Positions 1 through 64,000 of a DNA stretch of 64,000 nucleotides are shown in pieces; the stretch's first letter is position 1, and each line of letters starts with the position of its first letter. Both the position numbers and the translations under genes were made by a program. The notes beneath the pieces are model-generated. The model did no database searches. It saw only the letters and a list, made by a program, of their open reading frames with translations, and was not told the origin of the DNA. Source of the stretch: Methylobacterium dankookense (GTDB lineage Bacteria; Pseudomonadota; Alphaproteobacteria; Rhizobiales; Beijerinckiaceae); assembly GCF_902141855.1 (NCBI RefSeq), contig NZ_CABFVH010000007.1, positions 1 through 64,000 of the forward strand. Reading direction: 5' to 3'.

Positions 1-109
1 CCCGGACGTCTGTTTCATCTTCGCTCCTGGGGGCTACGATGAACCAGCCATCCTCCGTTCGTGAAGACCCTCAATCTGTCTCAGGAGTGCTGACGGCGGA
101 CACCGCACC

Positions 110-500
110 CCGCACGAAAGTGTGCCCTCGACGCCGGCTCGCCGCCGCCGATCAGCCGCGAACGCCGGCTGGCCCTCGCGTAACCGTGCTGCGACAAGTG
201 CCTCGTGTTCCTCGTGCGAGCGCGGGGTCAGCAGGCGGCGCTCCGAGAGCGTGCAGCGCGGCTTCACGGTGCAGGCTTGGCAGTCTCGTGTCGCGAAGCG
301 GATGCGCATGACCGTACGCCCGAGGTTGTGGTCGGGACACCAGTTCCGGTTGCTGTGCCCGGCCGGGCTGACGGCGATCTGCCGATCTCAATGAAGTTGG
401 AAGGCTCGATCGTGAACGCGCCCTTGATGCGCGCCTGCCACTGGTTGTCCTTGGGTACCAGCCCGATGAGATCGACACCGTGATTGGGGATAGATGGCCA
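110..500 (-). pseudogene. IS1182-like transposase, C-terminal fragment, frameshifted
   Basis: Read on the minus strand, about 500 down to 390 encodes a stretch containing HGVDLIGLVPKDNQW. After a frame change near 390-400 the reading continues with DRQIAVSPAG, a Cys-containing segment (RDCQACTVKPRC) and RRRAGVEGTLS. This order matches the C-terminal part of IS1182-family DDE transposases, where the segment after the second aspartate region has paired cysteines and the GIEGTLSQ motif. The expected continuation after GVEGTLS (the RSRYIGLAKTHLQH region) is missing, so the fragment is broken at both ends as well as frameshifted. It abuts the IS3-like remnant. A possible unrelated start codon with a good ribosome site (AGGAG) lies on the minus strand at 16-18 and runs out of the window. 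Confidence 0.75.
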
Positions 501-600
501 GCATCAGCAGGCACTCCTGGCCGCACGGCGGCGCACACCCTCGAACCGCCACACGTAGGCTTCGATCGCCCAACGCGCTGCGTCGCCATGACGTTTCGCA

Positions 601-1092
601 ACTGGCCTGCATCGACCAGCCCACGACACGGCGTGAGAACAGGTCGATGACGGTGGCGACGTAGAGCCAGCCCTCGGCCGTCCAGATATAGGTGAAGTCG
701 GCGATCCATTTCCGGTTCGGAGCATCCGCCGCGAACCGCCGGTCCAAAAGATTGGGTGAGGTCGTCGCCCGCTCACCCTCGTCCTTCGGAAGCCCGCGTC
801 GGCGTGGCCGTGCCCGCAGTGCGTTCTCGCGCATGATCCGCTCGATGCGGTGCAGCCCGCACGAGACACCCTCGGCCAGCACGTCGCGCCAGACGCGCCT
901 CGCGCCGTAGGTGCGGTCGCTGGCCACGAAGCTCGCGCGAGCCTTGACGAGGATGGCTTCGTCGTCCCGTATGCGTTGGCTGGGCTGGGGGGTCAGCCAA
1001 GCATGGAAGCCGGGGCGCGAGACACTCAGGGCCGCGCACATCCAGGCAACCGGCCAGACGGTGCGATGCTTTGCGATGAAGGCAAACTTCAT
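601..1092 (-). pseudogene. IS3-family transposase OrfB, truncated
   Basis: This is the catalytic half of an IS3 transposase, normally made as an OrfA-B fusion. The N-terminal HTH_21 region (YGARRVWRDVLAEG, RIERIMRENALRAR) and the first catalytic aspartate in the rve core (NRKWIADFTYI, then VIDLFSRRVVGWSMQAS) are present. After MQAS at about position 601 the similarity ends abruptly. The segments with the second Asp (HSDQGSQY in relatives) and the catalytic Glu are absent. About 100 bases of unassigned sequence (500-600) then lead into the IS1182-like fragment. The gene is judged non-functional. Confidence 0.8.
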
Positions 1093-1379
1093 ATCGCGTC
1101 CCTCGCAAAGTAGGCGGCGGCCTTTTTTAGGATGTCACGCTCCGCCTTCAAACGAGCGACCTCCTTGCGCAAACGATCGATTTCGATCTGCTCGGGCTTC
1201 ACTTGGCCCTGACCGGGGAAGGCGTGCTGCGAATCGGCCACCGCCTGTTTTACCCACCGGTGCAGCATCGTCTCGTGAACGTCGAGGTCGCGTGCGGCTT
1301 GCGCGACACTGACCCCGCGTTCCCGAACCAAGCGAACCGCCTCGATCTTGAACTCACGCCCGAACTTGCGACGCTGCAT
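1089..1379 (-). CDS. IS3-family transposase OrfA
   Basis: A 96-residue protein that supplies the DNA-binding half of an IS3 transposase. Residues 1-50 form a helix-turn-helix (FGREFKIEAVRLVRERG, then VAQAARDLDVHETMLHRWVK). Residues 65-90 form a heptad-rich coiled coil (IDRLRKEVARLKAERDILKK) that in this family mediates multimerisation. The ATG is preceded by GGAGGTG. Near its 3' end lies the AAAAAAG slippery heptamer that lets ribosomes shift by -1 into orfB, and the two frames overlap. The gene is intact, but its partner orfB is truncated. Confidence 0.85.
   Translation of the reverse strand: MQRRKFGREFKIEAVRLVRERGVSVAQAARDLDVHETMLHRWVKQAVADSQHAFPGQGQVKPEQIEIDRLRKEVARLKAERDILKKAAAYFARDAI
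1122..1128 (-). promoter_or_regulatory. A6G slippery site for -1 programmed frameshifting (IS3 orfA/orfB)
   Basis: The minus strand reads AAAAAAG here, inside the LKK codons of orfA. Slipping back one base puts ribosomes into the orfB frame (KKGRRLLCEGRDMKF). This is the usual way IS3 elements make the OrfAB transposase. Confidence 0.7.
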
Positions 1380-1608
1380 GGAGCACCTCCGGCTTCACCA
1401 TCACACCTAAACCGGGTGTCCGTGAAACCGGCAGCAGGCCAAACCAAACAGCCAGCGGCCGCATCGATTCATTCACGAGGCACAGCCGCGCTACTGCCGC
1501 GATCGCTAGCGAACGGACCCTCGGGTGATGAAATCGTTCCGTTCCGACGCGCAATCGGGCAAGGAAGCCCGAATGGCGCTATGAGCGCGATACAGAGGAA
1601 GCCAGGTT

Positions 1609-2286
1609 TTGCATCTCAGCGTCGAGCAACTGGCCTGTCGCCGCTCGGGGCGGCGCGTATTCGGGGGCTTGTCTTTCGCCCTCGGGCCGGGAGAAGCCCT
1701 CGCCGTCACCGGCCGCAACGGCGCCGGCAAGTCGAGCCTGCTCGCCATCCTGTCCGGGCGTCTGCGGCCCGATGCCGGGCAGATCTGGGTGGCGGATGTC
1801 GGCGAGGCGAGCCTGCCTGAATGCCTGCACACTGTGGGGCACCGCGACGGCCTGAAGGCCGCACTGAGCGCTGGAGAGAATCTCGCCTTCGCCCGCGCCC
1901 TCCTCGGCGACGCCCGGATGCAGCCGCGGGCGGCCCTGGCCAGGCTCGGCCTCGGCCATGCCCACGACCTGCCGGTGGCCTATCTCTCAGCCGGTCAGCG
2001 GCGGCGGGTCGCGCTCGCGCGGCTCCTCGTTTGCCACCGGCCGCTCTGGCTGCTCGATGAGCCGACCGCGGCGCTCGATGTCGCCTCGCAGGCTCTCCTC
2101 GCCGAGCTGATGGCGGAGCATCTCGCGGCGGGCGGCCTCATCGTCGCCGCAACCCATCAGGCGCTCGGTCTCGAGGATGCGGCAACCCTCGCCATCGCCG
2201 CGCCGGAGTTCGGGCTGGACCGGCCCTCGCCGACGCCCGACCGCGACGCGGATTTGCGCGATGCGGACTTGGAGGATTGGGCATGA
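1609..2286 (+). CDS. ccmA: Cytochrome c maturation ABC transporter ATP-binding protein CcmA
   Basis: The ATPase of the CcmABCDE machinery, which releases haem-loaded CcmE in the inner membrane. The protein is 225 residues, a usual CcmA length. Walker A is GRNGAGKSS at residues 35-43, the ABC signature LSAGQ at 126-130 and Walker B LWLLDEP at 146-152. The C-terminal tail is acidic. The best start is TTG at 1609, with a purine-rich AGAGGAAG upstream, because no in-frame ATG keeps the N-terminal strand. It overlaps ccmB by an ATGA junction, so the two are translationally coupled. The IS remnants lie immediately upstream and may have displaced the original promoter. Confidence 0.92.
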   Translation: MHLSVEQLACRRSGRRVFGGLSFALGPGEALAVTGRNGAGKSSLLAILSGRLRPDAGQIWVADVGEASLPECLHTVGHRDGLKAALSAGENLAFARALLGDARMQPRAALARLGLGHAHDLPVAYLSAGQRRRVALARLLVCHRPLWLLDEPTAALDVASQALLAELMAEHLAAGGLIVAATHQALGLEDAATLAIAAPEFGLDRPSPTPDRDADLRDADLEDWA

Positions 2287-2951
2287 GCCGCGCCCTCCTC
2301 GCGCTGATCGCAAGGGACCTCGCCCTCGCCACCCGCGTCGGCGGCTCCGGCGCGCTGTCCCTGGTCTTCTTCCTGATGATCGTGGCGCTGGTGCCCTTCG
2401 CGCTGGGACCCGACCTCAATCTTCTGTCGCGGATCGGCCCGGCGATCCTCTGGCTCGCGGCGGTGCTCGCCACGCTGATCGGCCTCGACCGGCTGTTCCA
2501 GGCCGACGAGGAGGACGGCTCCCTCGATCTGATGACCGCCGCGCCCGTTCCGCTCGAACTCGTCGTGCTCGCGAAGGTGGTGGCGCATTGGCTCACCACC
2601 GGGCTGCCGCTGGCGCTCGCCTCGCCGCTCTTCGGCCTGCTCGTGGCCCTCGACGGGACTGGCATGGCCGCGACCGCGCTCACCCTGCTCGCCGGAACGC
2701 CGGCCCTCACCTTCATCGGTGCGGTGGGTGCCGCGCTCACCGCTTCGATCCGGCGCGGCGGCCTGATCCTCGCGGTGCTGGTCCTGCCCCTGATGGTGCC
2801 GACCCTGATCTTCGGCGTCTCGGCGGCGGAATCGGCGTCCAGTGGCACCGTGCCCTTCACGACGCCGCTCACCATTCTCGCGAGTCTGAGCCTTATCGCG
2901 GCAGTGGTCGGAACGCTCGCGGCGGCGGCCGCCCTGCGTTGGTCCGAATGA
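2283..2951 (+). CDS. ccmB: Haem exporter permease CcmB
   Basis: The membrane subunit partnering CcmA in cytochrome c maturation. It is a 222-residue, very hydrophobic protein with about six membrane segments. The family features FQADEEDGSLDLM and the C-terminal glycine/alanine-rich helices are visible. The ATG overlaps the ccmA stop (ATGA), with GGAGGA just upstream. An in-frame TTG two codons earlier is less likely. In many alphaproteobacteria ccmC follows directly. Here ccmC begins 1.5 kb later, after degraded sequence. Confidence 0.92.
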   Translation: MSRALLALIARDLALATRVGGSGALSLVFFLMIVALVPFALGPDLNLLSRIGPAILWLAAVLATLIGLDRLFQADEEDGSLDLMTAAPVPLELVVLAKVVAHWLTTGLPLALASPLFGLLVALDGTGMAATALTLLAGTPALTFIGAVGAALTASIRRGGLILAVLVLPLMVPTLIFGVSAAESASSGTVPFTTPLTILASLSLIAAVVGTLAAAAALRWSE

Positions 2952-3108
2952 TCGATTGGGGAATTGGTACACTGAAGCAATCGATCCAGACGTGGCGGCA
3001 ACGCTCGACCCTACATCCGTCCGCGCTCTGGCCTAAAAGTCGGGCGACTGCGCGCTTGTGAACCCGGAATCCAATCTCCGGCCGCGTCGGGCCATGGGGG
3101 TGGCGATC

Positions 3109-3174
3109 ATGAAGTCTCTGTTTGCTGCGCTGGCCGTGGCCGGCGCTTTTGCGGTCGATACCGAGCGTGGCTAG
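3109..3174 (+). pseudogene. Signal-peptide-like 21-codon remnant
   Basis: The ATG opens a short hydrophobic stretch ([16 protein letters not shown]) that looks like the start of an exported protein, but TAG follows after 21 codons. It lies inside the debris between ccmB and ccmC. It may be the broken N-terminus of a small periplasmic protein, and no function can be assigned. Confidence 0.25.
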
Positions 3175-3203
3175 GCGGCGGCCGACGTTGGCTACGGCAT
3201 CGG

Positions 3204-3365
3204 GTGGAGCGAGAGACCATCCGAGTCGCCGATGGTCCGCTCGCCAGCTTCAACGGCGTGGTCAAGGAGGTCGATATCGAGCGGCAGATGATTGAGGCCG
3301 CCGTGTCGATCTGTGGGCGGGCCCCGCCGGGGAATTTGGAGTTCAGACAGGTCGAGCAGGTGTGA
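3204..3365 (+). pseudogene. Decayed NusG C-terminal (KOW) domain
   Basis: Fifty-three codons ending in TGA resemble the last 50 residues of alphaproteobacterial NusG, including [19 protein letters not shown], a middle VSI-GRA segment and the ending LEFRQVEQV. In NusG this KOW domain contacts ribosomal protein S10 or Rho. The N-terminal NGN domain is missing and there is no credible start. Substitutions hit the usually invariant ending (GRAPPGN in place of GRATPVE). It is best read as a relic of a NusG duplicate rather than an active gene. The genuine nusG normally sits by secE and rplK, which are not in this window. Confidence 0.7.
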
Positions 3366-3400
3366 TGCGCCGGACATCATCATGCGGTAAGCGCATCATC

Positions 3401-3616
3401 ATGCAGCCCACCTTCGACCCCGCGCAAAACGTCCGCTTCCGAGAGAAGCCGATTGCGGACCTCTCGCCCGACGAATTGCGGGAAGCGCTTGTTCAAGCCC
3501 TGCTTCGGATACGGCTGTACGAAGATTGTGCAGGGTTCAGGCCGCCGAAGACCGACAGCTACGAGTTCCAGCACGCTCTCTGGCCGCGGCCGCAGTCGTC
3601 CACATGTCGAGCTTAA
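3401..3616 (+). CDS. Hypothetical small protein
   Basis: A 71-residue protein that I do not recognise. Its N-terminal 45 residues look coding: FDPAQNVRFREKPIADLS is followed by an amphipathic helix rich in Leu, Arg and Glu (PDELREALVQALLRIRLYED). The C-terminal third (HALWPRPQSSTCRA) looks unlike a folded domain and could result from a frameshift. An upstream in-frame ATG at 3365 would add 12 residues. The gene lies in the debris zone between ccmB and ccmC, so it may be a remnant. Confidence 0.35.
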   Translation: MQPTFDPAQNVRFREKPIADLSPDELREALVQALLRIRLYEDCAGFRPPKTDSYEFQHALWPRPQSSTCRA

Positions 3617-4116
3617 CTCGCCGAATCACCGCTGTATCTATGCGCCCCAGAAGGACCGACCGTTGTACTCCCCGGCGACGGGTCGAAGGATGAGCAGCGC
3701 GGCTTCTGGGGCAGGCTTACCCGAGCGGATCGCCTGACCTCTAGTCCTACCGGATTCGCCGAACCCTTCCATGCCGCCCACCCGCCCCTACCTCGTAGGG
3801 ACCCTGGGGTCCGCCAAAGTTCCTGGGCCTGCTCCCCGAACCGGACTAAGAGCATAGCGGTATGCGTCTTCTGCCAGCCCTCGCCACAATGGCTAGGGCA
3901 CGGGGGCTTGGCGGGGTTCAGGCTGTCGACGTTATCGCTTCCAGCGCGCAGGTCGGAGGCTGGGACAACGGAACGGCGGGCAGCTGTTGACATGCCGGCA
4001 TTCTGGCTCGGCTCGGTTGCCTGTCCCTCGCTACCTTGCCCTTTTCAGTACGGGGCACGCTGGAAAATAACCGTTTGCGATCAATAGCACCGCAGAAGCA
4101 GGGTTCGGGATCTAAG
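3617..4116. other. Gene-free stretch between ccmB and ccmC
   Basis: About 500 bases in which I find no convincing coding frame, RNA, repeat or terminator. Composition is a little more AT-rich than the flanking genes. Together with the NusG relic, this suggests decayed, inserted or rearranged DNA. Confidence 0.5.
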
Positions 4117-4272
4117 ATGCTGGAAGTACTTGGATTGTGGCAATTCTGCGGCACCTGCGTCTCCAGCCGCACCAACTACGGCATGGGCTGGTGTCGCACC
4201 AAGGAGAATGCCAAGGCGATGGCCTTCGACAACGACCCGAACTGCCGCCTCGTCCTCGCCGAGTGCGAGTGA
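4117..4272 (+). CDS. Hypothetical small Cys-containing protein
   Basis: A 51-residue frame starting at ATG 4117 with five cysteines (FCGTC, GWCRTK, NCRLVLAEC). This spacing suggests a small disulfide-stabilised or metal-binding protein. There is no clear signal peptide. An upstream in-frame ATG at 4036 would add 27 non-hydrophobic residues. No family is recognised. It precedes a strong GC-rich hairpin at 4309-4335. Coding status is plausible rather than certain. Confidence 0.4.
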   Translation: MLEVLGLWQFCGTCVSSRTNYGMGWCRTKENAKAMAFDNDPNCRLVLAECE

Positions 4273-4308
4273 GCCGACGACGGCCCAGCCGCGGGGCCGA
4301 TGAACGCG

Positions 4309-4335
4309 CCGCCGCGAGCGCTCCGCTCGCGGCGG
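4309..4335. terminator. GC-rich hairpin, possible terminator
   Basis: CCGCCGCGAGCG and CGCTCGCGGCGG form a perfect 12-bp stem closed by CTC. No T-run follows on either strand, so it may terminate weakly, act with Rho or protect an RNA end. Confidence 0.4.
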
Positions 4336-4493
4336 ATATCCCAGGCGGTCAGTTCGACGCGGACCCGACCGCATTGCCGCTGCACCGCACCCCGGGCTAA
4401 GTGCATCTCACAGAACTCCCGATCACCGGGAGCCCTCCCTCCGGCCATTCCGGCGCGGTGGGAGTTTCGTGAGAGACACCAGAAGCTCCGGTC

Positions 4494-5291
4494 ATGTCCG
4501 CCTCGCCCTCGCTCTGGACGCGCCTGTCCAATCCGAGCCACTTCATGCGCTGGTCCGGCAGCCTGACGCCCTGGCTCGCGGGCCTGTCGGCCCTGCTGCT
4601 CGCTGCCGGGCTCTACCTCTCCTGGTTCGTCGCGCCGCCCGATTACCAGCAGGGCGAGACCGTGCGAATCATGTTCATCCATGTGCCGGCGGCCTGGCTC
4701 GGCGTGTTCTTCTACGGGGCCATGAGCCTGTCGGCGATTGGGACCCTGGTCTGGCGCCACCCGCTCGCGGATGTGGCCCAACGGGCGGGCGCCCCGATCG
4801 GTGCGGCCTTAACGCTGGTCTGCCTCGTCACCGGCTCGCTCTGGGGCAAGCCGATGTGGGGCACCTACTGGGTCTGGGACGCGCGGCTGACCTCGATGCT
4901 GCTGCTGTTCCTGATCTATTGCGGGTTGATCGCCTTGTGGCGCACCATCGAGGATCCGAACCGGGCCGCGCGCGCCGTGGCGATCCTCACCCTGGTCGGC
5001 GCCGTCAACCTGCCGATCATCAAGTTCTCGGTGAACTGGTGGTCGACGCTGCACCAGCCGGCTTCGATCCTGCGCATGGGCGGCCCGACCATCGATCCCT
5101 CGATGCTCTACCCGCTTCTCGTCATGATCGCCGCCGCAACGGTCGGCGGCAGCACGCTCCACCTCTACGCCATGCGCACCGAGGTGATGCGCCGCCGCGT
5201 GCGCACGCTGACGATCCGCGAGGCCGAGCGCCTCGATGCCGGCCGGGCGAGCGTCGCTCCGACCGGTCTCCCCCTCGGCCAGCCGCTCTAA
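4494..5291 (+). CDS. ccmC: Haem-handling protein CcmC
   Basis: An integral membrane protein that presents haem to CcmE during cytochrome c maturation. It has 265 residues, six hydrophobic segments and the tryptophan-rich periplasmic signature WGTYWVWDARLTS of the haem-handling family at about residues 121-133. The conserved histidines (FIHVPAAW and in the later NWWSTLHQP loop) are the expected haem ligands. Start ATG 4494 keeps the cytoplasmic lead (RLSNPSHFMRW). It is followed at 11 bases by ccmD. Confidence 0.93.
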   Translation: MSASPSLWTRLSNPSHFMRWSGSLTPWLAGLSALLLAAGLYLSWFVAPPDYQQGETVRIMFIHVPAAWLGVFFYGAMSLSAIGTLVWRHPLADVAQRAGAPIGAALTLVCLVTGSLWGKPMWGTYWVWDARLTSMLLLFLIYCGLIALWRTIEDPNRAARAVAILTLVGAVNLPIIKFSVNWWSTLHQPASILRMGGPTIDPSMLYPLLVMIAAATVGGSTLHLYAMRTEVMRRRVRTLTIREAERLDAGRASVAPTGLPLGQPL

Positions 5292-5302
5292 GGGCCTTCC
5301 CG

Positions 5303-5446
5303 ATGGATCTCGGACCGCATGCCGGCTTCATCTGGGCGGCCTATGCCTTCACCGGGCTGGTGATGGCTGCCCTCGTGCTGAACGCCGTTCGCGACCGGCA
5401 CGCGCAGCGCCGGGCGCTCCGCGCCCTTGGGGACGATCGCCGGTGA
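5303..5446 (+). CDS. ccmD: Haem exporter small subunit CcmD
   Basis: A 47-residue protein with one membrane helix (FIWAAYAFTGLVMAALVLNAV), an N-terminal MDLGPHAGFI motif typical of CcmD, and a basic cytoplasmic tail. CcmD helps release holo-CcmE from the CcmABC complex. It is identified from size, topology and its place between ccmC and ccmG. Its TGA overlaps the GTG start of ccmG. Confidence 0.88.
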   Translation: MDLGPHAGFIWAAYAFTGLVMAALVLNAVRDRHAQRRALRALGDDRR

Positions 5447-6036
5447 GCGAGGCCGCGAAGCCCCGAAGCCGCTCGCTGCTTCTGATCCTGCCGCTCGTCA
5501 CCTTCGCGGTGCTGGCCGGTATGTTCTTCCTGCGCCTGCGCTCGGGCGTCGATCCGGCCGCCCTGCCCTCGGCGCTGGTCGGCCGGCCGCTGCCGGACTT
5601 CACGCTGCCGCCGGTCGAGGGCCTCACCACCGCCGACGGCAATCCGGTGCCGGGCTTCTCCTCCGCCGATCTCAGGGGCACGGTCACGGTGCTCAACATC
5701 TGGGCTTCGTGGTGCGCGCCCTGCCAAGTCGAGCACCCGATGCTGATGCGGCTCGCGCGCGAGCCCGGGATCCGGCTCGTCGGCATCGACTACAAGGATC
5801 CGCCGGAGAAGGGCCGCGCCTTCCTGGCCAAGCACGGCCTGCCCTTCCAGGCGGTCGGCTCCGACGCGAGCGGTCGCGTCGGCATCGATCTCGGCGTCTA
5901 CGGCGTCCCCGAGACCTTCATCATCGGGCCGGACGGCGTGATCCGCGACAAGCTCGTCGGCATCGTGACGCCGGAGAACCTGAAGGACGTGCTGGAGAAG
6001 ATCCGCCGTGCGGGTCAGGTCGCGTCAGCCCGGTGA
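5443..6036 (+). CDS. ccmG: Thiol:disulfide interchange protein CcmG/DsbE
   Basis: A membrane-anchored, periplasmic thioredoxin-fold reductase that keeps apocytochrome c haem-binding cysteines reduced. It has 197 residues from GTG 5443. There is an N-terminal membrane anchor at about residues 11-30 and the active site WASWCAPC with cysteines at 91 and 94. The cis-proline region is GVYGVPETF, followed by IIGPDGVIRDKLVG. The GTG start is chosen because it overlaps the ccmD stop (GTGA) and gives a compact basic leader before the anchor. It ends the ccm cluster. No ccmE, ccmF or ccmH is present here. Confidence 0.92.
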   Translation: MSEAAKPRSRSLLLILPLVTFAVLAGMFFLRLRSGVDPAALPSALVGRPLPDFTLPPVEGLTTADGNPVPGFSSADLRGTVTVLNIWASWCAPCQVEHPMLMRLAREPGIRLVGIDYKDPPEKGRAFLAKHGLPFQAVGSDASGRVGIDLGVYGVPETFIIGPDGVIRDKLVGIVTPENLKDVLEKIRRAGQVASAR

Positions 6037-6046
6037 CGCGCGCTCG

Positions 6047-7039
6047 TCACCGGGCCGCGCGCGTGGCGAGGCCGTTCACAGCTTCCGCGAGAGCCTCGGA
6101 AGCGACCCACGGCACCATGTGGCCGATCCCGGGCAGCAGGACGAGCCTGGCGCCCGGGATGGCGCGCGCCAGTGGCTGCGCCTGCGACTCGGGCCGCACC
6201 AGCGGATCCGCATCGCCCGAGACGATCACGGTCGGCACCGACAGGCTCGCGTAGGCCGAGCTCATCCGGGCCAGCGCTGCGGGCAGGCCGATCAAGTCCT
6301 GTACGTTGGCGAGAAGTGATGCCGGCCGGATCACCAGCGGGGCCCGCGCCCGTTCCAGATAGCCCTCCGCCTCGGGCTGGGGCCGGAACGCGTGGCCAGC
6401 CGCGCCGCGCAGATAGAAGAGGGCGAGTGGCGGCCCGATCGTATGGCTGAGGAGCCAGGAGACGGGCGGCTTGGCCGCGAGGCGCCAGTACCACGGCAGC
6501 GTGATGCGCTGTGGGAACGGCAGCGCCACCGGCGAGACGAGAGCCAGGCCCGCGACCCGGTCTGGGTGGTCGAGGGCGAGCGCCAAGGCGAGAGCCGAAC
6601 CCCAGGAATGGCCGAGCACGAGCGCCGCCGGCGCGCCCAACGCGCGAAGCGCCTCGGCGACAGCTCGCGCCTGCACGGCGGGATCCGCGGCCGCATCGCC
6701 GCCGATCCGGTCGCTCCAGCCGAGTCCCGGCCGGTCGATGGCGATGACCCGAAAGCCGCGGGCGGCGAGCGTTCTCCCGATGCCGGCCATCAGGTCGGCG
6801 GCATTGGCCGAGGCGCCATGGATCAGGACGATGGTCGCCCGGGCGCCCTCGACCGGCCCCTCCTGCAGGGTCGCGAGGCGACCGCCCGGCACCGCCACGA
6901 AGGGGCCGCCCGGCGGATAGGCCGAATCGACGCGCAGGGTGATGAGAAGCGTCGCGACGGCGCCGAGCGCGAGGATGGCGACGGCGAGGACGACCGGTAT
7001 CCCGGCCAGGATCGCAACGGCGACCAGGGCGCCCTTCAC
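6047..7039 (-). CDS. Membrane-anchored alpha/beta hydrolase
   Basis: A 330-residue protein with one N-terminal membrane helix (residues 5-35), so the catalytic domain is probably periplasmic or membrane-bound. The alpha/beta-hydrolase core shows an oxyanion-type IHGASAN segment, the nucleophile elbow GHSWGS with Ser145, a candidate acid Asp278 (SGDADPLV) and His307 (GIGHMVPW). The substrate cannot be told. Relatives include haloperoxidase-like esterases and lipases. It converges on ccmG, with only ten bases between the stops, and is unrelated to cytochrome maturation. Confidence 0.85.
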   Translation of the reverse strand: MKGALVAVAILAGIPVVLAVAILALGAVATLLITLRVDSAYPPGGPFVAVPGGRLATLQEGPVEGARATIVLIHGASANAADLMAGIGRTLAARGFRVIAIDRPGLGWSDRIGGDAAADPAVQARAVAEALRALGAPAALVLGHSWGSALALALALDHPDRVAGLALVSPVALPFPQRITLPWYWRLAAKPPVSWLLSHTIGPPLALFYLRGAAGHAFRPQPEAEGYLERARAPLVIRPASLLANVQDLIGLPAALARMSSAYASLSVPTVIVSGDADPLVRPESQAQPLARAIPGARLVLLPGIGHMVPWVASEALAEAVNGLATRAAR

Positions 7040-7253
7040 GGGCGCCCCACCCTGCCGGATCGGCCGGCATTCGGGCGAGCACGACGTGCCGTCACGTGAG
7101 GATCTCCGCGATCAGCGAGACCGGCCGCGCATGCAGCAGGGCTGGCATGCGTGAGGTAGCGCCCGCGTCCGCGAAGTCAGTGCGACACCCTTTCTCTCCG
7201 CCGCCTCCCGCGCCACATGGGGGCATCGGCAGGAATCGGGAGTACGCGATCCG

Positions 7254-7649
7254 ATGGCGAAGCTCGTCCACAGCATGGTCCGCATCGGCGATGAGGCGCG
7301 GTCCATGGACTATTACCGCCGCGCCTTCGGCCTCACGGTCGCCGACCGCATCGATTTCCCGGACTTCACCCTGATCTACCTGCGCGGCGAGGGCTCGGAT
7401 TTCGAGCTGGAGCTGACCGTCAACAAGGGCCGCGACAAGCCCTACGAACTCGGCGACGGCTACGGCCATATCGCCGTGACGGTGGACGACGTTGCCGCCG
7501 AGCATGCCCGCTTCACGGGCGAGAACCTGCCGGTGACCGATGTGAAGGAGCTGAAGCGCGGCGGCACGCCGCTCGCGCGCTTCTTCTTCGCCACCGACCC
7601 CGACGGCTACAAGATCGAGGTGATCCAGCGCGGCGGCCGCTTCGTCTGA
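7254..7649 (+). CDS. VOC-family protein, lactoylglutathione lyase-like
   Basis: A 131-residue protein with two beta-alpha-beta-beta-beta modules of the vicinal oxygen chelate fold. Candidate metal ligands are His6, Glu53, His72 and Glu122, which match the glyoxalase I pattern (two His, two Glu). Motifs such as YYRRAFGL and TDPDGYKIEVIQ also fit. A likely role is conversion of the methylglyoxal-glutathione hemithioacetal to lactoylglutathione. Other VOC enzymes share the fold, so the substrate is inferred. It stands alone, 52 bases before the phosphatase. Confidence 0.85.
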   Translation: MAKLVHSMVRIGDEARSMDYYRRAFGLTVADRIDFPDFTLIYLRGEGSDFELELTVNKGRDKPYELGDGYGHIAVTVDDVAAEHARFTGENLPVTDVKELKRGGTPLARFFFATDPDGYKIEVIQRGGRFV

Positions 7650-7701
7650 CCCCCCCGGGCGGCCCCTTGACCGCCTCCCCGTCCCGCCTTTTCAGGAACC
7701 G

Positions 7702-8289
7702 ATGACTATACCGACCCGCATCGTCTGCATCCGCCACGGCGAATCGACCTTCAACGCCGCCCACCGCGCCACCGGCCGCGACCCCGGCCATCTCGATGCT
7801 CGCCTGACCGAGCGCGGGCAGGCTCAGGCCCAGGCGGCCCGCGAGCGCATCGCGGCGATCCCTTTCGAGCTCGTGGTCACCTCCCCGCTGACGCGGGCCA
7901 TCCAGACCAGCGCGATCCTGTTCGGCGAGCATCCGGCCGCGCCGCGCGTGCTGGTGGAGGTGCTGCACCGCGAGTGCCAGGAGAGCAGTTGCGACGTCGG
8001 CCGCGCCGCCTCGGAGATCGCGCGGGAATTCCCCCATCTCGATGTCGGCCACCTGCCCGAGGTGTGGTGGCACGCGGAGGAGGGATGCACGGTCGGCGCC
8101 TATCCGGTGGAGCCGCGCCACCTGTTCGACCGGCGCGTCGCGGAGTTCCGCGAATGGCTGCGCCGCCGGCCCGAGCGCACCATCGCGGTGGTCGGCCACG
8201 GGACCTTCTTCTTCCATCTGACCGGGATCTGGCTCGACAACTGCGAGAGCACCGAGCTCGACCTCGCTGCGGATTCGGCCGCGGCCTGA
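7702..8289 (+). CDS. Histidine phosphatase family protein
   Basis: A 195-residue member of the branch-1 histidine phosphatase (phosphoglycerate mutase-like) superfamily. The phosphate pocket is visible: RHGES with His12, Arg65 in SPLTRAIQT, acid candidate Glu91 and His166 in VVGHGTFF. It is shorter than true dPGM enzymes and lacks their insertions, so it is probably a phosphatase acting on a small phosphorylated molecule. It may share a transcript with the upstream glyoxalase-like gene. Confidence 0.85.
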   Translation: MTIPTRIVCIRHGESTFNAAHRATGRDPGHLDARLTERGQAQAQAARERIAAIPFELVVTSPLTRAIQTSAILFGEHPAAPRVLVEVLHRECQESSCDVGRAASEIAREFPHLDVGHLPEVWWHAEEGCTVGAYPVEPRHLFDRRVAEFREWLRRRPERTIAVVGHGTFFFHLTGIWLDNCESTELDLAADSAAA

Positions 8290-8292
8290 GAT

Positions 8293-9021
8293 TCAGGCCG
8301 GCTGCAGGCCGCGGGCTGCATCGAGGCGGCGCCCCGCAAGCATGAGGTCGATGTTCGGCGCCTGGCGGCCGATGGCGAGCGCCTCCTCCAGGATGGCGCA
8401 GGCCGTCTGCCAGGTGCCGGGCAGGAAGGGCGCCGCGCCCTCGGCGATCTCGGCGGCGCAGCGCGGATCGTCGATCGCGCGAATGGCTGCGGTTGCGGTG
8501 CGCGCCAGAGCCGCCGCCCGTGCGCCCGCGAGCCAGAGGCGGCGATGCCCCGCCTCCTCGGCGCGGACGCCGCCGCGCCAGGACGCCGCGCGGGCGGCGG
8601 CGAGCGCTTCCTCGACCGTGTCCGCGGCCGCGCAAAGCGCGGCGAGGTCGGACAGGCCGGCGATCCCGCAGAGGGGACCGAGGATGCGGCTGATGCCCGC
8701 AACGGCGAGATGCCGGGTGCGCGCGGCCTCGATCTCCGGCCGGTCGGCGGAGCCCGAGAGGCGCAGCACGAAGGCCATCAGTCGGTTCCGCTCGGCATCG
8801 GGCATGGCGTCATTGAGACCGAGCGCGTAGGCCGCGAGCGGGTGCGAGAAGCAGGGCGGACAATCGGCGCTCGAACGGATCGCCCGATAGGGTAGCCCCG
8901 CCGCCACCAGGGCCGCCTCGTTGATGCAGGTGCCGCCGTCGGGCCCCGGGAATTGATGCGAGCCCGCGAGCAGGCGCCAGTTCAGGATGTGCCCGAAGCC
9001 GTCCGCCAAGCGATCAGCCAT
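8293..9021 (-). CDS. Hypothetical protein with CPPC motif
   Basis: A 242-residue, Ala/Leu-rich, mostly helical soluble protein with no family that I can name. A cysteine near the N-terminus (GGTCINEAALVAAGL) and a CPPC pair (SSADCPPCFSHPLAAYALGL) at about residues 50-60 could bind metal or undergo redox change. The rest is low in cysteine, with repeated helices (RHLAVAGISRILGPLCGIAGL). ATG 9021 is selected; it has GAGGACGAGGAC just upstream. The gene lies downstream of the NicO-type transporter and converges on the phosphatase with three bases between the stops. Confidence 0.6.
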   Translation of the reverse strand: MADRLADGFGHILNWRLLAGSHQFPGPDGGTCINEAALVAAGLPYRAIRSSADCPPCFSHPLAAYALGLNDAMPDAERNRLMAFVLRLSGSADRPEIEAARTRHLAVAGISRILGPLCGIAGLSDLAALCAAADTVEEALAAARAASWRGGVRAEEAGHRRLWLAGARAAALARTATAAIRAIDDPRCAAEIAEGAAPFLPGTWQTACAILEEALAIGRQAPNIDLMLAGRRLDAARGLQPA

Positions 9022-9088
9022 GCCGTCCTCGTCGTCCCGCAGGAAGCACGGGAGCCTGCCACGGTGCGGTCCGCTTGGCGAGAGGGCT

Positions 9089-10078
9089 TCAGGCGCCGCC
9101 CATCCCGAGCGCGAGGCCGGTGAGCATGGCGAGGCCGAGCACCAGGACGAAGGCGGCGGCCAGGAGTTCGAGGCCGCCGACGGCGATCGCCCCGACGCGG
9201 CCGCGCCCGCCCGCGAGGCGCAAGGCCGCGCCCTTGGCGAAGACCGCGAGGCAGGCGAGCGCCGTCGTGGTGAGAGCGGTGCCGAGCGCCATCGCCAGCA
9301 CCGCCAGCATGCCGGCCCAGAGCACGCCCTGCGACAGGGCAAAGACGAGGAGCAGGACGGCGCCGGCACACGGGCGCGAGCCCGCGGCGAGCACGACGCC
9401 CGCGCGCTCGCGCCAGGATTCGGCGCGTGCGTCGGCGGGCACATGGGCGCAGTCCGGCCCGCAGCCGGCCGCGTTCGCCGCAGCGAGTCGCCCGGCCTTG
9501 CGCCAGGTCACCGCGAAGCCGATCAGCGCGACGAGGGCGAAGCTCGCGGTCTCTACGAGCGTGCCCGCCCGCGACATCGTGGCGGCCGTGGCGCCGAGGA
9601 TCACGCTGCCGATCCCGACGATCGCGATGGCGACCGCGGCCTGCAGGAGCGCGGCGGCGAAGCTCAGGGCGCAGCCGCGCTGGAGCGTGCGCTCGCCAGC
9701 CACGATGTAGCCCGCGATCACCGCCTTGCCGTGGCCCGGCCCGGCGGCGTGGAAGACCCCGTAGGCGAAGCCGAGCAGCGCGAGCGGCATCCAGTCGCCG
9801 CCGAGCTTCAGCGCCTGGACCGCGCCCTGGAGGCTGCGGGAGAAGCTCGACTGGACGGCAAGCAGCCAGCCGCCGAGGCCCGTCGCGTCGGGCGCGGCCT
9901 CGCGGAAACCGATGCCGAAGGGCGAGCGCGGGGGCGGCGCGGCGACACCCGGCATCACCAGCCAGGTCAGAGCGGCGAGCAGCAACCCGGCCGCGGCGAT
10001 CGCTCCGGCGATCAATGCGAGGCGCAGCGGGAGACGTCCGCGCGGCGACGCCTCCACCAGACCGATGCTCACGGACAC
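9089..10078 (-). CDS. NicO-family nickel/cobalt transporter
   Basis: A 329-residue inner-membrane protein with an N-terminal helix, a periplasmic stretch and about six further helices. The family signature HAAGPGHGK is at residues 110-118, and the second half has the SRPCAGAVLLL segment typical of NicO/RcnA-like transporters. A loop with CGPDCAHVPADA could bind metal. Direction (uptake or efflux) cannot be read from sequence. It overlaps the end of the DUF1007 gene by ten bases. That pairing is recurrent, with DUF1007 as a presumed periplasmic partner. Confidence 0.85.
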   Translation of the reverse strand: MSVSIGLVEASPRGRLPLRLALIAGAIAAAGLLLAALTWLVMPGVAAPPPRSPFGIGFREAAPDATGLGGWLLAVQSSFSRSLQGAVQALKLGGDWMPLALLGFAYGVFHAAGPGHGKAVIAGYIVAGERTLQRGCALSFAAALLQAAVAIAIVGIGSVILGATAATMSRAGTLVETASFALVALIGFAVTWRKAGRLAAANAAGCGPDCAHVPADARAESWRERAGVVLAAGSRPCAGAVLLLVFALSQGVLWAGMLAVLAMALGTALTTTALACLAVFAKGAALRLAGGRGRVGAIAVGGLELLAAAFVLVLGLAMLTGLALGMGGA

Positions 10079-10737
10079 GCGACCAGCACCCGCTGCGCGT
10101 ATTGGACGCCGTAATTCGAGGCAGCCGTCAGCGCTTCGAAGAAGGCTTCCGTCATGCCGGGCTTGGACCCGTCGGCGGTCTTGGTCTCGGCAGCCTTCGG
10201 ACGCGTGATCGTGGCGGCGCAGCCGGCCGGGGCTCCGGTCAGGCGCGCGGCGTCCGCACCGTCCGCGAGGCCGAAGGAGACGAAGAAGGTCGGATCGTAG
10301 ACCTCGAGCGCGACGACGCCGCGTCCCTGAGTCGCCGGCGCCTTGAGGGGCAGCAGGAAGCTCAGGGTGAGGGTCTCGCCTCCCATCGCCATGCGCGGCT
10401 CGGTGGGTTCGGCGAAGGCCTGCTCCTTGCCGGCGACCTTGAGCTTCGTGAAGTAACCGAATTCCGCGAGGTTCTGCGTGTTCTCGGTGGCGAGCCCGGC
10501 GAGTTCGTCCGGTGTGAGCTTGCCGTCCTTGTTCGTGTCGAGCCCTTGCGTGACGAAGGCCGAGTAGGCCGCGTCGAAGGTCCAGCTATGGCGGATGCCG
10601 GTGACCTTGCCGGACGCGTAGTCGATCTCGGCCTTCGCGGTCACCCAGACATGCGGATGGGCCGAGGCGGGCGTGCCAGAGAGGGCGAGAACGCCCACGA
10701 ATGTGAGAATGCGGAAGGCGGGCGCGGCGGTCGGCAT
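10069..10737 (-). CDS. DUF1007 periplasmic protein with EF-hand
   Basis: A 222-residue exported protein. The signal peptide ends at ASA-HPHVW (about residue 26), and the mature N-terminus HPHVW is the hallmark of DUF1007 and a candidate metal site. A canonical EF-hand loop DTNKDGKLTPDE lies near residue 70, so calcium binding is likely. An in-frame upstream start at 10818 would add 27 non-signal residues and is not favoured. It overlaps the NicO gene downstream, so the two are probably co-translated and the protein may deliver metal to, or accept it from, that transporter. Confidence 0.82.
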   Translation of the reverse strand: MPTAAPAFRILTFVGVLALSGTPASAHPHVWVTAKAEIDYASGKVTGIRHSWTFDAAYSAFVTQGLDTNKDGKLTPDELAGLATENTQNLAEFGYFTKLKVAGKEQAFAEPTEPRMAMGGETLTLSFLLPLKAPATQGRGVVALEVYDPTFFVSFGLADGADAARLTGAPAGCAATITRPKAAETKTADGSKPGMTEAFFEALTAASNYGVQYAQRVLVACP

Positions 10738-10902
10738 CGGATCGGACGCTCGCGGGCTCTGGTAAAGGATCGGTAAACGCGCTTGCCCGCCCCATGGGGC
10801 GAAAGCGAGGCGTGCCATCTTCCCTGTCCCTGTCCCTCTCCGACGGAAGTTCTCAGGGCAGCGCCCTGAGAACCCCCTCTGCGACGACCGTTCGGCGATC
10901 CG

Positions 10903-11757
10903 TCAGTGCTGCAGGATCTTCGACAGGAAGGTCTGCGCACGCTCGGAGCGGGGCTTGCCGAAGAAGTCGTCCTTGTGGGCGTCCTCGACGATCTCGCCGC
11001 GATCCATGAAGATGACGCGGTCGGCTACCTTCCGGGCGAAGCCCATCTCGTGGGTCACGACCATCATGGTCATGCCCTCCTTGGCAAGCTCAACCATCAC
11101 GTCGAGCACCTCGCCGACCATCTCCGGGTCGAGGGCCGAGGTCGGCTCGTCGAACAGCATCACCACCGGGTTCATGGCGAGCGCCCGAGCGATCGCGACG
11201 CGCTGCTGCTGGCCGCCCGAGAGCTGGCCCGGGAACTTGTGGGCATGGGCCGAGAGGCCGACGCGGGCGAGCAGGTCGAGGCCGCGTTTCTTCGCGTCCT
11301 CGCTGCCGCGCTTCAGCACCTTGCGCTGAGCGATCGTCAGGTTGTCGGTGATGGTGAGGTGCGGGAACAGCTCGAAATGTTGGAACACCATGCCGACCCG
11401 GGAGCGGAGCTTCGGCAGGTTGGTCGACTTGTCCAACACCTTGGTGCCGGCGACCGTGATCTGGCCCTTCTGGAAGGGCTCCAGCGCGTTCACGGTCTTG
11501 ATCAGGGTCGACTTGCCCGAGCCGGAGGGACCGCAGACCACCACCACCTCGCCCTTGGCGACGCTGGTGGTGCAGTTCGTCAGCACCTGGAAGTCGCCGT
11601 ACCATTTGCTGACGTTGTCGATAGCGATCATCGTCTCGCCCGTGCGGGTGCCGGGCTGGGTCAGGTTCCCCGTCTGCAGACCGTCATCCGTGGGGGCTTG
11701 GCCCGCCGGAGCGACGGGGTTGGAGGGCGTGGGAGCCGGCATCGGCGTGGAAGTCAT
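10903..11757 (-). CDS. gltL: Glutamate/aspartate-type ABC transporter ATP-binding protein
   Basis: The ATPase of a polar amino acid ABC importer. Walker A is GPSGSGKST, the signature LSGGQQQR, Walker [13 protein letters not shown] and the switch histidine VVTHEMGFA. These match the GlnQ/GltL/AapP group closely. The protein is 284 residues because about 41 Pro/Thr-rich residues precede the usual start ([12 protein letters not shown]). ATG 11637 would give a family-length protein, so the longer start is uncertain. It is the last gene of the gltI-gltJ-gltK-gltL cluster, 34 bases after gltK. Confidence 0.88.
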
Positions 11758-11791
11758 GGCACGATCCTCGTGGAAGCCGCGACGTGCGCGC

Positions 11792-12484
11792 TCAGCGGAT
11801 GATGGCGACGCGGGCCTGAAGGCGCCGCACCAGGAACGAGGCGGTCAGACAGACCGCGAAATAGACCACGGCCGCGAAGAGATACATCTCGACGAGGCGG
11901 CCGTCGCGCTGCGCGACCTTCGAGGCCGCACCGAGGAAGTCGGTCAGCGACAGCACGTAGACGAGCGAGGTGTCCTGGAAGAGCACGATCGTCTGCGTCA
12001 GCAGGAGCGGCAGCATGTTGCGGAAGGCCTGCGGCAGGACGACGTTCTGCATCGACTGCCAGTAGTTCATCCCGAGCGCAGAGGCCGCGGCCGTCTGCCC
12101 CTTGGGGATCGACTGGATGCCCGCGCGCATGATCTCGGAGAAATAGGCCGCCTCGAACAGCGTGAAGGTGATCAGCGCCGAGGGAAATGCGCCGACCTGG
12201 ATCGGGTTCGGCGCGCCGGTCACGTAGGCGCCGATATAGGGTACCAGGAAGTAGAACCAGAAGATGACCAGCACGAGCGGCAGCGAGCGCATCAGCTCGA
12301 CATAGACCTTCGCCGCGTGCGTCAGGCCGGGCACGCCCGAGAGGCGCGCCATGGCGATGAGCGTTCCGAGCACGATGCCCATGCCCGCCGCCATGGCGGT
12401 GAGCGACACCGTGAAGACCATGCCCTGCCCGAACAGGTAGGGCAGCGACGAGACGATGACGCTGAAGTCGAAGTTCGAAAGCAT
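11792..12484 (-). CDS. gltK: Glutamate/aspartate ABC transporter permease GltK
   Basis: A 230-residue permease of the His/Glu/Gln/Arg group. It has about five membrane helices and the EAA-type loop [26 protein letters not shown], which docks on the ATPase. The ATG shares its A with the gltJ stop (TGATG), indicating translational coupling. With GltJ it forms the heterodimeric channel. Substrate choice (Glu/Asp versus general polar amino acids) is by similarity only. Confidence 0.88.
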
Positions 12485-13206
12485 CAGCGCTGCCCCGGGA
12501 TCGCCACGGAGCGCTCGATGAACGAGGCCGCCGTGATCACGATGAGGTTGATGAAGACGTAGAGAAGCGTGGCGGCCGTGAAGGCCTCGAACACCTGGAA
12601 GGAGAATTCCTGCATCGAGCGGGCGCGGGCGGTCAGCTCGAGAAGGCCGATGGTGAGCGCCACCGAGGTGTTCTTGAGGTTGTTCAGGAATTCGGAGGTC
12701 AGCGGCGGCAGGATGATTCGGTAGGCGTTCGGCAGGAGCACGTACCGGTAGGTCTGGGCCACGGTGAAGCCCATCGCGGTGCCGGCCATGCGCTGTCCGC
12801 GCGGAAGCGACTGGATGCCGGCGCGGACCTGCTCGGCGACGCGCGAGGCGGTGAAGAAGCCGAGGCAGACGACGCCGGTATAGAACGGCGCATTCGGCAA
12901 TTGCTTCAGCCAATTGCCCCAGGCCTGCGGCAGAACCTCGGGCAGCACGAAGTACCAGAGGAACATCTGCACGAGCAGCGGGATGTTCCGGAACAGCTCG
13001 ACATAGGCCGTGCCGACCGCATTCGCCGCCTTGTTCGGCAGGGTGCGCAGCACGCCGATCACCGAGCCCAGGCAAAAGGCGATCACCCAGGAGCAGAGCG
13101 CGGTCGCGATCGTCCAGAGGAGGCCCGAGAGCAGCATGTCGGCATAGGTGCCGGTGCCTTCGGGAGAGGGCTCGAAGAAGATGCCCCAGTTCCAGTTGTA
13201 ATTCAT
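12484..13206 (-). CDS. gltJ: Glutamate/aspartate ABC transporter permease GltJ
   Basis: A 240-residue permease with the N-terminal motif MNYNWNWGIFFEPSPEG common in GltJ, five helices and the coupling loop ASRVAEQVRAGIQSLPRGQRMAGTAMGF. It is followed without a gap by gltK. It is separated from the binding-protein gene gltI by 156 bases that contain a strong hairpin, which is likely to lower permease expression relative to the binding protein. Confidence 0.88.
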   Translation of the reverse strand: MNYNWNWGIFFEPSPEGTGTYADMLLSGLLWTIATALCSWVIAFCLGSVIGVLRTLPNKAANAVGTAYVELFRNIPLLVQMFLWYFVLPEVLPQAWGNWLKQLPNAPFYTGVVCLGFFTASRVAEQVRAGIQSLPRGQRMAGTAMGFTVAQTYRYVLLPNAYRIILPPLTSEFLNNLKNTSVALTIGLLELTARARSMQEFSFQVFEAFTAATLLYVFINLIVITAASFIERSVAIPGQR

Positions 13207-13316
13207 CGCTCTCGAAGGCTTCGCCGCACCGGGTCAGAGGATCGACGCTCAATCGAGCAGGTTCGGCCCGAGGTGGCCCGCGAAAACTGCATCCCGACCG
13301 GCGTTCTGCACAGGAT

Positions 13317-13343
13317 CCTCGCGCGGGACAGGCCCGCGCGAGG
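13317..13343 (-). promoter_or_regulatory. Intercistronic hairpin between gltI and gltJ
   Basis: CCTCGCGCGGG and CCCGCGCGAGG form a perfect 11-bp stem around ACAGG, with no T-run after it on the minus strand. In binding-protein operons such structures protect the upstream message or partly terminate transcription, so that the binding protein is made in excess. Confidence 0.5.
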
Positions 13344-13362
13344 CTTCAAGCGATGGGGCCGC

Positions 13363-14286
13363 TCAGTAGACGGCCGGATCCGGGCTGTCGCTCGGGGTCT
13401 TGAACTGCTTCTCCATCGCCTCGGTCATTGGGAGCTTGAGGTTGATGCCGCGCGGGGGGATGGGTTGGGTGAACCACTTGTCGTAGAGGGCCTTACCCTC
13501 CGGGCTGGTGTAGAGGGCCTTCGTCGCCGCGTCTGCGACTGCCTTGAAGGGGGCGTCGTCCTTGCGCAGCATGATGCCGTAAGGCTCGGGCTTCGAGAGC
13601 GTGTCGGTGGAGATCACGTAGGCGTCCGGCGTCTTCGAGCCGGCGGCGAGCGAGGCGAGCAGCACGTCGTCCATCACGAAGGCGGCGGCGCGGCCGGTCT
13701 CGACCATCAGGAAGGCCTCGGCATGGTCCTTGGCCGGCAGGATGGTCAGGCCGAGCTTGCGCTCGGTGTTGGCCTCGTTGATCTGCTTGATGTTGGTCGT
13801 GCCCGAGGTCGAGACGACGGTCTTGCCCTTCAGGTCGTCGAAGGTCTTGAGGTTCGAATCCTTCTTGGCGACGTAGCGGGTCGCCGTCAGGAAGTGCGAG
13901 TTGGTGAAGGTCGCCTGCTTCTGGCGCTCGGCGTTGTTCGTCGTCGAGCCGCACTCGAGGTCGATCGTGCCGTTGGCGATCAGCGGGATGCGGGTCGCGG
14001 AGGTGACCGGATTGAGCTTCACCTCCATCTTGTCGAGCTTGAGGTGAGTCTTCACCGCGTCGGCGATCTTCAGGCAGATCTCCATCGCGTACCCGACCGG
14101 CTTCTGGTTGCCGTCGAGGTAGGAGAAGGGCACCGAGGAATCGCGGTAGCCGATGGTGATGGCGCCGGTATCCTTCACCTTCTTGAGCGTTCCGGTGAGT
14201 TCCTCGGCCTGGACTGAGCCGGCGAACAGGGATGCGCCGAGGGCGAGGCCGAGCGCCAGTCCGCGACGATCGAATTGAAACTGCAT
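13363..14286 (-). CDS. gltI: Glutamate/aspartate ABC transporter substrate-binding protein
   Basis: A 307-residue periplasmic binding protein. The signal peptide comprises residues 1-28 (hydrophobic ALGLALGASLFAG, cleaved near VQA-EE). It is followed by an SBP_bac_3 domain with IGYRDSSVPFSYLD, LECGSTTNNAERQ and SGTTNIKQINEAN, features of the GltI/AatJ branch for acidic amino acids. ATG 14286 is chosen because GGGAG lies 10 bases upstream. An ATG seven codons earlier is possible. It is the first gene of the gltIJKL cluster and is preceded by a sigma-54-like element. Confidence 0.9.
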   Translation of the reverse strand: MQFQFDRRGLALGLALGASLFAGSVQAEELTGTLKKVKDTGAITIGYRDSSVPFSYLDGNQKPVGYAMEICLKIADAVKTHLKLDKMEVKLNPVTSATRIPLIANGTIDLECGSTTNNAERQKQATFTNSHFLTATRYVAKKDSNLKTFDDLKGKTVVSTSGTTNIKQINEANTERKLGLTILPAKDHAEAFLMVETGRAAAFVMDDVLLASLAAGSKTPDAYVISTDTLSKPEPYGIMLRKDDAPFKAVADAATKALYTSPEGKALYDKWFTQPIPPRGINLKLPMTEAMEKQFKTPSDSPDPAVY

Positions 14287-14361
14287 CAGAACGAAACTCC
14301 CAATCATGCCGAGCGGGCGTCGGCGTGCGCCAAGGGCGCGCCCGGCGTGCAGGCGCGCCTT

Positions 14362-14377
14362 TGCAATGATGGTGCCG
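14362..14377 (-). promoter_or_regulatory. Sigma-54-like promoter upstream of gltI
   Basis: The minus strand reads CGGCACCATCATTGCA. The -24 GG and -12 GC are separated by exactly ten bases, and both the GGCAC and TTGCA halves match the RpoN consensus, with one mismatch at the R position. The predicted transcript start lies about 65 bases before the gltI ATG. The rest of 14287-14642 holds nothing else I can identify. Confidence 0.45.
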
Positions 14378-14642
14378 GTTTGTGGAGGTGTGATCACGGA
14401 GATGCGTGCCGGCGCGGCCGCCGCGGACGAGCGGATTCGGCCTGTGCCGGACCTGTCGATGGGCGTGCCGTATCGGCGGGCGCCGGATCTGCCCAAGTTT
14501 TCCACCCTGATCGTCCGCCCACGGCGTCGAGCCGGGCGTTTTCGCCCGTGCCACACGCATCTTGCACATTCCCTGTGCGTCCGCATCGGGTTTCGTGCGG
14601 GCCTTGAGAGACGTTCCACGGGCGTTGTAGCGGCCGGACACG

Positions 14643-14702
14643 AAAAGGGCCGTCCCGCACGTCGGCGGGACGGCCCCAACTGCCTGTCCTCTTCAGGACA
14701 GG
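14643..14702 (-). terminator. Tandem hairpin terminator after livK
   Basis: On the minus strand, directly after the livK stop, comes a hairpin at 14683-14702 (CCTGTCCT/AGGACAGG, loop of four). A second hairpin at 14647-14676 (GGGCCGTCCCGC/GCGGGACGGCCC, loop of six) is followed by TTTT. The second is a classic Rho-independent terminator. It separates the liv operon from gltI on the same strand. Confidence 0.85.
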
Positions 14703-14703
14703 G

Positions 14704-15822
14704 TTACTGCGTCACCTCGTTGCCGGTGTAGTCCACCGTGCCCTTGTCGTTCTTCTTCCAGGTATACATGACGTAGTCGGGCTTGGTGATGTCGCCCTTC
14801 TTGTCGAACGAGATCGGCCCGAGCACCGTGGTGAACGGCTTGCCCTCGCGCATGAAGGCCGCGACCTTCTTCGGGTCGGCCGAGCCCGCGCCCTCGATCG
14901 CCTGCTTGAAGATCTGCACGGCGGCGTAGGCGTAGAGGGTGTAGGCCTCCGGATCGATGCCCTTGGCCTTGAAGGCGGCCACGGCCTCCTTGGCGTTCGG
15001 GTTCTTGCGGGCGTCCGGCGGGAAGGTGGTCAGGGTGCCCTCGGCCCCGGGGCCGGCGATCGCGACGAGCTCCTTGTCGACCATGCCGTCGCCGCCCATC
15101 ATCGGCGCCTTCAGGCCCTGGTCGCGCATCTGGCGGATGATCAGGCCGGCCTCGGTGTAGTAGCCACCGAAATAGACCACGTCGATGCCGTTCTGCTTCA
15201 GCTTCGAGACCAGCGCCGAGTAGTCCTTCTCACCCGGGTTGATGCCCTCGTAGAGGGTCTCCTTGCCGCCCTTGGCCTTGAAGGCCTTCAGCGTCTCGTC
15301 GGCGAGACCCTTTCCGTAAGGGGTCTTGTCGTGGATGATCGCGACCTTCTTCCCCTTGAAGTTGTTGACGAGGTAGTCGCCCGCCACCGCGCCCTGCTGG
15401 TCGTCGCGGCCGCAGGTGCGGAACACGTTCCAGAGGCCGCGCTCGGTGAACTTCACGTTGGTCGAGGCCGGCGTGATCTCGACGATGCCGGCATCGGCGT
15501 AGACGTCGGAGGCCGGGATCGACACGCCCGAGTTGAAGTGGCCGACCACGAACTTCACGCCGTCCGAGGCGAACTTGTTGGCCACCGAGACGCCCTGCTT
15601 CGGGTCGGAGGCGTCGTCGCCCGACGAGAACTCGACCTTCTGGCCCTTGATGCCGCCGGCCTTGTTGATGTCCTCGACGGCCTGGGACACGCCGTTCTTG
15701 AGCTGGGCGCCGAAGGCGGCGCTGTTGCCGGTGATCGGGCCGCCGACCGCGACCTTCACCTGAGCCTGGGCGGCCGAGGCCAGGAGGCCGAGCGCGAGGC
15801 CCGCCAGTAATCCTACTCTCAT
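14704..15822 (-). CDS. livK: Branched-chain amino acid ABC transporter substrate-binding protein
   Basis: A 372-residue periplasmic binding protein of the Leu/Ile/Val type (Peripla_BP_6). The signal peptide spans residues 1-20 (LLAGLALGLLASAAQA). The mature part begins VKVAVGGPITGNSAAFG. Motifs AVEDINKAGGIKGQKVE and VVYFGGYYTEAGLIIRQMR are typical. ATG 15822 has AAGGAG at ten bases upstream. An ATG nine codons earlier lacks this. The downstream stop leads straight into a tandem terminator, so it ends the liv operon (livH-livM-livG-livF-DUF6867-livK). Confidence 0.92.
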   Translation of the reverse strand: MRVGLLAGLALGLLASAAQAQVKVAVGGPITGNSAAFGAQLKNGVSQAVEDINKAGGIKGQKVEFSSGDDASDPKQGVSVANKFASDGVKFVVGHFNSGVSIPASDVYADAGIVEITPASTNVKFTERGLWNVFRTCGRDDQQGAVAGDYLVNNFKGKKVAIIHDKTPYGKGLADETLKAFKAKGGKETLYEGINPGEKDYSALVSKLKQNGIDVVYFGGYYTEAGLIIRQMRDQGLKAPMMGGDGMVDKELVAIAGPGAEGTLTTFPPDARKNPNAKEAVAAFKAKGIDPEAYTLYAYAAVQIFKQAIEGAGSADPKKVAAFMREGKPFTTVLGPISFDKKGDITKPDYVMYTWKKNDKGTVDYTGNEVTQ

Positions 15823-15850
15823 CCCGGTCGTCTCCTTCACTTCACACAAA

Positions 15851-15877
15851 CCTTGCGCGGAATCGGTTGGCGCAAGG
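15851..15877 (-). promoter_or_regulatory. Intercistronic hairpin between DUF6867 gene and livK
   Basis: CCTTGCGC and GCGCAAGG pair around an 11-base loop, followed on the minus strand by TTTG. It could cause partial termination or set an RNA 5' end, allowing livK to be expressed differently from the permease genes. Confidence 0.4.
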
Positions 15878-15891
15878 CGGTCCGGATCGGA

Positions 15892-16263
15892 TCATGGCCG
15901 CTGCGGTGCCGCGCCGGAAGGGCGCTCGCGCCAAGTCAGCGGCGAGGTCTTCTCGTAGAGCCAGCGGTACTGCGTGGTCATCTGCCGGGTGCGGGTGGCG
16001 CGGTAGCCGAGCGCGCCGACCAGCATCACGACGGCGGCGTCCACGAGATGGTACTGCGCGGACAGGAGCGTGCCCTCGAACAGGGCGAAATGGATGAAGC
16101 GCACCGCCGCCGCGACGAGGAGCAGCGAGACGGCCGCCTGCCAGAAGGGACGCCAGGCGCGGGCGACGGCGCGGGCCGCCATCCAGCCGGCCCAGCCGCC
16201 CATCACCACCGTGACGAGCAGGAACAGCCAGACGGAAGCCTCTTCGTAGACGATGCCCTGCAT
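15892..16263 (-). CDS. DUF6867 membrane protein of the liv operon
   Basis: A 123-residue protein with three or four membrane helices (VWLFLLVTVVMGGWAGWMAA, AAVSLLLVAAAVRFIHFALF, LVDAAVVMLVGALGY) and a hydrophilic C-terminus with WLYEKTSPLTWRERP. It matches the small DUF6867 proteins placed after livF in many Hyphomicrobiales liv operons. Its role is unknown. Two bases separate it from livF, so it is co-translated with the ABC genes, and assistance to the LivHM channel is a fair guess only. Confidence 0.75.
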   Translation of the reverse strand: MQGIVYEEASVWLFLLVTVVMGGWAGWMAARAVARAWRPFWQAAVSLLLVAAAVRFIHFALFEGTLLSAQYHLVDAAVVMLVGALGYRATRTRQMTTQYRWLYEKTSPLTWRERPSGAAPQRP

Positions 16264-16265
16264 GG

Positions 16266-17063
16266 TCAGGCCCCCGCGGCGGCGCCGTGGCCGCCTTCGA
16301 GATAGGCGGACTTCACCGCCGGATCGTCGAGGAGCTGGCGGCCGGTCCCGCTCATGGTGACGCGCCCGTTCACCAGCACGTAGCCGCGATGGGCGAGCTT
16401 GAGCGCGTGATAGGCGTTCTGCTCCACGAGGAAGATCGTCATCCCGTCCCGGCGGTTGAGGTCGCGGATCGCGTCGAAGATGCCCTTCACGACGAGAGGC
16501 GCGAGGCCGAGCGAGGGCTCGTCGAGGAGGAGCAGGCGAGGCCGGCTCATCAGGGCGCGGCCGATCGCCAGCATCTGCTGCTCGCCGCCGGACATGGTGC
16601 CGGCCCGCTGCTGGAGGCGCTCCTTCAGCCGCGGGAACAGGGTGCAGACGCGCTCCAGATCCTCCGCGAAGTAGCGGCCCCCGTGCAGGCTCGCGCCCAT
16701 CTGGAGGTTCTCGAACACGCTCATGCGCGGGAAGACGCGGCGGCCTTCCGGCGACTGGGCGAGGCCGAGGCGCGCGATGGCGTGGGTCGGCAGGCGCGTG
16801 ATGTCCTGCCCCGCATAGAGGATCGAGCCCGTGCGGGCCTGGGGCGCGCCGAAGATCGTCATCATCAGGGTCGATTTGCCGGCCCCGTTGGCGCCGATCA
16901 GCGTGACGATCTCGCCCTCGCCGACATCAAGGTCGACGCCCCTGAGGGCGGCGACGCTGCCGTAATAGGTCGAGACGTCCCGGACCGCGAGGAGCGGCGC
17001 CGCGGCCGCGGCCTGCCGGGCGCGGGTCTCCTCCACGAGCACGTTGATGCCGGCGACGCTCAT
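16266..17063 (-). CDS. livF: Branched-chain amino acid ABC transporter ATPase LivF
   Basis: A 265-residue ATPase of the LivF group. Walker A is GANGAGKST, the signature MSGGEQQML and Walker B LLLLDEPSLGLAP, where the SLGLAP segment separates LivF from LivG. About 25 residues (ETRARQAAAAAP) precede the usual start of the domain. The ATG overlaps the livG stop (ATGA). It pairs with LivG to power import through LivH and LivM. Confidence 0.92.
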   Translation of the reverse strand: MSVAGINVLVEETRARQAAAAAPLLAVRDVSTYYGSVAALRGVDLDVGEGEIVTLIGANGAGKSTLMMTIFGAPQARTGSILYAGQDITRLPTHAIARLGLAQSPEGRRVFPRMSVFENLQMGASLHGGRYFAEDLERVCTLFPRLKERLQQRAGTMSGGEQQMLAIGRALMSRPRLLLLDEPSLGLAPLVVKGIFDAIRDLNRRDGMTIFLVEQNAYHALKLAHRGYVLVNGRVTMSGTGRQLLDDPAVKSAYLEGGHGAAAGA

Positions 17064-17965
17064 GCTCCGGCCTCTCCGTGGCCGATGCCCACCTCGGCCT
17101 CGACGCGCTCCACCTCCTCGTCCTCGACGCCGAGATAGGCGGCGATCACCTTCGGGTCGCTCCGGATTTCGTCCGGCGTGCCGTCGGCGATCTTGCAGCC
17201 GTAATCGAGCACGACGACGTGGTCGGAGATCTGCATCACCACCGACATGTCGTGCTCGATGAGCAGCACGGAGGTGTCGTGCGCGTCGCGGATGTGGCGC
17301 AGGAGCGCGTTGAGCTCGGCGCTCTCGCGCGGGTTGAGCCCGGCCGCCGGCTCGTCGAGGCAGAGCAGCACCGGATCGGTGCACATGGCGCGCGCGATCT
17401 CGAGGCGCCGCTGGGCGCCGTAGGGAAGCGCGCCGGCCGGATCGTCGGCCCGCTCCATCAGGCCGATCCGGTCGAGCCAGGCCTTGGCCTTCTCGATGGC
17501 CGCCCTCTCGGCCGAGCGGTAGCCCGCGAGCCCGAGGAGCCCGAGCACCGTGAAGCCCGAGGCGCGCATCAGCGGCTTGTGCTGGGCGACGAGCAGGTTC
17601 TCCAGCACGGTCATGCCGGGGAACAGGCGGATGTTCTGGAAGGTGCGGGCGACGCGCGCCGTGCGGTTCACGGCGAAGTTCGGCAGCCGCTCCAGAAGGT
17701 GCACGGTGCCATCCGCATGGGCGAGGCGCAGCATGCCCTCGGTCGGCTTGTAGAAGCCGGTGATGCAGTTGAACACCGTGGTCTTGCCGGCCCCGTTCGG
17801 GCCGATCAGCGCGGTGATGTCGCCGGCCTTCGCCTCGAAGGAGAGGTCGTTCACCGCGGTGAGGCCGCCGAAGCGCATGGTGAGGTGGGCGACCGAGAGG
17901 ACCGCCTCGCGGCCGACGGCGATCTTCTCGGCGGTCTTCGGGTTGGCGGGGGTCAGGACCGTCAT
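17060..17965 (-). CDS. livG: Branched-chain amino acid ABC transporter ATPase LivG
   Basis: A 301-residue ATPase with Walker A GPNGAGKTT, Walker B LLCLDEPAAGLNP and the LivG-type insertion around TARVARTFQNIRLFPGMTVLENLLV. The signature motif is the diverged ALPYGAQRRLEIARAM, as usual in this group. The C-terminus carries an extra acidic tail (EDEEVERVEAE). It starts five bases before the livM stop and overlaps livF by four bases. Confidence 0.92.
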   Translation of the reverse strand: MTVLTPANPKTAEKIAVGREAVLSVAHLTMRFGGLTAVNDLSFEAKAGDITALIGPNGAGKTTVFNCITGFYKPTEGMLRLAHADGTVHLLERLPNFAVNRTARVARTFQNIRLFPGMTVLENLLVAQHKPLMRASGFTVLGLLGLAGYRSAERAAIEKAKAWLDRIGLMERADDPAGALPYGAQRRLEIARAMCTDPVLLCLDEPAAGLNPRESAELNALLRHIRDAHDTSVLLIEHDMSVVMQISDHVVVLDYGCKIADGTPDEIRSDPKVIAAYLGVEDEEVERVEAEVGIGHGEAGA

Positions 17966-17970
17966 GCCGT

Positions 17971-19349
<1,379 letters not shown>

Positions 19350-19350
<1 letters not shown>

Positions 19351-20267
19351 CAGACCTTCTCGACCTCGGCGCGGCCCAGGATCCCGGAGGGCATGAAGAT
19401 CAGCACGATGGCGAGGATCGAGAAGGCGGCCACGTCCTTGTACTCGATGGAGAAATAGGCCGACCAGAACACCTCGATCAGGCCGATGATCAGCCCGCCG
19501 AGCACGGCGCCGGGCAGCGAGCCGATGCCGCCGAGCACGGCGGCGGTGAAGGCCTTCACGCCGGGCACGAAGCCGTCCGAGAACGAGACGACGCCGTAAT
19601 AGAGCAGGTAGAGCACGCCCGCGACTGCGGCGAGCGCGGCGCCCAGCACGAAGGTCAGCGAGATCGTGCGGTCCACGTCGATGCCGAGCAGCGCGGCCAT
19701 CTTGCGGTCCTGCTCGCAGGCGCGCTGGGCCCGGCCGAAGGGCGTGCGCTGCACGAGGTACCAGAAGCCGGTGAGCAGCACGGCCGTCACCGCCATGATC
19801 AGGACCTGCTTGTAGGAGAGGAAGACGGTGTAGCTCTCGCTCTGCATCAGCACGACCCCGCCCTCCAGCATCGGCGGCGTCGACTTGTTGCGGGCGCCCT
19901 GCGTCACCTGCACGAAGTTCGACAGGAAGATCGAGACGCCGATGGCCGAGATCAGCGGGGCGAGGCGGAACGAGCCGCGCAAGGGCCGGTAGGCCACCCG
20001 CTCGATCGCCCAGCCCCAGAGCGCGGTGAGCGCCATCGCCACCACCAGCACGATCAGCAGGGCGAAGGCCACCGAGCTGATCCCGAGCCAGGCGGTGAGG
20101 ATCAGGAAGACGATCAGGGCGATGAAGCTCGACACCATGAAGACGTCGCCATGGGCGAAGTTCACCATGCCGATGATGCCGAACACCATCGTGTAGCCGA
20201 TGGCGATCAGGCCGTAGATCGAGCCGAGGGTCAGCCCGTTGATGAGCTGCTGCAGAAAGACGTCCAT
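19350..20267 (-). CDS. livH: Branched-chain amino acid ABC transporter permease LivH
   Basis: A 305-residue permease beginning [20 protein letters not shown], the standard LivH opening, with [17 protein letters not shown] and the coupling segment [18 protein letters not shown]. It is the first gene of the liv operon. A sigma-54-like element lies about 30-45 bases upstream, suggesting nitrogen control. Confidence 0.93.
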
Positions 20268-20296
20268 CGCGGTCCCGTGATGCCTCGCCGCTGTTC

Positions 20297-20312
20297 AGCA
20301 AGAGCCGTACCG
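20297..20312 (-). promoter_or_regulatory. Sigma-54-like promoter upstream of livH
   Basis: The minus strand reads CGGTACGGCTCTTGCT. It has GG and GC ten bases apart, the -24 half GGTACG (GGYAYR) and the -12 half TTGC, close to the CTGGYAYR-N4-TTGCA consensus. The predicted start is about 20 bases before the livH ATG. Confidence 0.5.
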
Positions 20313-20436
20313 CACTGCCGCGCTTGCCGCCAGCCGGGACCGGTGACGGCGGGCCCCGTCTGATCGCGAGGGGCGGCTGGAGCACACGAACAGAATAGAG
20401 GAATCATCCCGTACTCCGGGCAAAATCCCTTGCCAG

Positions 20437-20451
20437 TGGCGCGGAACATGC
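20437..20451 (+). promoter_or_regulatory. Sigma-54-like element upstream of the SDF symporter
   Basis: TGGCGCGGAACATGC has GG and GC ten bases apart and differs from the RpoN consensus at two positions. It would start transcription near 20463, about 38 bases before the symporter ATG. Rhizobial dctA is the classical RpoN-dependent relative. Confidence 0.35.
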
Positions 20452-20500
20452 GTCAGCCTTCACATCACAGATCAAGCCTGTGGGCGGAGGAGACGGGCGC

Positions 20501-21784
20501 ATGTCGGGTTCACGCCTCACCACGATGATCTTCATCGGCATGTTGCTCGGCATCGTCGTCGGCTACCTCTGCAGCATAACCTGGCCCGATCCGCAGACGG
20601 CTAAGGAGATCGCCGGATACGTCTCCCTCGTCAGCGACATCTTCCTGCGGCTGATCAAGATGATCATCGCGCCTCTGGTGTTCTCGACGCTGGTGGTCGG
20701 CATCGCGCATATGGGCGACACCGCCTCGGTCGGCCGCGTCGGCGGCAAGGCGCTGCTCTGGTTCGTCGGCGCCTCGTTCTGCTCGCTCATGCTCGGGCTG
20801 GTCCTGGTGAACCTGCTCCAGCCCGGCCACAACCTGAACCTGCCGCTGCCCGAGGCCGGGGCCGGCACCGGCCTCAAGGCGGCCTCGCTCTCGCTGAAGG
20901 AGTTCGTCACGCATCTGGTGCCCAAGAGCGCCGTCGAGGCGATGGCCAACAACGAGATCCTGCAGATCGTGGTGTTCTCGATCTTCTTCGGCGTGGCGCT
21001 GGCCGCGCTCGGCGAGAAGGGCCACGCGCTGGCCCACGGCATCGAATCGCTCGCCGACGTGATGCTGAAGGTCACGGGCTACGTGATGATGTTCGCCCCG
21101 CTCGCCGTGTTCGCGGCGATCGCCGCGACGATCACCACGCAGGGCATCGGCGTGATCGTCACGTACGCCAAGTTCATGCTGGAATTCTACGCGAGCCTCG
21201 CGGTGCTGTGGTGCCTGCTGCTCTTCGCGGGCTTCCTGCTCGTGGGCTCGGGCGGCATCCGTCGCCTCGTCAACCTGATCAAGGAGCCCTTCGTGCTGGC
21301 CTTCTCGACCGCGTCGAGCGAGGCGGCCTACCCGAAGACCCTCTCGAACCTCGAGCGCTTCGGCGTGCCCAACCGCATCACCTCGTTCGTGCTGCCGATG
21401 GGCTACTCGTTCAACCTCGACGGCTCGATGATGTACTGCACCTTCGCGGTGATGTTCATCGCCCAGGCCTACAACATCCCGCTCACCTGGGGGCAGCAGC
21501 TGACCATGCTGCTCCTGCTGATGGTGACCTCGAAGGGCATGGCCGGCGTGCCGCGCGCCTCGCTGGTGGTGATCTCGGCGACGCTCTCGCAGTTCAACAT
21601 CCCCGAGGCGGGCCTGCTGCTGATCATCGGCATCGACCAGTTCCTCGACATGGGCCGCTCGGCCACGAACGTGCTCGGCAACAGCGTCGCCACGGTGGCG
21701 GTGGCCAAGTGGGAGGGCCAGCTCGCGACCGGCGACCAGCGGCTCGACCGCGACGTCAGTCCCCTGCCCTCTCCGGCCGAATGA
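20501..21784 (+). CDS. Dicarboxylate/amino acid:cation symporter (SDF family)
   Basis: A 427-residue secondary transporter of the DAACS (GltP/DctA) family. The family core is complete: a serine-rich re-entrant loop (FSTASSEAAYPKTL), the NLDGSMMYCTFAVMFIAQ segment with the transmembrane NLDG motif, the second hairpin SKGMAGVPRASLVV and the substrate-binding DQFLDMGRSATNVLGN. It moves acidic amino acids or C4-dicarboxylates with protons or sodium; the exact substrate is not determinable. ATG 20501 has GGAGGAG nearby. The stop overlaps or closely precedes an acidic amino acid binding-protein gene, an unusual partnership. Confidence 0.9.
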   Translation: MSGSRLTTMIFIGMLLGIVVGYLCSITWPDPQTAKEIAGYVSLVSDIFLRLIKMIIAPLVFSTLVVGIAHMGDTASVGRVGGKALLWFVGASFCSLMLGLVLVNLLQPGHNLNLPLPEAGAGTGLKAASLSLKEFVTHLVPKSAVEAMANNEILQIVVFSIFFGVALAALGEKGHALAHGIESLADVMLKVTGYVMMFAPLAVFAAIAATITTQGIGVIVTYAKFMLEFYASLAVLWCLLLFAGFLLVGSGGIRRLVNLIKEPFVLAFSTASSEAAYPKTLSNLERFGVPNRITSFVLPMGYSFNLDGSMMYCTFAVMFIAQAYNIPLTWGQQLTMLLLLMVTSKGMAGVPRASLVVISATLSQFNIPEAGLLLIIGIDQFLDMGRSATNVLGNSVATVAVAKWEGQLATGDQRLDRDVSPLPSPAE

Positions 21785-21792
21785 GGCGGGCC

Positions 21793-22686
21793 ATGTCGGT
21801 ACGCCGGCTCGCCGCCGCCTTCGGCCTCGCCCTCCTCGCCCTGCCGCTGCCCGCGCAGGCCGTCGAGATCCTCACCGGCGCGCTCAAGACCATCGCCGAG
21901 CGCGGCGAGGTGGTGATCGGCTACCGCGAGACCTCGGTGCCGTTCTCCTTCCTCGACCGCGGCCGGCCGGTGGGCTACGCGATCGACCTGTGCGGGGAGA
22001 TCGTGGACGAGATCGGCCGCGCCACGGGCCGCACGGACCTGCGCGTGCGCTACGAGCGGGTGACGCCCGATACCCGCATCGAGGCGGTGACCGCGGGCCG
22101 CATCGACCTCGAATGCGGCTCGACCACCGCCAATGCCGAGCGGCGGCGCAGCGTCGCCTTCTCGCCGGTGACCTATGTCAGCGCCACGACGCTGCTGGTG
22201 CCGCGTGAACCCAGCATCCGCTCCTACCGCGACCTCGGCGGGCGCAAGGTCGTGGTGACCTCGGGCACCACCAACGAAGCGGCCCTGCGCAGCCTCGTCG
22301 CCAAGCTGAAGCTCCAGACCGAGATCCTGACGGCGCCCGACCACGCGGCCTCCTTCGCCATGGTGAAGGACGGCCGCGCCGATGCCTTCGCCACCGACGA
22401 CGTGCTGCTCTACGGGCTCATCGCCGATGCCGGCGCCGAGGGCGTGCGCTTCACGGTGCTGCCCGACAAGCTCTCCTTCGAGCCCTACGGCATCATGTTC
22501 CGCAAGGATGACCCCGACCTCGCGGCGACGGTGAACGCGGCCTTCGTGCGGCTCGCCGAATCGCGCGAGCTGCGCTGGATCTACGAGCGGTGGTTCCTCA
22601 AGCGCCTGCCGAACGGGGAGCGGCTCAACGTGCCGATGTCGAGCGAGCTGCGCACCAGCTTCCAGCTGATCGGTTTGGAGGATTGA
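21793..22686 (+). CDS. Orphan GltI-like amino acid binding protein
   Basis: A 297-residue periplasmic SBP_bac_3 protein with a signal peptide (AAAFGLALLALPLPAQA). It shares IGYRETSVPFSFLD, LECGSTTANAERR and SGTTNEAALRS with GltI at 13363-14286, so it probably binds glutamate or aspartate. No ABC permease or ATPase adjoins it; instead it follows an SDF symporter. Start choice: ATG 21793 has GAGGCGGG upstream, while ATG 21781 overlaps the symporter stop (ATGA) and adds four residues. It may feed the gltJKL channel in trans or act with the symporter. Confidence 0.85.
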   Translation: MSVRRLAAAFGLALLALPLPAQAVEILTGALKTIAERGEVVIGYRETSVPFSFLDRGRPVGYAIDLCGEIVDEIGRATGRTDLRVRYERVTPDTRIEAVTAGRIDLECGSTTANAERRRSVAFSPVTYVSATTLLVPREPSIRSYRDLGGRKVVVTSGTTNEAALRSLVAKLKLQTEILTAPDHAASFAMVKDGRADAFATDDVLLYGLIADAGAEGVRFTVLPDKLSFEPYGIMFRKDDPDLAATVNAAFVRLAESRELRWIYERWFLKRLPNGERLNVPMSSELRTSFQLIGLED

Positions 22687-22724
22687 TCAAAAAAGCGCCC
22701 GCCGGGCTGGGACCGCGGCGGGCG
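22687..22724 (-). terminator. Rho-independent terminator after the FAD-linked oxidase gene
   Basis: On the minus strand, GGCGGGCG-type arms (CGCCCGCC at 22696-22703 and GGCGGGCG at 22717-22724) form a stem, followed by TTTTTTGATC. It lies about 160 bases past the oxidase stop and just after the binding-protein stop on the other strand. Confidence 0.6.
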
Positions 22725-22882
22725 GAGGGGTCGAGAAGCGAAGAATACCCTCGTTGCTATGAACGGGCGGAGATTGACTCTTCATCCGGCCGCAGGCTGC
22801 AAAATTGCAAAGCCTCGCGCCAGTTCAGATGTGTCATACGACATTCGGGTGATCCCTTCGGGATGGCGGATGTCGCCTTCGC

Positions 22883-24298
22883 TCAAGCGCCGCGCAGGAC
22901 CTTGCCGGGATTCATGATGCCGAGCGGGTCGACGGCCCGTTTCAGGCTGCGCATCAGCGCCACCGCCTCCGGCCCGTGCTCGTCTTCGAGATAGCGGATC
23001 TTCTTCTGGCCGATGCCGTGCTCGCCGGTGCAGGTGCCGCCCATGGCGAGCGCCCGGGCGACGAGGCGGTCCACGAAGCCGGCGACGCGCGCGACCTCCT
23101 CCGCATCGCCGACATCGACCACGGGCTGGACGTGGAAGTTGCCATCGCCGACATGGCCGACGATCGGCGCGACGAGGCCGGTCTCCAGGATGTCGCGCTT
23201 GGTCTCGGCGACGCATTCGGCGAGCCGAGAGATCGGCACGCAGACATCGGTCGCCACCGCCCGGCCGCCCGGCCGCAGGGCGAGCGCCGCCCAATAGGCA
23301 TCGTGCCGGGCCTGCCACAGGCGGTTGCGCGCCTCCGTCTCGGTCGCCCAGGTGAAGGGGCCGGCGCCCTCCCCCGCCGCGATCTCGCCGAAGCGCTCGG
23401 CCTGCTCGCGCACCGAGGCGTCGGTGCCGTGGAATTCGAGCAGCAGGAGCGGCGTCTCCGGCAGTGAGACCTTGGAATAGGCGTTGCAGGCCCGCACCTG
23501 CATCTCGTCGAGCAGCTCGATCCGCGCGACCGGGAGACCGCTCTGGATCGTCAGGATGACGGCGTCGCAGGCCGCCTTCACGCTCGGGAAGGAGCAGGTG
23601 CCGGCCGAGACCGCCTCCGGGATGCCGGAGAGGCGCAGCGTCAGCTCGGTGATGAGGCCGAGCGTGCCCTCCGAGCCGACGAGGAGGCGGGTCAGGTCGT
23701 AGCCGGCGGCCGATTTGCGGGCGCGGCTCCCGGTGCGGACGATCTCGCCGCTCGGCATCACCGCGGTGAGCGCCAGAACGGCGTCGCGCATGGTGCCGTA
23801 GCGGACGGCGTTGGTGCCCGAGGCCCGCGTCGCGGCCATGCCGCCGAAGGAGGCGTCGGCGCCCGGATCGATCGGGAAGAACAGGCCCTGGTCGCGCAGG
23901 GCCAGGTTCAGCGCCTTGCGGGTGAGGCCGGCCTCGACCACGCAGTCGAGATCCTCCGCGTTCACCGCGAGGATCCGGTCCATGCCCGACAGGTCGACGC
24001 TGACGCCGCCGAAGGGCGCGTTGACATGGCCCTCCAGCGACGAGCCGGTGCCGAAGGGGATGATCGGCACACGGTGCTCGGCGCAGAGGCGGACCACCGC
24101 CTGGACCTCCTCGGTCGAGGTGACGAAGGCGACGGCGTCCGGCGGCTGGCTCGGGGCCCAGGTCAGGGTGCTCGCATGCTGCTCGCGCACCGCCTGGCCG
24201 GTGGAGAGCCGGTCGCCGAGGCGCGTGCGCAGGCCGGCGATCACCGCTTCGACGGCAGCGGGCTCGGGCGGGGTCTGCGGCGGCGGGGCGGTCGTCAT
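22883..24298 (-). CDS. FAD-binding oxidase, D-2-hydroxyacid (D-lactate/glycolate) dehydrogenase type
   Basis: A 471-residue protein of the GlcD/Dld (VAO) family. The FAD-binding PP-loop is VPIIPFGTGSSLEGHVNAP, followed by the covalent-type region DPGADASFGGMAATRASGTNAVRYG. The C-terminal half has GHVGDGNFHVQP and GGTCTGEHGIGQKK, which hold the metal and substrate residues of D-lactate dehydrogenases. It likely oxidises D-lactate or a related D-2-hydroxyacid and passes electrons to the respiratory chain. ATG 24298 gives a family-like N-terminus; 20 further in-frame upstream residues are not favoured. No glcE or glcF adjoins, so it is a single-subunit type. Confidence 0.88.
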   Translation of the reverse strand: MTTAPPPQTPPEPAAVEAVIAGLRTRLGDRLSTGQAVREQHASTLTWAPSQPPDAVAFVTSTEEVQAVVRLCAEHRVPIIPFGTGSSLEGHVNAPFGGVSVDLSGMDRILAVNAEDLDCVVEAGLTRKALNLALRDQGLFFPIDPGADASFGGMAATRASGTNAVRYGTMRDAVLALTAVMPSGEIVRTGSRARKSAAGYDLTRLLVGSEGTLGLITELTLRLSGIPEAVSAGTCSFPSVKAACDAVILTIQSGLPVARIELLDEMQVRACNAYSKVSLPETPLLLLEFHGTDASVREQAERFGEIAAGEGAGPFTWATETEARNRLWQARHDAYWAALALRPGGRAVATDVCVPISRLAECVAETKRDILETGLVAPIVGHVGDGNFHVQPVVDVGDAEEVARVAGFVDRLVARALAMGGTCTGEHGIGQKKIRYLEDEHGPEAVALMRSLKRAVDPLGIMNPGKVLRGA

Positions 24299-24481
24299 CG
24301 GTCGAACGGGGTCTCGCGGGCGTGGCGGAGGCCATAGACCCTCCGGCGCGCCCGGCAAAGCATCTCACTGACCGGGCACGAGACGGTAGGAGCCGCTCAT
24401 CCCGGCCGGGGCCCTGTGCCGCGGCGCGGGAGCCTTTGCCCGCGCCGCGCATTGCGGTCCCGAAGAGGAGGGTGATCCGGC

Positions 24482-24625
24482 ATGCACGAGAGCACAGAGA
24501 GCGCGTCCTACCGGGCGCGGGACAAGCGTCAGTCCGTGCAGACGGTCGGGGTGATCGCCGGACTGATCCTGTTCATCTGCGTGGTCTTCGGCGGCCTGTT
24601 CAGCGCCGCGCATTTCATCGGCTAG
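24482..24625 (+). CDS. Small single-pass membrane protein
   Basis: A 47-residue protein with a charged N-terminus (ESTESASYRARDKRQSVQ), one membrane helix (VGVIAGLILFICVVFGGLF) and a short tail. GAGGAGGG lies about 10 bases before the ATG, supporting translation. No family is recognised. It sits alone between the oxidase and parC, converging on parC with a 22-base gap. Confidence 0.55.
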   Translation: MHESTESASYRARDKRQSVQTVGVIAGLILFICVVFGGLFSAAHFIG

Positions 24626-24647
24626 GCCGCGTCTCGACCGGGTCCCG

Positions 24648-26894
24648 TCAAGCCCCGAACCGCTCGAATTTCGGGAAGCTGCGGGTCATCAGGCTGCCGG
24701 CGTCGGCGCGGTGGCCCATCCATTTCTCCAGCATCTGCTGGTTGGCGAGCCGGCTCTGGCCGGCGCTGTCGCGCCAGGGCAGGCCCTCGGCCAGGGTGAA
24801 GACCTGGGCCGCGGCGAGCGCGGTCTGGCGGCAGCGCTGCAGGCGCACGCCCTTGCCGCGGGCAAGCTCCGACAGCTCGGTGACGGGGAAGACCAGAAGC
24901 AGCTTGTCGGTGCTGCACGCGGCGACATGGTCGCCCTCGGCCGGCACCAGGATCACGGCCTTGGCGTCCCCGTCGAGGCCGAGCACGCCCTTGCCCTTGC
25001 GCGTGTTGGCGACGACCGCGTCGGCCGGGGCGATGAAGCCGCGCCCGTCCGAGCCCGCGATGAGCAGCTTGCTCTCGGGCTTGTAGGGCAGCGCGGCCAC
25101 CACCTCGGTGCCGTCGTCGAGATCGACCATCAGCCGGACCGGGTCGCCGAAGCCGCGCCCGCCCGGCAGCTTCGAGGCCTCGATGGTGAAGACCTTGCCG
25201 TTGGAGGCCAGGAGCAGGATCTTGGCCGTGGTCTCGCTCGGGAAGGCGATCTTGAGCGCGTCGTCGCCCTTGAAGGCGACGCCCGAGAGATCGGCGACAT
25301 GGCCCTTGAGCGCGCGGATCCAGCCCTTCTCCGAGACGATCACGGTGATCGGCTCGCGCTCGACCAGCGCCGCGGTGAAATCGACGCCGGCGGTGTCGGG
25401 CGGGTTCTCCAGGGTGGTGCGGCGGCGGCCGAGCTTGGTCTCGGGGCCGAAGGTCTTCTTCACGGCGCGGATCTGGGCCTGCACCGTCTTCCACTGCTTC
25501 TCGTCCGAGCCGAGAAGCTCCTCGATCTCCGCCTTCTCGGCCGTCAGGGCCTCGAACTCGCGCTTCAGCTCCATCTCCTCCAGCTTGCGCAGGGAGCGCA
25601 GGCGGGTGTCGAGGATGGCGTTGGCCTGGATCTCGGTCAGCGTGAACCGGGCGATGAGCGCGGCCTTCGGCTCGTCCTCCTCGCGGATGATGCGGATGAC
25701 CTCGTCGAGGTCGAGATAGACGATGAGCAGGCCGCCGAGGATCTCCAGGCGCCGCTCGATTTGGCCGAGGCGGAAGCGGGAGCGGCGCTGGAGCACCACG
25801 CGGCGATGGTCGACCCACTGCCTCAGGCACTCGGCGAGACCGATCACCCGCGGCACGAGTCCGTCGACCAGCACGTTGAGGTTCAGCGGGATCCGCGCTT
25901 CCAGCTCGGTGAGCCGGAACAGCGATTCCATCAGGATGACCGGATCGACGCTGCGCGAGCGCGGCTCCAGCACGACGCGCACATCCTCCGCCGATTCGTC
26001 GCGCACGTCGGCGAGCAGCGGCAGCTTCTTCTCCTGAAGCAGCTCGGCCATCTTCTCGATGAGCCGGCTCTTCGGCACGCCGTAGGGAATCTCGGTGACG
26101 ACGATGTTCCAGGTGCCGCGGCCGAGTTCCTCCTTGGCCCAGCGGGCGCGCACGCGGAAGGCGCCGCGGCCGGTGCGATAGGCCTCGGCGATGCTCTCGG
26201 CGGAATCCACGAGGATGCCGCCGGTCGGGAAGTCCGGCCCCTGGACGAAGCGGCCGAGCTGGGCCGAGGTCGCCTCGGGATGGCTGATCAGGTAGAGCGC
26301 CGCGTCGCAGAGCTCGGCCGCGTTGTGCGGCGGGATCGAGGTCGCCATGCCGACCGCGATGCCCTGGCTGCCATTGGCCAGGAGGTTCGGGAAGGCCGCC
26401 GGCAGGACGATCGGCTCCTCCTTCTCCCCGTTATAGGAGGGCCGGAAATCGACCGTGTCCTCGTCGATCCCGTCGAGGAGCAGGCGGGCGACCTCGGTGA
26501 GGCGCGCCTCGGTGTAGCGGTAGGCCGCCGGGCCGTCGCCGTCGATATTGCCGAAATTGCCCTGGCCATCGACCAGCGGATAGCGTTGCGCGAAGTCCTG
26601 GGAGAGCCGCACCAGCGCGTCGTAGATCGCCTGGTCGCCGTGCGGATGGAAATCGCCCATCACGTCGCCGACGATCTTGGCGCATTTCTTGTGCGCGGTG
26701 TTCGGGTCGAGCCGCAGCAGGCGCATGCCGTAGAGGATGCGGCGATGCACCGGCTTCAGGCCGTCGCGCGCATCCGGCAGGGCACGGTGCATGATCGTGG
26801 AGAGCGCGTAGGCGAGGTAGCGCTCTTCCAGCGCGGATTTCAGCTCAACGCTCTCGATGCCGTCGCCGGACGGCGGCTCGAAGGGCTGTCCCAT
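24648..26894 (-). CDS. parC: DNA topoisomerase IV subunit A
   Basis: A 748-residue type IIA topoisomerase subunit that decatenates daughter chromosomes together with ParE. The winged-helix region has HRRILYGM and the catalytic tyrosine is Tyr127 in [12 protein letters not shown]. The GDFHPHGD segment (residues 80-87) is the quinolone-determining region. The C-terminal domain (from about residue 480) shows the degenerate beta-blades of ParC and no GyrA box. No parE is in the window. It precedes recO on the same strand, 47 bases downstream of the recO side. Confidence 0.93.
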
Positions 26895-26941
26895 GACGGC
26901 TCCAACTTCACTGATTCAGGCGGAACATAACACGAACATGC

Positions 26942-27658
26942 TCAGCCATCACGCTGGCTGAGTGCGACGAATCGTGCCCGCTCCTCCGGAACTGGCAGGG
27001 CCCGGGGGTCCCAGATGTGCTGATTGAGGAAATAGCCCGTCAAGGTAAACCCCTTGGTAACGTCGTCCGGGCCGAGCCCCTCGCCCCGGAGGAAGCCCGG
27101 CAGCGGCAGCAGCCGGTCGCGATAGGGCTCGCCCGCCGAGGCGCTGACCGCGCGGCCGGAGCGCGGCGAGACGTAGATCAGGGCATCGTTCGCGCCGGTG
27201 GCCGCGCAGGCGCCGAGATCGAGGCCGAAGCCCAACTCGGCCAGGATGGCGAGCTCGAAGCGCACCATCAGCGGCGGTGCGACATGCGGATCGTCGAGCC
27301 GCTCGATCAGGATCCGGGCGGCCTCGTACAATTCGGGATGCGGATCGCGCTCGGGCAGGAGCCTGAGCAGCCCCGCCATGTGGGTGACGCCGTAGAGCGC
27401 GAGCGAGGAGCCGATCAGCCGCGAGACCACCGATTCCACGGGCTCGACCGCGTAGGAGCCGAGGCTCTCGTCGAGCCGCGCGCGCCAGGTCAGGCGCACC
27501 CGATTGCCCGGTTGCAGCACGGGCTGCATGCGCCGCGAGCGGCCGCCATGGACGAGGCCGAGATGGCGCCCGCGCTCGCGCGTCATCGCTTCCAGGACGG
27601 TGCCGGTCTCCCCGTGCCGGCGCACGCCCAGAACGATGCCATCGTCGGTCCATTGCAT
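26942..27658 (-). CDS. recO: DNA repair protein RecO
   Basis: A 238-residue mediator that loads RecA on SSB-coated DNA with RecF and RecR. The N-terminal OB-fold begins MQWTDDGIVLGVRRHGETGTVLEAMTRERG and the conserved HGGRSRRMQPVLQPGN region follows. The C-terminal helical domain includes LLPLPGFLRGEG. ATG 27658 matches the usual RecO start; the frame stays open upstream only because of high GC. It lies upstream of parC. Confidence 0.92.
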   Translation of the reverse strand: MQWTDDGIVLGVRRHGETGTVLEAMTRERGRHLGLVHGGRSRRMQPVLQPGNRVRLTWRARLDESLGSYAVEPVESVVSRLIGSSLALYGVTHMAGLLRLLPERDPHPELYEAARILIERLDDPHVAPPLMVRFELAILAELGFGLDLGACAATGANDALIYVSPRSGRAVSASAGEPYRDRLLPLPGFLRGEGLGPDDVTKGFTLTGYFLNQHIWDPRALPVPEERARFVALSQRDG

Positions 27659-27767
27659 GGGACAGAGATAGTCGGTCCGGGGGCGTTCCGGGAGCGCATT
27701 TCGGCGGGCTGCCGGCTTCAGGGATAGAGGTGCGCGGCCTATACTCCCAGCATCGGAGAAGATTCGG

Positions 27768-28166
27768 ATGCTGGCTCGGCTCACAGGCGTCGCGTTGGCG
27801 TTCGGCCTCGGCGGATGCATGGCGAGCCGCCCCGCGCCCGAGACGGAGGTGGCATCGGGCACCCCGCGCGAGCGCATCGCCCGCCTGGCGCTCGGCCGGG
27901 TGGAATTCGGCGCGGTCTCGCTAATCCCGGTGCGGTTCGAGCATAGCCGGATCAGCGGCCCGTTCGAGGATGCGAGCCGCACGCTCTACTGCGTCTCGAC
28001 CCACATGAAGGGCCGCACCTTCGGCAAGGCCGAGCGGCCGAAGATCGTGGTGCAGGAGGACAAGGCGGCCTCCCGCTTCCGCGTGATCGACGACGACGAG
28101 GTCTGCACCGGGCACCGCACGGAGCCGTTCCCCGAGCTGGAGACCCTCGGCAACCGGAGCGCCTGA
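27768..28166 (+). CDS. Hypothetical lipoprotein
   Basis: A 132-residue protein with a short signal sequence ending in a lipobox (AFGLGGC, Cys17), so it is probably lipidated. The mature part contains FEDASRTLYCVSTHMKG and RFRVIDDDEVCTGHRTEPFPELE, with two cysteines that may pair in the periplasm. No known family. It is divergent from recO, whose start is 110 bases away. Confidence 0.65.
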   Translation: MLARLTGVALAFGLGGCMASRPAPETEVASGTPRERIARLALGRVEFGAVSLIPVRFEHSRISGPFEDASRTLYCVSTHMKGRTFGKAERPKIVVQEDKAASRFRVIDDDEVCTGHRTEPFPELETLGNRSA

Positions 28167-28212
28167 CGCCGCCGCGCTTGCGCCCCGGCACGCGGCATGC
28201 TGGGCTCGCCGC

Positions 28213-28929
28213 ATGCCCTCCCCAGCCGACGATCTCGACCTCAGCCTGGACCTGATCGCGCGCGCCCACAGCGTGCCGGTGCCCGACGACGAGAACGCCC
28301 TCCGGCTCATGACCGACGAGGAGTTGCGGCCAGGCCTCGAGCAGATCATCGCGGACCGGCAGGGCGGCGACGATCTCTGGGTCTTCGCCTACGGCTCGCT
28401 GATGTGGCGGCCGGAATTCGCCTACGCCGAGAGCCGGCTCGGTACGGTGCGCGGCTTCCACCGCCGCTTCTGCCTGCTGCAGCGGCGCTTCCGCGGCACG
28501 CCGGACCGGCCGGGCTTCGTGCTCGCCCTCGACCGGGGCGGGATCTGCCGCGGCGTCGCCTTCCGCCTCACCGGCACGGACCTGCACGAGACCCTGATGC
28601 CGGTCTGGCGGCGGGAGATGCGCGGCATGGGCTATGTCGCCCGCTGGCTCCCCGTCGCGACGGAATCCGGCACGGTCTCGGCCCTGACCTTCCTCGTGAA
28701 CCGGGCGAGCGACCGCTACAGCGGCCGCCTCTCGGACGTGGAGATCGCCGACAAGATCGCGGCGGCCTGCGGGCATATCGGCCCGAGCGCGGAATACCTG
28801 TTCCGCACGGTGCGGGCCTGCGCCGAGCTCGGCATCCGCGACCGCCATCTCTGGTCGCTGCAGAAGCTGGTGGCCGAGCGATTGCGGGACTGCCTGCCCG
28901 ACGAGGTGGTCAGATCCAGGTCCGCTTGA
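28213..28929 (+). CDS. ChaC-like gamma-glutamylcyclotransferase
   Basis: A 238-residue protein of the ChaC family, which degrades glutathione to 5-oxoproline and Cys-Gly in the cytosol. The glutamyl-binding signature VFAYGSLMWRPEF appears at about residues 57-69. It is followed by RGFHRRFCLLQRRFRGTPDRPG and the family end-region AEYLFRTVRACAELGIRD. The catalytic glutamate probably lies in the RREMRGMGYVARWL stretch. It starts 46 bases after the lipoprotein gene and may be co-transcribed. Confidence 0.88.
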   Translation: MPSPADDLDLSLDLIARAHSVPVPDDENALRLMTDEELRPGLEQIIADRQGGDDLWVFAYGSLMWRPEFAYAESRLGTVRGFHRRFCLLQRRFRGTPDRPGFVLALDRGGICRGVAFRLTGTDLHETLMPVWRREMRGMGYVARWLPVATESGTVSALTFLVNRASDRYSGRLSDVEIADKIAAACGHIGPSAEYLFRTVRACAELGIRDRHLWSLQKLVAERLRDCLPDEVVRSRSA

Positions 28930-29053
28930 GCGCCAGCACGGCGCGGCCGGAATGGTGCTCCGCATCGGGGTTGCGGAGCTCACGAAAACCCGGCGCCTTG
29001 CCGTTCATCAGGTAGACGAACAGCGTCAGCGCCAGAACCACCTTGGTACGCAT
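28910..29053 (-). CDS. Possible small membrane-associated protein
   Basis: A 47-codon frame on the minus strand. It begins MRTKVVLALTLFVYLMNGKA, a hydrophobic leader, followed by a polar basic tail (PGFRELRNPDAEHHSGRAVL). It overlaps the 3' end of the ChaC-like gene by 20 bases. The ribosome site is weak. The hydrophobic/polar partition argues for coding, but there is no family support. Confidence 0.4.
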   Translation of the reverse strand: MRTKVVLALTLFVYLMNGKAPGFRELRNPDAEHHSGRAVLALKRTWI

Positions 29054-29208
29054 CGAACTGGTCTCAACAGCCTTAAGCGCGGCTGTTTAGGCTCGATCGC
29101 ATTCGACGGACCTGCGCTGGCGCACATGGGCCCGGTTTCATCCCGGGCGCTTGCCGGCATGGTCAAGAAAGGGTTGATGTGCGGCCCGAACGACGGGAGA
29201 TCAGCGGG

Positions 29209-29745
29209 ATGACGGCACGGCTCTGGCTCGGGATGGCGGCGGCCCTCCTCGCGGGCGCCACGCAGGCCGGGGCCGCCGGCCTCGACCTGCCCGGCACGGC
29301 GGCGATCGGCCCCGAGACCCGCAGCGTGACGCTCCGCCTCGACTGCGAGCCGAAGACCGGCATCGCGGCGACGCTGACCGTGCCGCGCTTCGAGGGCCTG
29401 CCCTTCGATTTCGACGCGCTCGAAGGCCCGAGCGGCAGCGCCGCGCCGCTGACCGACCTTCGCATCGTCACGGCGTCCGGCGTGCGCAGCACCCGCGCCC
29501 GGGCGAGCGGCGCGGTGGCGGCCGATCCGGCCACGAGCTTCACCCTCACCGTGGCGCCTTCCCGCCGCGGCGAGGCGCCCCTGCGCGAGGCCGCGCTGGC
29601 GCTCGCCAAGCCCGGCGCGAAGCTCGTCTGGACGCAGACGTCGCCGCGCAAGGGCGACGCGCCGGTGGTGGCGACCTTCGTGGTCGCCGAGGAACAGGGC
29701 GCGCCGCTGCGCGCGGCCATGGGCCCCTGCCTGCAGGGATTCTGA
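29209..29745 (+). CDS. Hypothetical exported protein
   Basis: A 178-residue protein with a cleavable signal (LWLGMAAALLAGATQAGA) and a mature beta-rich domain with two cysteines (LDCEPKTG and MGPCLQGF) that could form a terminal disulfide. No family is recognised. The repeated TLTVP/FTLTVAPS strands suggest an immunoglobulin-like or beta-sandwich fold. ATG 29209 is chosen over an in-frame codon 30 bases upstream because it starts the signal peptide. It converges on dnaE with an 18-base gap. Confidence 0.6.
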   Translation: MTARLWLGMAAALLAGATQAGAAGLDLPGTAAIGPETRSVTLRLDCEPKTGIAATLTVPRFEGLPFDFDALEGPSGSAAPLTDLRIVTASGVRSTRARASGAVAADPATSFTLTVAPSRRGEAPLREAALALAKPGAKLVWTQTSPRKGDAPVVATFVVAEEQGAPLRAAMGPCLQGF

Positions 29746-29763
29746 GCGCGCCGCGGCGCGGCC

Positions 29764-32700
29764 TCAGTTCACCTCCACCTGCACCACGCCCGGCACCGCG
29801 CGCAGCGCCCCGGCGATGGCGGGCGTCGCCTGGTACTTGCCGGGCAGGCGCACCTCGACCTCGCTGGCGCCGTCGAGCATCAGGATCAGCGAGACCTCGC
29901 CCTCGCCGCGCAGGCCGAGCTGCTTCTGCACGGCCGGGATCGGGCGCTCGTCGCGCAGATAGATGCGCATGCCCTTCTGGTAGCGGGCCACCGCCGCGTC
30001 GAGCGGTTCCGCCGTCTGGATGCGGGCGCGCACGTCCTCGCCCTCCAGGTTCGCCTGGAGCTGGAGCACCAGCGGCTTCCCGGGTTCGAGGATGTCCCGG
30101 TAATGGCCGAGCCCTTCCGAGAAGATGATCGCCTCGAAATGGCCGGTCTGGTCCGAGAGCGTGACGATGCCGAGCTTGTTGCCGCTCTTGGTGCGCCGCT
30201 CCGAGCGGTCGAGCACGGAGGCCGCAACCCGCCCGACGCTGGTGGTGCCGGCGCGGACCGAGCGGCAGAACTCGGCCCAGCTCTGCACGCGCAGCTTGCC
30301 GAGCAGGTCGCCGTACTCGTCGAGCGGGTGGCCGGAGACGAAGAAGCCGATCGCGGCGTATTCCCGCTTCAGCTTGTCGGCCATCGGCCAGAGTTCGTGG
30401 GGTGGAATGCGGAGCGAGACCGTGTCCGAGGCGACGCCGCCGAACATGTCGCCGATGCCGGTCGATTCTGCCTCGGCCGCGCCCTGGGCCAGCTTCATCA
30501 TCGGCTCGATCGCCGCGAAGGCGCGGGCGCGGTCCGGCTCGATGCAGTCCAGGGCGCCGGCCTGGACGAGGCTTTCCAGCACGCGCTTGTTCACGGCGCG
30601 CGGGTTGAGGCGCCGGGCGAGGCAGGCGAGATCCTTGAACGGTTTGGTCCCGCGCGCCTGCACGATGGAGCGCACCGCCTCGCGGCCGACGCCCTTGATG
30701 GCGGCGAGCGCGTAGCGGATGCGGCCCTGATGCACCTCGAAGACCTCGCCGGAGGTGTTGATCGAGGGCGGATCGACCGGGATCTTGAGGCGCTGCGCGT
30801 CCTGGCGGAATTCGGCGAGCTTGTCGGTGTTGTCGATGTCGAGCGTCATCGCCGCGGCGAGGAACTCGACCGGGTAATTCGCCTTCAGATAGCCGGTCTG
30901 GTAGGTCAGCAGCGCGTAGGCCGCCGCGTGGCTCTTGTTGAAGCCGTAATCGGCGAACTTCGCGAGCAGGTCGAAGATCTCGTCGGCCTTGGCCTTGGTC
31001 AGCTCGCGCTCGACGCAGCCCTTCACGAAGCGCTCGCGCTGCGCATCCATCTCGGCGCGGATCTTCTTGCCCATGGCGCGGCGGAGCATGTCGGCCTCGC
31101 CGAGCGTGTAGCCCGCGAGCACCTTGGCGATCTCCATCACCTGCTCCTGGTAGACGATGATGCCGAAGGTCTCCTTCAGCATCGGCTCCAGCTTCGGGTG
31201 CGGATACCAATTGGCCTCGTTGCCGGCGTCGCGGCCGAGCTTGCGCTCGCAATAGACCGGGATGTTGGCCATCGGGCCCGGGCGATAGAGCGCCACCAGC
31301 GCGATGATGTCCTCGAAACGGTCGGCCTGCATCTCGCAGAGCGCCTTGCGCATGCCCGCCGATTCCACCTGGAACACGCCGACCGTCTCGCCCCGGCCCA
31401 TCGGCTTGTAGGTGTCCTCGTTGTCAAGCGGCAGCGAGGCCAGGTCGATGTCGATGCTGCGCTGCTTGAGGAGGTCCGTGCAGCAGCGCAGCATGGTGAG
31501 CGTCTTGAGGCCGAGGAAGTCGAACTTCACCAGCCCCGCCTGCTCGACCCACTTCATGTTGAACTGGGTCACCCGCATGCCCGTCTTCGGGTCTCGGTAG
31601 AGCGGCACCAGCTCCTCGAGGGGCCGGTCGCCGATCACCACGCCCGCGGCGTGGGTCGAGGCGTGGCGGTGCAGGCCTTCGAGCTTCTTCGAGATCTCCA
31701 TGAGCCGGGCCACCACCGGCTCGTCCTCGATGGCCGATTGCAGCTTCGGCTCGCCCTCGATGGCCTGGGCCAGCGTCACGGGGTTGGCCGGGTTCTGCGG
31801 CACCAGCTTCGTCAGCTTGTCGACCTGCCCGTAGGGCATCTCCAGCACGCGGCCGACGTCGCGCAGCACGCCGCGGGCGAGCAACGTGCCGAAGGTGATG
31901 ATCTGCGCGACCTGCTCCTCGCCGTAGCGGCGCTGGACGTACTGGATCACGCGCTCGCGGCCTTCGACGCAGAAGTCGATGTCGAAATCCGGCATCGAGA
32001 CGCGCTCAGGGTTGAGGAAGCGCTCGAACAGCAGGCCGAAGCGGAGCGGGTCGAGATCGGTGATGAGGAGCGACCACGCCACCAGCGAGCCGGCGCCCGA
32101 GCCGCGGCCGGGCCCGACCGGGATGTCGTGGGCCTTGGCCCACTTGATGAAGTCCGAGACGATCAGGAAATAGCCCGGGAACTTCATCTTGACGATGACG
32201 TCGAGCTCGAAGGCTAGACGCTCGCGGTATTGCTGCTCGGTGAAGCCCGGCGCCGGCCCGTGCTTGGCGAGCCGCGCCTCGAGGCCGGCCTCGGCCTGCC
32301 GGCGCAGCTCCGTCGGCTCGTCGGCGGAGATCGTCTCGGCGACGGCGGTCGTCGCCTCGGCGGCGAGCGCCGCACCTTGCGCCTCCTGGCTCTCGGCGAG
32401 GCCCTCCGGCGCGGCCGAGCCGAAATTCGGCAGGATGGGCTTGCGGGTGCGCACGCGGTAGGCGCAGCGCATGGCGATCTCGACGCTGGCCTGGAGCGCG
32501 TCCGGCAGGTCGCGGAACAGCTCCGCCATCTCCGCCCGCGTCTTGAAAGCGTGGCGCGGGGTCAGCTTGCGGCGGCGGTCGTCGGAGACGACGCGGCCCT
32601 CCGCGATCGCCAGCAGCGCGTCGTGCGCGTCGTAGTCGCCGGGCTTGCCGAAGAAGGGCTCGTTCGTCGCGACGAGGGAGAGACCCTGCGCCTCGGCGAG

Positions 32701-33294
32701 GTCGATCAGGCCGTCCTCGATCCGGCGCTCATCGTCGAGCCCGTGCCGCTGGATCTCGACATAGAGCCTGTCCTCGCCGAAGGCCGATGCCAGCCGGGCG
32801 AGCCGCGCCTGCGCGAGGTCGCGCCGCCCCGCCCTCAGCGCCGTGTCGAGGGGGCCGGTCAGGCCGCCGGTGAGCGCGATGAGGCCGCGCCCCGATTCCA
32901 TGAGCGCCTCGGCCGCCACCCGCGGCGCCTCGCCGAGAGGCGTGTCGAAATAGGCCCGGCTGCCGAGGCGCAGCAGGTTGCCGTAGCCCTCCTCGTCCTG
33001 CGCGAGCAGCACGATCGGAGCGGCGGGGACACCGCCGCGCCCCATCGGGTCGGCCGCCTCGAAGGTCACGGCGAGCTGGATTCCGGCGATCGGCTGGATG
33101 CCGGAGCCCGCCGCCTTCTCCGAGAATTCGAGCGCCCCGAACAGGTTGTTGGTGTCGGTGAGCGCGAGCGCCGGCTGCCGGTCGGCGGCCGCCGCCTTCA
33201 CGAGGTCGCCGACCTTCAGGGCGCCCTCGAGCAGGGAATAGGACGAGTGGACGTGGAGGTGGACGAAGCCGACCTCCTTGAGCTGACGCGCCAT
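29764..33294 (-). CDS. dnaE: DNA polymerase III subunit alpha (DnaE1)
   Basis: The replicative polymerase, 1,176 residues. The N-terminal PHP domain begins with VHLHVHSSYSLLEGA. The catalytic aspartates are in MPDFDIDFCVEGRERV at about residue 435, with GRGSGAGSLVAW shortly before. The fingers, helix-hairpin-helix and OB-fold regions follow (LLTYQTGYLKANYPVEFLAA; OB region near 1000-1090). ATG 33294 starts MARQLKEVGFVHLHVH, the standard opening; the longer in-frame extension of 34 residues is not conserved-looking. A GAAC-N7-GAAC motif lies about 160 bases upstream. Confidence 0.94.
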   Translation of the reverse strand: MARQLKEVGFVHLHVHSSYSLLEGALKVGDLVKAAAADRQPALALTDTNNLFGALEFSEKAAGSGIQPIAGIQLAVTFEAADPMGRGGVPAAPIVLLAQDEEGYGNLLRLGSRAYFDTPLGEAPRVAAEALMESGRGLIALTGGLTGPLDTALRAGRRDLAQARLARLASAFGEDRLYVEIQRHGLDDERRIEDGLIDLAEAQGLSLVATNEPFFGKPGDYDAHDALLAIAEGRVVSDDRRRKLTPRHAFKTRAEMAELFRDLPDALQASVEIAMRCAYRVRTRKPILPNFGSAAPEGLAESQEAQGAALAAEATTAVAETISADEPTELRRQAEAGLEARLAKHGPAPGFTEQQYRERLAFELDVIVKMKFPGYFLIVSDFIKWAKAHDIPVGPGRGSGAGSLVAWSLLITDLDPLRFGLLFERFLNPERVSMPDFDIDFCVEGRERVIQYVQRRYGEEQVAQIITFGTLLARGVLRDVGRVLEMPYGQVDKLTKLVPQNPANPVTLAQAIEGEPKLQSAIEDEPVVARLMEISKKLEGLHRHASTHAAGVVIGDRPLEELVPLYRDPKTGMRVTQFNMKWVEQAGLVKFDFLGLKTLTMLRCCTDLLKQRSIDIDLASLPLDNEDTYKPMGRGETVGVFQVESAGMRKALCEMQADRFEDIIALVALYRPGPMANIPVYCERKLGRDAGNEANWYPHPKLEPMLKETFGIIVYQEQVMEIAKVLAGYTLGEADMLRRAMGKKIRAEMDAQRERFVKGCVERELTKAKADEIFDLLAKFADYGFNKSHAAAYALLTYQTGYLKANYPVEFLAAAMTLDIDNTDKLAEFRQDAQRLKIPVDPPSINTSGEVFEVHQGRIRYALAAIKGVGREAVRSIVQARGTKPFKDLACLARRLNPRAVNKRVLESLVQAGALDCIEPDRARAFAAIEPMMKLAQGAAEAESTGIGDMFGGVASDTVSLRIPPHELWPMADKLKREYAAIGFFVSGHPLDEYGDLLGKLRVQSWAEFCRSVRAGTTSVGRVAASVLDRSERRTKSGNKLGIVTLSDQTGHFEAIIFSEGLGHYRDILEPGKPLVLQLQANLEGEDVRARIQTAEPLDAAVARYQKGMRIYLRDERPIPAVQKQLGLRGEGEVSLILMLDGASEVEVRLPGKYQATPAIAGALRAVPGVVQVEVN

Positions 33295-33452
33295 GACCGA
33301 CCTTGCGATGGGTCGAGCAGCGTGCCGATCTGTGCCCGGGGAGTCTGTCACCGGCGGGACGCACAGGCGGCGATATCCACCGATTCCCGTCCGCACTCCG
33401 AAGCGATGTCCGGCTTCCGGTCACCTCGGGGCCAGCCCCGCGGCTTTCCTGT

Positions 33453-33467
33453 GAACAAGTCGGGAAC
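33453..33467 (-). promoter_or_regulatory. Second GTTC-N7-GTTC motif, possible LexA box
   Basis: GAACAAGTCGGGAAC on the plus strand has exactly seven bases between the repeats. It lies between the 34-codon gene and dnaE. The flanks lack the A/T-rich promoter context of the box at 33637-33651, and one or two chance matches per window are expected. Confidence 0.3.
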
Positions 33468-33499
33468 CCGGGAACGAAACCAGATTCCGAGAGCGTGCC

Positions 33500-33604
33500 T
33501 TAAGGGACCGGCGCCAAGGCTATGCCCCAGGCCGCCACCGACGCCGTGAGGAGACCGAAGGCCATGAACTCCGCCATGCCGGTCAGGACGATCCGCTTCA
33601 ACAT
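33500..33604 (-). CDS. Putative SOS-induced 34-residue inner-membrane peptide
   Basis: A very short gene encoding a peptide with a basic start (MLKRIVLTG) and one membrane helix (MAEFMAFGLLTASVAAWGIA), then APVP. Translation is well supported by AGGAGG eight bases before the ATG. Transcription is supported by a promoter with a LexA operator between its -35 and -10 boxes. Caulobacter SidA, a LexA-controlled 29-residue membrane peptide that blocks division after DNA damage, is the functional precedent; sequence relatedness is not claimed. It is on the same strand as dnaE, 205 bases upstream. Confidence 0.65.
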   Translation of the reverse strand: MLKRIVLTGMAEFMAFGLLTASVAAWGIALAPVP

Positions 33605-33620
33605 CTCGGCTGCCTCCTGA

Positions 33621-33661
33621 AGAACAAAACCAGTATGTTCATGTTTTGTTCTGAAGCAAAG
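33621..33661 (-). promoter_or_regulatory. LexA-box promoter of the 34-codon gene
   Basis: The minus strand carries TTGCTT (-35, 33661-33656), a 17-base spacer and ATACTG (-10, 33638-33633). GTTC-ATGTTTT-GTTC (plus strand 33637-33651) is the alphaproteobacterial LexA site and fills the spacer. A perfect 10-bp inverted repeat AGAACAAAAC/GTTTTGTTCT (33621-33630 and 33643-33652) overlaps it. Of the remaining bases 33662-33955, only ACCTCATCCTGAGGT (33879-33893) is notable, a short palindrome like intergenic repeats of this group. Confidence 0.7.
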
Positions 33662-33955
33662 TGCCGAAACGGGCGTAATTGGGCGAATGGTTAAGGAGCG
33701 TTGAACGCGCGAAGGAGCTGCTCCCGCGCGGATCGAGGTTGGCGCGGGTGGGGGCTGCCGAGGGGCGTTCCAGGGGTTGATCGGAGACGGCCGTTGCGGC
33801 CCGGCTGGAGGGCGACGCAGCCCTCCCCGTGCTCGTCGCCTGTTCGAGCGGGTCTGCACTCAAGCGATCCCGTCCTCGACCTCATCCTGAGGTGAGGGGG
33901 TGGGAGGAGAGGAAATCTCCAAGCCAAGATCGGTCGATCCGACTCGAGCAGGTTC

Positions 33956-34663
33956 TCAGTCGAGCTGGCGGATGAGCCCATCCTGGATCGTCACCCTGCG
34001 GTCCATGCGGGCGGCGAGTTCCATGTTGTGGGTGGCGACGAGCGCCGCGAGCCCGGAGGCGCGCACCAGCGCCAGCAGAATGCCGAAGACGTGGCCCGCG
34101 GTCTGCGGATCGAGATTGCCGGTGGGCTCGTCGGCCAGCAGCAGGCGCGGCCCGTTGGCCACCGCGCGGGCGATGGCGACGCGCTGCTGCTCGCCGCCCG
34201 AAAGCTCGGCCGGGCGATGGATCAGCCGGTCCTTGAGCCCGAGGAAGGAGAGCAGCTCCGTGGCCCGCGTCCGCGCCTCCGCCTGCGGCAGGCCGCGGAT
34301 GAGCTGGGGCATCACCACGTTCTCGAGCGCCGAGAATTCCGGCAGCAGGTGGTGGAACTGGTAGACGAAGCCCATCTCCTCGCGCCGGAACCGGGTGCGC
34401 TCGGCATCGCTCATCGCCGCGGTCGGATGGCCGCCGACATAGACCTCGCCGCCATCCGGCCGCTCCAGCAGGCCGGCGAGGTGCAGCAGGGTCGACTTGC
34501 CGGCGCCCGAGGGCGCGACGAGGGCGACGATCTCCCCCGGCCAGATCGCGAGGTCGGCGCCGCGCAGGATCTCCAGCGCGCCCTCGGCCTGGGCGTAGCG
34601 CCGCTCCACGCGGGCGAAGAACAGGGCCGGCACCGGTTGGGCGCCGGCGGCATCTGCGCTCAT
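33956..34663 (-). CDS. lolD: Lipoprotein release ABC ATPase LolD
   Basis: A 235-residue ATPase driving extraction of outer-membrane lipoproteins from the inner membrane. Walker A is APSGAGKST at residues 50-58, the signature LSGGEQQR and Walker [13 protein letters not shown]. The Lol/MacB-type Q-loop [20 protein letters not shown] is characteristic of LolD. It starts 19 bases after the partner permease gene and is transcribed with it. Confidence 0.92.
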
Positions 34664-34682
34664 GCGGTCGTGTCCCTGAGTC

Positions 34683-35996
34683 TCAGCCGTAGCGCAGCGC
34701 CTGCACCGGATCGAGCCGGGCCGCGCGCCAGGAGGGATAGAGCGTCGCGACGAGCGACAGGAGGAAGGCGGTGACCACCACGACGACGACCTCGCCGGTG
34801 TTCATCTGCGCCGGGATCTCCGCGAGGAAGCGCACGGTCGGATCCCAGGCGCCGGGGAAGAGCACGCGCTGGATCGGCTTGATGTTGAGGGTGATGACCA
34901 CCCCGAGCACGAGGCCGGCGAGCGTCCCGACGAGGCCGATCAGCGCCCCGTTGATCAGGAAGACGCGCATGATCGTGCCGGGCGTGGCGCCCATGGTGCG
35001 CAGGATCGCGATGTCGCTCGACTTGTCGCGCACCAGCAGGATCAGGCCGGAGACGATGTTGAGCGTCGCCACCACGACGATCAGGCTGAGGATCAGGAAC
35101 ATCACGTTCCGCTCGACCTCCAGCGCGCCGAAGAAGGTGCGGTTGCGCTGGCGCCAGTCGGTGAACAGGATCGGGCGCTCGGCCGCCATCTCCAGGGGCT
35201 CGCGCATGGCGGCGACCTCGTCGGGATGATCGATGTAGATCTCGATCATCGTGACGTCGCCCTCCTTGTTGAAGAAGGCCTGGGATTCGGCGAGCGGCAT
35301 GAAGACGAAGGTCGAATCGAACTCCGTCATGCCGATCTCGAAGATCGCCTTGACCGCGTAGCTCTTGGTCCGCGGCGCGGTGCCGAAGGGCGTGGTCGAG
35401 CCCTTCGGCGTCGAGAGGGTGATGGTGTCGCCGGCTTGAAGCCCCAGGCTGTCGGCGAGCCGCCGGCCGATGAGGACGCCCGAGCCGTCGCCGAAATCGG
35501 CGAGCGTGCCGCCGCGGATCGACTTCGAGACCGCGGCCATGGCGTCGAGATCCTCGGCCCGGATGCCGCGCACGAGGACGCCGCTGCCGCCATAGGGCGA
35601 GGAGGCGAAGGCCTGCCCCTCGACGAGGGGGATGGCTGCGCGCACGCCGGCGACCTTCGACAGCCGGTCCGAGAGGTCGGCATAGTCGGTGAAGGTGCGG
35701 TCGATGGGCGTGGCGAAGACGTGGCCGTTGATGCCCACGATCTTCGACAGCAACTCGGAGCGGAAGCCATTCATCACCGAGAGCACGATGATGAGGGTGG
35801 CGACGCCGAGCGCGATGCCGAGCACGGAGAAGAAGGCCACCACCGAGACGCCGCCGCCGCGGCGCCGCGCCCGCAGGTAGCGGCCCGCGATGATCCATTC
35901 GAACAGGGCGAACGGCGCGGTCGCGCCCGGCCGCGGCGCGAGCGCGGCGAGCCGCCGCTTCCAGGCTGGTGTCGTCTCCGTCGCGCCGGCGCCCAT
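34683..35996 (-). CDS. lolC: Lipoprotein-releasing ABC transporter permease LolC/E
   Basis: A 437-residue MacB/FtsX-type permease with an N-terminal helix ([32 protein letters not shown]), a large periplasmic domain of about 230 residues and three C-terminal helices separated by [21 protein letters not shown]. Alphaproteobacteria usually have one such protein, annotated LolC, LolE or LolF, acting as a homodimer with LolD. About 30 Pro/Ala-rich residues precede the [14 protein letters not shown] family start. It follows proS by ten bases. Confidence 0.9.
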
Positions 35997-36006
35997 CGCG
36001 GCGGCC

Positions 36007-37332
36007 TCAGACGCGCTTGATCCGGGCCAGCAGGTCGACCGGCGCCAGGGTCTCGCGCTCGCCGCCCGCGCGCCGCTTCAGCTCGACCTTGCCCTCGGCG
36101 AGCCCCTTGGGCCCGACCACCACCTGCCAGGGCAGGCCGATCAGGTCGGCCGTGGCGAACTTGGCGCCGGGGCGCTCGTCGCGGTCGTCGTAGAGCACGG
36201 AGACGCCCGCCGCCTCGAGCTGCGCCTGGATCTCGCCGCAGGCGGCGTCGGTGGCCGCGTCGCCGACCTTCAGGTTGATCAGGGCCACGTCGAAGGGCGC
36301 GACCGAATCCGGCCAGATGATGCCCGCCTCGTCGTGGCTCGCCTCGATGATCGCGGCGACGAGCCGGCTCGGGCCGATGCCGTAGGAGCCCATATGGACC
36401 GGGCGCTCGATGCCGTCGGGACCCGCCACCTTGGCGCCCATCGGCTCGGAATACTTGGTGCCGAAATAGAAGATGTGCCCGACCTCGATGCCGCGGGCCG
36501 CCATGCGGCTCTCCTCCGGCACCTCGGCGAAGGCGTCCGGCTCGTGCATCTCGTCGGTGGCGGCGTAGTGCGAGGTCCAGGCATCGACGAGGCCCTGGAG
36601 CCCGGCGACGTCCTCGAAATCGGTGGTGGCGGCCGGGATCTCGAAGTCGAGATAGGCCTTGTCGCAGAAGACCTCGCTCTCGCCGGTCTTGGCCAGGATG
36701 ATGAACTCGTGGCTGAGGTCGCCGCCGATCGGGCCGGTATCGGCGCGCATCGGGATCGCCTTGAGGCCGAGCCCCGCGAAGGTGCGCAGATAGGCCACGA
36801 ACATGCGGTTATAGGCGTGGCGGGCGCCGGCCTGGTCGAGATCGAAGGAATAGGCGTCCTTCATCAGGAACTCGCGCGAGCGCATGGTGCCGAAGCGCGG
36901 CCGCACCTCGTCGCGGAACTTCCAGGAGATCTGGTAGAGGTTCTTGGGCAGGTCCTTGTAGGAGCGCACGCTCGCGCGGAAGATCTCGGTGATGACCTCC
37001 TCGGCGGTCGGGCCGTAGAGCATCTCGCGCTCGTGCCGGTCCTTGAGGCGCAGCATCTCCTTGCCATAGGCCTCGTAGCGGCCGGATTCGCGCCAGAGCT
37101 CGGCCGATTGCACGGTCGGCATCAGCAGCTCGACGGCGCCGGCCCGGTCCTGCTCCTCGCGGATCACCGCGCAGACCCTGTTCAGCACGCGCAGGCCCAG
37201 CGGCAGCCAGGCATAGATGCCCGCCGCCTCCTGGCGGACGAGGCCCGCCCGCAGCATCAGGCGGTGAGAGACGATCTCCGCCTCCTTCGGCGTCTCGCGC
37301 AGGGTGGGGAGGAAGTAGCGGGAGAGACGCAT
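36007..37332 (-). CDS. proS: Prolyl-tRNA synthetase
   Basis: A 441-residue class IIa synthetase of the short bacterial type lacking the INS editing domain, as usual in alphaproteobacteria. Motif 2 is visible ([21 protein letters not shown]), as is the [13 protein letters not shown] substrate region. The anticodon-binding domain occupies the last 100 residues ([23 protein letters not shown]). ATG 37332 gives [19 protein letters not shown], the family start, rather than an open upstream extension. Confidence 0.94.
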
Positions 37333-37556
37333 GGCGGTCCGACGACGATCCGGGTGCAGCTGAGCAGGGGGCGTAGGCCCGATGCCGAGGGCACACAACA
37401 CATTGCCCCGGGAAAACACAAGCGTCGCCCGGGCTTGCTTGCCGTCGCAGGGTCGTTTCCGCGCCCCCTGAGGTCGCGCCGACACCCAGGGACCGCAATG
37501 GCAGTTGGGGACGCTCCTTCGACGGCAAAAAAGAGCAAATTTCTGCCACGAGGGTC

Positions 37557-37585
37557 GTGACAGCACGAACTGTTGTTCCTATAAG
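37557..37585 (+). promoter_or_regulatory. Sigma-70-type promoter for an intergenic RNA
   Basis: GTGACA (37557-37562) and TATAAG (37580-37585) are exactly 17 bases apart. An A/T-rich tract (AAAAAAGAGCAAATTT) 15-30 bases upstream resembles an UP element. No gene starts downstream on this strand. Confidence 0.6.
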
Positions 37586-37591
37586 CGTCCT

Positions 37592-37740
37592 CGCGATGTT
37601 TGCGACGCCCGGTTGAGGTGGCGCAGGGTCCGAGTCTCGGGAGGAAAATGCGACCGCCGCGCAGCCAATGCGCAGGTTCTCAAAGGTCCAGCCATCGACG
37701 AACGTTTCTCAAAGCAAGGCCTCGGGCCTTGCTTTTTTGT
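37592..37740 (+). ncRNA. Candidate small RNA between proS and the DUF1467 gene
   Basis: About 150 bases bounded by a good promoter (37557-37585) and an excellent terminator (37712-37740). Both flanking genes are on the other strand. The longest ATG frame is six codons (MFATPG). Local hairpins include GCGCA/TGCGC and CCGA/TCGG. I looked for SRP RNA, RNase P and tmRNA signatures and saw none. 6S RNA is not excluded but is not supported. The rest of 37333-37775 is featureless. Confidence 0.55.
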
Positions 37741-37745
37741 TTTCG
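37712..37745 (+). terminator. Rho-independent terminator of the candidate small RNA
   Basis: AAGCAAGGCC and GGCCTTGCTT form a perfect 10-bp stem with a TCG loop, followed by TTTTGTTTT. The strength and orientation point to a short plus-strand transcript ending here. As the stem is symmetric and followed on the minus strand by GAGAAACG, it is not a minus-strand terminator. Confidence 0.85.
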
Positions 37746-37775
37746 GACCCTGTTCGCAGCGGCCGCCTGCGCTCG

Positions 37776-38111
37776 CTACAGGCCGGCGAGCGGAAAGATC
37801 GCCAGCGCGGCGAGGAAGACGACCCCGGCGAACAGGGTGGTCCACACGGCCTTCTCCCGCAGGCGCGGGGCGGCCGGCGCGCCGGGATCCTGGCCCGGTA
37901 CGATGTGCTCGGGCCGCATCTCGGGCTGGTTGCGGATCGGCAGGATCGCGAAGAGCAGCGTCCACCAGACCACGAAATAGAGGGCGGCGGCCCCGAACAC
38001 GGTGAGCTTGAACAGGGCCACGGCCGCCGCCACGAAGGCGGCGACCAGCACCACGACCAGCGCGAGGGTGCGCCAGGTCGAGTGCGCCACGGCTGCCAGG
38101 AACCCGCTCAC
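37776..38111 (-). CDS. DUF1467 membrane protein
   Basis: A 111-residue protein. The core (FGAAALYFVVWWTLLFAILP...DPGAPAAPRLREKAVWTTLFAG) is the DUF1467 domain, two helices around a short Pro-rich loop. The chosen GTG start at 38111 adds an extra N-terminal helix (TLALVVVLVAAFVAAAVALF); a family-length product would begin near residue 33, but no start codon lies there. It begins four bases after the epimerase stop, so it is coupled to it. Function unknown; linkage to epimerase and proS is conserved in alphaproteobacteria. Confidence 0.8.
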   Translation of the reverse strand: MSGFLAAVAHSTWRTLALVVVLVAAFVAAAVALFKLTVFGAAALYFVVWWTLLFAILPIRNQPEMRPEHIVPGQDPGAPAAPRLREKAVWTTLFAGVVFLAALAIFPLAGL

Positions 38112-38115
38112 CGGC

Positions 38116-38520
38116 TCAGACCTGCTCCAGCTCGACCAGCGTGCCGAGGAAGTCCTTCGGGTGCAGGAACAGCACCGGCTTGCCGTGCGCGCCGATCTTC
38201 GGCTCGCCGGTGCCGAGCACGCGGGCGCCCTGCGCCTTCAGCTTGTCGCGGGCGGCGAGGATGTCGTCCACCTCGTAGCAGACGTGGTGGATGCCCCCGC
38301 CCGGGTTGCGCTCGACGAAGGCCTCGATCGGCGAGCCCTCGCCGAGCGGCGACATCAGCTCGATCTTGCTGTTGGGAAGCTCCACGAACACCACCGTCAC
38401 GCCGTGCTCGGGCTGCGGCAGCGGCGGCTTCACGGTAGCGCCGAGCGTATCGCGATAGGTGGCGACCGCCGCGTCGAGGTCGCGCACGGCGATGGCCACA
38501 TGGTTCAGGCGCCCGATCAT
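38116..38520 (-). CDS. mce: Methylmalonyl-CoA/ethylmalonyl-CoA epimerase
   Basis: A 134-residue VOC-fold enzyme interconverting the stereoisomers of methylmalonyl-CoA, and in methylotrophs also ethylmalonyl-CoA. Metal-ligand candidates are His7, Glu54, His79 and Glu130. The motifs NHVAIAVRDLDAA, GIHHVCYEVDD and GKPVLFLHPKDFLGTLVELEQ are those of the family. It is needed in the ethylmalonyl-CoA pathway for glyoxylate regeneration or in propionyl-CoA use. It is transcribed after rnj, with a 257-base gap that contains a large palindrome. Confidence 0.93.
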   Translation of the reverse strand: MIGRLNHVAIAVRDLDAAVATYRDTLGATVKPPLPQPEHGVTVVFVELPNSKIELMSPLGEGSPIEAFVERNPGGGIHHVCYEVDDILAARDKLKAQGARVLGTGEPKIGAHGKPVLFLHPKDFLGTLVELEQV

Positions 38521-38675
38521 TGTCCCACTCCCCGTTTGTCGCGGCGGCGTCGCTGGCGCCGCTCGCCCTGTTCTATGCCTATACCGTTCGGCCCGAAGAC
38601 GCGCGTGCGGCGGGAGCTCTCTCTAGCGGAGAGCGGCCGCACGCCCCAGCGGACTTTCGTCGTCGGGCCGTTCCG

Positions 38676-38718
38676 TTGGAGCTGCTCCCGATCGCGTTGC
38701 AATCGGGAGCAGCTCCAA
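38676..38718. repeat. Perfect 17-bp palindromic intergenic repeat
   Basis: TTGGAGCTGCTCCCGAT and ATCGGGAGCAGCTCCAA are exact inverted copies around CGCGTTGCA. The following bases up to the rnj stop (TTGTTTCGACGCG, GAACCGGCATCCAGTTCGGC, AGAGCGCTCT) resemble the mosaic intergenic repeat common in Hyphomicrobiales. The hairpin could end or stabilise the rnj transcript. Confidence 0.7.
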
Positions 38719-38777
38719 GCCCTTGTTTCGACGCGCCCTATTCGCCGAACCGGCATCCAGTTCGGCTTAAGAGCGCT

Positions 38778-40451
38778 CTAGACCTCGACAACCTGAACGT
38801 GGCAGGCCGGCTTCTTGCCCCAGGCCTCGTTGAGGGCCGTGCGGATCGCCCGGTCGACCGCCTTCTCGACGCCCTCCGAATCCTTCAGCTTGCCTCGCGA
38901 GAGGCCGCCGAGGGTGTCGGTGACGGCATCGACCACCACGTCGATCAGCGCCTGCCCGCTGCGGCCGCGGTTCGGCAGGCCGATGATGTCCACCGCCGGC
39001 TCTCCGAGCACGACGCCGTCCTCGTCGATGGCGAGCGCCACCGAGACGAGGCCCGCCTGGGCGAGCTTGCGCCGCTCGGGGATCGCGCGGTCCTTGTCGT
39101 CGACGAGGACGTTGCCGTCCTTGAACAGGCGGCCGGCCTTGACGTGCTCCACCACGTCCGGCTTGCCGGGCGCGAGCCGGATCAGGGTTCCGTTGCGCGC
39201 CTTGACGACGTTGCCGACGCCCTGCGCCCGCGCGAAGCGGGCATGCTCGTCGAGGTGCAGCGCCTCGCCGTGGACGGGAATCGCTGTCTGCGGCCGCGTC
39301 CAGGCATACATCTGCACCATCTCGTCCCGGCGCGGATGGCCGGACACGTGGACGAGCTCGGTCCGGTCGGTGATGACCTCGACGCCCTGCTCGATCAGGT
39401 CGTTGATGATCGCGCCGACGTCGCGCTCGTTGCCGGGAATGGCGCGCGAGGAGAAGATCACCCGGTCGCCGCCCGCGAGCTGGATGTCGGGATGGTCGCG
39501 GCGCGACACGCGGGCGAGCGCCGCGCGCGGCTCGCCCTGCGAGCCCGTGAGCAGGGCCACGACGCGCTCGCGGGGGAGGTTCTTCCAGGAATCGGAGCGG
39601 CGGAAGTCCGGCAGGCCGTCGAGATAGCCGCATTCCCGGGCGACGTCGATGACGCGGTCCATGGCGCGGCCGACGGCGACCACCTCGCGCCCGCAGGCCT
39701 GCGCCGCCTCCGCCACCGCCCGGATGCGGGCGACGTTCGAGGCGAAGGTCGTCACCGCCACGCGGTGCGGCGCCTCGGCCACGAGCTTGCGGAGCGTCTG
39801 CGAGACCTCGGCCTCGGAGGGCGAGAAGCCCTCGCGCACCACGTTGGTGGAATCGCAGACGATGGCCAGCACACCCTCGTCGCCCAGCGCCTGGAAGGCC
39901 GCGGCCTCGGTGACGTTGCCGGCCACCGGGTTCGGGTCGATCTTCCAGTCGCCGGTATGGAGGACGAGGCCGGCCTTGGTCCGGATCGCCACCGCGTTCG
40001 ATTCGGGGATCGAGTGCGAGACGGGCACGAAGTCGAGCTCGAACGGCCCCACCGTCACGCGCTTGCCGGGCTTCACCTCGCGCAGCTCGACCTTCGGCGC
40101 GCCGGGCTCGCCGAGGCGGCGGGCCTCCAGCAGGTTCTTGGCGAAGCGCGTGGCGTAGACCGGAACCTTGAGGCGCGGCCACAGCTCGCTGATCGCGCCG
40201 ATATGGTCCTCATGCGCGTGGGTGATGAAGATCCCGAGCAGATCCTTGCGCCGCTCCTCGATGAAGGAGAGGTCCGGGAACATCAGGTCGACGCCCGGCA
40301 TCGCCTCCTCACCGGCGAAGCCCATGCCGCAATCGATCATGATCCACTTGCGGCCCTTCTCCGGCCCGAAGCCGTAGAGCGCCGCGTTCATGCCGATCTC
40401 GCCCACCCCGCCCAGCGGCAGGAAGACGAGCTCGTCCTGTCCAGTCGTCAT
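38778..40451 (-). CDS. rnj: Ribonuclease J
   Basis: A 557-residue metallo-beta-lactamase/beta-CASP nuclease with 5'-exo- and endonuclease activity in mRNA turnover and rRNA maturation. The zinc motif HAHEDH is at residues 78-83, with further ligands in LHTGDWKID and the later GHPRRDE segment. The beta-CASP region includes VTTFASNVARI and LLTGSQGEPRAAL. The C-terminal domain ends VVEV. It follows birA by 16 bases, extending the nuo-birA-rnj string. Confidence 0.92.
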   Translation of the reverse strand: MTTGQDELVFLPLGGVGEIGMNAALYGFGPEKGRKWIMIDCGMGFAGEEAMPGVDLMFPDLSFIEERRKDLLGIFITHAHEDHIGAISELWPRLKVPVYATRFAKNLLEARRLGEPGAPKVELREVKPGKRVTVGPFELDFVPVSHSIPESNAVAIRTKAGLVLHTGDWKIDPNPVAGNVTEAAAFQALGDEGVLAIVCDSTNVVREGFSPSEAEVSQTLRKLVAEAPHRVAVTTFASNVARIRAVAEAAQACGREVVAVGRAMDRVIDVARECGYLDGLPDFRRSDSWKNLPRERVVALLTGSQGEPRAALARVSRRDHPDIQLAGGDRVIFSSRAIPGNERDVGAIINDLIEQGVEVITDRTELVHVSGHPRRDEMVQMYAWTRPQTAIPVHGEALHLDEHARFARAQGVGNVVKARNGTLIRLAPGKPDVVEHVKAGRLFKDGNVLVDDKDRAIPERRKLAQAGLVSVALAIDEDGVVLGEPAVDIIGLPNRGRSGQALIDVVVDAVTDTLGGLSRGKLKDSEGVEKAVDRAIRTALNEAWGKKPACHVQVVEV

Positions 40452-40467
40452 CGTCCGTCGTCCAATC

Positions 40468-41292
40468 TCACGCCGCCGTCGCGGCCGTTCCGAAATGCAC
40501 CTCGCCCGCCGTCACGGTATGTCGCGTGCCGTCCGGGGCGAGGATCACGAGCCGCCCCCCCTCGTCGATCTCCTCGAAGCGCCCCCGCAAGGTCGCCGTA
40601 CCGGTCTCGACCGCGATCGGGCCGCCGAGGCCCGCCGCCCGCGCGAGCCACCGCCCGCGAATTCCCGCGAAGCCGCGCCCCCCGTCCCAGGCCCGCGCCG
40701 CGGCGGCGAGCCGGTCGCTCAGGTGCTGCAGCACCGTCTCCGCATCCGCCGCGAACCCGGCCCCCGACAGGGCGGCGGCCCGATCCGCCACGCCCTCGGG
40801 AACGCCGGCCACGTTCACGCCGAAGCCGATCACCACCGCGCGCCGGCCGCCGGGCAGCGTCTCCGCCTCCAGCAGGATCCCGGCCAACTTGGCCGATCCG
40901 AGCAGCACGTCGTTCGGCCATTTCAGCCGGAACGGCCGTGCCGCCTCCGAGTCGTCCCCGCCCGGCCCGGTGCCGCAGGCTTCCTCGAGCGCCTCGGCGA
41001 GCGCCACGCCCGCGACGAAGCCCAGGGTCGCCAGCCGCTCGGGCTCGATCCCGGCCGCGGGCCAAAGCACGCTCGCCGCGAGGTTGCCCGGGACCGAGTC
41101 CCAGACATTGCCGCGGCGCCCGCGACCGGCCTCCTGGCGCCGCGCCGCGATCCAGAGCGGGCCGACCTCGCCCGCCCGCGCGAGCGCCATCGCCTCCCCG
41201 TTCGTCGACCCGAGCCGGTCGTGAACGTGGAGGCGATGGCCCAGATCCCTGGCGGTGGCGCCGAGGCGATAGCCCGTCGAAGCGTCGGCCAA
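40468..41292 (-). CDS. birA: Biotin-[acetyl-CoA-carboxylase] ligase BirA
   Basis: A 274-residue biotin protein ligase without the N-terminal DNA-binding domain of E. coli BirA, so it is an enzyme and not a repressor. Active-site motifs are GRGRRGNVWDSVPGN, FRLKWPNDVLL (biotin and AMP pocket) and GIGVNV-like GFGVNVAG. The C-terminal SH3-like domain ends with HTVTAGEVHFG. No ATG is available before the conserved STNGEAM region, so TTG 41292, five bases after the nuoN stop, is the likely start. Confidence 0.87.
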   Translation of the reverse strand: MADASTGYRLGATARDLGHRLHVHDRLGSTNGEAMALARAGEVGPLWIAARRQEAGRGRRGNVWDSVPGNLAASVLWPAAGIEPERLATLGFVAGVALAEALEEACGTGPGGDDSEAARPFRLKWPNDVLLGSAKLAGILLEAETLPGGRRAVVIGFGVNVAGVPEGVADRAAALSGAGFAADAETVLQHLSDRLAAAARAWDGGRGFAGIRGRWLARAAGLGGPIAVETGTATLRGRFEEIDEGGRLVILAPDGTRHTVTAGEVHFGTAATAA

Positions 41293-41297
41293 GGCTC

Positions 41298-42743
41298 TCA
41301 GAACAGCGACTTGGCGGCCGCTCCCGCAGCGCCGACGAGGGGCGCCGGCAACAGCCAGAACAGGATCACCACGATGCTCGACAGGGTGAGCACCACGAGT
41401 GAGCCGATCGGCATCGCCTCGTAGGGCGCCTTCGGCTCGTCGAAATACATGATCCGCACGACGCGCAGGTAATAGTAGGCGCCCACCACGCTGGTCACGA
41501 CACCGATCACCGCCAGCACCACGAGGCCCGCCTTGATCGCCGCGGCGAAGACGTAGAACTTCGCGAAGAAGCCGGCCAGCGGCGGGATGCCGGCGAGCGA
41601 GAACATCATCATCGCCAGGCAGAACGCCATCCAGGGATGGGTGCGCGAGAGGCCCGACAGGTCCTCGATCGTCTCGAACATCTCGTTGCGGCGGCGCATC
41701 GAGAGGATGATCGCGAAGGCGCCGAGCGTCATCGCGAGGTAGATGATCATGTAGATCACCACGCCGCGGATGCCCTCCTCGGAGCCGGAGGCGAGGCCGA
41801 TCAGCGCGTAGCCGATATTGCCGATCGAGGAATAGGCCATCAGGCGCTTGATGTTGCGCTGCCCGATCGCCGCGAAGGAGCCGAGCGCCATCGAGGCGAT
41901 AGAGATGAAGACGATGATCTGCTGCCAGATCGCGGTCACGTCCGGCAGGGCGCCGATGAAGACGCGCACCGTCATCGCCACCGCGGCCATCTTCGGGGCC
42001 GAGGCGAAGAAGGCGGTCACCGGGGTCGGCGAGCCCTCGTAGACGTCGGGCGTCCACATGTGGAACGGCACCGCCGACATCTTGAAGGCGACGCCCGCGG
42101 CCACGAACACGATGCCGAGCACGATGCCGAAGCCGGCATTCTCGTTCAGCACCGAGACGATGCCGGGGAAGGAGACGGTGCCGGTGAAGCCGTAGATCAG
42201 CGAGGAGCCGTAGAGCAGCATGCCGGAGGAGAGCGCGCCGAGCACGAAGTACTTCAGCCCGGCCTCGGTCGACTTCAGGTCGTCGCGATGGAACGAGGCG
42301 ATGACGTAGGCGGCGAGCGATTGCAGCTCGAGGCCGAGATAGAGCGCGATCAGGTCGTTGGCCGAGACCATGACCATCATGCCGATCGTGGAGAGCACGA
42401 TCAGGATCGGGTACTCGAACCGGTCGATCCGCTCGCGCTGGAAGTAGTCGCGCGAGAGCAGGATCGCGGCAGCCGAGCCGAGCAGGACCAGCGCCTTCAT
42501 CACCTTGGCGAAGCTGTCCTGGATGAAGGCGCCGGACAGGGTCGTCACCTTGATGCCGGGCGCCTGCGAGACCACCACGAAGAGGGCCAGCAGCAGGAGG
42601 ATGAGGGCGCCGACATTGACGCCCTCGACGGAGCGCTCGCCGCGGAAGGCGCCGTAGAGGATCAGCACCATCACCCCGACGCTCAGGATGATCTCGGGGA
42701 TGAGCGGCGCCAGGGTGGGCAGGACGGAGTGCACGGTCGGCAT
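41298..42743 (-). CDS. nuoN: NADH-quinone oxidoreductase subunit N
   Basis: A 481-residue antiporter-like proton-pumping subunit of complex I, with about 14 membrane helices. It has the functional glutamate/lysine framework of the family (LYLGLELQSLAAYVI, MSAVPFHMWTPDVYEGSPTPV, NIKRLMAYSSIGNIGYALIGL). ATG 42743 is the first codon of a Nuo-like leader. The stop precedes birA by a few bases. It is the last of 14 nuo genes on this strand. Confidence 0.94.
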   Translation of the reverse strand: MPTVHSVLPTLAPLIPEIILSVGVMVLILYGAFRGERSVEGVNVGALILLLLALFVVVSQAPGIKVTTLSGAFIQDSFAKVMKALVLLGSAAAILLSRDYFQRERIDRFEYPILIVLSTIGMMVMVSANDLIALYLGLELQSLAAYVIASFHRDDLKSTEAGLKYFVLGALSSGMLLYGSSLIYGFTGTVSFPGIVSVLNENAGFGIVLGIVFVAAGVAFKMSAVPFHMWTPDVYEGSPTPVTAFFASAPKMAAVAMTVRVFIGALPDVTAIWQQIIVFISIASMALGSFAAIGQRNIKRLMAYSSIGNIGYALIGLASGSEEGIRGVVIYMIIYLAMTLGAFAIILSMRRRNEMFETIEDLSGLSRTHPWMAFCLAMMMFSLAGIPPLAGFFAKFYVFAAAIKAGLVVLAVIGVVTSVVGAYYYLRVVRIMYFDEPKAPYEAMPIGSLVVLTLSSIVVILFWLLPAPLVGAAGAAAKSLF

Positions 42744-42751
42744 CGGTGACC

Positions 42752-44272
42752 TCAGCGCGCGAGCGGCAGCGCGGCGGCCGCGGTCTGCGTGTTCGAGAGG
42801 GCGGTGCGGATGCCGGCCATGAGTTGCTCCGTCGACGGCGCGAACACGTCGAGGATCGGGGCCGGGTGCACGCCGTAATAGATCGTCAGGGCGACGAGGG
42901 GGGCGAGGATGATCTTCTCGCGGGTGTCGAGATCGAGGATGCCCTGGAGGCTCGGCTTCTCCAGCTTCCCGTAGATCACCCGCGCGTAGAGCCACAGCGC
43001 GTAGCCCGCCGAGAGGATGATGCCGAAGACCGAGAAGAAGGCGACCGTCGGGTTGGCCTTGAAGGCGCCCATCATGGCCAGGAACTCGCCGACGAAGCCG
43101 GAGGTGCCGGGCAGGCCGACATTGGCCATGGTGAAGACCATCATCGCCGCCGCGTAGAGCGGCATCCGCTTCACGAGGCCGCCATAGGCCGCGATCTCGC
43201 GGGTGTGCATACGGTCGTAGACCACGCCGACGCAGAGGAAGAGCGCGCCCGACACGATGCCGTGCGAGATCATCAGGAACAGCGCGCCCTGGATGCCCTG
43301 CTCGTTCAGCGTGAACAGGCCGAGCGTCACGAAGCCCATATGCGCCACGGAGGAGTAGGCGATCAGCTTCTTGATGTCGGTCTGCATCATCGCGGTGAGC
43401 GAGGTGAAGATGATCGCGATGATCGACAGGGCGAAAACGAGCGGCGCGAACTCGTGGCTCGCATCCGGCAGCATCGGCAGCGAGATCCGGATGAAGCCGT
43501 AGCCGCCCATCTTGAGGAGGATGCCCGCCAGGATCACCGAGCCCGCCGTCGGTGCCTCGACGTGGGCGTCGGGGAGCCAGGTATGGACCGGCCACATCGG
43601 CATCTTCACCGCGAAGGAGGCGAAGAAGGCGAGCCACAGCCAGGTCTGCATATGCGCCGGGAAGCGGGTCTGCAGCAGGGTCGGGATATCGGTCGTGCCG
43701 GCGTACCAGTACATCGCCATGATGGCGAGCAGCATCAGCACCGAGCCGAGCAGGGTGTAGAGGAAGAACTTGAAGCTCGCGTAGATGCGCCGCTTGCCGC
43801 CCCAGATGCCGATGATGAGGAACATCGGGATCAGGCCGGCCTCGAAGAATAGGTAGAACAGCACCAGGTCGAGGGCGCAGAACACGCCGATCATCGTCGT
43901 CTCGAGGACGAGGAAGGCGACGAAGTACTCCTTCACCCGGGTGTCGATCGAGTGCCACGACGCGCCGATGCAGAAGGGCATCAGGAAGGTCGTCAGCAGC
44001 ATCAGCGGCATCGAGAAGCCGTCGAGGCCGAGCTTGAACCGGATCGTCTCGGTGATCCAGGCATGGCTCTCGACGAGCTGGAAGCTCGGCGAGGACGGGT
44101 CGAAGCGGTTCCAGGCGACCAGCGAGAGCAGGAAGGTGACGATCGTCGTCGCGAGCGCAGCCCAGCGGGCGTTGCGCTTCACGCTCTCCTCGTCACCGCG
44201 CAGGGTGAGGATGAAGGCCGCGCCGCAGAGCGGGACGATGAGGAGGCCGGAGAGGATCCCGAGGCCGAACAT
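42752..44272 (-). CDS. nuoM: NADH-quinone oxidoreductase subunit M
   Basis: A 506-residue antiporter-like proton-channel subunit. Key segments are [16 protein letters not shown] (with the essential Glu), [36 protein letters not shown] and [17 protein letters not shown]. Fourteen helices fit the family. Its start shares one base with the nuoL stop region, and nuoN begins nine bases after its stop, giving strong coupling. Confidence 0.95.
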
Positions 44273-46383
44273 CAGTGGGCACCTTTGGGCAGGCCGGTCA
44301 TCAGGTACCAGCTGATCAGGCCGGCGACGCCGATGAGCATCACGAAGGCGTAGTGGTAGACGTAGCCGGTCTGGAGGCGGACCACGCCGCGGGTCACGTC
44401 CACGACGCGGGCAGCGATGCCGTCAGGCCCGGCGCCGTCGATGGCGCGGCCATCGACCTGCTTCCAGAGGAAGATGCCGAAATCCTTGGCCGGGCGGACG
44501 AAGATCCGGTCGTAGATCTCGTCGAAGTACCACTTGTTGAGCAGGAACCGGTACAGGACCGGCTGCTGCTCGGCCAGGGCGTGGGGCAGGCCCGGCCGGC
44601 GGATATACATCCAGAAGGCGACGAGGAAGCCGAGAACCAGCATCACGAACGGCGACAGCGAGACCCAGCGCGGCGCGTTGTGGATCTCGTGCATGATGTG
44701 GTTGTCGGGCCCATGCGCCAGGGCGTGGCCCCAGAAGGCGTCCATGCCGTCGCCGATGAACTTGTTCTTGAAGACGAGGCCCGCGAAGAGCGCGCCGACC
44801 GCGAGCACGGCGAGCGGGATCGTCATCACGAGCGGGCTCTCGTGCGGCGCGTGCGGACCGTGGTCGTGATGCTCGATGGCGCTGTGCGAGGCGGGCTCGA
44901 CATCATGGCCGTGATCGTTGTGGGCGACGCCCTCGTGATGGCCGGGCGCGCCGTCCGCCTGGTGCGCGGTCGCGGCATGCGCCACCGCCGGGGCGTGGTG
45001 GTCGTCATGACCATGCGCATCGTGCCCATGCGCGCCGTGGCCGGCCCAGCGGGCCGGGCCCTCGAAGGTCATGAAGAACAGGCGCCAGGAGTAGAACGAG
45101 GTGAAGAAGGCGGCGATCACGGTGGCGAAGAAGGCGAGCGTGTGCCCGGGCCGGGTCGACATGTAGGCCGCCTCGATGATGGCGTCCTTCGAGTAGTAGC
45201 CGGCCGTGAAGGGGAAGCCGATCAGCGCGAGCGTGCCGATCGCCATCATCGCCGTGGTGAAGGGGATGTAGGGACGCAGCGCGCCCATGTTCCGCATGTC
45301 CTGCTCATGGTGCATCGCGTGGATGACCGAGCCGGCGCCGAGGAACAGCAGCGCCTTGAAGAAGGCGTGCGTGAAGAGGTGGAAGATGCCCGCCGAGTAG
45401 GCGCCGACGCCGAGCGCCACGAACATGTAGCCGAGCTGCGAGCAGGTCGAGTAGGCGATGACGCGCTTGATGTCGTTCTGCACGAGGCCGACGGTCGCCG
45501 CGAAGAAGGCGGTGATGCCGCCGATCACGGTGACCACGATCAGCGCGTTCGGAGCGAGTTCGAAGAGCGGCGACAGGCGCGCGACCATGAACACGCCGGC
45601 GGTGACCATGGTGGCGGCGTGGATGAGCGCCGAGACCGGGGTCGGGCCCTCCATCGCGTCCGGCAGCCAGGTGTGCAGCAGGAACTGCGCCGACTTGCCC
45701 ATCGCGCCCATGAACAGGAGCAGGCAGGCGAGCGTGAGCGCGTGCCAGTCGTAGCCGAGGAAGTGGAAGGTCGCGTCCTTGAACTCGTTCACGCGCGGGA
45801 AGATGCCGTCGAAGGCGACCGAGCCGAACAGCACGAAGACGAGGAAGATGCCGAGCGAGAAGCCGAAATCGCCGACGCGGTTGACGATGAAGGCCTTCAT
45901 CGCGGCGGCGTTGGCCGAGGGCTTCTCGTACCAGAAGCCGATCAGGAGGTAGGAGGCGAGGCCGACGCCCTCCCAGCCGAAGAACATCTGCACGAGGTTG
46001 TCGGCCGTCACCAGCATCAGCATGGCGAAGGTGAACAGCGACAGGTAGGCGAAGAAGCGCGGCCGGTGCGGATCCTCCTCCATGTAGCCGATGGAGTAGA
46101 GGTGCACGAGGGTCGAGACCGAGGTGACGACGACGAGCATCACCCGGGTGAGCGTGTCGATCCGGAAGGCCCAGTCGACGGTCAGGCCGCCGGCCGTGAA
46201 CCAGGTCGCGACCTGCACGCGGGTCGCGTGCTCGCCATCGATGAACACGCCCCAGGCGATCAGCGCGGCGAAGGCGAGGCACGCCGTGGTGACGTACTCG
46301 CTCGCCCGCGCGCCGATGAAGCGCCCGAACAGGCCGGCGATCAGGGCGCCGATGAGCGGGAAGAAGACGATCGCGTGATACAT
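44272..46383 (-). CDS. nuoL: NADH-quinone oxidoreductase subunit L with His-rich loop
   Basis: A 703-residue distal antiporter-like subunit with the long lateral helix at the C-terminus. Family motifs: [49 protein letters not shown] and [17 protein letters not shown]. It is longer than E. coli NuoL (613). Part of the excess is an insert at residues 449-514 containing 20 histidines ([13 protein letters not shown] and similar) within a loop between helices. Such an insert may bind zinc, nickel or protons, or may be neutral. It precedes nuoM with a one-base overlap. Confidence 0.94.
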
Positions 46384-46465
46384 CGTTCTCTTGCAGTCCG
46401 GCCTCGGAGGCGGCGACGCCGCACCCCGCGTTTCGTGGAAAAGGGCGAAGCGCGTCGAGCCGCCT

Positions 46466-46771
46466 CTAGCCCTTCATCATGCTCACGTCCTCGACCGCGA
46501 TGGAGCCGCGGTTGCGGAAGAAGACGACCAGGATGGCGAGCCCGATCGCGGCCTCGGCGGCGGCGACCGTGAGGACGAACAGGGCGAAGACCTGCCCCGT
46601 GATGTCGTTGAGATGCGTGGAGAACGCCACGAGATTGATGTTCACCGCGAGCAGGATCAGCTCCACGGACATCAGGATCACGATGACGTTCTTGCGGTTG
46701 ATGAAGATCCCCAGCACGCCGAGCGTGAACAGGATTGCGGCGACGGTCAGGTAGTGGCTCAGGCCGATCAT
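46466..46771 (-). CDS. nuoK: NADH-quinone oxidoreductase subunit K
   Basis: A 101-residue three-helix subunit of the complex I membrane arm. The two buried glutamates used in proton transfer are visible in [13 protein letters not shown] and [13 protein letters not shown]. The length is normal. It lies 82 bases before nuoL and 21 bases after nuoJ. Confidence 0.95.
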
Positions 46772-46792
46772 GTGCGTTGCCCTTTCGGCCGT

Positions 46793-47413
46793 TCAGACCT
46801 CGACGCCCTGGCGCGAGGGGACCTTGAGGGTCTCCACCGCCGTGGCCTGCGTGCGGGCGTTCTGCACCGCGATGTCCTGGCGCTTGACGCCGGGGCGGTC
46901 GCGCAGGGTCAGCACGATGGCGCCGATCATCGCCACCAGCAGGATCAGGCCGGCGAGCTGGAAGAAGTAGACGTATTCCGTGTAGAGCACCCGGCCGAGC
47001 GCGGCCGTGTTGGTCATGTTCTCGCCCGCGGCCACGTTGCCGAGCGGCGCCTGCACCAGGCCCGGATCGATGGTCCAGGAGCCGACCACGAGCAGGATCT
47101 CGATCAGGAACACGACCCCGATCAGGCCGCCCACCGGCAGGTAGCGCTGGAAGCCGTCGCGCAGCTCGGCGAAATCCACGTCGAGCATCATCACGACGAA
47201 GAGGAACAGCACCGCGACCGCGCCGACATAAACGACGATCAGGATCATCGCGAGGAACTCGGCGCCCATCAGCACGAACAGGCCGGCCGCGTTCACGAAG
47301 GCGAGGATCAGGAACAGGACGGAGGTGACCGGATTGCGGGAGGCGATCACCATGAAGCCCGAGGCGATGGCGACGCCCGCGAACAGGTAGAAGAAGGCGG
47401 CTGCTGCGGTCAT
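46793..47413 (-). CDS. nuoJ: NADH-quinone oxidoreductase subunit J
   Basis: A 206-residue five-helix subunit of the proton-translocating arm. It has the typical AFVNAAGLFVLMGAEFLAMILIVVYVGAVAVLFLFVVMML stretch that includes the pi-bulge helix. ATG 47413 begins MTAAAAFFYLFAGVAIASG, the family start. The stretch up to nuoI (138 bases) carries a 9-bp hairpin. Confidence 0.94.
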   Translation of the reverse strand: MTAAAAFFYLFAGVAIASGFMVIASRNPVTSVLFLILAFVNAAGLFVLMGAEFLAMILIVVYVGAVAVLFLFVVMMLDVDFAELRDGFQRYLPVGGLIGVVFLIEILLVVGSWTIDPGLVQAPLGNVAAGENMTNTAALGRVLYTEYVYFFQLAGLILLVAMIGAIVLTLRDRPGVKRQDIAVQNARTQATAVETLKVPSRQGVEV

Positions 47414-47463
47414 GCGCGTGTCGGGTCGGCCGCTCGCGCGGCCCCTTCTGCCTCGTGGGACGA

Positions 47464-47485
47464 ACGGCCAGCGCGGGCTGGCCGT
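47464..47485 (-). promoter_or_regulatory. Hairpin between nuoI and nuoJ
   Basis: ACGGCCAGC and GCTGGCCGT pair around GCGG, with no T-run. It sits in the largest internal gap of the nuo operon and could modulate expression or processing between the peripheral-arm and membrane-arm genes. Confidence 0.3.
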
Positions 47486-47551
47486 CCTATAGAACCGGGT
47501 CCCGCGCCGCACAAGGTTGGGAAGCCTCGGCGCGGGGGACGCGTGGCCGCC

Positions 47552-48040
47552 TCAGCGGTAGGGCGCGTCCATCGCGATGTTGCGGGCGATCTCGCGCTCC
47601 CAGCGGTCGCCGTTCAGAAGGAGCTTCTGCTTGTCGTAGAGCAGCTCCTCGCGGGTCTCGACGGAGAACTCGAAGTTCGGTCCCTCGACGATGGCGTCCA
47701 CCGGGCAGGCCTCCTGGCACATGCCGCAATAGATGCATTTCACCATGTCGATGTCGTAACGGGTCGTGCGCCGCGTGCCGTCGTTGCGGCGCGGGCCCGC
47801 CTCGATGGTGATGGCCTGGGCCGGGCAGATCGCCTCGCAGAGCTTGCAGGCGATGCAGCGCTCCTCGCCGTTGGGATAACGGCGCAGGGCGTGCTCGCCG
47901 CGGAAGCGCGGCCCGCGGTGACCCATCTCGAAGGGATAGTTGATCGTAGCCTTCGGCTTGAAGAAGTATTTCATGGCGAGGACGAACCCCGACACGAACT
48001 CCTTGAGCAGCAGGCTCCGGGCGACCTGATCGAGCTTCAT
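47552..48040 (-). CDS. nuoI: NADH-quinone oxidoreductase subunit I
   Basis: A 162-residue peripheral-arm protein carrying two [4Fe-4S] clusters (N6a and N6b). The two CxxCxxCxxxCP motifs are [12 protein letters not shown] and [12 protein letters not shown]. The N-terminal amphipathic region anchors it to the membrane arm. The length equals typical alphaproteobacterial and mitochondrial TYKY cores. It lies 25 bases after nuoH. Confidence 0.96.
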
Positions 48041-48065
48041 GCCCGAATCTCCGATTGTGCTGGCA

Positions 48066-49088
48066 TCACGCCCCCGGCGCGAGGCCGGTGAGCTTGAGGA
48101 CGAAGGCCACGACGATCACCGAGATCAGCGACAGGGGCAGGAACACCTTCCAGCCGAGCCGCATGAGCTGGTCGTAGCGGTAGCGCGGAACCATGGCCTT
48201 CACCATGGCGATCATGAAGAACAGGAAGCTCGCCTTCAGCGCGAACCAGATCACGCCGGGCACCCAGGTGAAGGGCGCGAAGGGAATCGGCGAGAGCCAG
48301 CCGCCGAGGAAGAGCACCGTGCCGAGCGCACACATGGTCATGATGGCCACGTACTCGCCGAGCATGAAGAGCAGGTACGGCGTCGAGGAATACTCGACCA
48401 TGTAGCCAGCCACGAGCTCCGATTCGGCCTCCGGCAGGTCGAAGGGCGGGCGGTTCGTCTCGGCGAGCGCCGAGATGAAGAACACCACGAACATCGGGAA
48501 CAGCCACAGCCAGTACCAGCCGAAGATGCCGAGCGCGGTGTCCTGCGCGGTGACGATGCGCGAGAGGTTGAGCGAGCCCGCGCAGAGCAGCACGCAGATG
48601 ATCACGAAGCCGAGCGAGACCTCGTAGGAGATCATCTGCGCGGCCGAGCGCAGGGCGCCGAGGAAGGCGTATTTCGAGTTCGAGGCCCAGCCGCCCATGA
48701 TGACGCCGTACACGCCGAGCGACGAGATGGCGAAGATGTAGGTGATGCCGACATTGATGTCGGCGATCGCCCAGCCCTCCGCCAGCGGGATCACCGCCCA
48801 GGAGGCGAGCGCCAGCGTCGCGAAGACGAGCGGCGCCAGCAGGTAGATGCCCTTGTTGGCGCCGGCCGGGATGACCGGCTCCTTGATCACGAACTTGATC
48901 AGGTCGGCGAAGGACTGGAACAGGCCGAAGGGCCCGACCACGTTCGGGCCGCGGCGCAGCTGCACCGCCGCCCAGATCTTGCGGTCGGCGAGCAGCGCGT
49001 AGGCGATGAAGACGAGGAGCAGCGCGAGGAGCACGAAGCTCTTCAGCGCGATCAGGAGCACGGTCCCGATGACGTCCCAGGTGGTCAT
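48066..49088 (-). CDS. nuoH: NADH-quinone oxidoreductase subunit H
   Basis: A 340-residue membrane subunit forming much of the quinone cavity. It has eight helices and the conserved acidic loops [29 protein letters not shown] and the earlier [31 protein letters not shown] 49088 is the family start ([10 protein letters not shown]). It begins nine bases after the nuoG stop. Confidence 0.96.
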
Positions 49089-49096
49089 AGGGCCTC

Positions 49097-51166
49097 CTAC
49101 TCGGCCGCCTCGAGCGCGCGCCCGCGGGCGAGGCTCGAGCATTCGGCGAGCACCCGCGACGCGCGGGCGATGGGGTTGGTGAGATAGAAGTCGCGCACCG
49201 GCGAGGCGAAGGCGCTGCGGGCGCCCTCCCCGCTCCGGCCGGCCAGCCCCTCGACGGCGCCGGCGACGTCGGTCTCCGCGACCGTGCCGAGGGCGGCGAA
49301 GTGCGGGTGTTCCGCGTAGAGGGCGCGGCGCAGGGCGGTCAGCGAATCGTAGGGCAGCTTGTGGCCGAGCACGTCGGACAGGGCGCGCAGGATCGCCCAA
49401 TCCTCGCGGGCATCTCCCGGCGGGAAGCCGGCGCGGTTCGTCATCTGCACGCGCCCTTCCGTGTTCACGTAGGTCGCGTTCTTTTCGGTATAGGCGGCGC
49501 CCGGCAGGATCACGTCGGCGCGCTGCGCGCCGCGGTCGCCATGGGTGCCCTGGTAGACGACGAAGGCGCCCGGCGCGATCTCGCACTCGTCCGCGCCGAG
49601 ATTGAACAGCACTTCAACGCCGCCGCCGACGATCCCCGCGAAGTCGAGCCCGCCCTCACCCGGCACGAAGCCGAGATCGAGCGCGCCGACGCGGGCCGCG
49701 GCGTGGTGGAGGATGCCGAAGCCGTTCCAAGCGGGCGTCACCGCGCCGACCTCGCGGGCAAGGCTCGCCGCCGCCGCCAGCACGCCGGGCTGGTTGGCAG
49801 CCGCCTCGCCGACCACGATCAGCGGGTGCTGCGCCGCCTTCAGCGCGTCGAGGAAGCTGTGCTCTCCGCGAGCCAGGGCCGCGAGCGAATCCGGCCCGGC
49901 GCCGATCTGGACATGGGGGTAGGTCAGGTCCGCCGGCTCGCCGATCAGGCCGACCGCAAGCGGCGCCATGCGCCAGCGCTTGCGGATGCGGACGTTGAGG
50001 AGCGAGGCCTCCAGGCGCGGATTGGTGCCGACGAGCAGGATCGCGTCGGCCTGCTCGATGCCGGGAATGGTCGGGTTGAAGGTGTAGGCCCCGCGGCCGA
50101 GCGCGGGATCGAGGCCGGGGCCGGCCTGCCGGCAATCGAGATTCGCCACACCGAGCGCCGTCATCAGCTGCTTGAGGGCGAAGGCCTCCTCGACCGCGGC
50201 GAGATCGCCGACGACGGCGCCCACGCGCTTCGGATCCGCCCCCTTCAGCCTGGCCGCGATGGCCCGGAAGGCCTCGCCCCACGAGGCCGGGCGCAGGCGG
50301 CCGTTCTCACGCAGGAAGGGCCGGTCGAGGCGCTGCACGCGCAGGCCGTCCACCGCGTGGCGGGTCTTGTCGGAGATCCACTCCTCGTTGATGTCCTCGT
50401 TGACGCGCGGCTCGATCTGCATGACCTCGCGCCCGCGGGCATCGACGCGGATCGCCGAGCCCACCGCATCCATCACGTCGATCGATTCGGTCTTGGACAG
50501 TTCCCAGGGCCGGACGTTGTAGCTCTGCGGCTTGTGCACGAGCGCGCCCACCGGGCAGAGGTCGGCGACGTTGCCCTGAAGCTCCGAGCCCATCGCCTGT
50601 TCGAGATAGCTCGTGATCTCCATGTCCTCGCCGCGGCCGATCGCGCCGAGATCCGGCACGCCGGCCACCTCCGCCAGGAAGCGTACGCAGCGGGTGCAGT
50701 GGATGCAGCGGTTCATCGCCGTCCGCACCAGCGGGCCGATATACTTCTCCTCGACCGCGCGCTTGTTCTCCTTGTAGCGCGTCGAATCGACCCCGTAGGC
50801 CATTGCCTGGTCCTGCAGGTCGCAATGGCCACCCTGGTCGCAGATCGGGCAATCGAGCGGGTGGTTGATGAGGAGGAACTCCATCACCCCCTCGCGCGCC
50901 TTCTTCGTACCGCCCGAGCGCGTCAGCACCTCCGGCGGCTCGCCGTTGGGACCCGGCCGGCAATCCTTCACCGAGTAGGCGCAGGAGGCGACGGGCTTGG
51001 GCGCGCCCTTCAGCTCGACCAGGCACATGCGGCAATTGCCGGCGATCGACAGCCGCTCGTGGAAGCAGAAGCGCGGGATCTCCGCGCCCGCGACCTCGCA
51101 GGCCTGGAGCAGCGTGTACTCGGCCGGGACGTCAACCTCGATGCCGTCGACGAGAATTTTCGTCAT
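49097..51166 (-). CDS. nuoG: NADH-quinone oxidoreductase subunit G
   Basis: The large 689-residue iron-sulfur subunit of the peripheral arm. The N-terminal ferredoxin domain has [10 protein letters not shown] for [2Fe-2S] cluster N1b. [14 protein letters not shown] and [10 protein letters not shown] hold N4 and N5 ligands. The remainder is a molybdopterin-oxidoreductase-like fold without cofactor ([27 protein letters not shown]). It follows nuoF by 40 bases. Confidence 0.95.
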
Positions 51167-51206
51167 CTGTCTTTCTCGGGCTCGGACTGCGCGGGCGCGG
51201 AGCGGA

Positions 51207-52508
51207 TCACTCCGCGGCCATCGGCACGGGGTCCGTGTGCGGGTTGGCGGTGTAGCGGTCGATGCGCTTCTCGATCTCGGGCCGGAAGTGCCGGATCAGG
51301 CCCTGGACCGGCCAGGCGGCGGCGTCGCCGAGCGCGCAGATGGTGTGGCCCTCGATCTGCTTCGTGACCTCGAACAGCATGTCGATCTCGCGCTTCTGCG
51401 CGCGGCCATGGGCCATGCGGGTGAGCACGCGCCACATCCAGCCGGTGCCCTCGCGGCAGGGCGTGCACTGGCCGCAGGATTCGTGCTTGTAGAAGTACGA
51501 GATCCGCGTGATCGCCTCGACGATGTCGGTGGACTTGTCGAGCACGATCACCGCCGCGGTGCCGAGGCCGGAGCCGAGGCCGCGGAGCGTGTCGAAATCC
51601 ATCTTGGCGTCGATGATCTGGTCGGCCGGCACCAGCGGCACCGAGGAGCCGCCGGGGATCGAGCAGAGCAGGTTGTCCCAGCCGCCGCGCATGCCGCCGC
51701 AATGCTTGTCGACCAGCTCGCGGAAGGTGATCCCGAGCTCTTCCTCGACGTTGCAGGGCTTGTTGACGTGGCCGGAGACGCAGAACAGCTTCGTGCCGGT
51801 GTTGTTCTTGCCGCCGAGCCCCGCGAACCAGGCGCCGCCGCGGCGCAGGATGGTGCCGGCCACCGCGATCGACTCGACGTTGTTCACCGTCGTTGGGCAG
51901 CCGTAGAGGCCCATATTGGCCGGGAACGGGGGCTTGAGCCGGGGCATGCCCTTCTTGCCCTCGAGGCTCTCCAGCAGCGCCGTCTCCTCGCCGCAGATAT
52001 AGGCGCCCGCGCCGTGGTGGACGTAGATGTCGAACGGATAGCCGTGGACGTTGTCCTGGCCGACGAGCCGCGCCTCGTAGGCCTCATCGACGGCCTTCTG
52101 CAGGGCGTGCTTCTCGGCGACGTACTCGCCGCGAATGTAGACGTAGCAGGCATGCGCCCCCATCGCGAAGGAGGCGAGCATGCAGCCCTCGATCAGGAGA
52201 TGCGGATCGTGCCGCATGATCTCCCGGTCCTTGCAGGTGCCGGGCTCCGATTCGTCGGCGTTGACCACGAGATAGTGCGGGCGCCCATCCGTCTTCTTCG
52301 GCATGAACGACCATTTGAGGCCGGTGGGGAAGCCCGCGCCGCCGCGGCCGCGCAGGCCCGAGGCCTTCATCTCCTCGATGATCCAGTCGCGGCCCATCTC
52401 CAGGAGGAACTTGGTCCCGTCCCAGGCGCCGCGCTTCTTCGCGGCTTCGAGGCCCGGCGAATGCAGGCCGTAAAGGTTGGTAAAGATGCGATCCTGATCG
52501 GAGAGCAT
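51207..52508 (-). CDS. nuoF: NADH-quinone oxidoreductase subunit F
   Basis: A 433-residue NADH- and FMN-binding subunit. The NADH/FMN loop [20 protein letters not shown], the FMN region [15 protein letters not shown] and the N3 cluster motif [12 protein letters not shown] are all present. Electrons enter complex I here. It lies ten bases before nuoE on the operon map. Confidence 0.96.
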
Positions 52509-52517
52509 GTCAGATCC

Positions 52518-53816
52518 TCACTGCCCCGACGGAGCCAGGGCCTTCGCCTGGCCGACCCAATCTTCGCGGTCGATCCGGCCGGGGAACGCGAGATAGGTGC
52601 CGACCCAGGCGATCTCCGCTGGGCTCCAGGCGGCGATCTGGTCGAAATGGTAGATGCCGAGCTCGTTGAGCTTGGTGCTGTTGCCGGGACCGATTCCCTT
52701 GATCCGGGTCAGGTCGTCGGGCGTGCCGGCGCGGGCGGCGTCGAGCGCCTTCGGGCGGGTGCCGACCGCATCGGCCTTCTGCTCGGGGCTCGCATCCTTC
52801 GGCAGGGTCGCGAGCGTTTCGGAGACGCGGGCCTCCTCGGCCTCGGCCGCCTTCTCGGCGTCGCTCGCGCCTGACGTAGCGGGGGGCGGCGGCGGCACGT
52901 CGCGCGGCAGGCCGGACTGCGCGCCGGCCTCGGCGGCCGCCGGCTCCAGATCCTTGATCGCCTTGGGGGCAGCCTCGCCCCGGGTCGCGTCGGCGCGGTC
53001 ACTGGCCTTCACCGGCTCCTGGCCGGCAGCCGCGCGCTGGGCCGGCGCGTCGGTCGGCGCCCGCTCCGTGGTGCGGCCGGAATCGGGATGCGCCGGCTTC
53101 GGATCGGTCGCCGCGCGCTGCTCGGAGGATTTGGCCTCGTCACCACCGCCCTGGGAGGCCTCGGTCTGCTCGAAGCGCTTGCGCCACGCGCCGATGCGGG
53201 AGCCGTCGAAGAGGGTCGGGTCGGTGAGCGTGTCCGCGCCGCCGAGCGGCTCGGAGGCGCTGCGGCCGGTCTGAGAGCCGACCTTCACGGGCCGGCCGGC
53301 GGCGAGGTCGTCCATCAGCTTGCCGAGGGATTCGGGCGTCAGGTCCTCGTAATAGTCCTGGTTGATCTGCACCATCGGCGCGTTGCAGCAGGCACCGAGG
53401 CACTCGACCTCCAGCCAGGAGAAGACGCCGTTCGCGTCTACATGGCCGGAGGGGCCGAGGCGCTCGTGCAGCATCTCCTTGAGCCCGCGCGCGCCGCAGG
53501 AATCGCAAGGGACCGTCCCGCAGACCTGGATCCAGTAGCGGCCGACCGGCTCCAGCGCGAACATCGTGTAGAAGGTCGCGACCTCCAGCACGCGGATATG
53601 CGGCATGCCGAGCGTGTCGGCGACCGCCTCGATGGCCTTCTGCGGCAGCCAGCCGCCATTCTGCTCCTGCGCGCGCCAGAGCAGCGGGATCACGGCCGAG
53701 GCCTGGCGCCCCTCCGGGTACTTGGCGATCTGCCCCTTCGCCCACGCGTCGTTCTCCGGCGTGAACGCGAAGCTCGCGGGCTGCTCGGCGGCGGGGGCTA
53801 GTCTGCGGTTGGCCAT
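52518..53816 (-). CDS. nuoE: NADH-quinone oxidoreductase subunit E with C-terminal HHH domain
   Basis: The first 180 or so residues form the thioredoxin-like [2Fe-2S] (N1a) subunit, with cysteines in CGTVPCDSCG and CLGACCNAP. The protein is 432 residues, far longer than the 165-220 usual for NuoE. Residues from about 185 to 365 are low-complexity (Ala/Pro/Glu/Lys). Residues 367-427 (DDLTRIKGIGPGNSTKLNELGI) match the helix-hairpin-helix domain annotated as a predicted 5' nuclease-like or RPB-type module in alphaproteobacterial NuoE homologues. The tail function is unknown. Confidence 0.93.
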   Translation of the reverse strand: MANRRLAPAAEQPASFAFTPENDAWAKGQIAKYPEGRQASAVIPLLWRAQEQNGGWLPQKAIEAVADTLGMPHIRVLEVATFYTMFALEPVGRYWIQVCGTVPCDSCGARGLKEMLHERLGPSGHVDANGVFSWLEVECLGACCNAPMVQINQDYYEDLTPESLGKLMDDLAAGRPVKVGSQTGRSASEPLGGADTLTDPTLFDGSRIGAWRKRFEQTEASQGGGDEAKSSEQRAATDPKPAHPDSGRTTERAPTDAPAQRAAAGQEPVKASDRADATRGEAAPKAIKDLEPAAAEAGAQSGLPRDVPPPPPATSGASDAEKAAEAEEARVSETLATLPKDASPEQKADAVGTRPKALDAARAGTPDDLTRIKGIGPGNSTKLNELGIYHFDQIAAWSPAEIAWVGTYLAFPGRIDREDWVGQAKALAPSGQ

Positions 53817-53840
53817 CGTCTCTTCCGAACTCGTCCGGCT

Positions 53841-55031
53841 CTAGCGGTCCACCTCGCCGAACACGATGTCGAGCGTGCCGAGCACGCAGGACACGTCGGC
53901 AAGGAGGTGGCCACGGCACATCCAGTCCATCGCCTGGAGATGGGCGAAGCCCGGAGCGCGGATCTTGCAGCGGTACGGCTTGTTGGTCCCGTCGGAGACC
54001 AGATACACGCCGAACTCGCCCTTGGGCGCCTCGACCGCGGCGTAGACCTCGCCGGGCGGCACGTGGAAGCCTTCCGTGTAGAGCTTGAAGTGGTGGATGA
54101 GCGCTTCCATCGAGCGCTTCATCTCCCGGCGCGGCGGCGGCGCGAACTTGCCGTCGATGGCCGCGATCGGGCCCTGGCCGGCCGGCTCGCGCAGCTTCGC
54201 GCAGCACTGCTTCATGATGCGCACGGACTGGCGCATCTCCTCCATGCGGATCACCTGGCGATCGTAGGTGTCGCCGTTCTTCCCCACGGGGACGTCGAAC
54301 TCCATCTCCTCGTAGGCCTCGTAGGGCTGCGACTTGCGCAGGTCCCACGGAATGCCGGAGCCGCGCACCATCACGCCCGAGAAGCCCCAGGCCATGCACT
54401 CGTCCACCGAGACAATGCCGATATCGACGTTGCGCTGCTTGAAGATGCGCGAGCCCATGACGAGCTCGTCGAGGTCGTCCACCACCTGCGGGAAGGTCTC
54501 GCAGAAGGCCTCGATGTCCTCGATCAGCTTGGGCGGCAGGTCCTGATGCACGCCGCCGGGGCGGAAATAGTTGGCGTGCATGCGCGCGCCGGAGGCGCGC
54601 TCGTAGAAGATCATCAGCTTCTCACGCTCCTCGAACCCCCAGAGCGGAGGCGTGAGCGCGCCGACATCCATGGCCTGCGTCGTCACGTTGAGGAGGTGTG
54701 AGAGCAGCCGGCCGATCTCGCAGTAGAGGGTGCGGATGAGCTTGGCCCGGCGCGGCACCTCGATGCCGGCGAGCCGCTCGATCGCGAGGCAGAAGGCGTG
54801 CTCCTGGTTCATCGGCGCGACGTAGTCGAGCCGGTCGAAATAGGGCGTCGCCTGCAGGTAGGTCTTGTACTCGATCAGCTTCTCGGTGCCGCGATGCAGG
54901 AGGCCGATATGCGGATCGACGCGCTCGACCACCTCGCCGTCGAGTTCCAGCACGAGGCGCAGCACGCCGTGCGCCGCCGGGTGCTGGGGGCCGAAATTGA
55001 TCGCGAAGTTGCGGATGTTGTGCTCGGTCAT
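53841..55031 (-). CDS. nuoD: NADH-quinone oxidoreductase subunit D
   Basis: A 396-residue peripheral-arm subunit lining the quinone site, homologous to [NiFe] hydrogenase large subunits without the metal ligands. The N-terminal hairpin [23 protein letters not shown] holds the quinone-site histidine, and the C-terminus ends with VDRGHLL-like [29 protein letters not shown]. It is separate from nuoC, as in mitochondria, and not fused as in E. coli. Confidence 0.96.
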
Positions 55032-55043
55032 GGCCGCGCCCGA

Positions 55044-55691
55044 TCAGGCCGACTTCTTCTCGTCGCCCGGCAGCACGTAATCCGTGCCTTCCCAGGGCGA
55101 GAGGAAGTCGAAGTTGCGGAACTCCTGCGTGAGCTTCACCGGCTCGTAGACGACGCGCGCCTCGTCCTGGTCGTAGCGGACCTCGACGAAGCCGGTGAGC
55201 GGGAAGTCCTTGCGCAGGGGATGGCCTTCGAAGCCGTAATCGGTCAGCAGCCGGCGCAGGTCCGGATGGCCCGAGAACAGGATGCCGTAGAGGTCGTAGG
55301 TCTCGCGCTCGAACCAGTTGGCCGAGGGGAAGACGTCGATGACGGAGGGCACCGGCGTCACCTCGTCGGTCTGCACCTTCACCCGGATGCGCGCGTTATG
55401 GCGCAGGGAGAGCAGGTGGTAGACCACGTCGAAGCGCCGCTCGCGGCCCGGATAATCCGCGCCGCAGATGTCGATGAAGCAGCGGAAGGCGCAGGCCGGA
55501 TCGTCGCGCAGATAGGTCAGCGCGTAGACGATGTCCGAGGCCTGAACCACGAGGGTCAGCTCGCCGAAGGCGATGGTGCGCTCGACGACCGCCGGCCCGA
55601 GGGCACCCGCGACCCGGTCGGACAGAGTCTGCAGCGCCGCGTCGCCGAGCGTCGGCTGGGTGTGGGGCAGGATGGAGATGCCGTTCGTCAT
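55044..55691 (-). CDS. nuoC: NADH-quinone oxidoreductase subunit C
   Basis: A 215-residue peripheral-arm subunit. The family segment [40 protein letters not shown] is intact. It contacts NuoD and NuoI and carries no cofactor. It starts eight bases after the nuoB stop and ends 13 bases before nuoD. Confidence 0.95.
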
Positions 55692-55698
55692 GGCCGCC

Positions 55699-56286
55699 TC
55701 AGCGCTCGATCGTGCCGATGCGGCGGATCTTCTTCTGCAGCAGCAGGACGCCGTAGAGCAGCGCCTCCGCGGTCGGCGGGCAGCCGGGCACGTAGATGTC
55801 CACCGGCACCACCCGGTCGCAGCCGCGCACGACGGAGTAGGAATAGTGGTAGTAGCCGCCGCCGTTGGCGCAGGAGCCCATCGAGATGACGTAGCGCGGC
55901 TCCGGCATCTGGTCGTAGACCTTGCGGAGCGCGGGGGCCATCTTGTTGGTGAGCGTGCCGGCCACGATCATCACGTCGGATTGGCGCGGCGAGCCGCGCG
56001 GGGCGAAGCCGAAGCGCTCGCAATCGTAGCGCGGCATCGACATCTGCATCATCTCGACGGCGCAGCAGGCGAGGCCGAAGGTCATCCACATCAGCGAGCC
56101 GGTGCGCGCCCAGTTGATGAGTTCGTCCGTGGTGGTCAGCAGGAAGCCGCGGTCGGCGAGCTCGTCGCTGATCGAGAGGAAGGTCGGGTCGTCGGCGCCG
56201 ATCGGGCGGCCGGTATTCGGATCGATGATGCCCTTCGCCTGCGGGGCGATCGTTGGGGCGCGAGAGAGTTCAGGCGTGAAGGCCAT
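55699..56286 (-). CDS. nuoB: NADH-quinone oxidoreductase subunit B
   Basis: A 195-residue subunit carrying the terminal [4Fe-4S] cluster N2, which reduces quinone. The ligand cysteines are in [10 protein letters not shown] (tandem Cys), GSCANGGG and [14 protein letters not shown]. The N-terminus has about 30 extra residues ([22 protein letters not shown]) before the core. It follows nuoA by 39 bases. Confidence 0.96.
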
Positions 56287-56325
56287 GGATGCCTCAAGGA
56301 GCGAGCGGCGGGGCGGCGGTCGTCT

Positions 56326-56691
56326 CTAGTCCCACTCGAGGGCGCCCTTGCGCCACTCGTAGACGAAACCGACCGTGAGCACCCCGAGGAAGACCATCAT
56401 CGACCAGAAGCCGAGCCAGCCGAGCTCGCCGAAGGTGATCGCCCAGGGAAACAGGAAGGCCACTTCGAGATCGAAGATGATGAACAGGATGGCGACCAGA
56501 TAGAAGCGCACGTCGAACTTCATGCGCGCGTCGTCGAACGCGTTGAAGCCGCACTCGTAGGCCGAGAGCTTCTCCGGGTCCGGGCTGCTGTAGGCCACCA
56601 GGAACGGCGCCACGAGGAGTGCGGCGGCAATGAACAGCGACACGCCGATGAAGACGATGAGCGGCAGGTAATCCGCCAGAAGACCGGTCAT
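56326..56691 (-). CDS. nuoA: NADH-quinone oxidoreductase subunit A
   Basis: A 121-residue three-helix membrane subunit with the conserved cytoplasmic loop [43 protein letters not shown], whose Cys and acidic residues lie near the quinone channel. ATG 56691 starts [14 protein letters not shown], as in the family. It is the first gene of nuoA-N. The upstream stretch, 56692-57053, holds no other gene; it contains the promoter of the tRNA gene on the opposite strand and presumably the nuo promoter, which I could not identify. Confidence 0.95.
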
Positions 56692-56966
56692 GCGACGCTC
56701 CGCAACCGTGTGAGACCGCAGCGCCATCGGGCCCGACCCCGCCGGCGGATGGAATTGCTCCAATGCCAGAGTGCGCGTGGCGGAGGCTTAGTCGAGCAGC
56801 CGGGGTGAGACAAGGGCATTGCGCGTCGCACAAACCGACTGTCCGCGACAGAGATGGGGCGGTGTCCCGCCGCCCGCATCCAGGCATATGCGCGCAGGGC
56901 CAGGAGCCTGGCCGTGCCGGTTTCGGAGCCGCGCGAACGGATTTCCGAAAAGCCGCGACAGGCTGC

Positions 56967-56994
56967 TTGACAGCCCGCCCGGCCCCCCATAAAC
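56967..56994 (+). promoter_or_regulatory. Promoter of tRNA-Asp
   Basis: TTGACA (56967-56972) is followed after 16 bases by ATAAAC (56989-56994). A transcript from about 57001 would carry a leader of roughly 50 bases before the tRNA. Confidence 0.55.
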
Positions 56995-57053
56995 CCCGCC
57001 TCGTCGCCGACACGAGGCGGCCACGTCGCCGAAAACAGAGGCGGCCACGCCAC

Positions 57054-57130
57054 GCGGGCGTAGCTCAGTTGGTTAGAGTGCCGGCCTGTCACGCCGGAGG
57101 TCGCGGGTTCGAGCCCCGTCGCCCGCGCCA
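57054..57130 (+). tRNA. tRNA-Asp (GTC)
   Basis: A 77-base cloverleaf. The acceptor stem GCGGGCG/CGCCCGC is perfect and the anticodon stem CCGGC/GCCGG encloses CTGTCAC with anticodon GTC. The T-arm contains GGTTCGAGC, and CCA is encoded at the end. The discriminator base is G, as expected for aspartate. Confidence 0.97.
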
Positions 57131-57357
57131 CGTTTCCAGGCTTACAGCCTCTCCCTAAAATCCGAAAGCCTTCAGACGCAGTTCTCGCGTCGACGCTTGC
57201 TGCTCTCCGCCGCGCAGTCTGCTGCCATGTCTGTGCGCAGACCGATCTCTCCGGCCCGATTCCCCGAACCGTTCACGCCGGGTCCTCCAGCCTCGCGTGG
57301 ACAGGGGCGGCGCGGGACCGTATCGGGCCCCATGGCAAATCCCCATTCCCATTGCTG

Positions 57358-59115
57358 ATGCGTCCGCTGATCGAACTCCTGCGCGCCCTGTCGCCGGCGG
57401 ATCGCAGGCGCCTGCTGCTCATCGCCATCGGGCTCGCGGGCGCGGGCCTGCTGGAGGTGGTCGGCGTCGCCGCGGTGATCCCGTTCCTTACGCTCGTCGG
57501 CGACCCGGGCGCCGCCGACAGGCTGCCCTGGCTCGGCGCCTGGCGCGACGCGCTCGGCCTCGCCGAGCCGCGCACCTTCCTGCTGGCGACGGGTATCGCG
57601 GCGCTCGCCGCGATTCTCATCACCGCGGTCGCCAATGCCGGGCTCACCTACGCTCAACTCCTGTTCACGCATCGGGTCGGCTACGGCTTCGCCCGCCGCT
57701 TGCTCTTCCGCTACATCGCGCGGGAGCGGCTGTTCTTCGCGCAGGCCAACAGCGCGGAACTCGCCAAGAACGTGCTCAGCGAGACGGACCGCCTCGTGGT
57801 CGGCGTGCTGACGCCGCTGACCGTGATCGCCTCGCGCGTCGTGTCGGCGCTCGCCGTGATCCTCTTCCTCGTCGCCTACGCGCCGCGCCTCGCCCTGGTG
57901 CTCGGCGGCGGTTTCGGCGGCCTCTATGTCGGCATCTTCCTGTTCGTGCGCACGCGCCTCGCCCGGATCGGCGCGCGGGCGGTCGCCGACAACGAGATGC
58001 GCTTCCGGGTGGTGCAGGAGACGCTCGGCGCCCTGACCGAGCTCAAGCTCTACGGGCGCGCCGAGCGCTTCGCGAGCCGGTTCGACGGCCCCGCCCGCGC
58101 CTATGCCGGCGACAGCGCGGCGAGCCTCGTCACCGGGCAGATGCCGCGCTTCGTCATCGAGGCGCTGGCCTTCGGCGGCGTCATCGTCGTCGTGCTGTTC
58201 GCCCTCGCCCAGGGGCTCGACACCGCCGGCATCCTGCCGCTGCTGGGTCTCTTCGCCTTCGCCGGCTACCGCATGCTGCCGGCCTTCCAGAACATCTTCA
58301 ACTCCCTGGCGCTGCTCCGATTCCATCTGCCCGGCGTGCGCCTGATCATGGACGAGCTGCGCGGCGAGGCCGCTGCGCCCCCGCGCGGCCCGGAGCGTCT
58401 GCCGTTCCGCGATTCGATCCGCTTCGAGACGGTGGGCTTCGATTACGAGCCCGGGCGGGCGGCGCTCTCAAGCATCGACCTCACCATCCCGGCCGGCGCG
58501 ACCATCGGGCTCGTCGGCCGCACCGGCTCGGGCAAGTCCACCCTCGTCGGCCTGCTGCTGGGCCTGCTCAGCCCCGGCGAGGGCCGGATCCGCGTGGACG
58601 GCCTGCCGCTCGGGCCCGAGAACCTGCCGGCCTGGCAGAACCACATCGGTTACGTTCCGCAGGAGGTGTTCCTGATCGACGGCACCGTTGCCGAGAACAT
58701 CGCGCTCGGCCTCGATTCGCCAGACATGGAACGGGTCGAGCGGGCGGCGCGCGTCGCGGGGGCGCACGACTTCGTCGCGGCCCTTCCCGATGGCTACGCC
58801 GCACGGGTCGGGGAGCGCGGCTCGCGGCTCAGCGGCGGTCAGCGCCAGCGCATCGGCATCGCCCGCGCGCTCTACCATGAGCCCGACGTGCTGGTCTTCG
58901 ACGAGGCGACCTCGGCCCTCGACGGCGAGACGGAAGCGGCGGTGATGGCGGCCCTACGGCGTTTCGCGGGCGGGCGCACGCTCATCATGATCGCCCACCG
59001 CCTGACCAGCCTGGAGGGTGCCGACACGGTCCACGTGCTCGAAGGCGGCCGCATCGTCGCGTCAGGCCCCCTGCCCGCGGTGCTGCCGCATCTCGGCCCG
59101 TCGGCGGCCGCCTGA
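57358..59115 (+). CDS. ABC exporter (fused permease-ATPase)
   Basis: A 585-residue half-transporter with six N-terminal membrane helices (residues 15-320) and a C-terminal ATPase. Walker A is GRTGSGKST, the signature RLSGGQRQR, Walker B VLVFDEATSALD and the switch histidine MIAHRL. The membrane domain opening (GLLEVVGVAAVIPFLTLVGDP) is like that of PglK-type lipid-linked oligosaccharide flippases. It is probably a homodimer exporting a lipid, glycan carrier or drug; the substrate is unknown. ATG 57358 is preferred over TTG 57352. Confidence 0.87.
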   Translation: MRPLIELLRALSPADRRRLLLIAIGLAGAGLLEVVGVAAVIPFLTLVGDPGAADRLPWLGAWRDALGLAEPRTFLLATGIAALAAILITAVANAGLTYAQLLFTHRVGYGFARRLLFRYIARERLFFAQANSAELAKNVLSETDRLVVGVLTPLTVIASRVVSALAVILFLVAYAPRLALVLGGGFGGLYVGIFLFVRTRLARIGARAVADNEMRFRVVQETLGALTELKLYGRAERFASRFDGPARAYAGDSAASLVTGQMPRFVIEALAFGGVIVVVLFALAQGLDTAGILPLLGLFAFAGYRMLPAFQNIFNSLALLRFHLPGVRLIMDELRGEAAAPPRGPERLPFRDSIRFETVGFDYEPGRAALSSIDLTIPAGATIGLVGRTGSGKSTLVGLLLGLLSPGEGRIRVDGLPLGPENLPAWQNHIGYVPQEVFLIDGTVAENIALGLDSPDMERVERAARVAGAHDFVAALPDGYAARVGERGSRLSGGQRQRIGIARALYHEPDVLVFDEATSALDGETEAAVMAALRRFAGGRTLIMIAHRLTSLEGADTVHVLEGGRIVASGPLPAVLPHLGPSAAA

Positions 59116-59190
59116 TTCCGGCCAAGGCGTACTGGCCCGCCGCCCGCGGCATCGCGTAGGAACGTCTCCGACACGACACGGGATATCGAG

Positions 59191-60069
59191 ATGCGCGAGA
59201 CCATCGACCTGACGGCACGGGACGGGACTACAGCCCGGATCGCTCTCGACGGGGCAGAGCCGGTCTCCTGGCAGGTCGGGGATCGGGAGTATCTCTGGAG
59301 CGGCGACCCGGCCCATTGGAACCGGCACGCGCCCTGGCTCTTCCCGGTGGTCGGCGCCTCGGCCGGCGGCCATGTCCGCGTCGCGGGCCGCGACTATCCG
59401 ATGGCTCAGCACGGCTTCGCCCGCGACCTGCCCTTCACGGTGGTGTCGCGGCACGCGGACGCCGTGACGCTGCGCCTGGAGGACGGGCCGGAGACCCGCG
59501 CGCATTACCCCTTCGCCTTCCGGCTCGACATCACGGCGCAGGTTCGCGAGCGTGGGCTCGATTTCGAGGTCGTGGTCGGCAATCCGGGGCCCGACGCGCT
59601 GCCCTACGCGCTGGGCTTCCATCCGGCCTTTCCCTGGCCCTTCGCCGAAGGGCAACGCGCGAAGGATGGCGGCTACGCCGTGGTCTTCGAGCATCCGGAG
59701 CGGCCGGCCGCCCCCGAGGTCGGGGAAGGCGGTTTGCTCCTGCGGGCCGAGCGGCCGGTGCCGCTCGTGGGCGATACACTGCCCCTCGATCCCGCCCTCT
59801 TCACGGAGGCTCTGGTGTTCCGCGAGGCGCGCAGCCGCGTGATGCGGTTCACGGGCCCAGGCGGCCGGGCGATCCGCATGGCGATGGAGGATTTCCCCCA
59901 TCTCGCCGTGTGGACGAAGCCGACGGCGCCCTTCCTGTCCCTCGAATGCTGGACCGGCCATGCCGACTGGGCCGGCTTCACGGGCCCGTTGTCGGAGCGC
60001 GATTCGCAGCGCAGCCTCGCTGCGGGCGCCGAGGCGCGGCACGCGGTGCGCCTCACTCTCGAGGACTAA
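59191..60069 (+). CDS. Aldose 1-epimerase family protein
   Basis: A 292-residue GalM-fold (beta-sandwich) sugar mutarotase. Catalytic-type residues are His in YPMAQHGFARD, His in YALGFHPAFPWPF and Glu in LSLECWTGHADWAGF near the C-terminus, the same order as in galactose mutarotase. The short form resembles YeaD/LacX-like proteins whose sugar is undefined. It starts 76 bases after the ABC exporter and six bases before hemD. Confidence 0.85.
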   Translation: MRETIDLTARDGTTARIALDGAEPVSWQVGDREYLWSGDPAHWNRHAPWLFPVVGASAGGHVRVAGRDYPMAQHGFARDLPFTVVSRHADAVTLRLEDGPETRAHYPFAFRLDITAQVRERGLDFEVVVGNPGPDALPYALGFHPAFPWPFAEGQRAKDGGYAVVFEHPERPAAPEVGEGGLLLRAERPVPLVGDTLPLDPALFTEALVFREARSRVMRFTGPGGRAIRMAMEDFPHLAVWTKPTAPFLSLECWTGHADWAGFTGPLSERDSQRSLAAGAEARHAVRLTLED

Positions 60070-60075
60070 GGCGCG

Positions 60076-60771
60076 ATGCGGATCTGGGTGGCCCGGCCGG
60101 AACCCGGCGCCTCCCGCACGGGAGAGCGCCTCGCCGCCCTCGGCCATGTGCCGCTGGTCGCGCCGGTGCTCGCGGCGTGCGCCACCGGCCGCCCGCTGCC
60201 GGACGAGCCCTTCGATGCCTTGCTGCTGACCAGCGCGCAGGCCTTGCCCGCCCTCTCCGAGGCCGACCGCGCGGCGCTCCGCGGCCAGCCGGTCTTCGCG
60301 GTCGGATCGCGCACGGCCGCTGCGGCGGAGGCCTGCGGATTCGGGCCGGTCTTCGTGGGGCCAGGCGATGCCGCCGGCCTCGCCCGCGCGGTGCGCGACA
60401 AGCTCGCACCCGGGACGCGCCTGCTCCTTATTGCCGGCGCCGAGCGGAAGCCGGAACCCGGCGTCACGCTCGGGCAGGCCGGCTTCCCTGTCGCGGTCCA
60501 CGTCGCCTACGCGGCGGAGCCGGTCGCCGTCCTGCCGCCGGCGGTGGCGGAGGCGCTGCCCGGCCTCGACGCGGCCCTGCACTACTCGCGCCGGAGCGCC
60601 GAGACGGCGCTCGATCTCGTGCGCGCGGCGGGCCGCGACGAACCATTCCGCGCGATACGACATTACTGCCTGTCGGATGACGTGGCCTTACCCCTGGCAG
60701 CGGCGGGATGCCTGATCCATTTCGTGCCGGCGCGACCGCGCGAGGACGACCTCCTCGCCGGCTTGCGCTGA
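60076..60771 (+). CDS. hemD: Uroporphyrinogen-III synthase
   Basis: A 231-residue enzyme closing hydroxymethylbilane to uroporphyrinogen III in haem synthesis. It has two alpha/beta domains with low sequence conservation. The opening IWVARPEPGASRTGERLAALGH, FDALLLTSAQALPAL, the VFAVGSRTAAAAEACGF segment and the end-region YSRRSAETALDL are typical. hemC is not adjacent. Genes for Mic60 and HemY follow, an arrangement seen in many alphaproteobacteria. Confidence 0.88.
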   Translation: MRIWVARPEPGASRTGERLAALGHVPLVAPVLAACATGRPLPDEPFDALLLTSAQALPALSEADRAALRGQPVFAVGSRTAAAAEACGFGPVFVGPGDAAGLARAVRDKLAPGTRLLLIAGAERKPEPGVTLGQAGFPVAVHVAYAAEPVAVLPPAVAEALPGLDAALHYSRRSAETALDLVRAAGRDEPFRAIRHYCLSDDVALPLAAAGCLIHFVPARPREDDLLAGLR

Positions 60772-60939
60772 CGCTCGTCATCGAACTGTCGCGCCCCCTC
60801 TCGCCCCAGCGAAGCCTGCGGTGATAGGAGGTCGGCAGAGAAGGGGCCGGCGCGGCACCGCGAACGGCCCCGAGCGCGCATCCGACGGCGCGGCGCGAAG
60901 GCGACGTGCCCGGCGGCGAGGACTGGAGAGAGACGGCCC

Positions 60940-63021
60940 GTGAAGCCCCCATCCAACGACGCGAACCGTCCGAACCAGCCGGGTTCGGACAAGGGCCAGG
61001 CGCCGGGACAAGGTCCGGGCCAGATGCCGGGCAAGCCTGGCGCGCCCGCGACCCCGCCGAACGCCAAGCCGGAGCCGGGCAAGCCCGCCGGGGCACCGGC
61101 ATCCGCAAGCCCGGGCGCGGGGCCGAAGCCCGACGCGCCACAGCCGGCCAAGGCCGAGCCGCCGAAGCCTGGGGCAGCGGCTCCCGCGTCGTCGGCGTCG
61201 GGTCCGAGCATCGTGCAGAAGCCTGAGGCTTCGAAGACGGACGCTCCTAAGCCTGACGCTCCCAAGCCTGACGGCATCAAGGCGGCCGGCCCGAATCCAG
61301 CCGCTGGCCCTGCCGCTCCCAAGGCGGATGCGCCCAAGGATCCGATCAAGGCCGAGCCGGGCAAGACTGAGCCAGGCAAGGCCGATCCCGCCAAGCCCGG
61401 CACGCCCGGTGCCGAGCCGCGCAAGCCCGAGGCTCCGGGCGCCGGCCCGCGCCCGGCCGGCGCAGCCGTCACGGACGGGCCGATCATCGACCTCAAGGCC
61501 AAGCGCATCCCCGATCCGGCCGAGGCGGCGAAGCCGGCAGCCGGCGCGCCGTCTGCCGCCAAGCCCGATGCAGTCAAGCCCGGACAGGGCGAGCCGCCGA
61601 AGCCCGCGCCTGCGGCGAGCCCGACCCCGAAGACCGCGCCCCAACCCGAGCCGCAGCGCGGCGCGGGCTTCGGCTCGATCGCGGCGGCCGGCCTGATCGG
61701 CGGCGTGATCGGTGCCGGGCTGCTGTTCGGCGCCGACCGCGGCGGCCTGCTCGGCCCGCGCGACGATTCACACCTCAGCGCCCTGGAGCAGCGCGTCTCC
61801 GGCCAGATCGCCGGTCTCGCGCCGCGCGACGCCGTGGCCGCCCTCGACAAGCGCGTCGCCGCGAACGAGGCCGCCCTCAAACCGCTGCCCGAAGCGGTCA
61901 AGAACGCGGATTCCACGGCCAAGCAGGCCCTCGCGCAGGCCACGGGCGGCGCGGCCGGCGGCGAAGGCAACGCGGCGCAGGGCCTGCCGCCCGACATCGT
62001 CTCGCGCCTCGACAGTCTGGACCAGCGCGTCGCGGCGCTGCAGGAGGAGCCCGGCAAGGAGCCGGCCGCCGACCAGAAGGCCGGGGGAGCGCAGACCGCC
62101 GATCTCGCCGCGCTCGGCGACCGCGTGAAGGCGCTGGAATCGGCGGGCGATGCCAAGCCGGCACAGGGCCAGGGCGATGTCGACGCGCGGCTCGCTGCCC
62201 TTCAGGGCGATGTCGAGAGCCGCACCAAGGCCAATGCGGAGGCCGATCAGGCGCTGGGCCAGCGCCTCGACGCCCTGCAGAAGGCGCTCGACGAGCGCGT
62301 CAAGGCCGCGACAGAGGCGGTGCAGAACGCGACCCAGGCGAGCCAGCAGGCCGCCGAGGCCGGCCGCGTCCAGGCGCAGGAAGCCGCCAAGACGGCGGAG
62401 CGCGGCCTGCAGGATCAGGCGGAGAAGATCGCGGCCCTCGACAAGGCCCTGGCCCAGCGTGCCCAGGCCACCACCGTCCAGGCGGCTTTGCGCGTCGTGG
62501 CGGCGGACCGCATCGCCACCGCCCTCGCCACCGGCGCGCCCTATGCCGAGCCCCTCGCGACCCTGCGCAAGTTGGAGACCGGCGACACCAGCCGCGTCGA
62601 TGCGCTCGCGCCCTTCGCCGAGACGGGCGCGCCGAGCGCCGCTCAGCTCGCCGCCGAGTTCCGGCCGATCGCCGAGAAGGCGGCAGCGGCCCGCCGCTCG
62701 GCCCAAGCCCGGACGGTGGCCGAATCCGGCGACCTGAAGGCGAAGTTCCTGAGCATGGCCGATTCGATCGTGCAGGTGCGCCGGGTCGATGCGCCGCCCG
62801 CCTCCGGGACGGAGCCCGAGGCCGATCCCCTGGGCAAGATCCAGGCGGCCCTCGACCGCGGCGCGATCCAGGAAGCGGCCAAGAGCTTCGACGCGATGCC
62901 CGACGCCGCCAGGGCGGAGGCCGCTTCCTTCGGCCAGCGCCTCAAGGCGCGTGCCGCGGCGGCGCAGGCCTCGCAGGCCCTGCTCTCGGACGCCTTCAAG
63001 ACCCTTCCGGCCGGCCAGTAA
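60940..63021 (+). CDS. Mitofilin/Mic60-family inner membrane protein
   Basis: A 693-residue protein. Residues 1-235 are a Pro/Ala/Lys/Gly-rich cytoplasmic tail with repeats such as APKPDAPKPDG. One membrane helix follows (FGSIAAAGLIGGVIGAGLLFGA, about 243-263). A long alanine-rich coiled coil (about 275-520) and a C-terminal mitofilin domain (GRVDALAPFAETGAPSA, AALDRGAIQEAAKSFDAMP) complete it. Alphaproteobacterial Mic60 shapes intracytoplasmic membranes and is the ancestor of the mitochondrial crista-junction protein. It lies between hemD and hemY, as usual. The domain order is clear; local function is inferred. Confidence 0.85.
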   Translation: MKPPSNDANRPNQPGSDKGQAPGQGPGQMPGKPGAPATPPNAKPEPGKPAGAPASASPGAGPKPDAPQPAKAEPPKPGAAAPASSASGPSIVQKPEASKTDAPKPDAPKPDGIKAAGPNPAAGPAAPKADAPKDPIKAEPGKTEPGKADPAKPGTPGAEPRKPEAPGAGPRPAGAAVTDGPIIDLKAKRIPDPAEAAKPAAGAPSAAKPDAVKPGQGEPPKPAPAASPTPKTAPQPEPQRGAGFGSIAAAGLIGGVIGAGLLFGADRGGLLGPRDDSHLSALEQRVSGQIAGLAPRDAVAALDKRVAANEAALKPLPEAVKNADSTAKQALAQATGGAAGGEGNAAQGLPPDIVSRLDSLDQRVAALQEEPGKEPAADQKAGGAQTADLAALGDRVKALESAGDAKPAQGQGDVDARLAALQGDVESRTKANAEADQALGQRLDALQKALDERVKAATEAVQNATQASQQAAEAGRVQAQEAAKTAERGLQDQAEKIAALDKALAQRAQATTVQAALRVVAADRIATALATGAPYAEPLATLRKLETGDTSRVDALAPFAETGAPSAAQLAAEFRPIAEKAAAARRSAQARTVAESGDLKAKFLSMADSIVQVRRVDAPPASGTEPEADPLGKIQAALDRGAIQEAAKSFDAMPDAARAEAASFGQRLKARAAAAQASQALLSDAFKTLPAGQ

Positions 63022-63089
63022 CGCCGGCCCGGCTTCCCGTTCATCCGTGCGGTGCCCGCAGTCCGGGCGCCGACAGGAGTACCTGATCC

Positions 63090-64000
63090 ATGTGGCGCGC
63101 CCTCGCCTTCCTGGCCTTCCTCGCCCTCGCCGCTTACGGTGCGGTCTGGATCGCCGACCGGCCCGGCACGGTCACCATCGTCTGGAACGGCTACGAGATC
63201 GCGACGAGTCTCGCGGTCGCCCTCGTCGGCGTTCTCGTCGCGGCGATCATCGTCGGCCTGATCTGGGCCGTGATGCGCGGGGTGATCAACCTGCCGGAAT
63301 TCCTGGTGCGCGGCTCGCGCGAGCGGCGCCGTGCCAAGGGCCTCAGCGCCCTGTCGCGGGGCATGGTCGCGGTCGGCTCCGGTGATCCCCTGGCCGCCCG
63401 ACGCCACGCCAGCGATGCGGAGCGCCTGCTCGGCGAACAGCCCCTGACCCTGCTCCTGAAGGCCCAGGCCGCCCAGATCTCGGGCGACCGGCAGGCGGCG
63501 GAGAGCGCCTTCCAGCGCATGGTGGACGATCCGGAGACCCGCGTGCTCGGCCTGCGCGGCCTGTTCGTGGAGGCCCGCCGCCGTGAGGACGAGGTCGCGG
63601 CGCGCGCCTATGCCGCCGAGGCGGCCCGCCTCGCCCCGAGCGTCACCTGGGCGAACGAGGCCGTGCTGGAGGCCCAGTGCGCCGACGGCGACTGGACCGG
63701 GGCGCTCGAGACCGTGGAGCGCCGCGGCTCGCTCGGCCTCCTCGACAAGAGCGTCGCGCGTCGCCAGCGCGCCGTCCTGCTCACCGCCGCGGCCCAGCGC
63801 CGCGAGGCGGGCGAGCCAGAGGCCGCGACGGAGCGCGCGCTCCAGGCCGTCAAGCTCGCGCCCGGCCTCGTGCCGGCCGCCTGCATCGCCGGCCGCCTGC
63901 TGGCGCGGCGCGGGGACCTGCGCAAGGCCGCCAGGATCGTCGAGGCCGCCTGGAAGGCGAACCCGCATCCCGATCTCGCCAAGGTCTATCTCGGCCTGCG
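63090..64000 (+). CDS. hemY: HemY-family protein (partial, runs off the window)
   Basis: The first 303 residues are visible. An N-terminal membrane pair (WRALAFLAFLALAAYGAVWIADRP and ATSLAVALVGVLVAAIIVGLIWAVMRG) precedes a cytoplasmic TPR-rich region (RHASDAERLLGEQPLTLLLKAQAAQISGDRQAAE). This is the gammaproteobacterial/alphaproteobacterial HemY, a haem-biosynthesis-associated TPR protein distinct from protoporphyrinogen oxidase. AGGAG lies seven bases before the ATG. The gene continues past position 64000. Confidence 0.88.
   Translation, partial: MWRALAFLAFLALAAYGAVWIADRPGTVTIVWNGYEIATSLAVALVGVLVAAIIVGLIWAVMRGVINLPEFLVRGSRERRRAKGLSALSRGMVAVGSGDPLAARRHASDAERLLGEQPLTLLLKAQAAQISGDRQAAESAFQRMVDDPETRVLGLRGLFVEARRREDEVAARAYAAEAARLAPSVTWANEAVLEAQCADGDWTGALETVERRGSLGLLDKSVARRQRAVLLTAAAQRREAGEPEAATERALQAVKLAPGLVPAACIAGRLLARRGDLRKAARIVEAAWKANPHPDLAKVYLGL

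Follow-up and report, generated by a model that had tools for sequence, protein, structure and literature searches.

On the minus strand of the window, the whole 64-kb stretch of Methylobacterium DNA analysed here, a frame of 34 codons lies directly upstream of dnaE and behind a LexA-type operator. The question raised by this arrangement is whether the frame is a gene in its own right, coding for an SOS-induced inhibitor of cell division of the kind represented by SidA of Caulobacter, or a leader of the polymerase gene that follows it. The former is considered likely: the locus would carry a SidA ortholog, a gene for an SOS-induced single-helix division inhibitor acting on FtsW/FtsN.

The short gene and its operator

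The features of the locus are as follows.

33956..34663, minus strand: lolD-like ABC transporter ATPase (named by eye), upstream neighbour on the same strand
33654..33659, minus strand: -35 hexamer TTGCTT (direct reading)
33637..33651, minus strand: LexA-type operator GAACAAAACATGAAC, of the form GAAC-N7-GAAC (plus strand GTTCATGTTTTGTTC)
33631..33636, minus strand: -10 hexamer ATACTG, 17 bp from the -35 hexamer (direct reading)
33621..33652, no strand assigned: 10-bp inverted repeat AGAACAAAAC / GTTTTGTTCT, arms 33652-33643 and 33630-33621, overlapping the operator
33613..33618, minus strand: Shine-Dalgarno sequence AGGAGG, eight bases 5' of the ATG
33500..33604, minus strand: SidA-like peptide gene of 34 codons (ATG 33604-33602, coding 33604..33503, stop 33502..33500)
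33453..33467, minus strand: putative second box of LexA type, GTTCCCGACTTGTTC, in the gap that separates the peptide gene from dnaE
29764..33294, minus strand: dnaE (DNA polymerase III alpha), start taken at MARQLKEVGF

The product, MLKRIVLTGMAEFMAFGLLTASVAAWGIALAPVP (34 aa, read directly from the window), has an N-terminal KR followed by one hydrophobic helix. Its top 19-residue hydropathy is 1.85, starting at residue 13, and AlphaFold2 models a single helix over residues 2-30 with a mean pLDDT of 97; by hydropathy and model, the peptide has the features of a SidA-type product, namely about 30 residues and one predicted membrane helix. Three peptides submitted to Pfam and NCBIfam were assigned to no family (0 families). 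The 34-codon gene with AGGAGG eight bases from its ATG, as described in the first-pass annotation, is plainly seen on direct reading of the minus strand, and a purine-rich motif resembling a Shine-Dalgarno sequence is found in 99 of the 110 loci of the genus. A lolD-like match also occurs upstream in part of the more distant loci.

The spacer between the -35 and -10 hexamers covers 33653-33637 (17 bp), and since the last base of GAACAAAACATGAAC (33651-33637) directly adjoins the -10 hexamer, the operator is located inside the spacer. A strict sigma-70 promoter scan found no promoter at the peptide locus, and the promoter is claimed because of a footprint conserved in the 110 genus loci: the stretch from about -9 to +20 relative to the box is highly conserved, with a drop on either side and a consensus of TTTACA (-35), 17 bp and an A-rich hexamer with a final T. 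The arrangement TTGCTT-17-ATACTG with a LexA-type box in its spacer, proposed earlier from the window, is thus confirmed by direct reading, and its role as a promoter is supported by the footprint. The overlapping 10-bp inverted repeat noted at the same time does exist, but among the 110 loci of the genus its right arm was found in just 3, namely that of the window and those of the two relatives nearest to it. It is therefore lineage-specific and was rejected as a conserved operator.

The pattern GTTC-N7-GTTC occurs five times in the window against 0.89 expected, and 101 times genome-wide against 75 in the reversed control, so that a match to it is weak evidence by itself. The narrower form GTTC-N5-TT-GTTC, which ends in TTGTTC, was found 10 times genome-wide and 0 times in the reversed control, with two of the 10 falling in the window. 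Among these boxes, one precedes an ssb-like gene (L001; gene identified by eye) and another, at C19:19127, lies about 3.4 kb before the matched domain (C19:22584) of a second dnaE-type gene, presumably the site expected for the promoter of an imuA-imuB-dnaE2 cassette. A further one of the 10, GTTCTTAATTTGTTC, is located just 5' of a dnaB-like replicative helicase gene recognised by eye (L414, G000:C42:40341-40355). Within the window, GAACATAACACGAAC at 26923-26937 lies about 30 bases 5' of the start of a parC-like gene (26894..24648); judged by its sequence, this box is a possible further LexA target, acting on parC (topoisomerase IV subunit A, named by eye). Two more GTTC-N7-GTTC matches in the window are at 45547-45561 and 57757-57771. 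A box in the gap between the peptide gene and dnaE, as at 33453-33467, is present in 7 of 102 loci; those of the window and of its two nearest relatives (L039 and L040) are alike and the other four are different. Three further genus loci (L041, L042 and L043) have an additional, oppositely oriented LexA-type box within the 60 bases before the start codon.

Conservation in Methylobacterium and the relation to dnaE

The peptide is encoded in 110 of 111 genomes of the genus, the one miss being a genome that is 70% complete (G268); a second match in one genome (L139 of G234) was excluded from the set. The predicted operator, which at this level is the form taken by the LexA-controlled promoter of a SidA-type gene, is present as an exact GAAC-N7-GAAC in all 110 loci within the 120 bases upstream that were searched, beginning 45-62 bases before the start. 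It takes the form GAACAWA-N4-GAAC in 107 of these, while L121, L122 and L131 carry GAACGG-type boxes in the same setting. Residues E12, W26, A29 and L30 are invariant in the 107 aligned 34-mers and P32 is found in 106. These counts refer to the 107 rows that are 34 letters long, and in three of these rows the first letter is not M; three of the 110 peptides were trimmed to a non-ATG start because of longer N-termini. Among 686 close pairs pS is 0.268 and pN 0.055, and the resulting pN/pS of 0.20 indicates that the frame is read as protein and is under purifying selection; among 40 distant sequences pN/pS is 0.51, with pS saturated. Loss of the reading frame in relatives had been named in the first-pass annotation as grounds for giving up its reading, and the frame survived this test in 110 of 111 genomes, with the box in 110 of 110.

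A gene directly upstream of dnaE, which is the position expected of a SidA-type gene, is found in the window and in 102 of the 110 genus loci, and the corresponding slot in Caulobacter is the same. In these 102 loci dnaE follows as the next gene on the same strand after a gap of 98-232 bases (median 204), an arrangement in which co-transcription with dnaE is possible. The same adjacency favours a different reading, in which dnaE is the gene controlled by the LexA box, with more replicative polymerase made in the SOS response and with the short frame as a leader or upstream open reading frame (uORF) tuning dnaE translation. A dnaE gene has been reported as SOS-regulated in Caulobacter, with the copy unspecified and dnaE2 named apart in the available text (PMC3323433). 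Likewise, ribosome profiling and proteogenomics in Sinorhizobium meliloti identified sORF25, a small frame in the dnaE1 5' UTR; such frames were suggested as possible uORFs, and LexA, SOS and SidA do not appear in the accessible part of that paper (PMC10117765). Both the Caulobacter report and sORF25 may concern the SidA-like peptide gene itself.

Against a dnaE leader stand the purifying selection on the amino acid sequence and the loci in which the peptide gene and dnaE are apart. When 1.5 kb was read to either side of the gene, dnaE was missing at eight of the 110 loci, of which one (L075) ends near a contig edge. In the other seven (L012, L087-L090, L092 and L094) the box is retained throughout, and the peptides are identical or nearly so, so that these loci look like one clade. 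In the genome G008, assembled in three contigs, the peptide lies at C1:493231 and dnaE elsewhere, at C1:1848847, and the gene after the peptide is convergent, as judged by eye among overlapping frames; in the remaining six, dnaE could lie a little past 1.5 kb. Seven genomes with box and peptide and with dnaE absent within 1.5 kb indicate that the unit can stand without dnaE. Direct succession by dnaE thus holds in 102 of the 110 loci and fails in seven genomes, and the dnaE leader was rejected as the whole story; as an account of the locus it is considered unlikely.

Relatives in the order, the class and Caulobacter

Profile searches covered 248 genomes of the family and 397 of the order, and short frames were found in other genera, several of them beside dnaE and with LexA-type boxes. 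In the order, dnaE was matched in 120 of 121 genomes, and 89 upstream regions (L191-L279) were read, made up of the automatic loci and 60 of 90 others; as these were picked mostly in descending order of score, genomes with weak matches are under-represented. An exact box is present within 900 bp in 47 of the 89 regions. The order profile was built from 32 order peptides and seven from nearby genera, and the region of the G008 dnaE (L191) was set aside, leaving 88. A profile match at E<=0.05 was obtained in 47 of these 88 regions, spanning 24 of 46 families, a count that is partly circular because the 32 training peptides were drawn from the counted loci; 15 of the 47 matches are non-training members, some of them near copies of a training member. 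The remaining 41 of the 88 regions had no profile match at this threshold, and the best minus-strand frame reached E 8. Of the 47 matching regions, 38 have an exact box close to the frame, eight a box with one mismatch and one no box. In shuffled 190-bp stretches from the same loci exact boxes arise in 0.3% and boxes with one mismatch in 10%, so that the eight mismatch loci weigh little singly. Two regions of family f22 (L210 and L240) have exact boxes upstream of dnaE followed by 24-aa frames from an inner ATG, for example MIVLKESCALLVIALLVVSVGIIA, and these stand outside the profile count.

Outside the order, 88 class regions were sampled from 132 genomes (28 automatic loci and 60 mostly from larger genomes). 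An exact box occurs upstream of or across the dnaE start in 19 of the 88. Six have a profile match at E<=0.05 and 82 have none at that threshold, while several other boxed frames are similar and lower-scoring. Frames taken after boxes in the order, class and Caulobacterales scans include chance frames, and the counts rest on profile matches. A whole-genome search of 41 genomes, consisting of 39 previously matchless ones, G365 and G008, gave seven matches: three new peptides with exact boxes (L415, L416 and L417), the known peptide of G365 (L419), two matches without an exact box (L418 and L420) and one inside a 334-residue frame that is probably a chance match (L421). This search missed G008, which carries the peptide, and its misses do not therefore prove absence. 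The family peptide of L417 (G410:C16:19518-19607) is on a contig different from that of dnaE, and two exact boxes that overlap each other precede the match by 48 and 37 bases.

A PopZ-fragment search yielded 19 genomes of Caulobacterales type, with a dnaE locus in 18. A short peptide is encoded upstream of dnaE in 17 of the 18, the other locus (L391) being cut at a contig end. Fourteen of the peptides have the shared core at E<=0.05, and three from Asticcacaulis are MVSAVHNVLSFAAVAGFVVVMCHLMSLAA-like, with E values of 0.67-2.0. An exact LexA-type box was found within 900 bp in eight of the 18 loci and was absent from that interval in ten. In Caulobacter vibrioides OR37 (L402) the frame upstream of dnaE codes for 29 residues from an inner ATG, and SidA is described as a 29-residue inner-membrane SOS inhibitor that acts on FtsW (PMC4211646). 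The locus numbers given in the available portions of several papers place the two genes side by side: sidA is CCNA_02004 (PMC10769358), dnaE is CC1926 and recN CC1983 (PMC1839093), and recN is also ccna_02062 (PMC12700426), an offset of 79 nearby that puts dnaE at about CCNA_02003-02005, beside sidA. In its length and position, and by the locus numbers, the 29-residue Caulobacter peptide thus agrees with SidA, the letters of SidA being taken here from that position.

The Caulobacter and Methylobacterium peptides are linked through intermediates. With a held-out profile of the 32 order peptides, free of Caulobacter and of the genus, four Caulobacter peptides scored 14.6-17.7 bits (E 3e-4 to 3e-3); 13-15 of 2,765 background frames outscore them, in a background that includes family peptides, and the top 12 are peptides of the same family. 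Profile-profile comparison gave E 7.4e-6 for Methylobacterium against the order (score 23.9; best of 60 column shuffles 15.5) and E 9e-5 for the order against Caulobacter (score 19.0; best of 60 shuffles 12.1), the shuffle controls covering these two comparisons. Seven peptides from nearby genera (six of g32 and one of g18) form a bridge, matching Methylobacterium at E 1.8e-11 and the order at E 6.2e-9. The Methylobacterium and Caulobacter profiles gave no direct match (score 7.85), and the link between their sequences is transitive, through the order-level peptides. The window peptide itself scores 6.5 bits against the order profile (E 1), with 18 background frames equal or higher, and the 107 Methylobacterium peptides have a median of 0.9 bits, with 26 of the 107 beating 99% of the background. 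Short hydrophobic helices can also arise by convergence. Orthology with SidA is regarded as likely because position, operator, size and the chain of profiles come together, and not from sequence alone.

The strong divergence of the Methylobacterium peptides, their missing direct match to the Caulobacter profile, the invariant E12 within the helix and the WAxALxP tail would also suit an SOS-induced member of this family of membrane peptides that has come to act on another membrane protein or a protease, so that division is no longer stopped in these bacteria. The recurrence of operator, size, position and helix type across the order argues against such a shift, which is considered improbable, more so than the dnaE leader.

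Predicted function and known systems

The likeness to SidA proposed in the first-pass annotation emerges stronger than it was stated there, as the slot upstream of dnaE in Caulobacter encodes a 29-residue peptide, connected through an intermediate profile and accompanied by an exact box in 8 of 18 loci. The Methylobacterium gene and SidA have in common a product of about 30 residues with one hydrophobic helix and a basic N-terminus, a LexA-type box and a position directly upstream of dnaE. Unlike the Caulobacter peptide, that of Methylobacterium is five residues longer, has the invariant E12 and W26 and ends in the WAxALxP tail.

If the gene is a SidA ortholog, LexA bound to GAAC-N7-GAAC between the -35 and -10 hexamers would block RNA polymerase as long as the DNA is undamaged. 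On DNA damage, RecA would promote LexA cleavage and the short mRNA would be made. The 34-residue peptide would then enter the inner membrane as one helix, its N-terminus probably inside, and by analogy with SidA may bind FtsW (and FtsN) once the divisome is assembled, so that septal wall synthesis would be held inactive until repair and division would be arrested. SidA has been proposed to keep the FtsW/FtsI/FtsN complex inactive (PMC4211646), and in low-confidence models presented in the available text of a 2026 paper, SidA, ChiZ and SosA contact FtsW, with the helix against TM7 (PMC13396833).

Other small membrane proteins of the damage response share some of these features. DidA of Caulobacter is likewise a damage-induced single-helix division inhibitor, but it has 71 residues, is induced independently of SOS via DriD and binds FtsN (PMC4211646), whereas the gene described here has a LexA-type box and 34 codons; identity with DidA was rejected on these grounds. 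YneA, SosA and ChiZ of Gram-positive bacteria are also damage-induced small membrane proteins acting late in division, YneA and ChiZ differing in their LysM domains, and the likeness is one of logic (PMC13396833).

The SOS response of E. coli also controls small membrane peptides with another mode of action, among them TisB. A further member of this group, DinQ, is regulated by SOS, crosses the membrane once, is toxic and has antisense RNAs (PMC3567139). The size, single helix and predicted SOS control of the Methylobacterium peptide would fit a LexA-controlled toxic peptide of the TisB/DinQ type, which would lower the membrane potential and slow growth or favour persistence, with no inhibition of the divisome. 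TisB and DinQ are marked by toxin-type action with antisense RNA. The presence of the SidA candidate in the Caulobacter slot upstream of dnaE weakens a reading of the TisB/DinQ type, to which only a small probability is given.

A search of the open-licence literature found no paper in which an SOS inhibitor of division is named for Methylobacterium or for the surrounding order, and among the titles and abstract openings available there, none described a SidA-like peptide family upstream of dnaE. On balance, and with less assurance than for the locus itself, the LexA box, the gene of about 30 codons for a membrane helix and dnaE are taken to form an ancestral alphaproteobacterial SOS checkpoint of which SidA is the studied member. 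By the same reading, this checkpoint would have escaped notice because so short a gene is not annotated and because the operator was credited to dnaE.

The distribution described above hints that a brake of the SidA type is far wider in the alphaproteobacteria than was found reported. If the peptides are SidA orthologs, the checkpoint would be testable through one small gene in many laboratory alphaproteobacteria, and the sequence family would provide natural variants with which to map the contact with FtsW. Published entries for a 'LexA-regulated dnaE' would likewise need to be re-read as referring to a separate gene.
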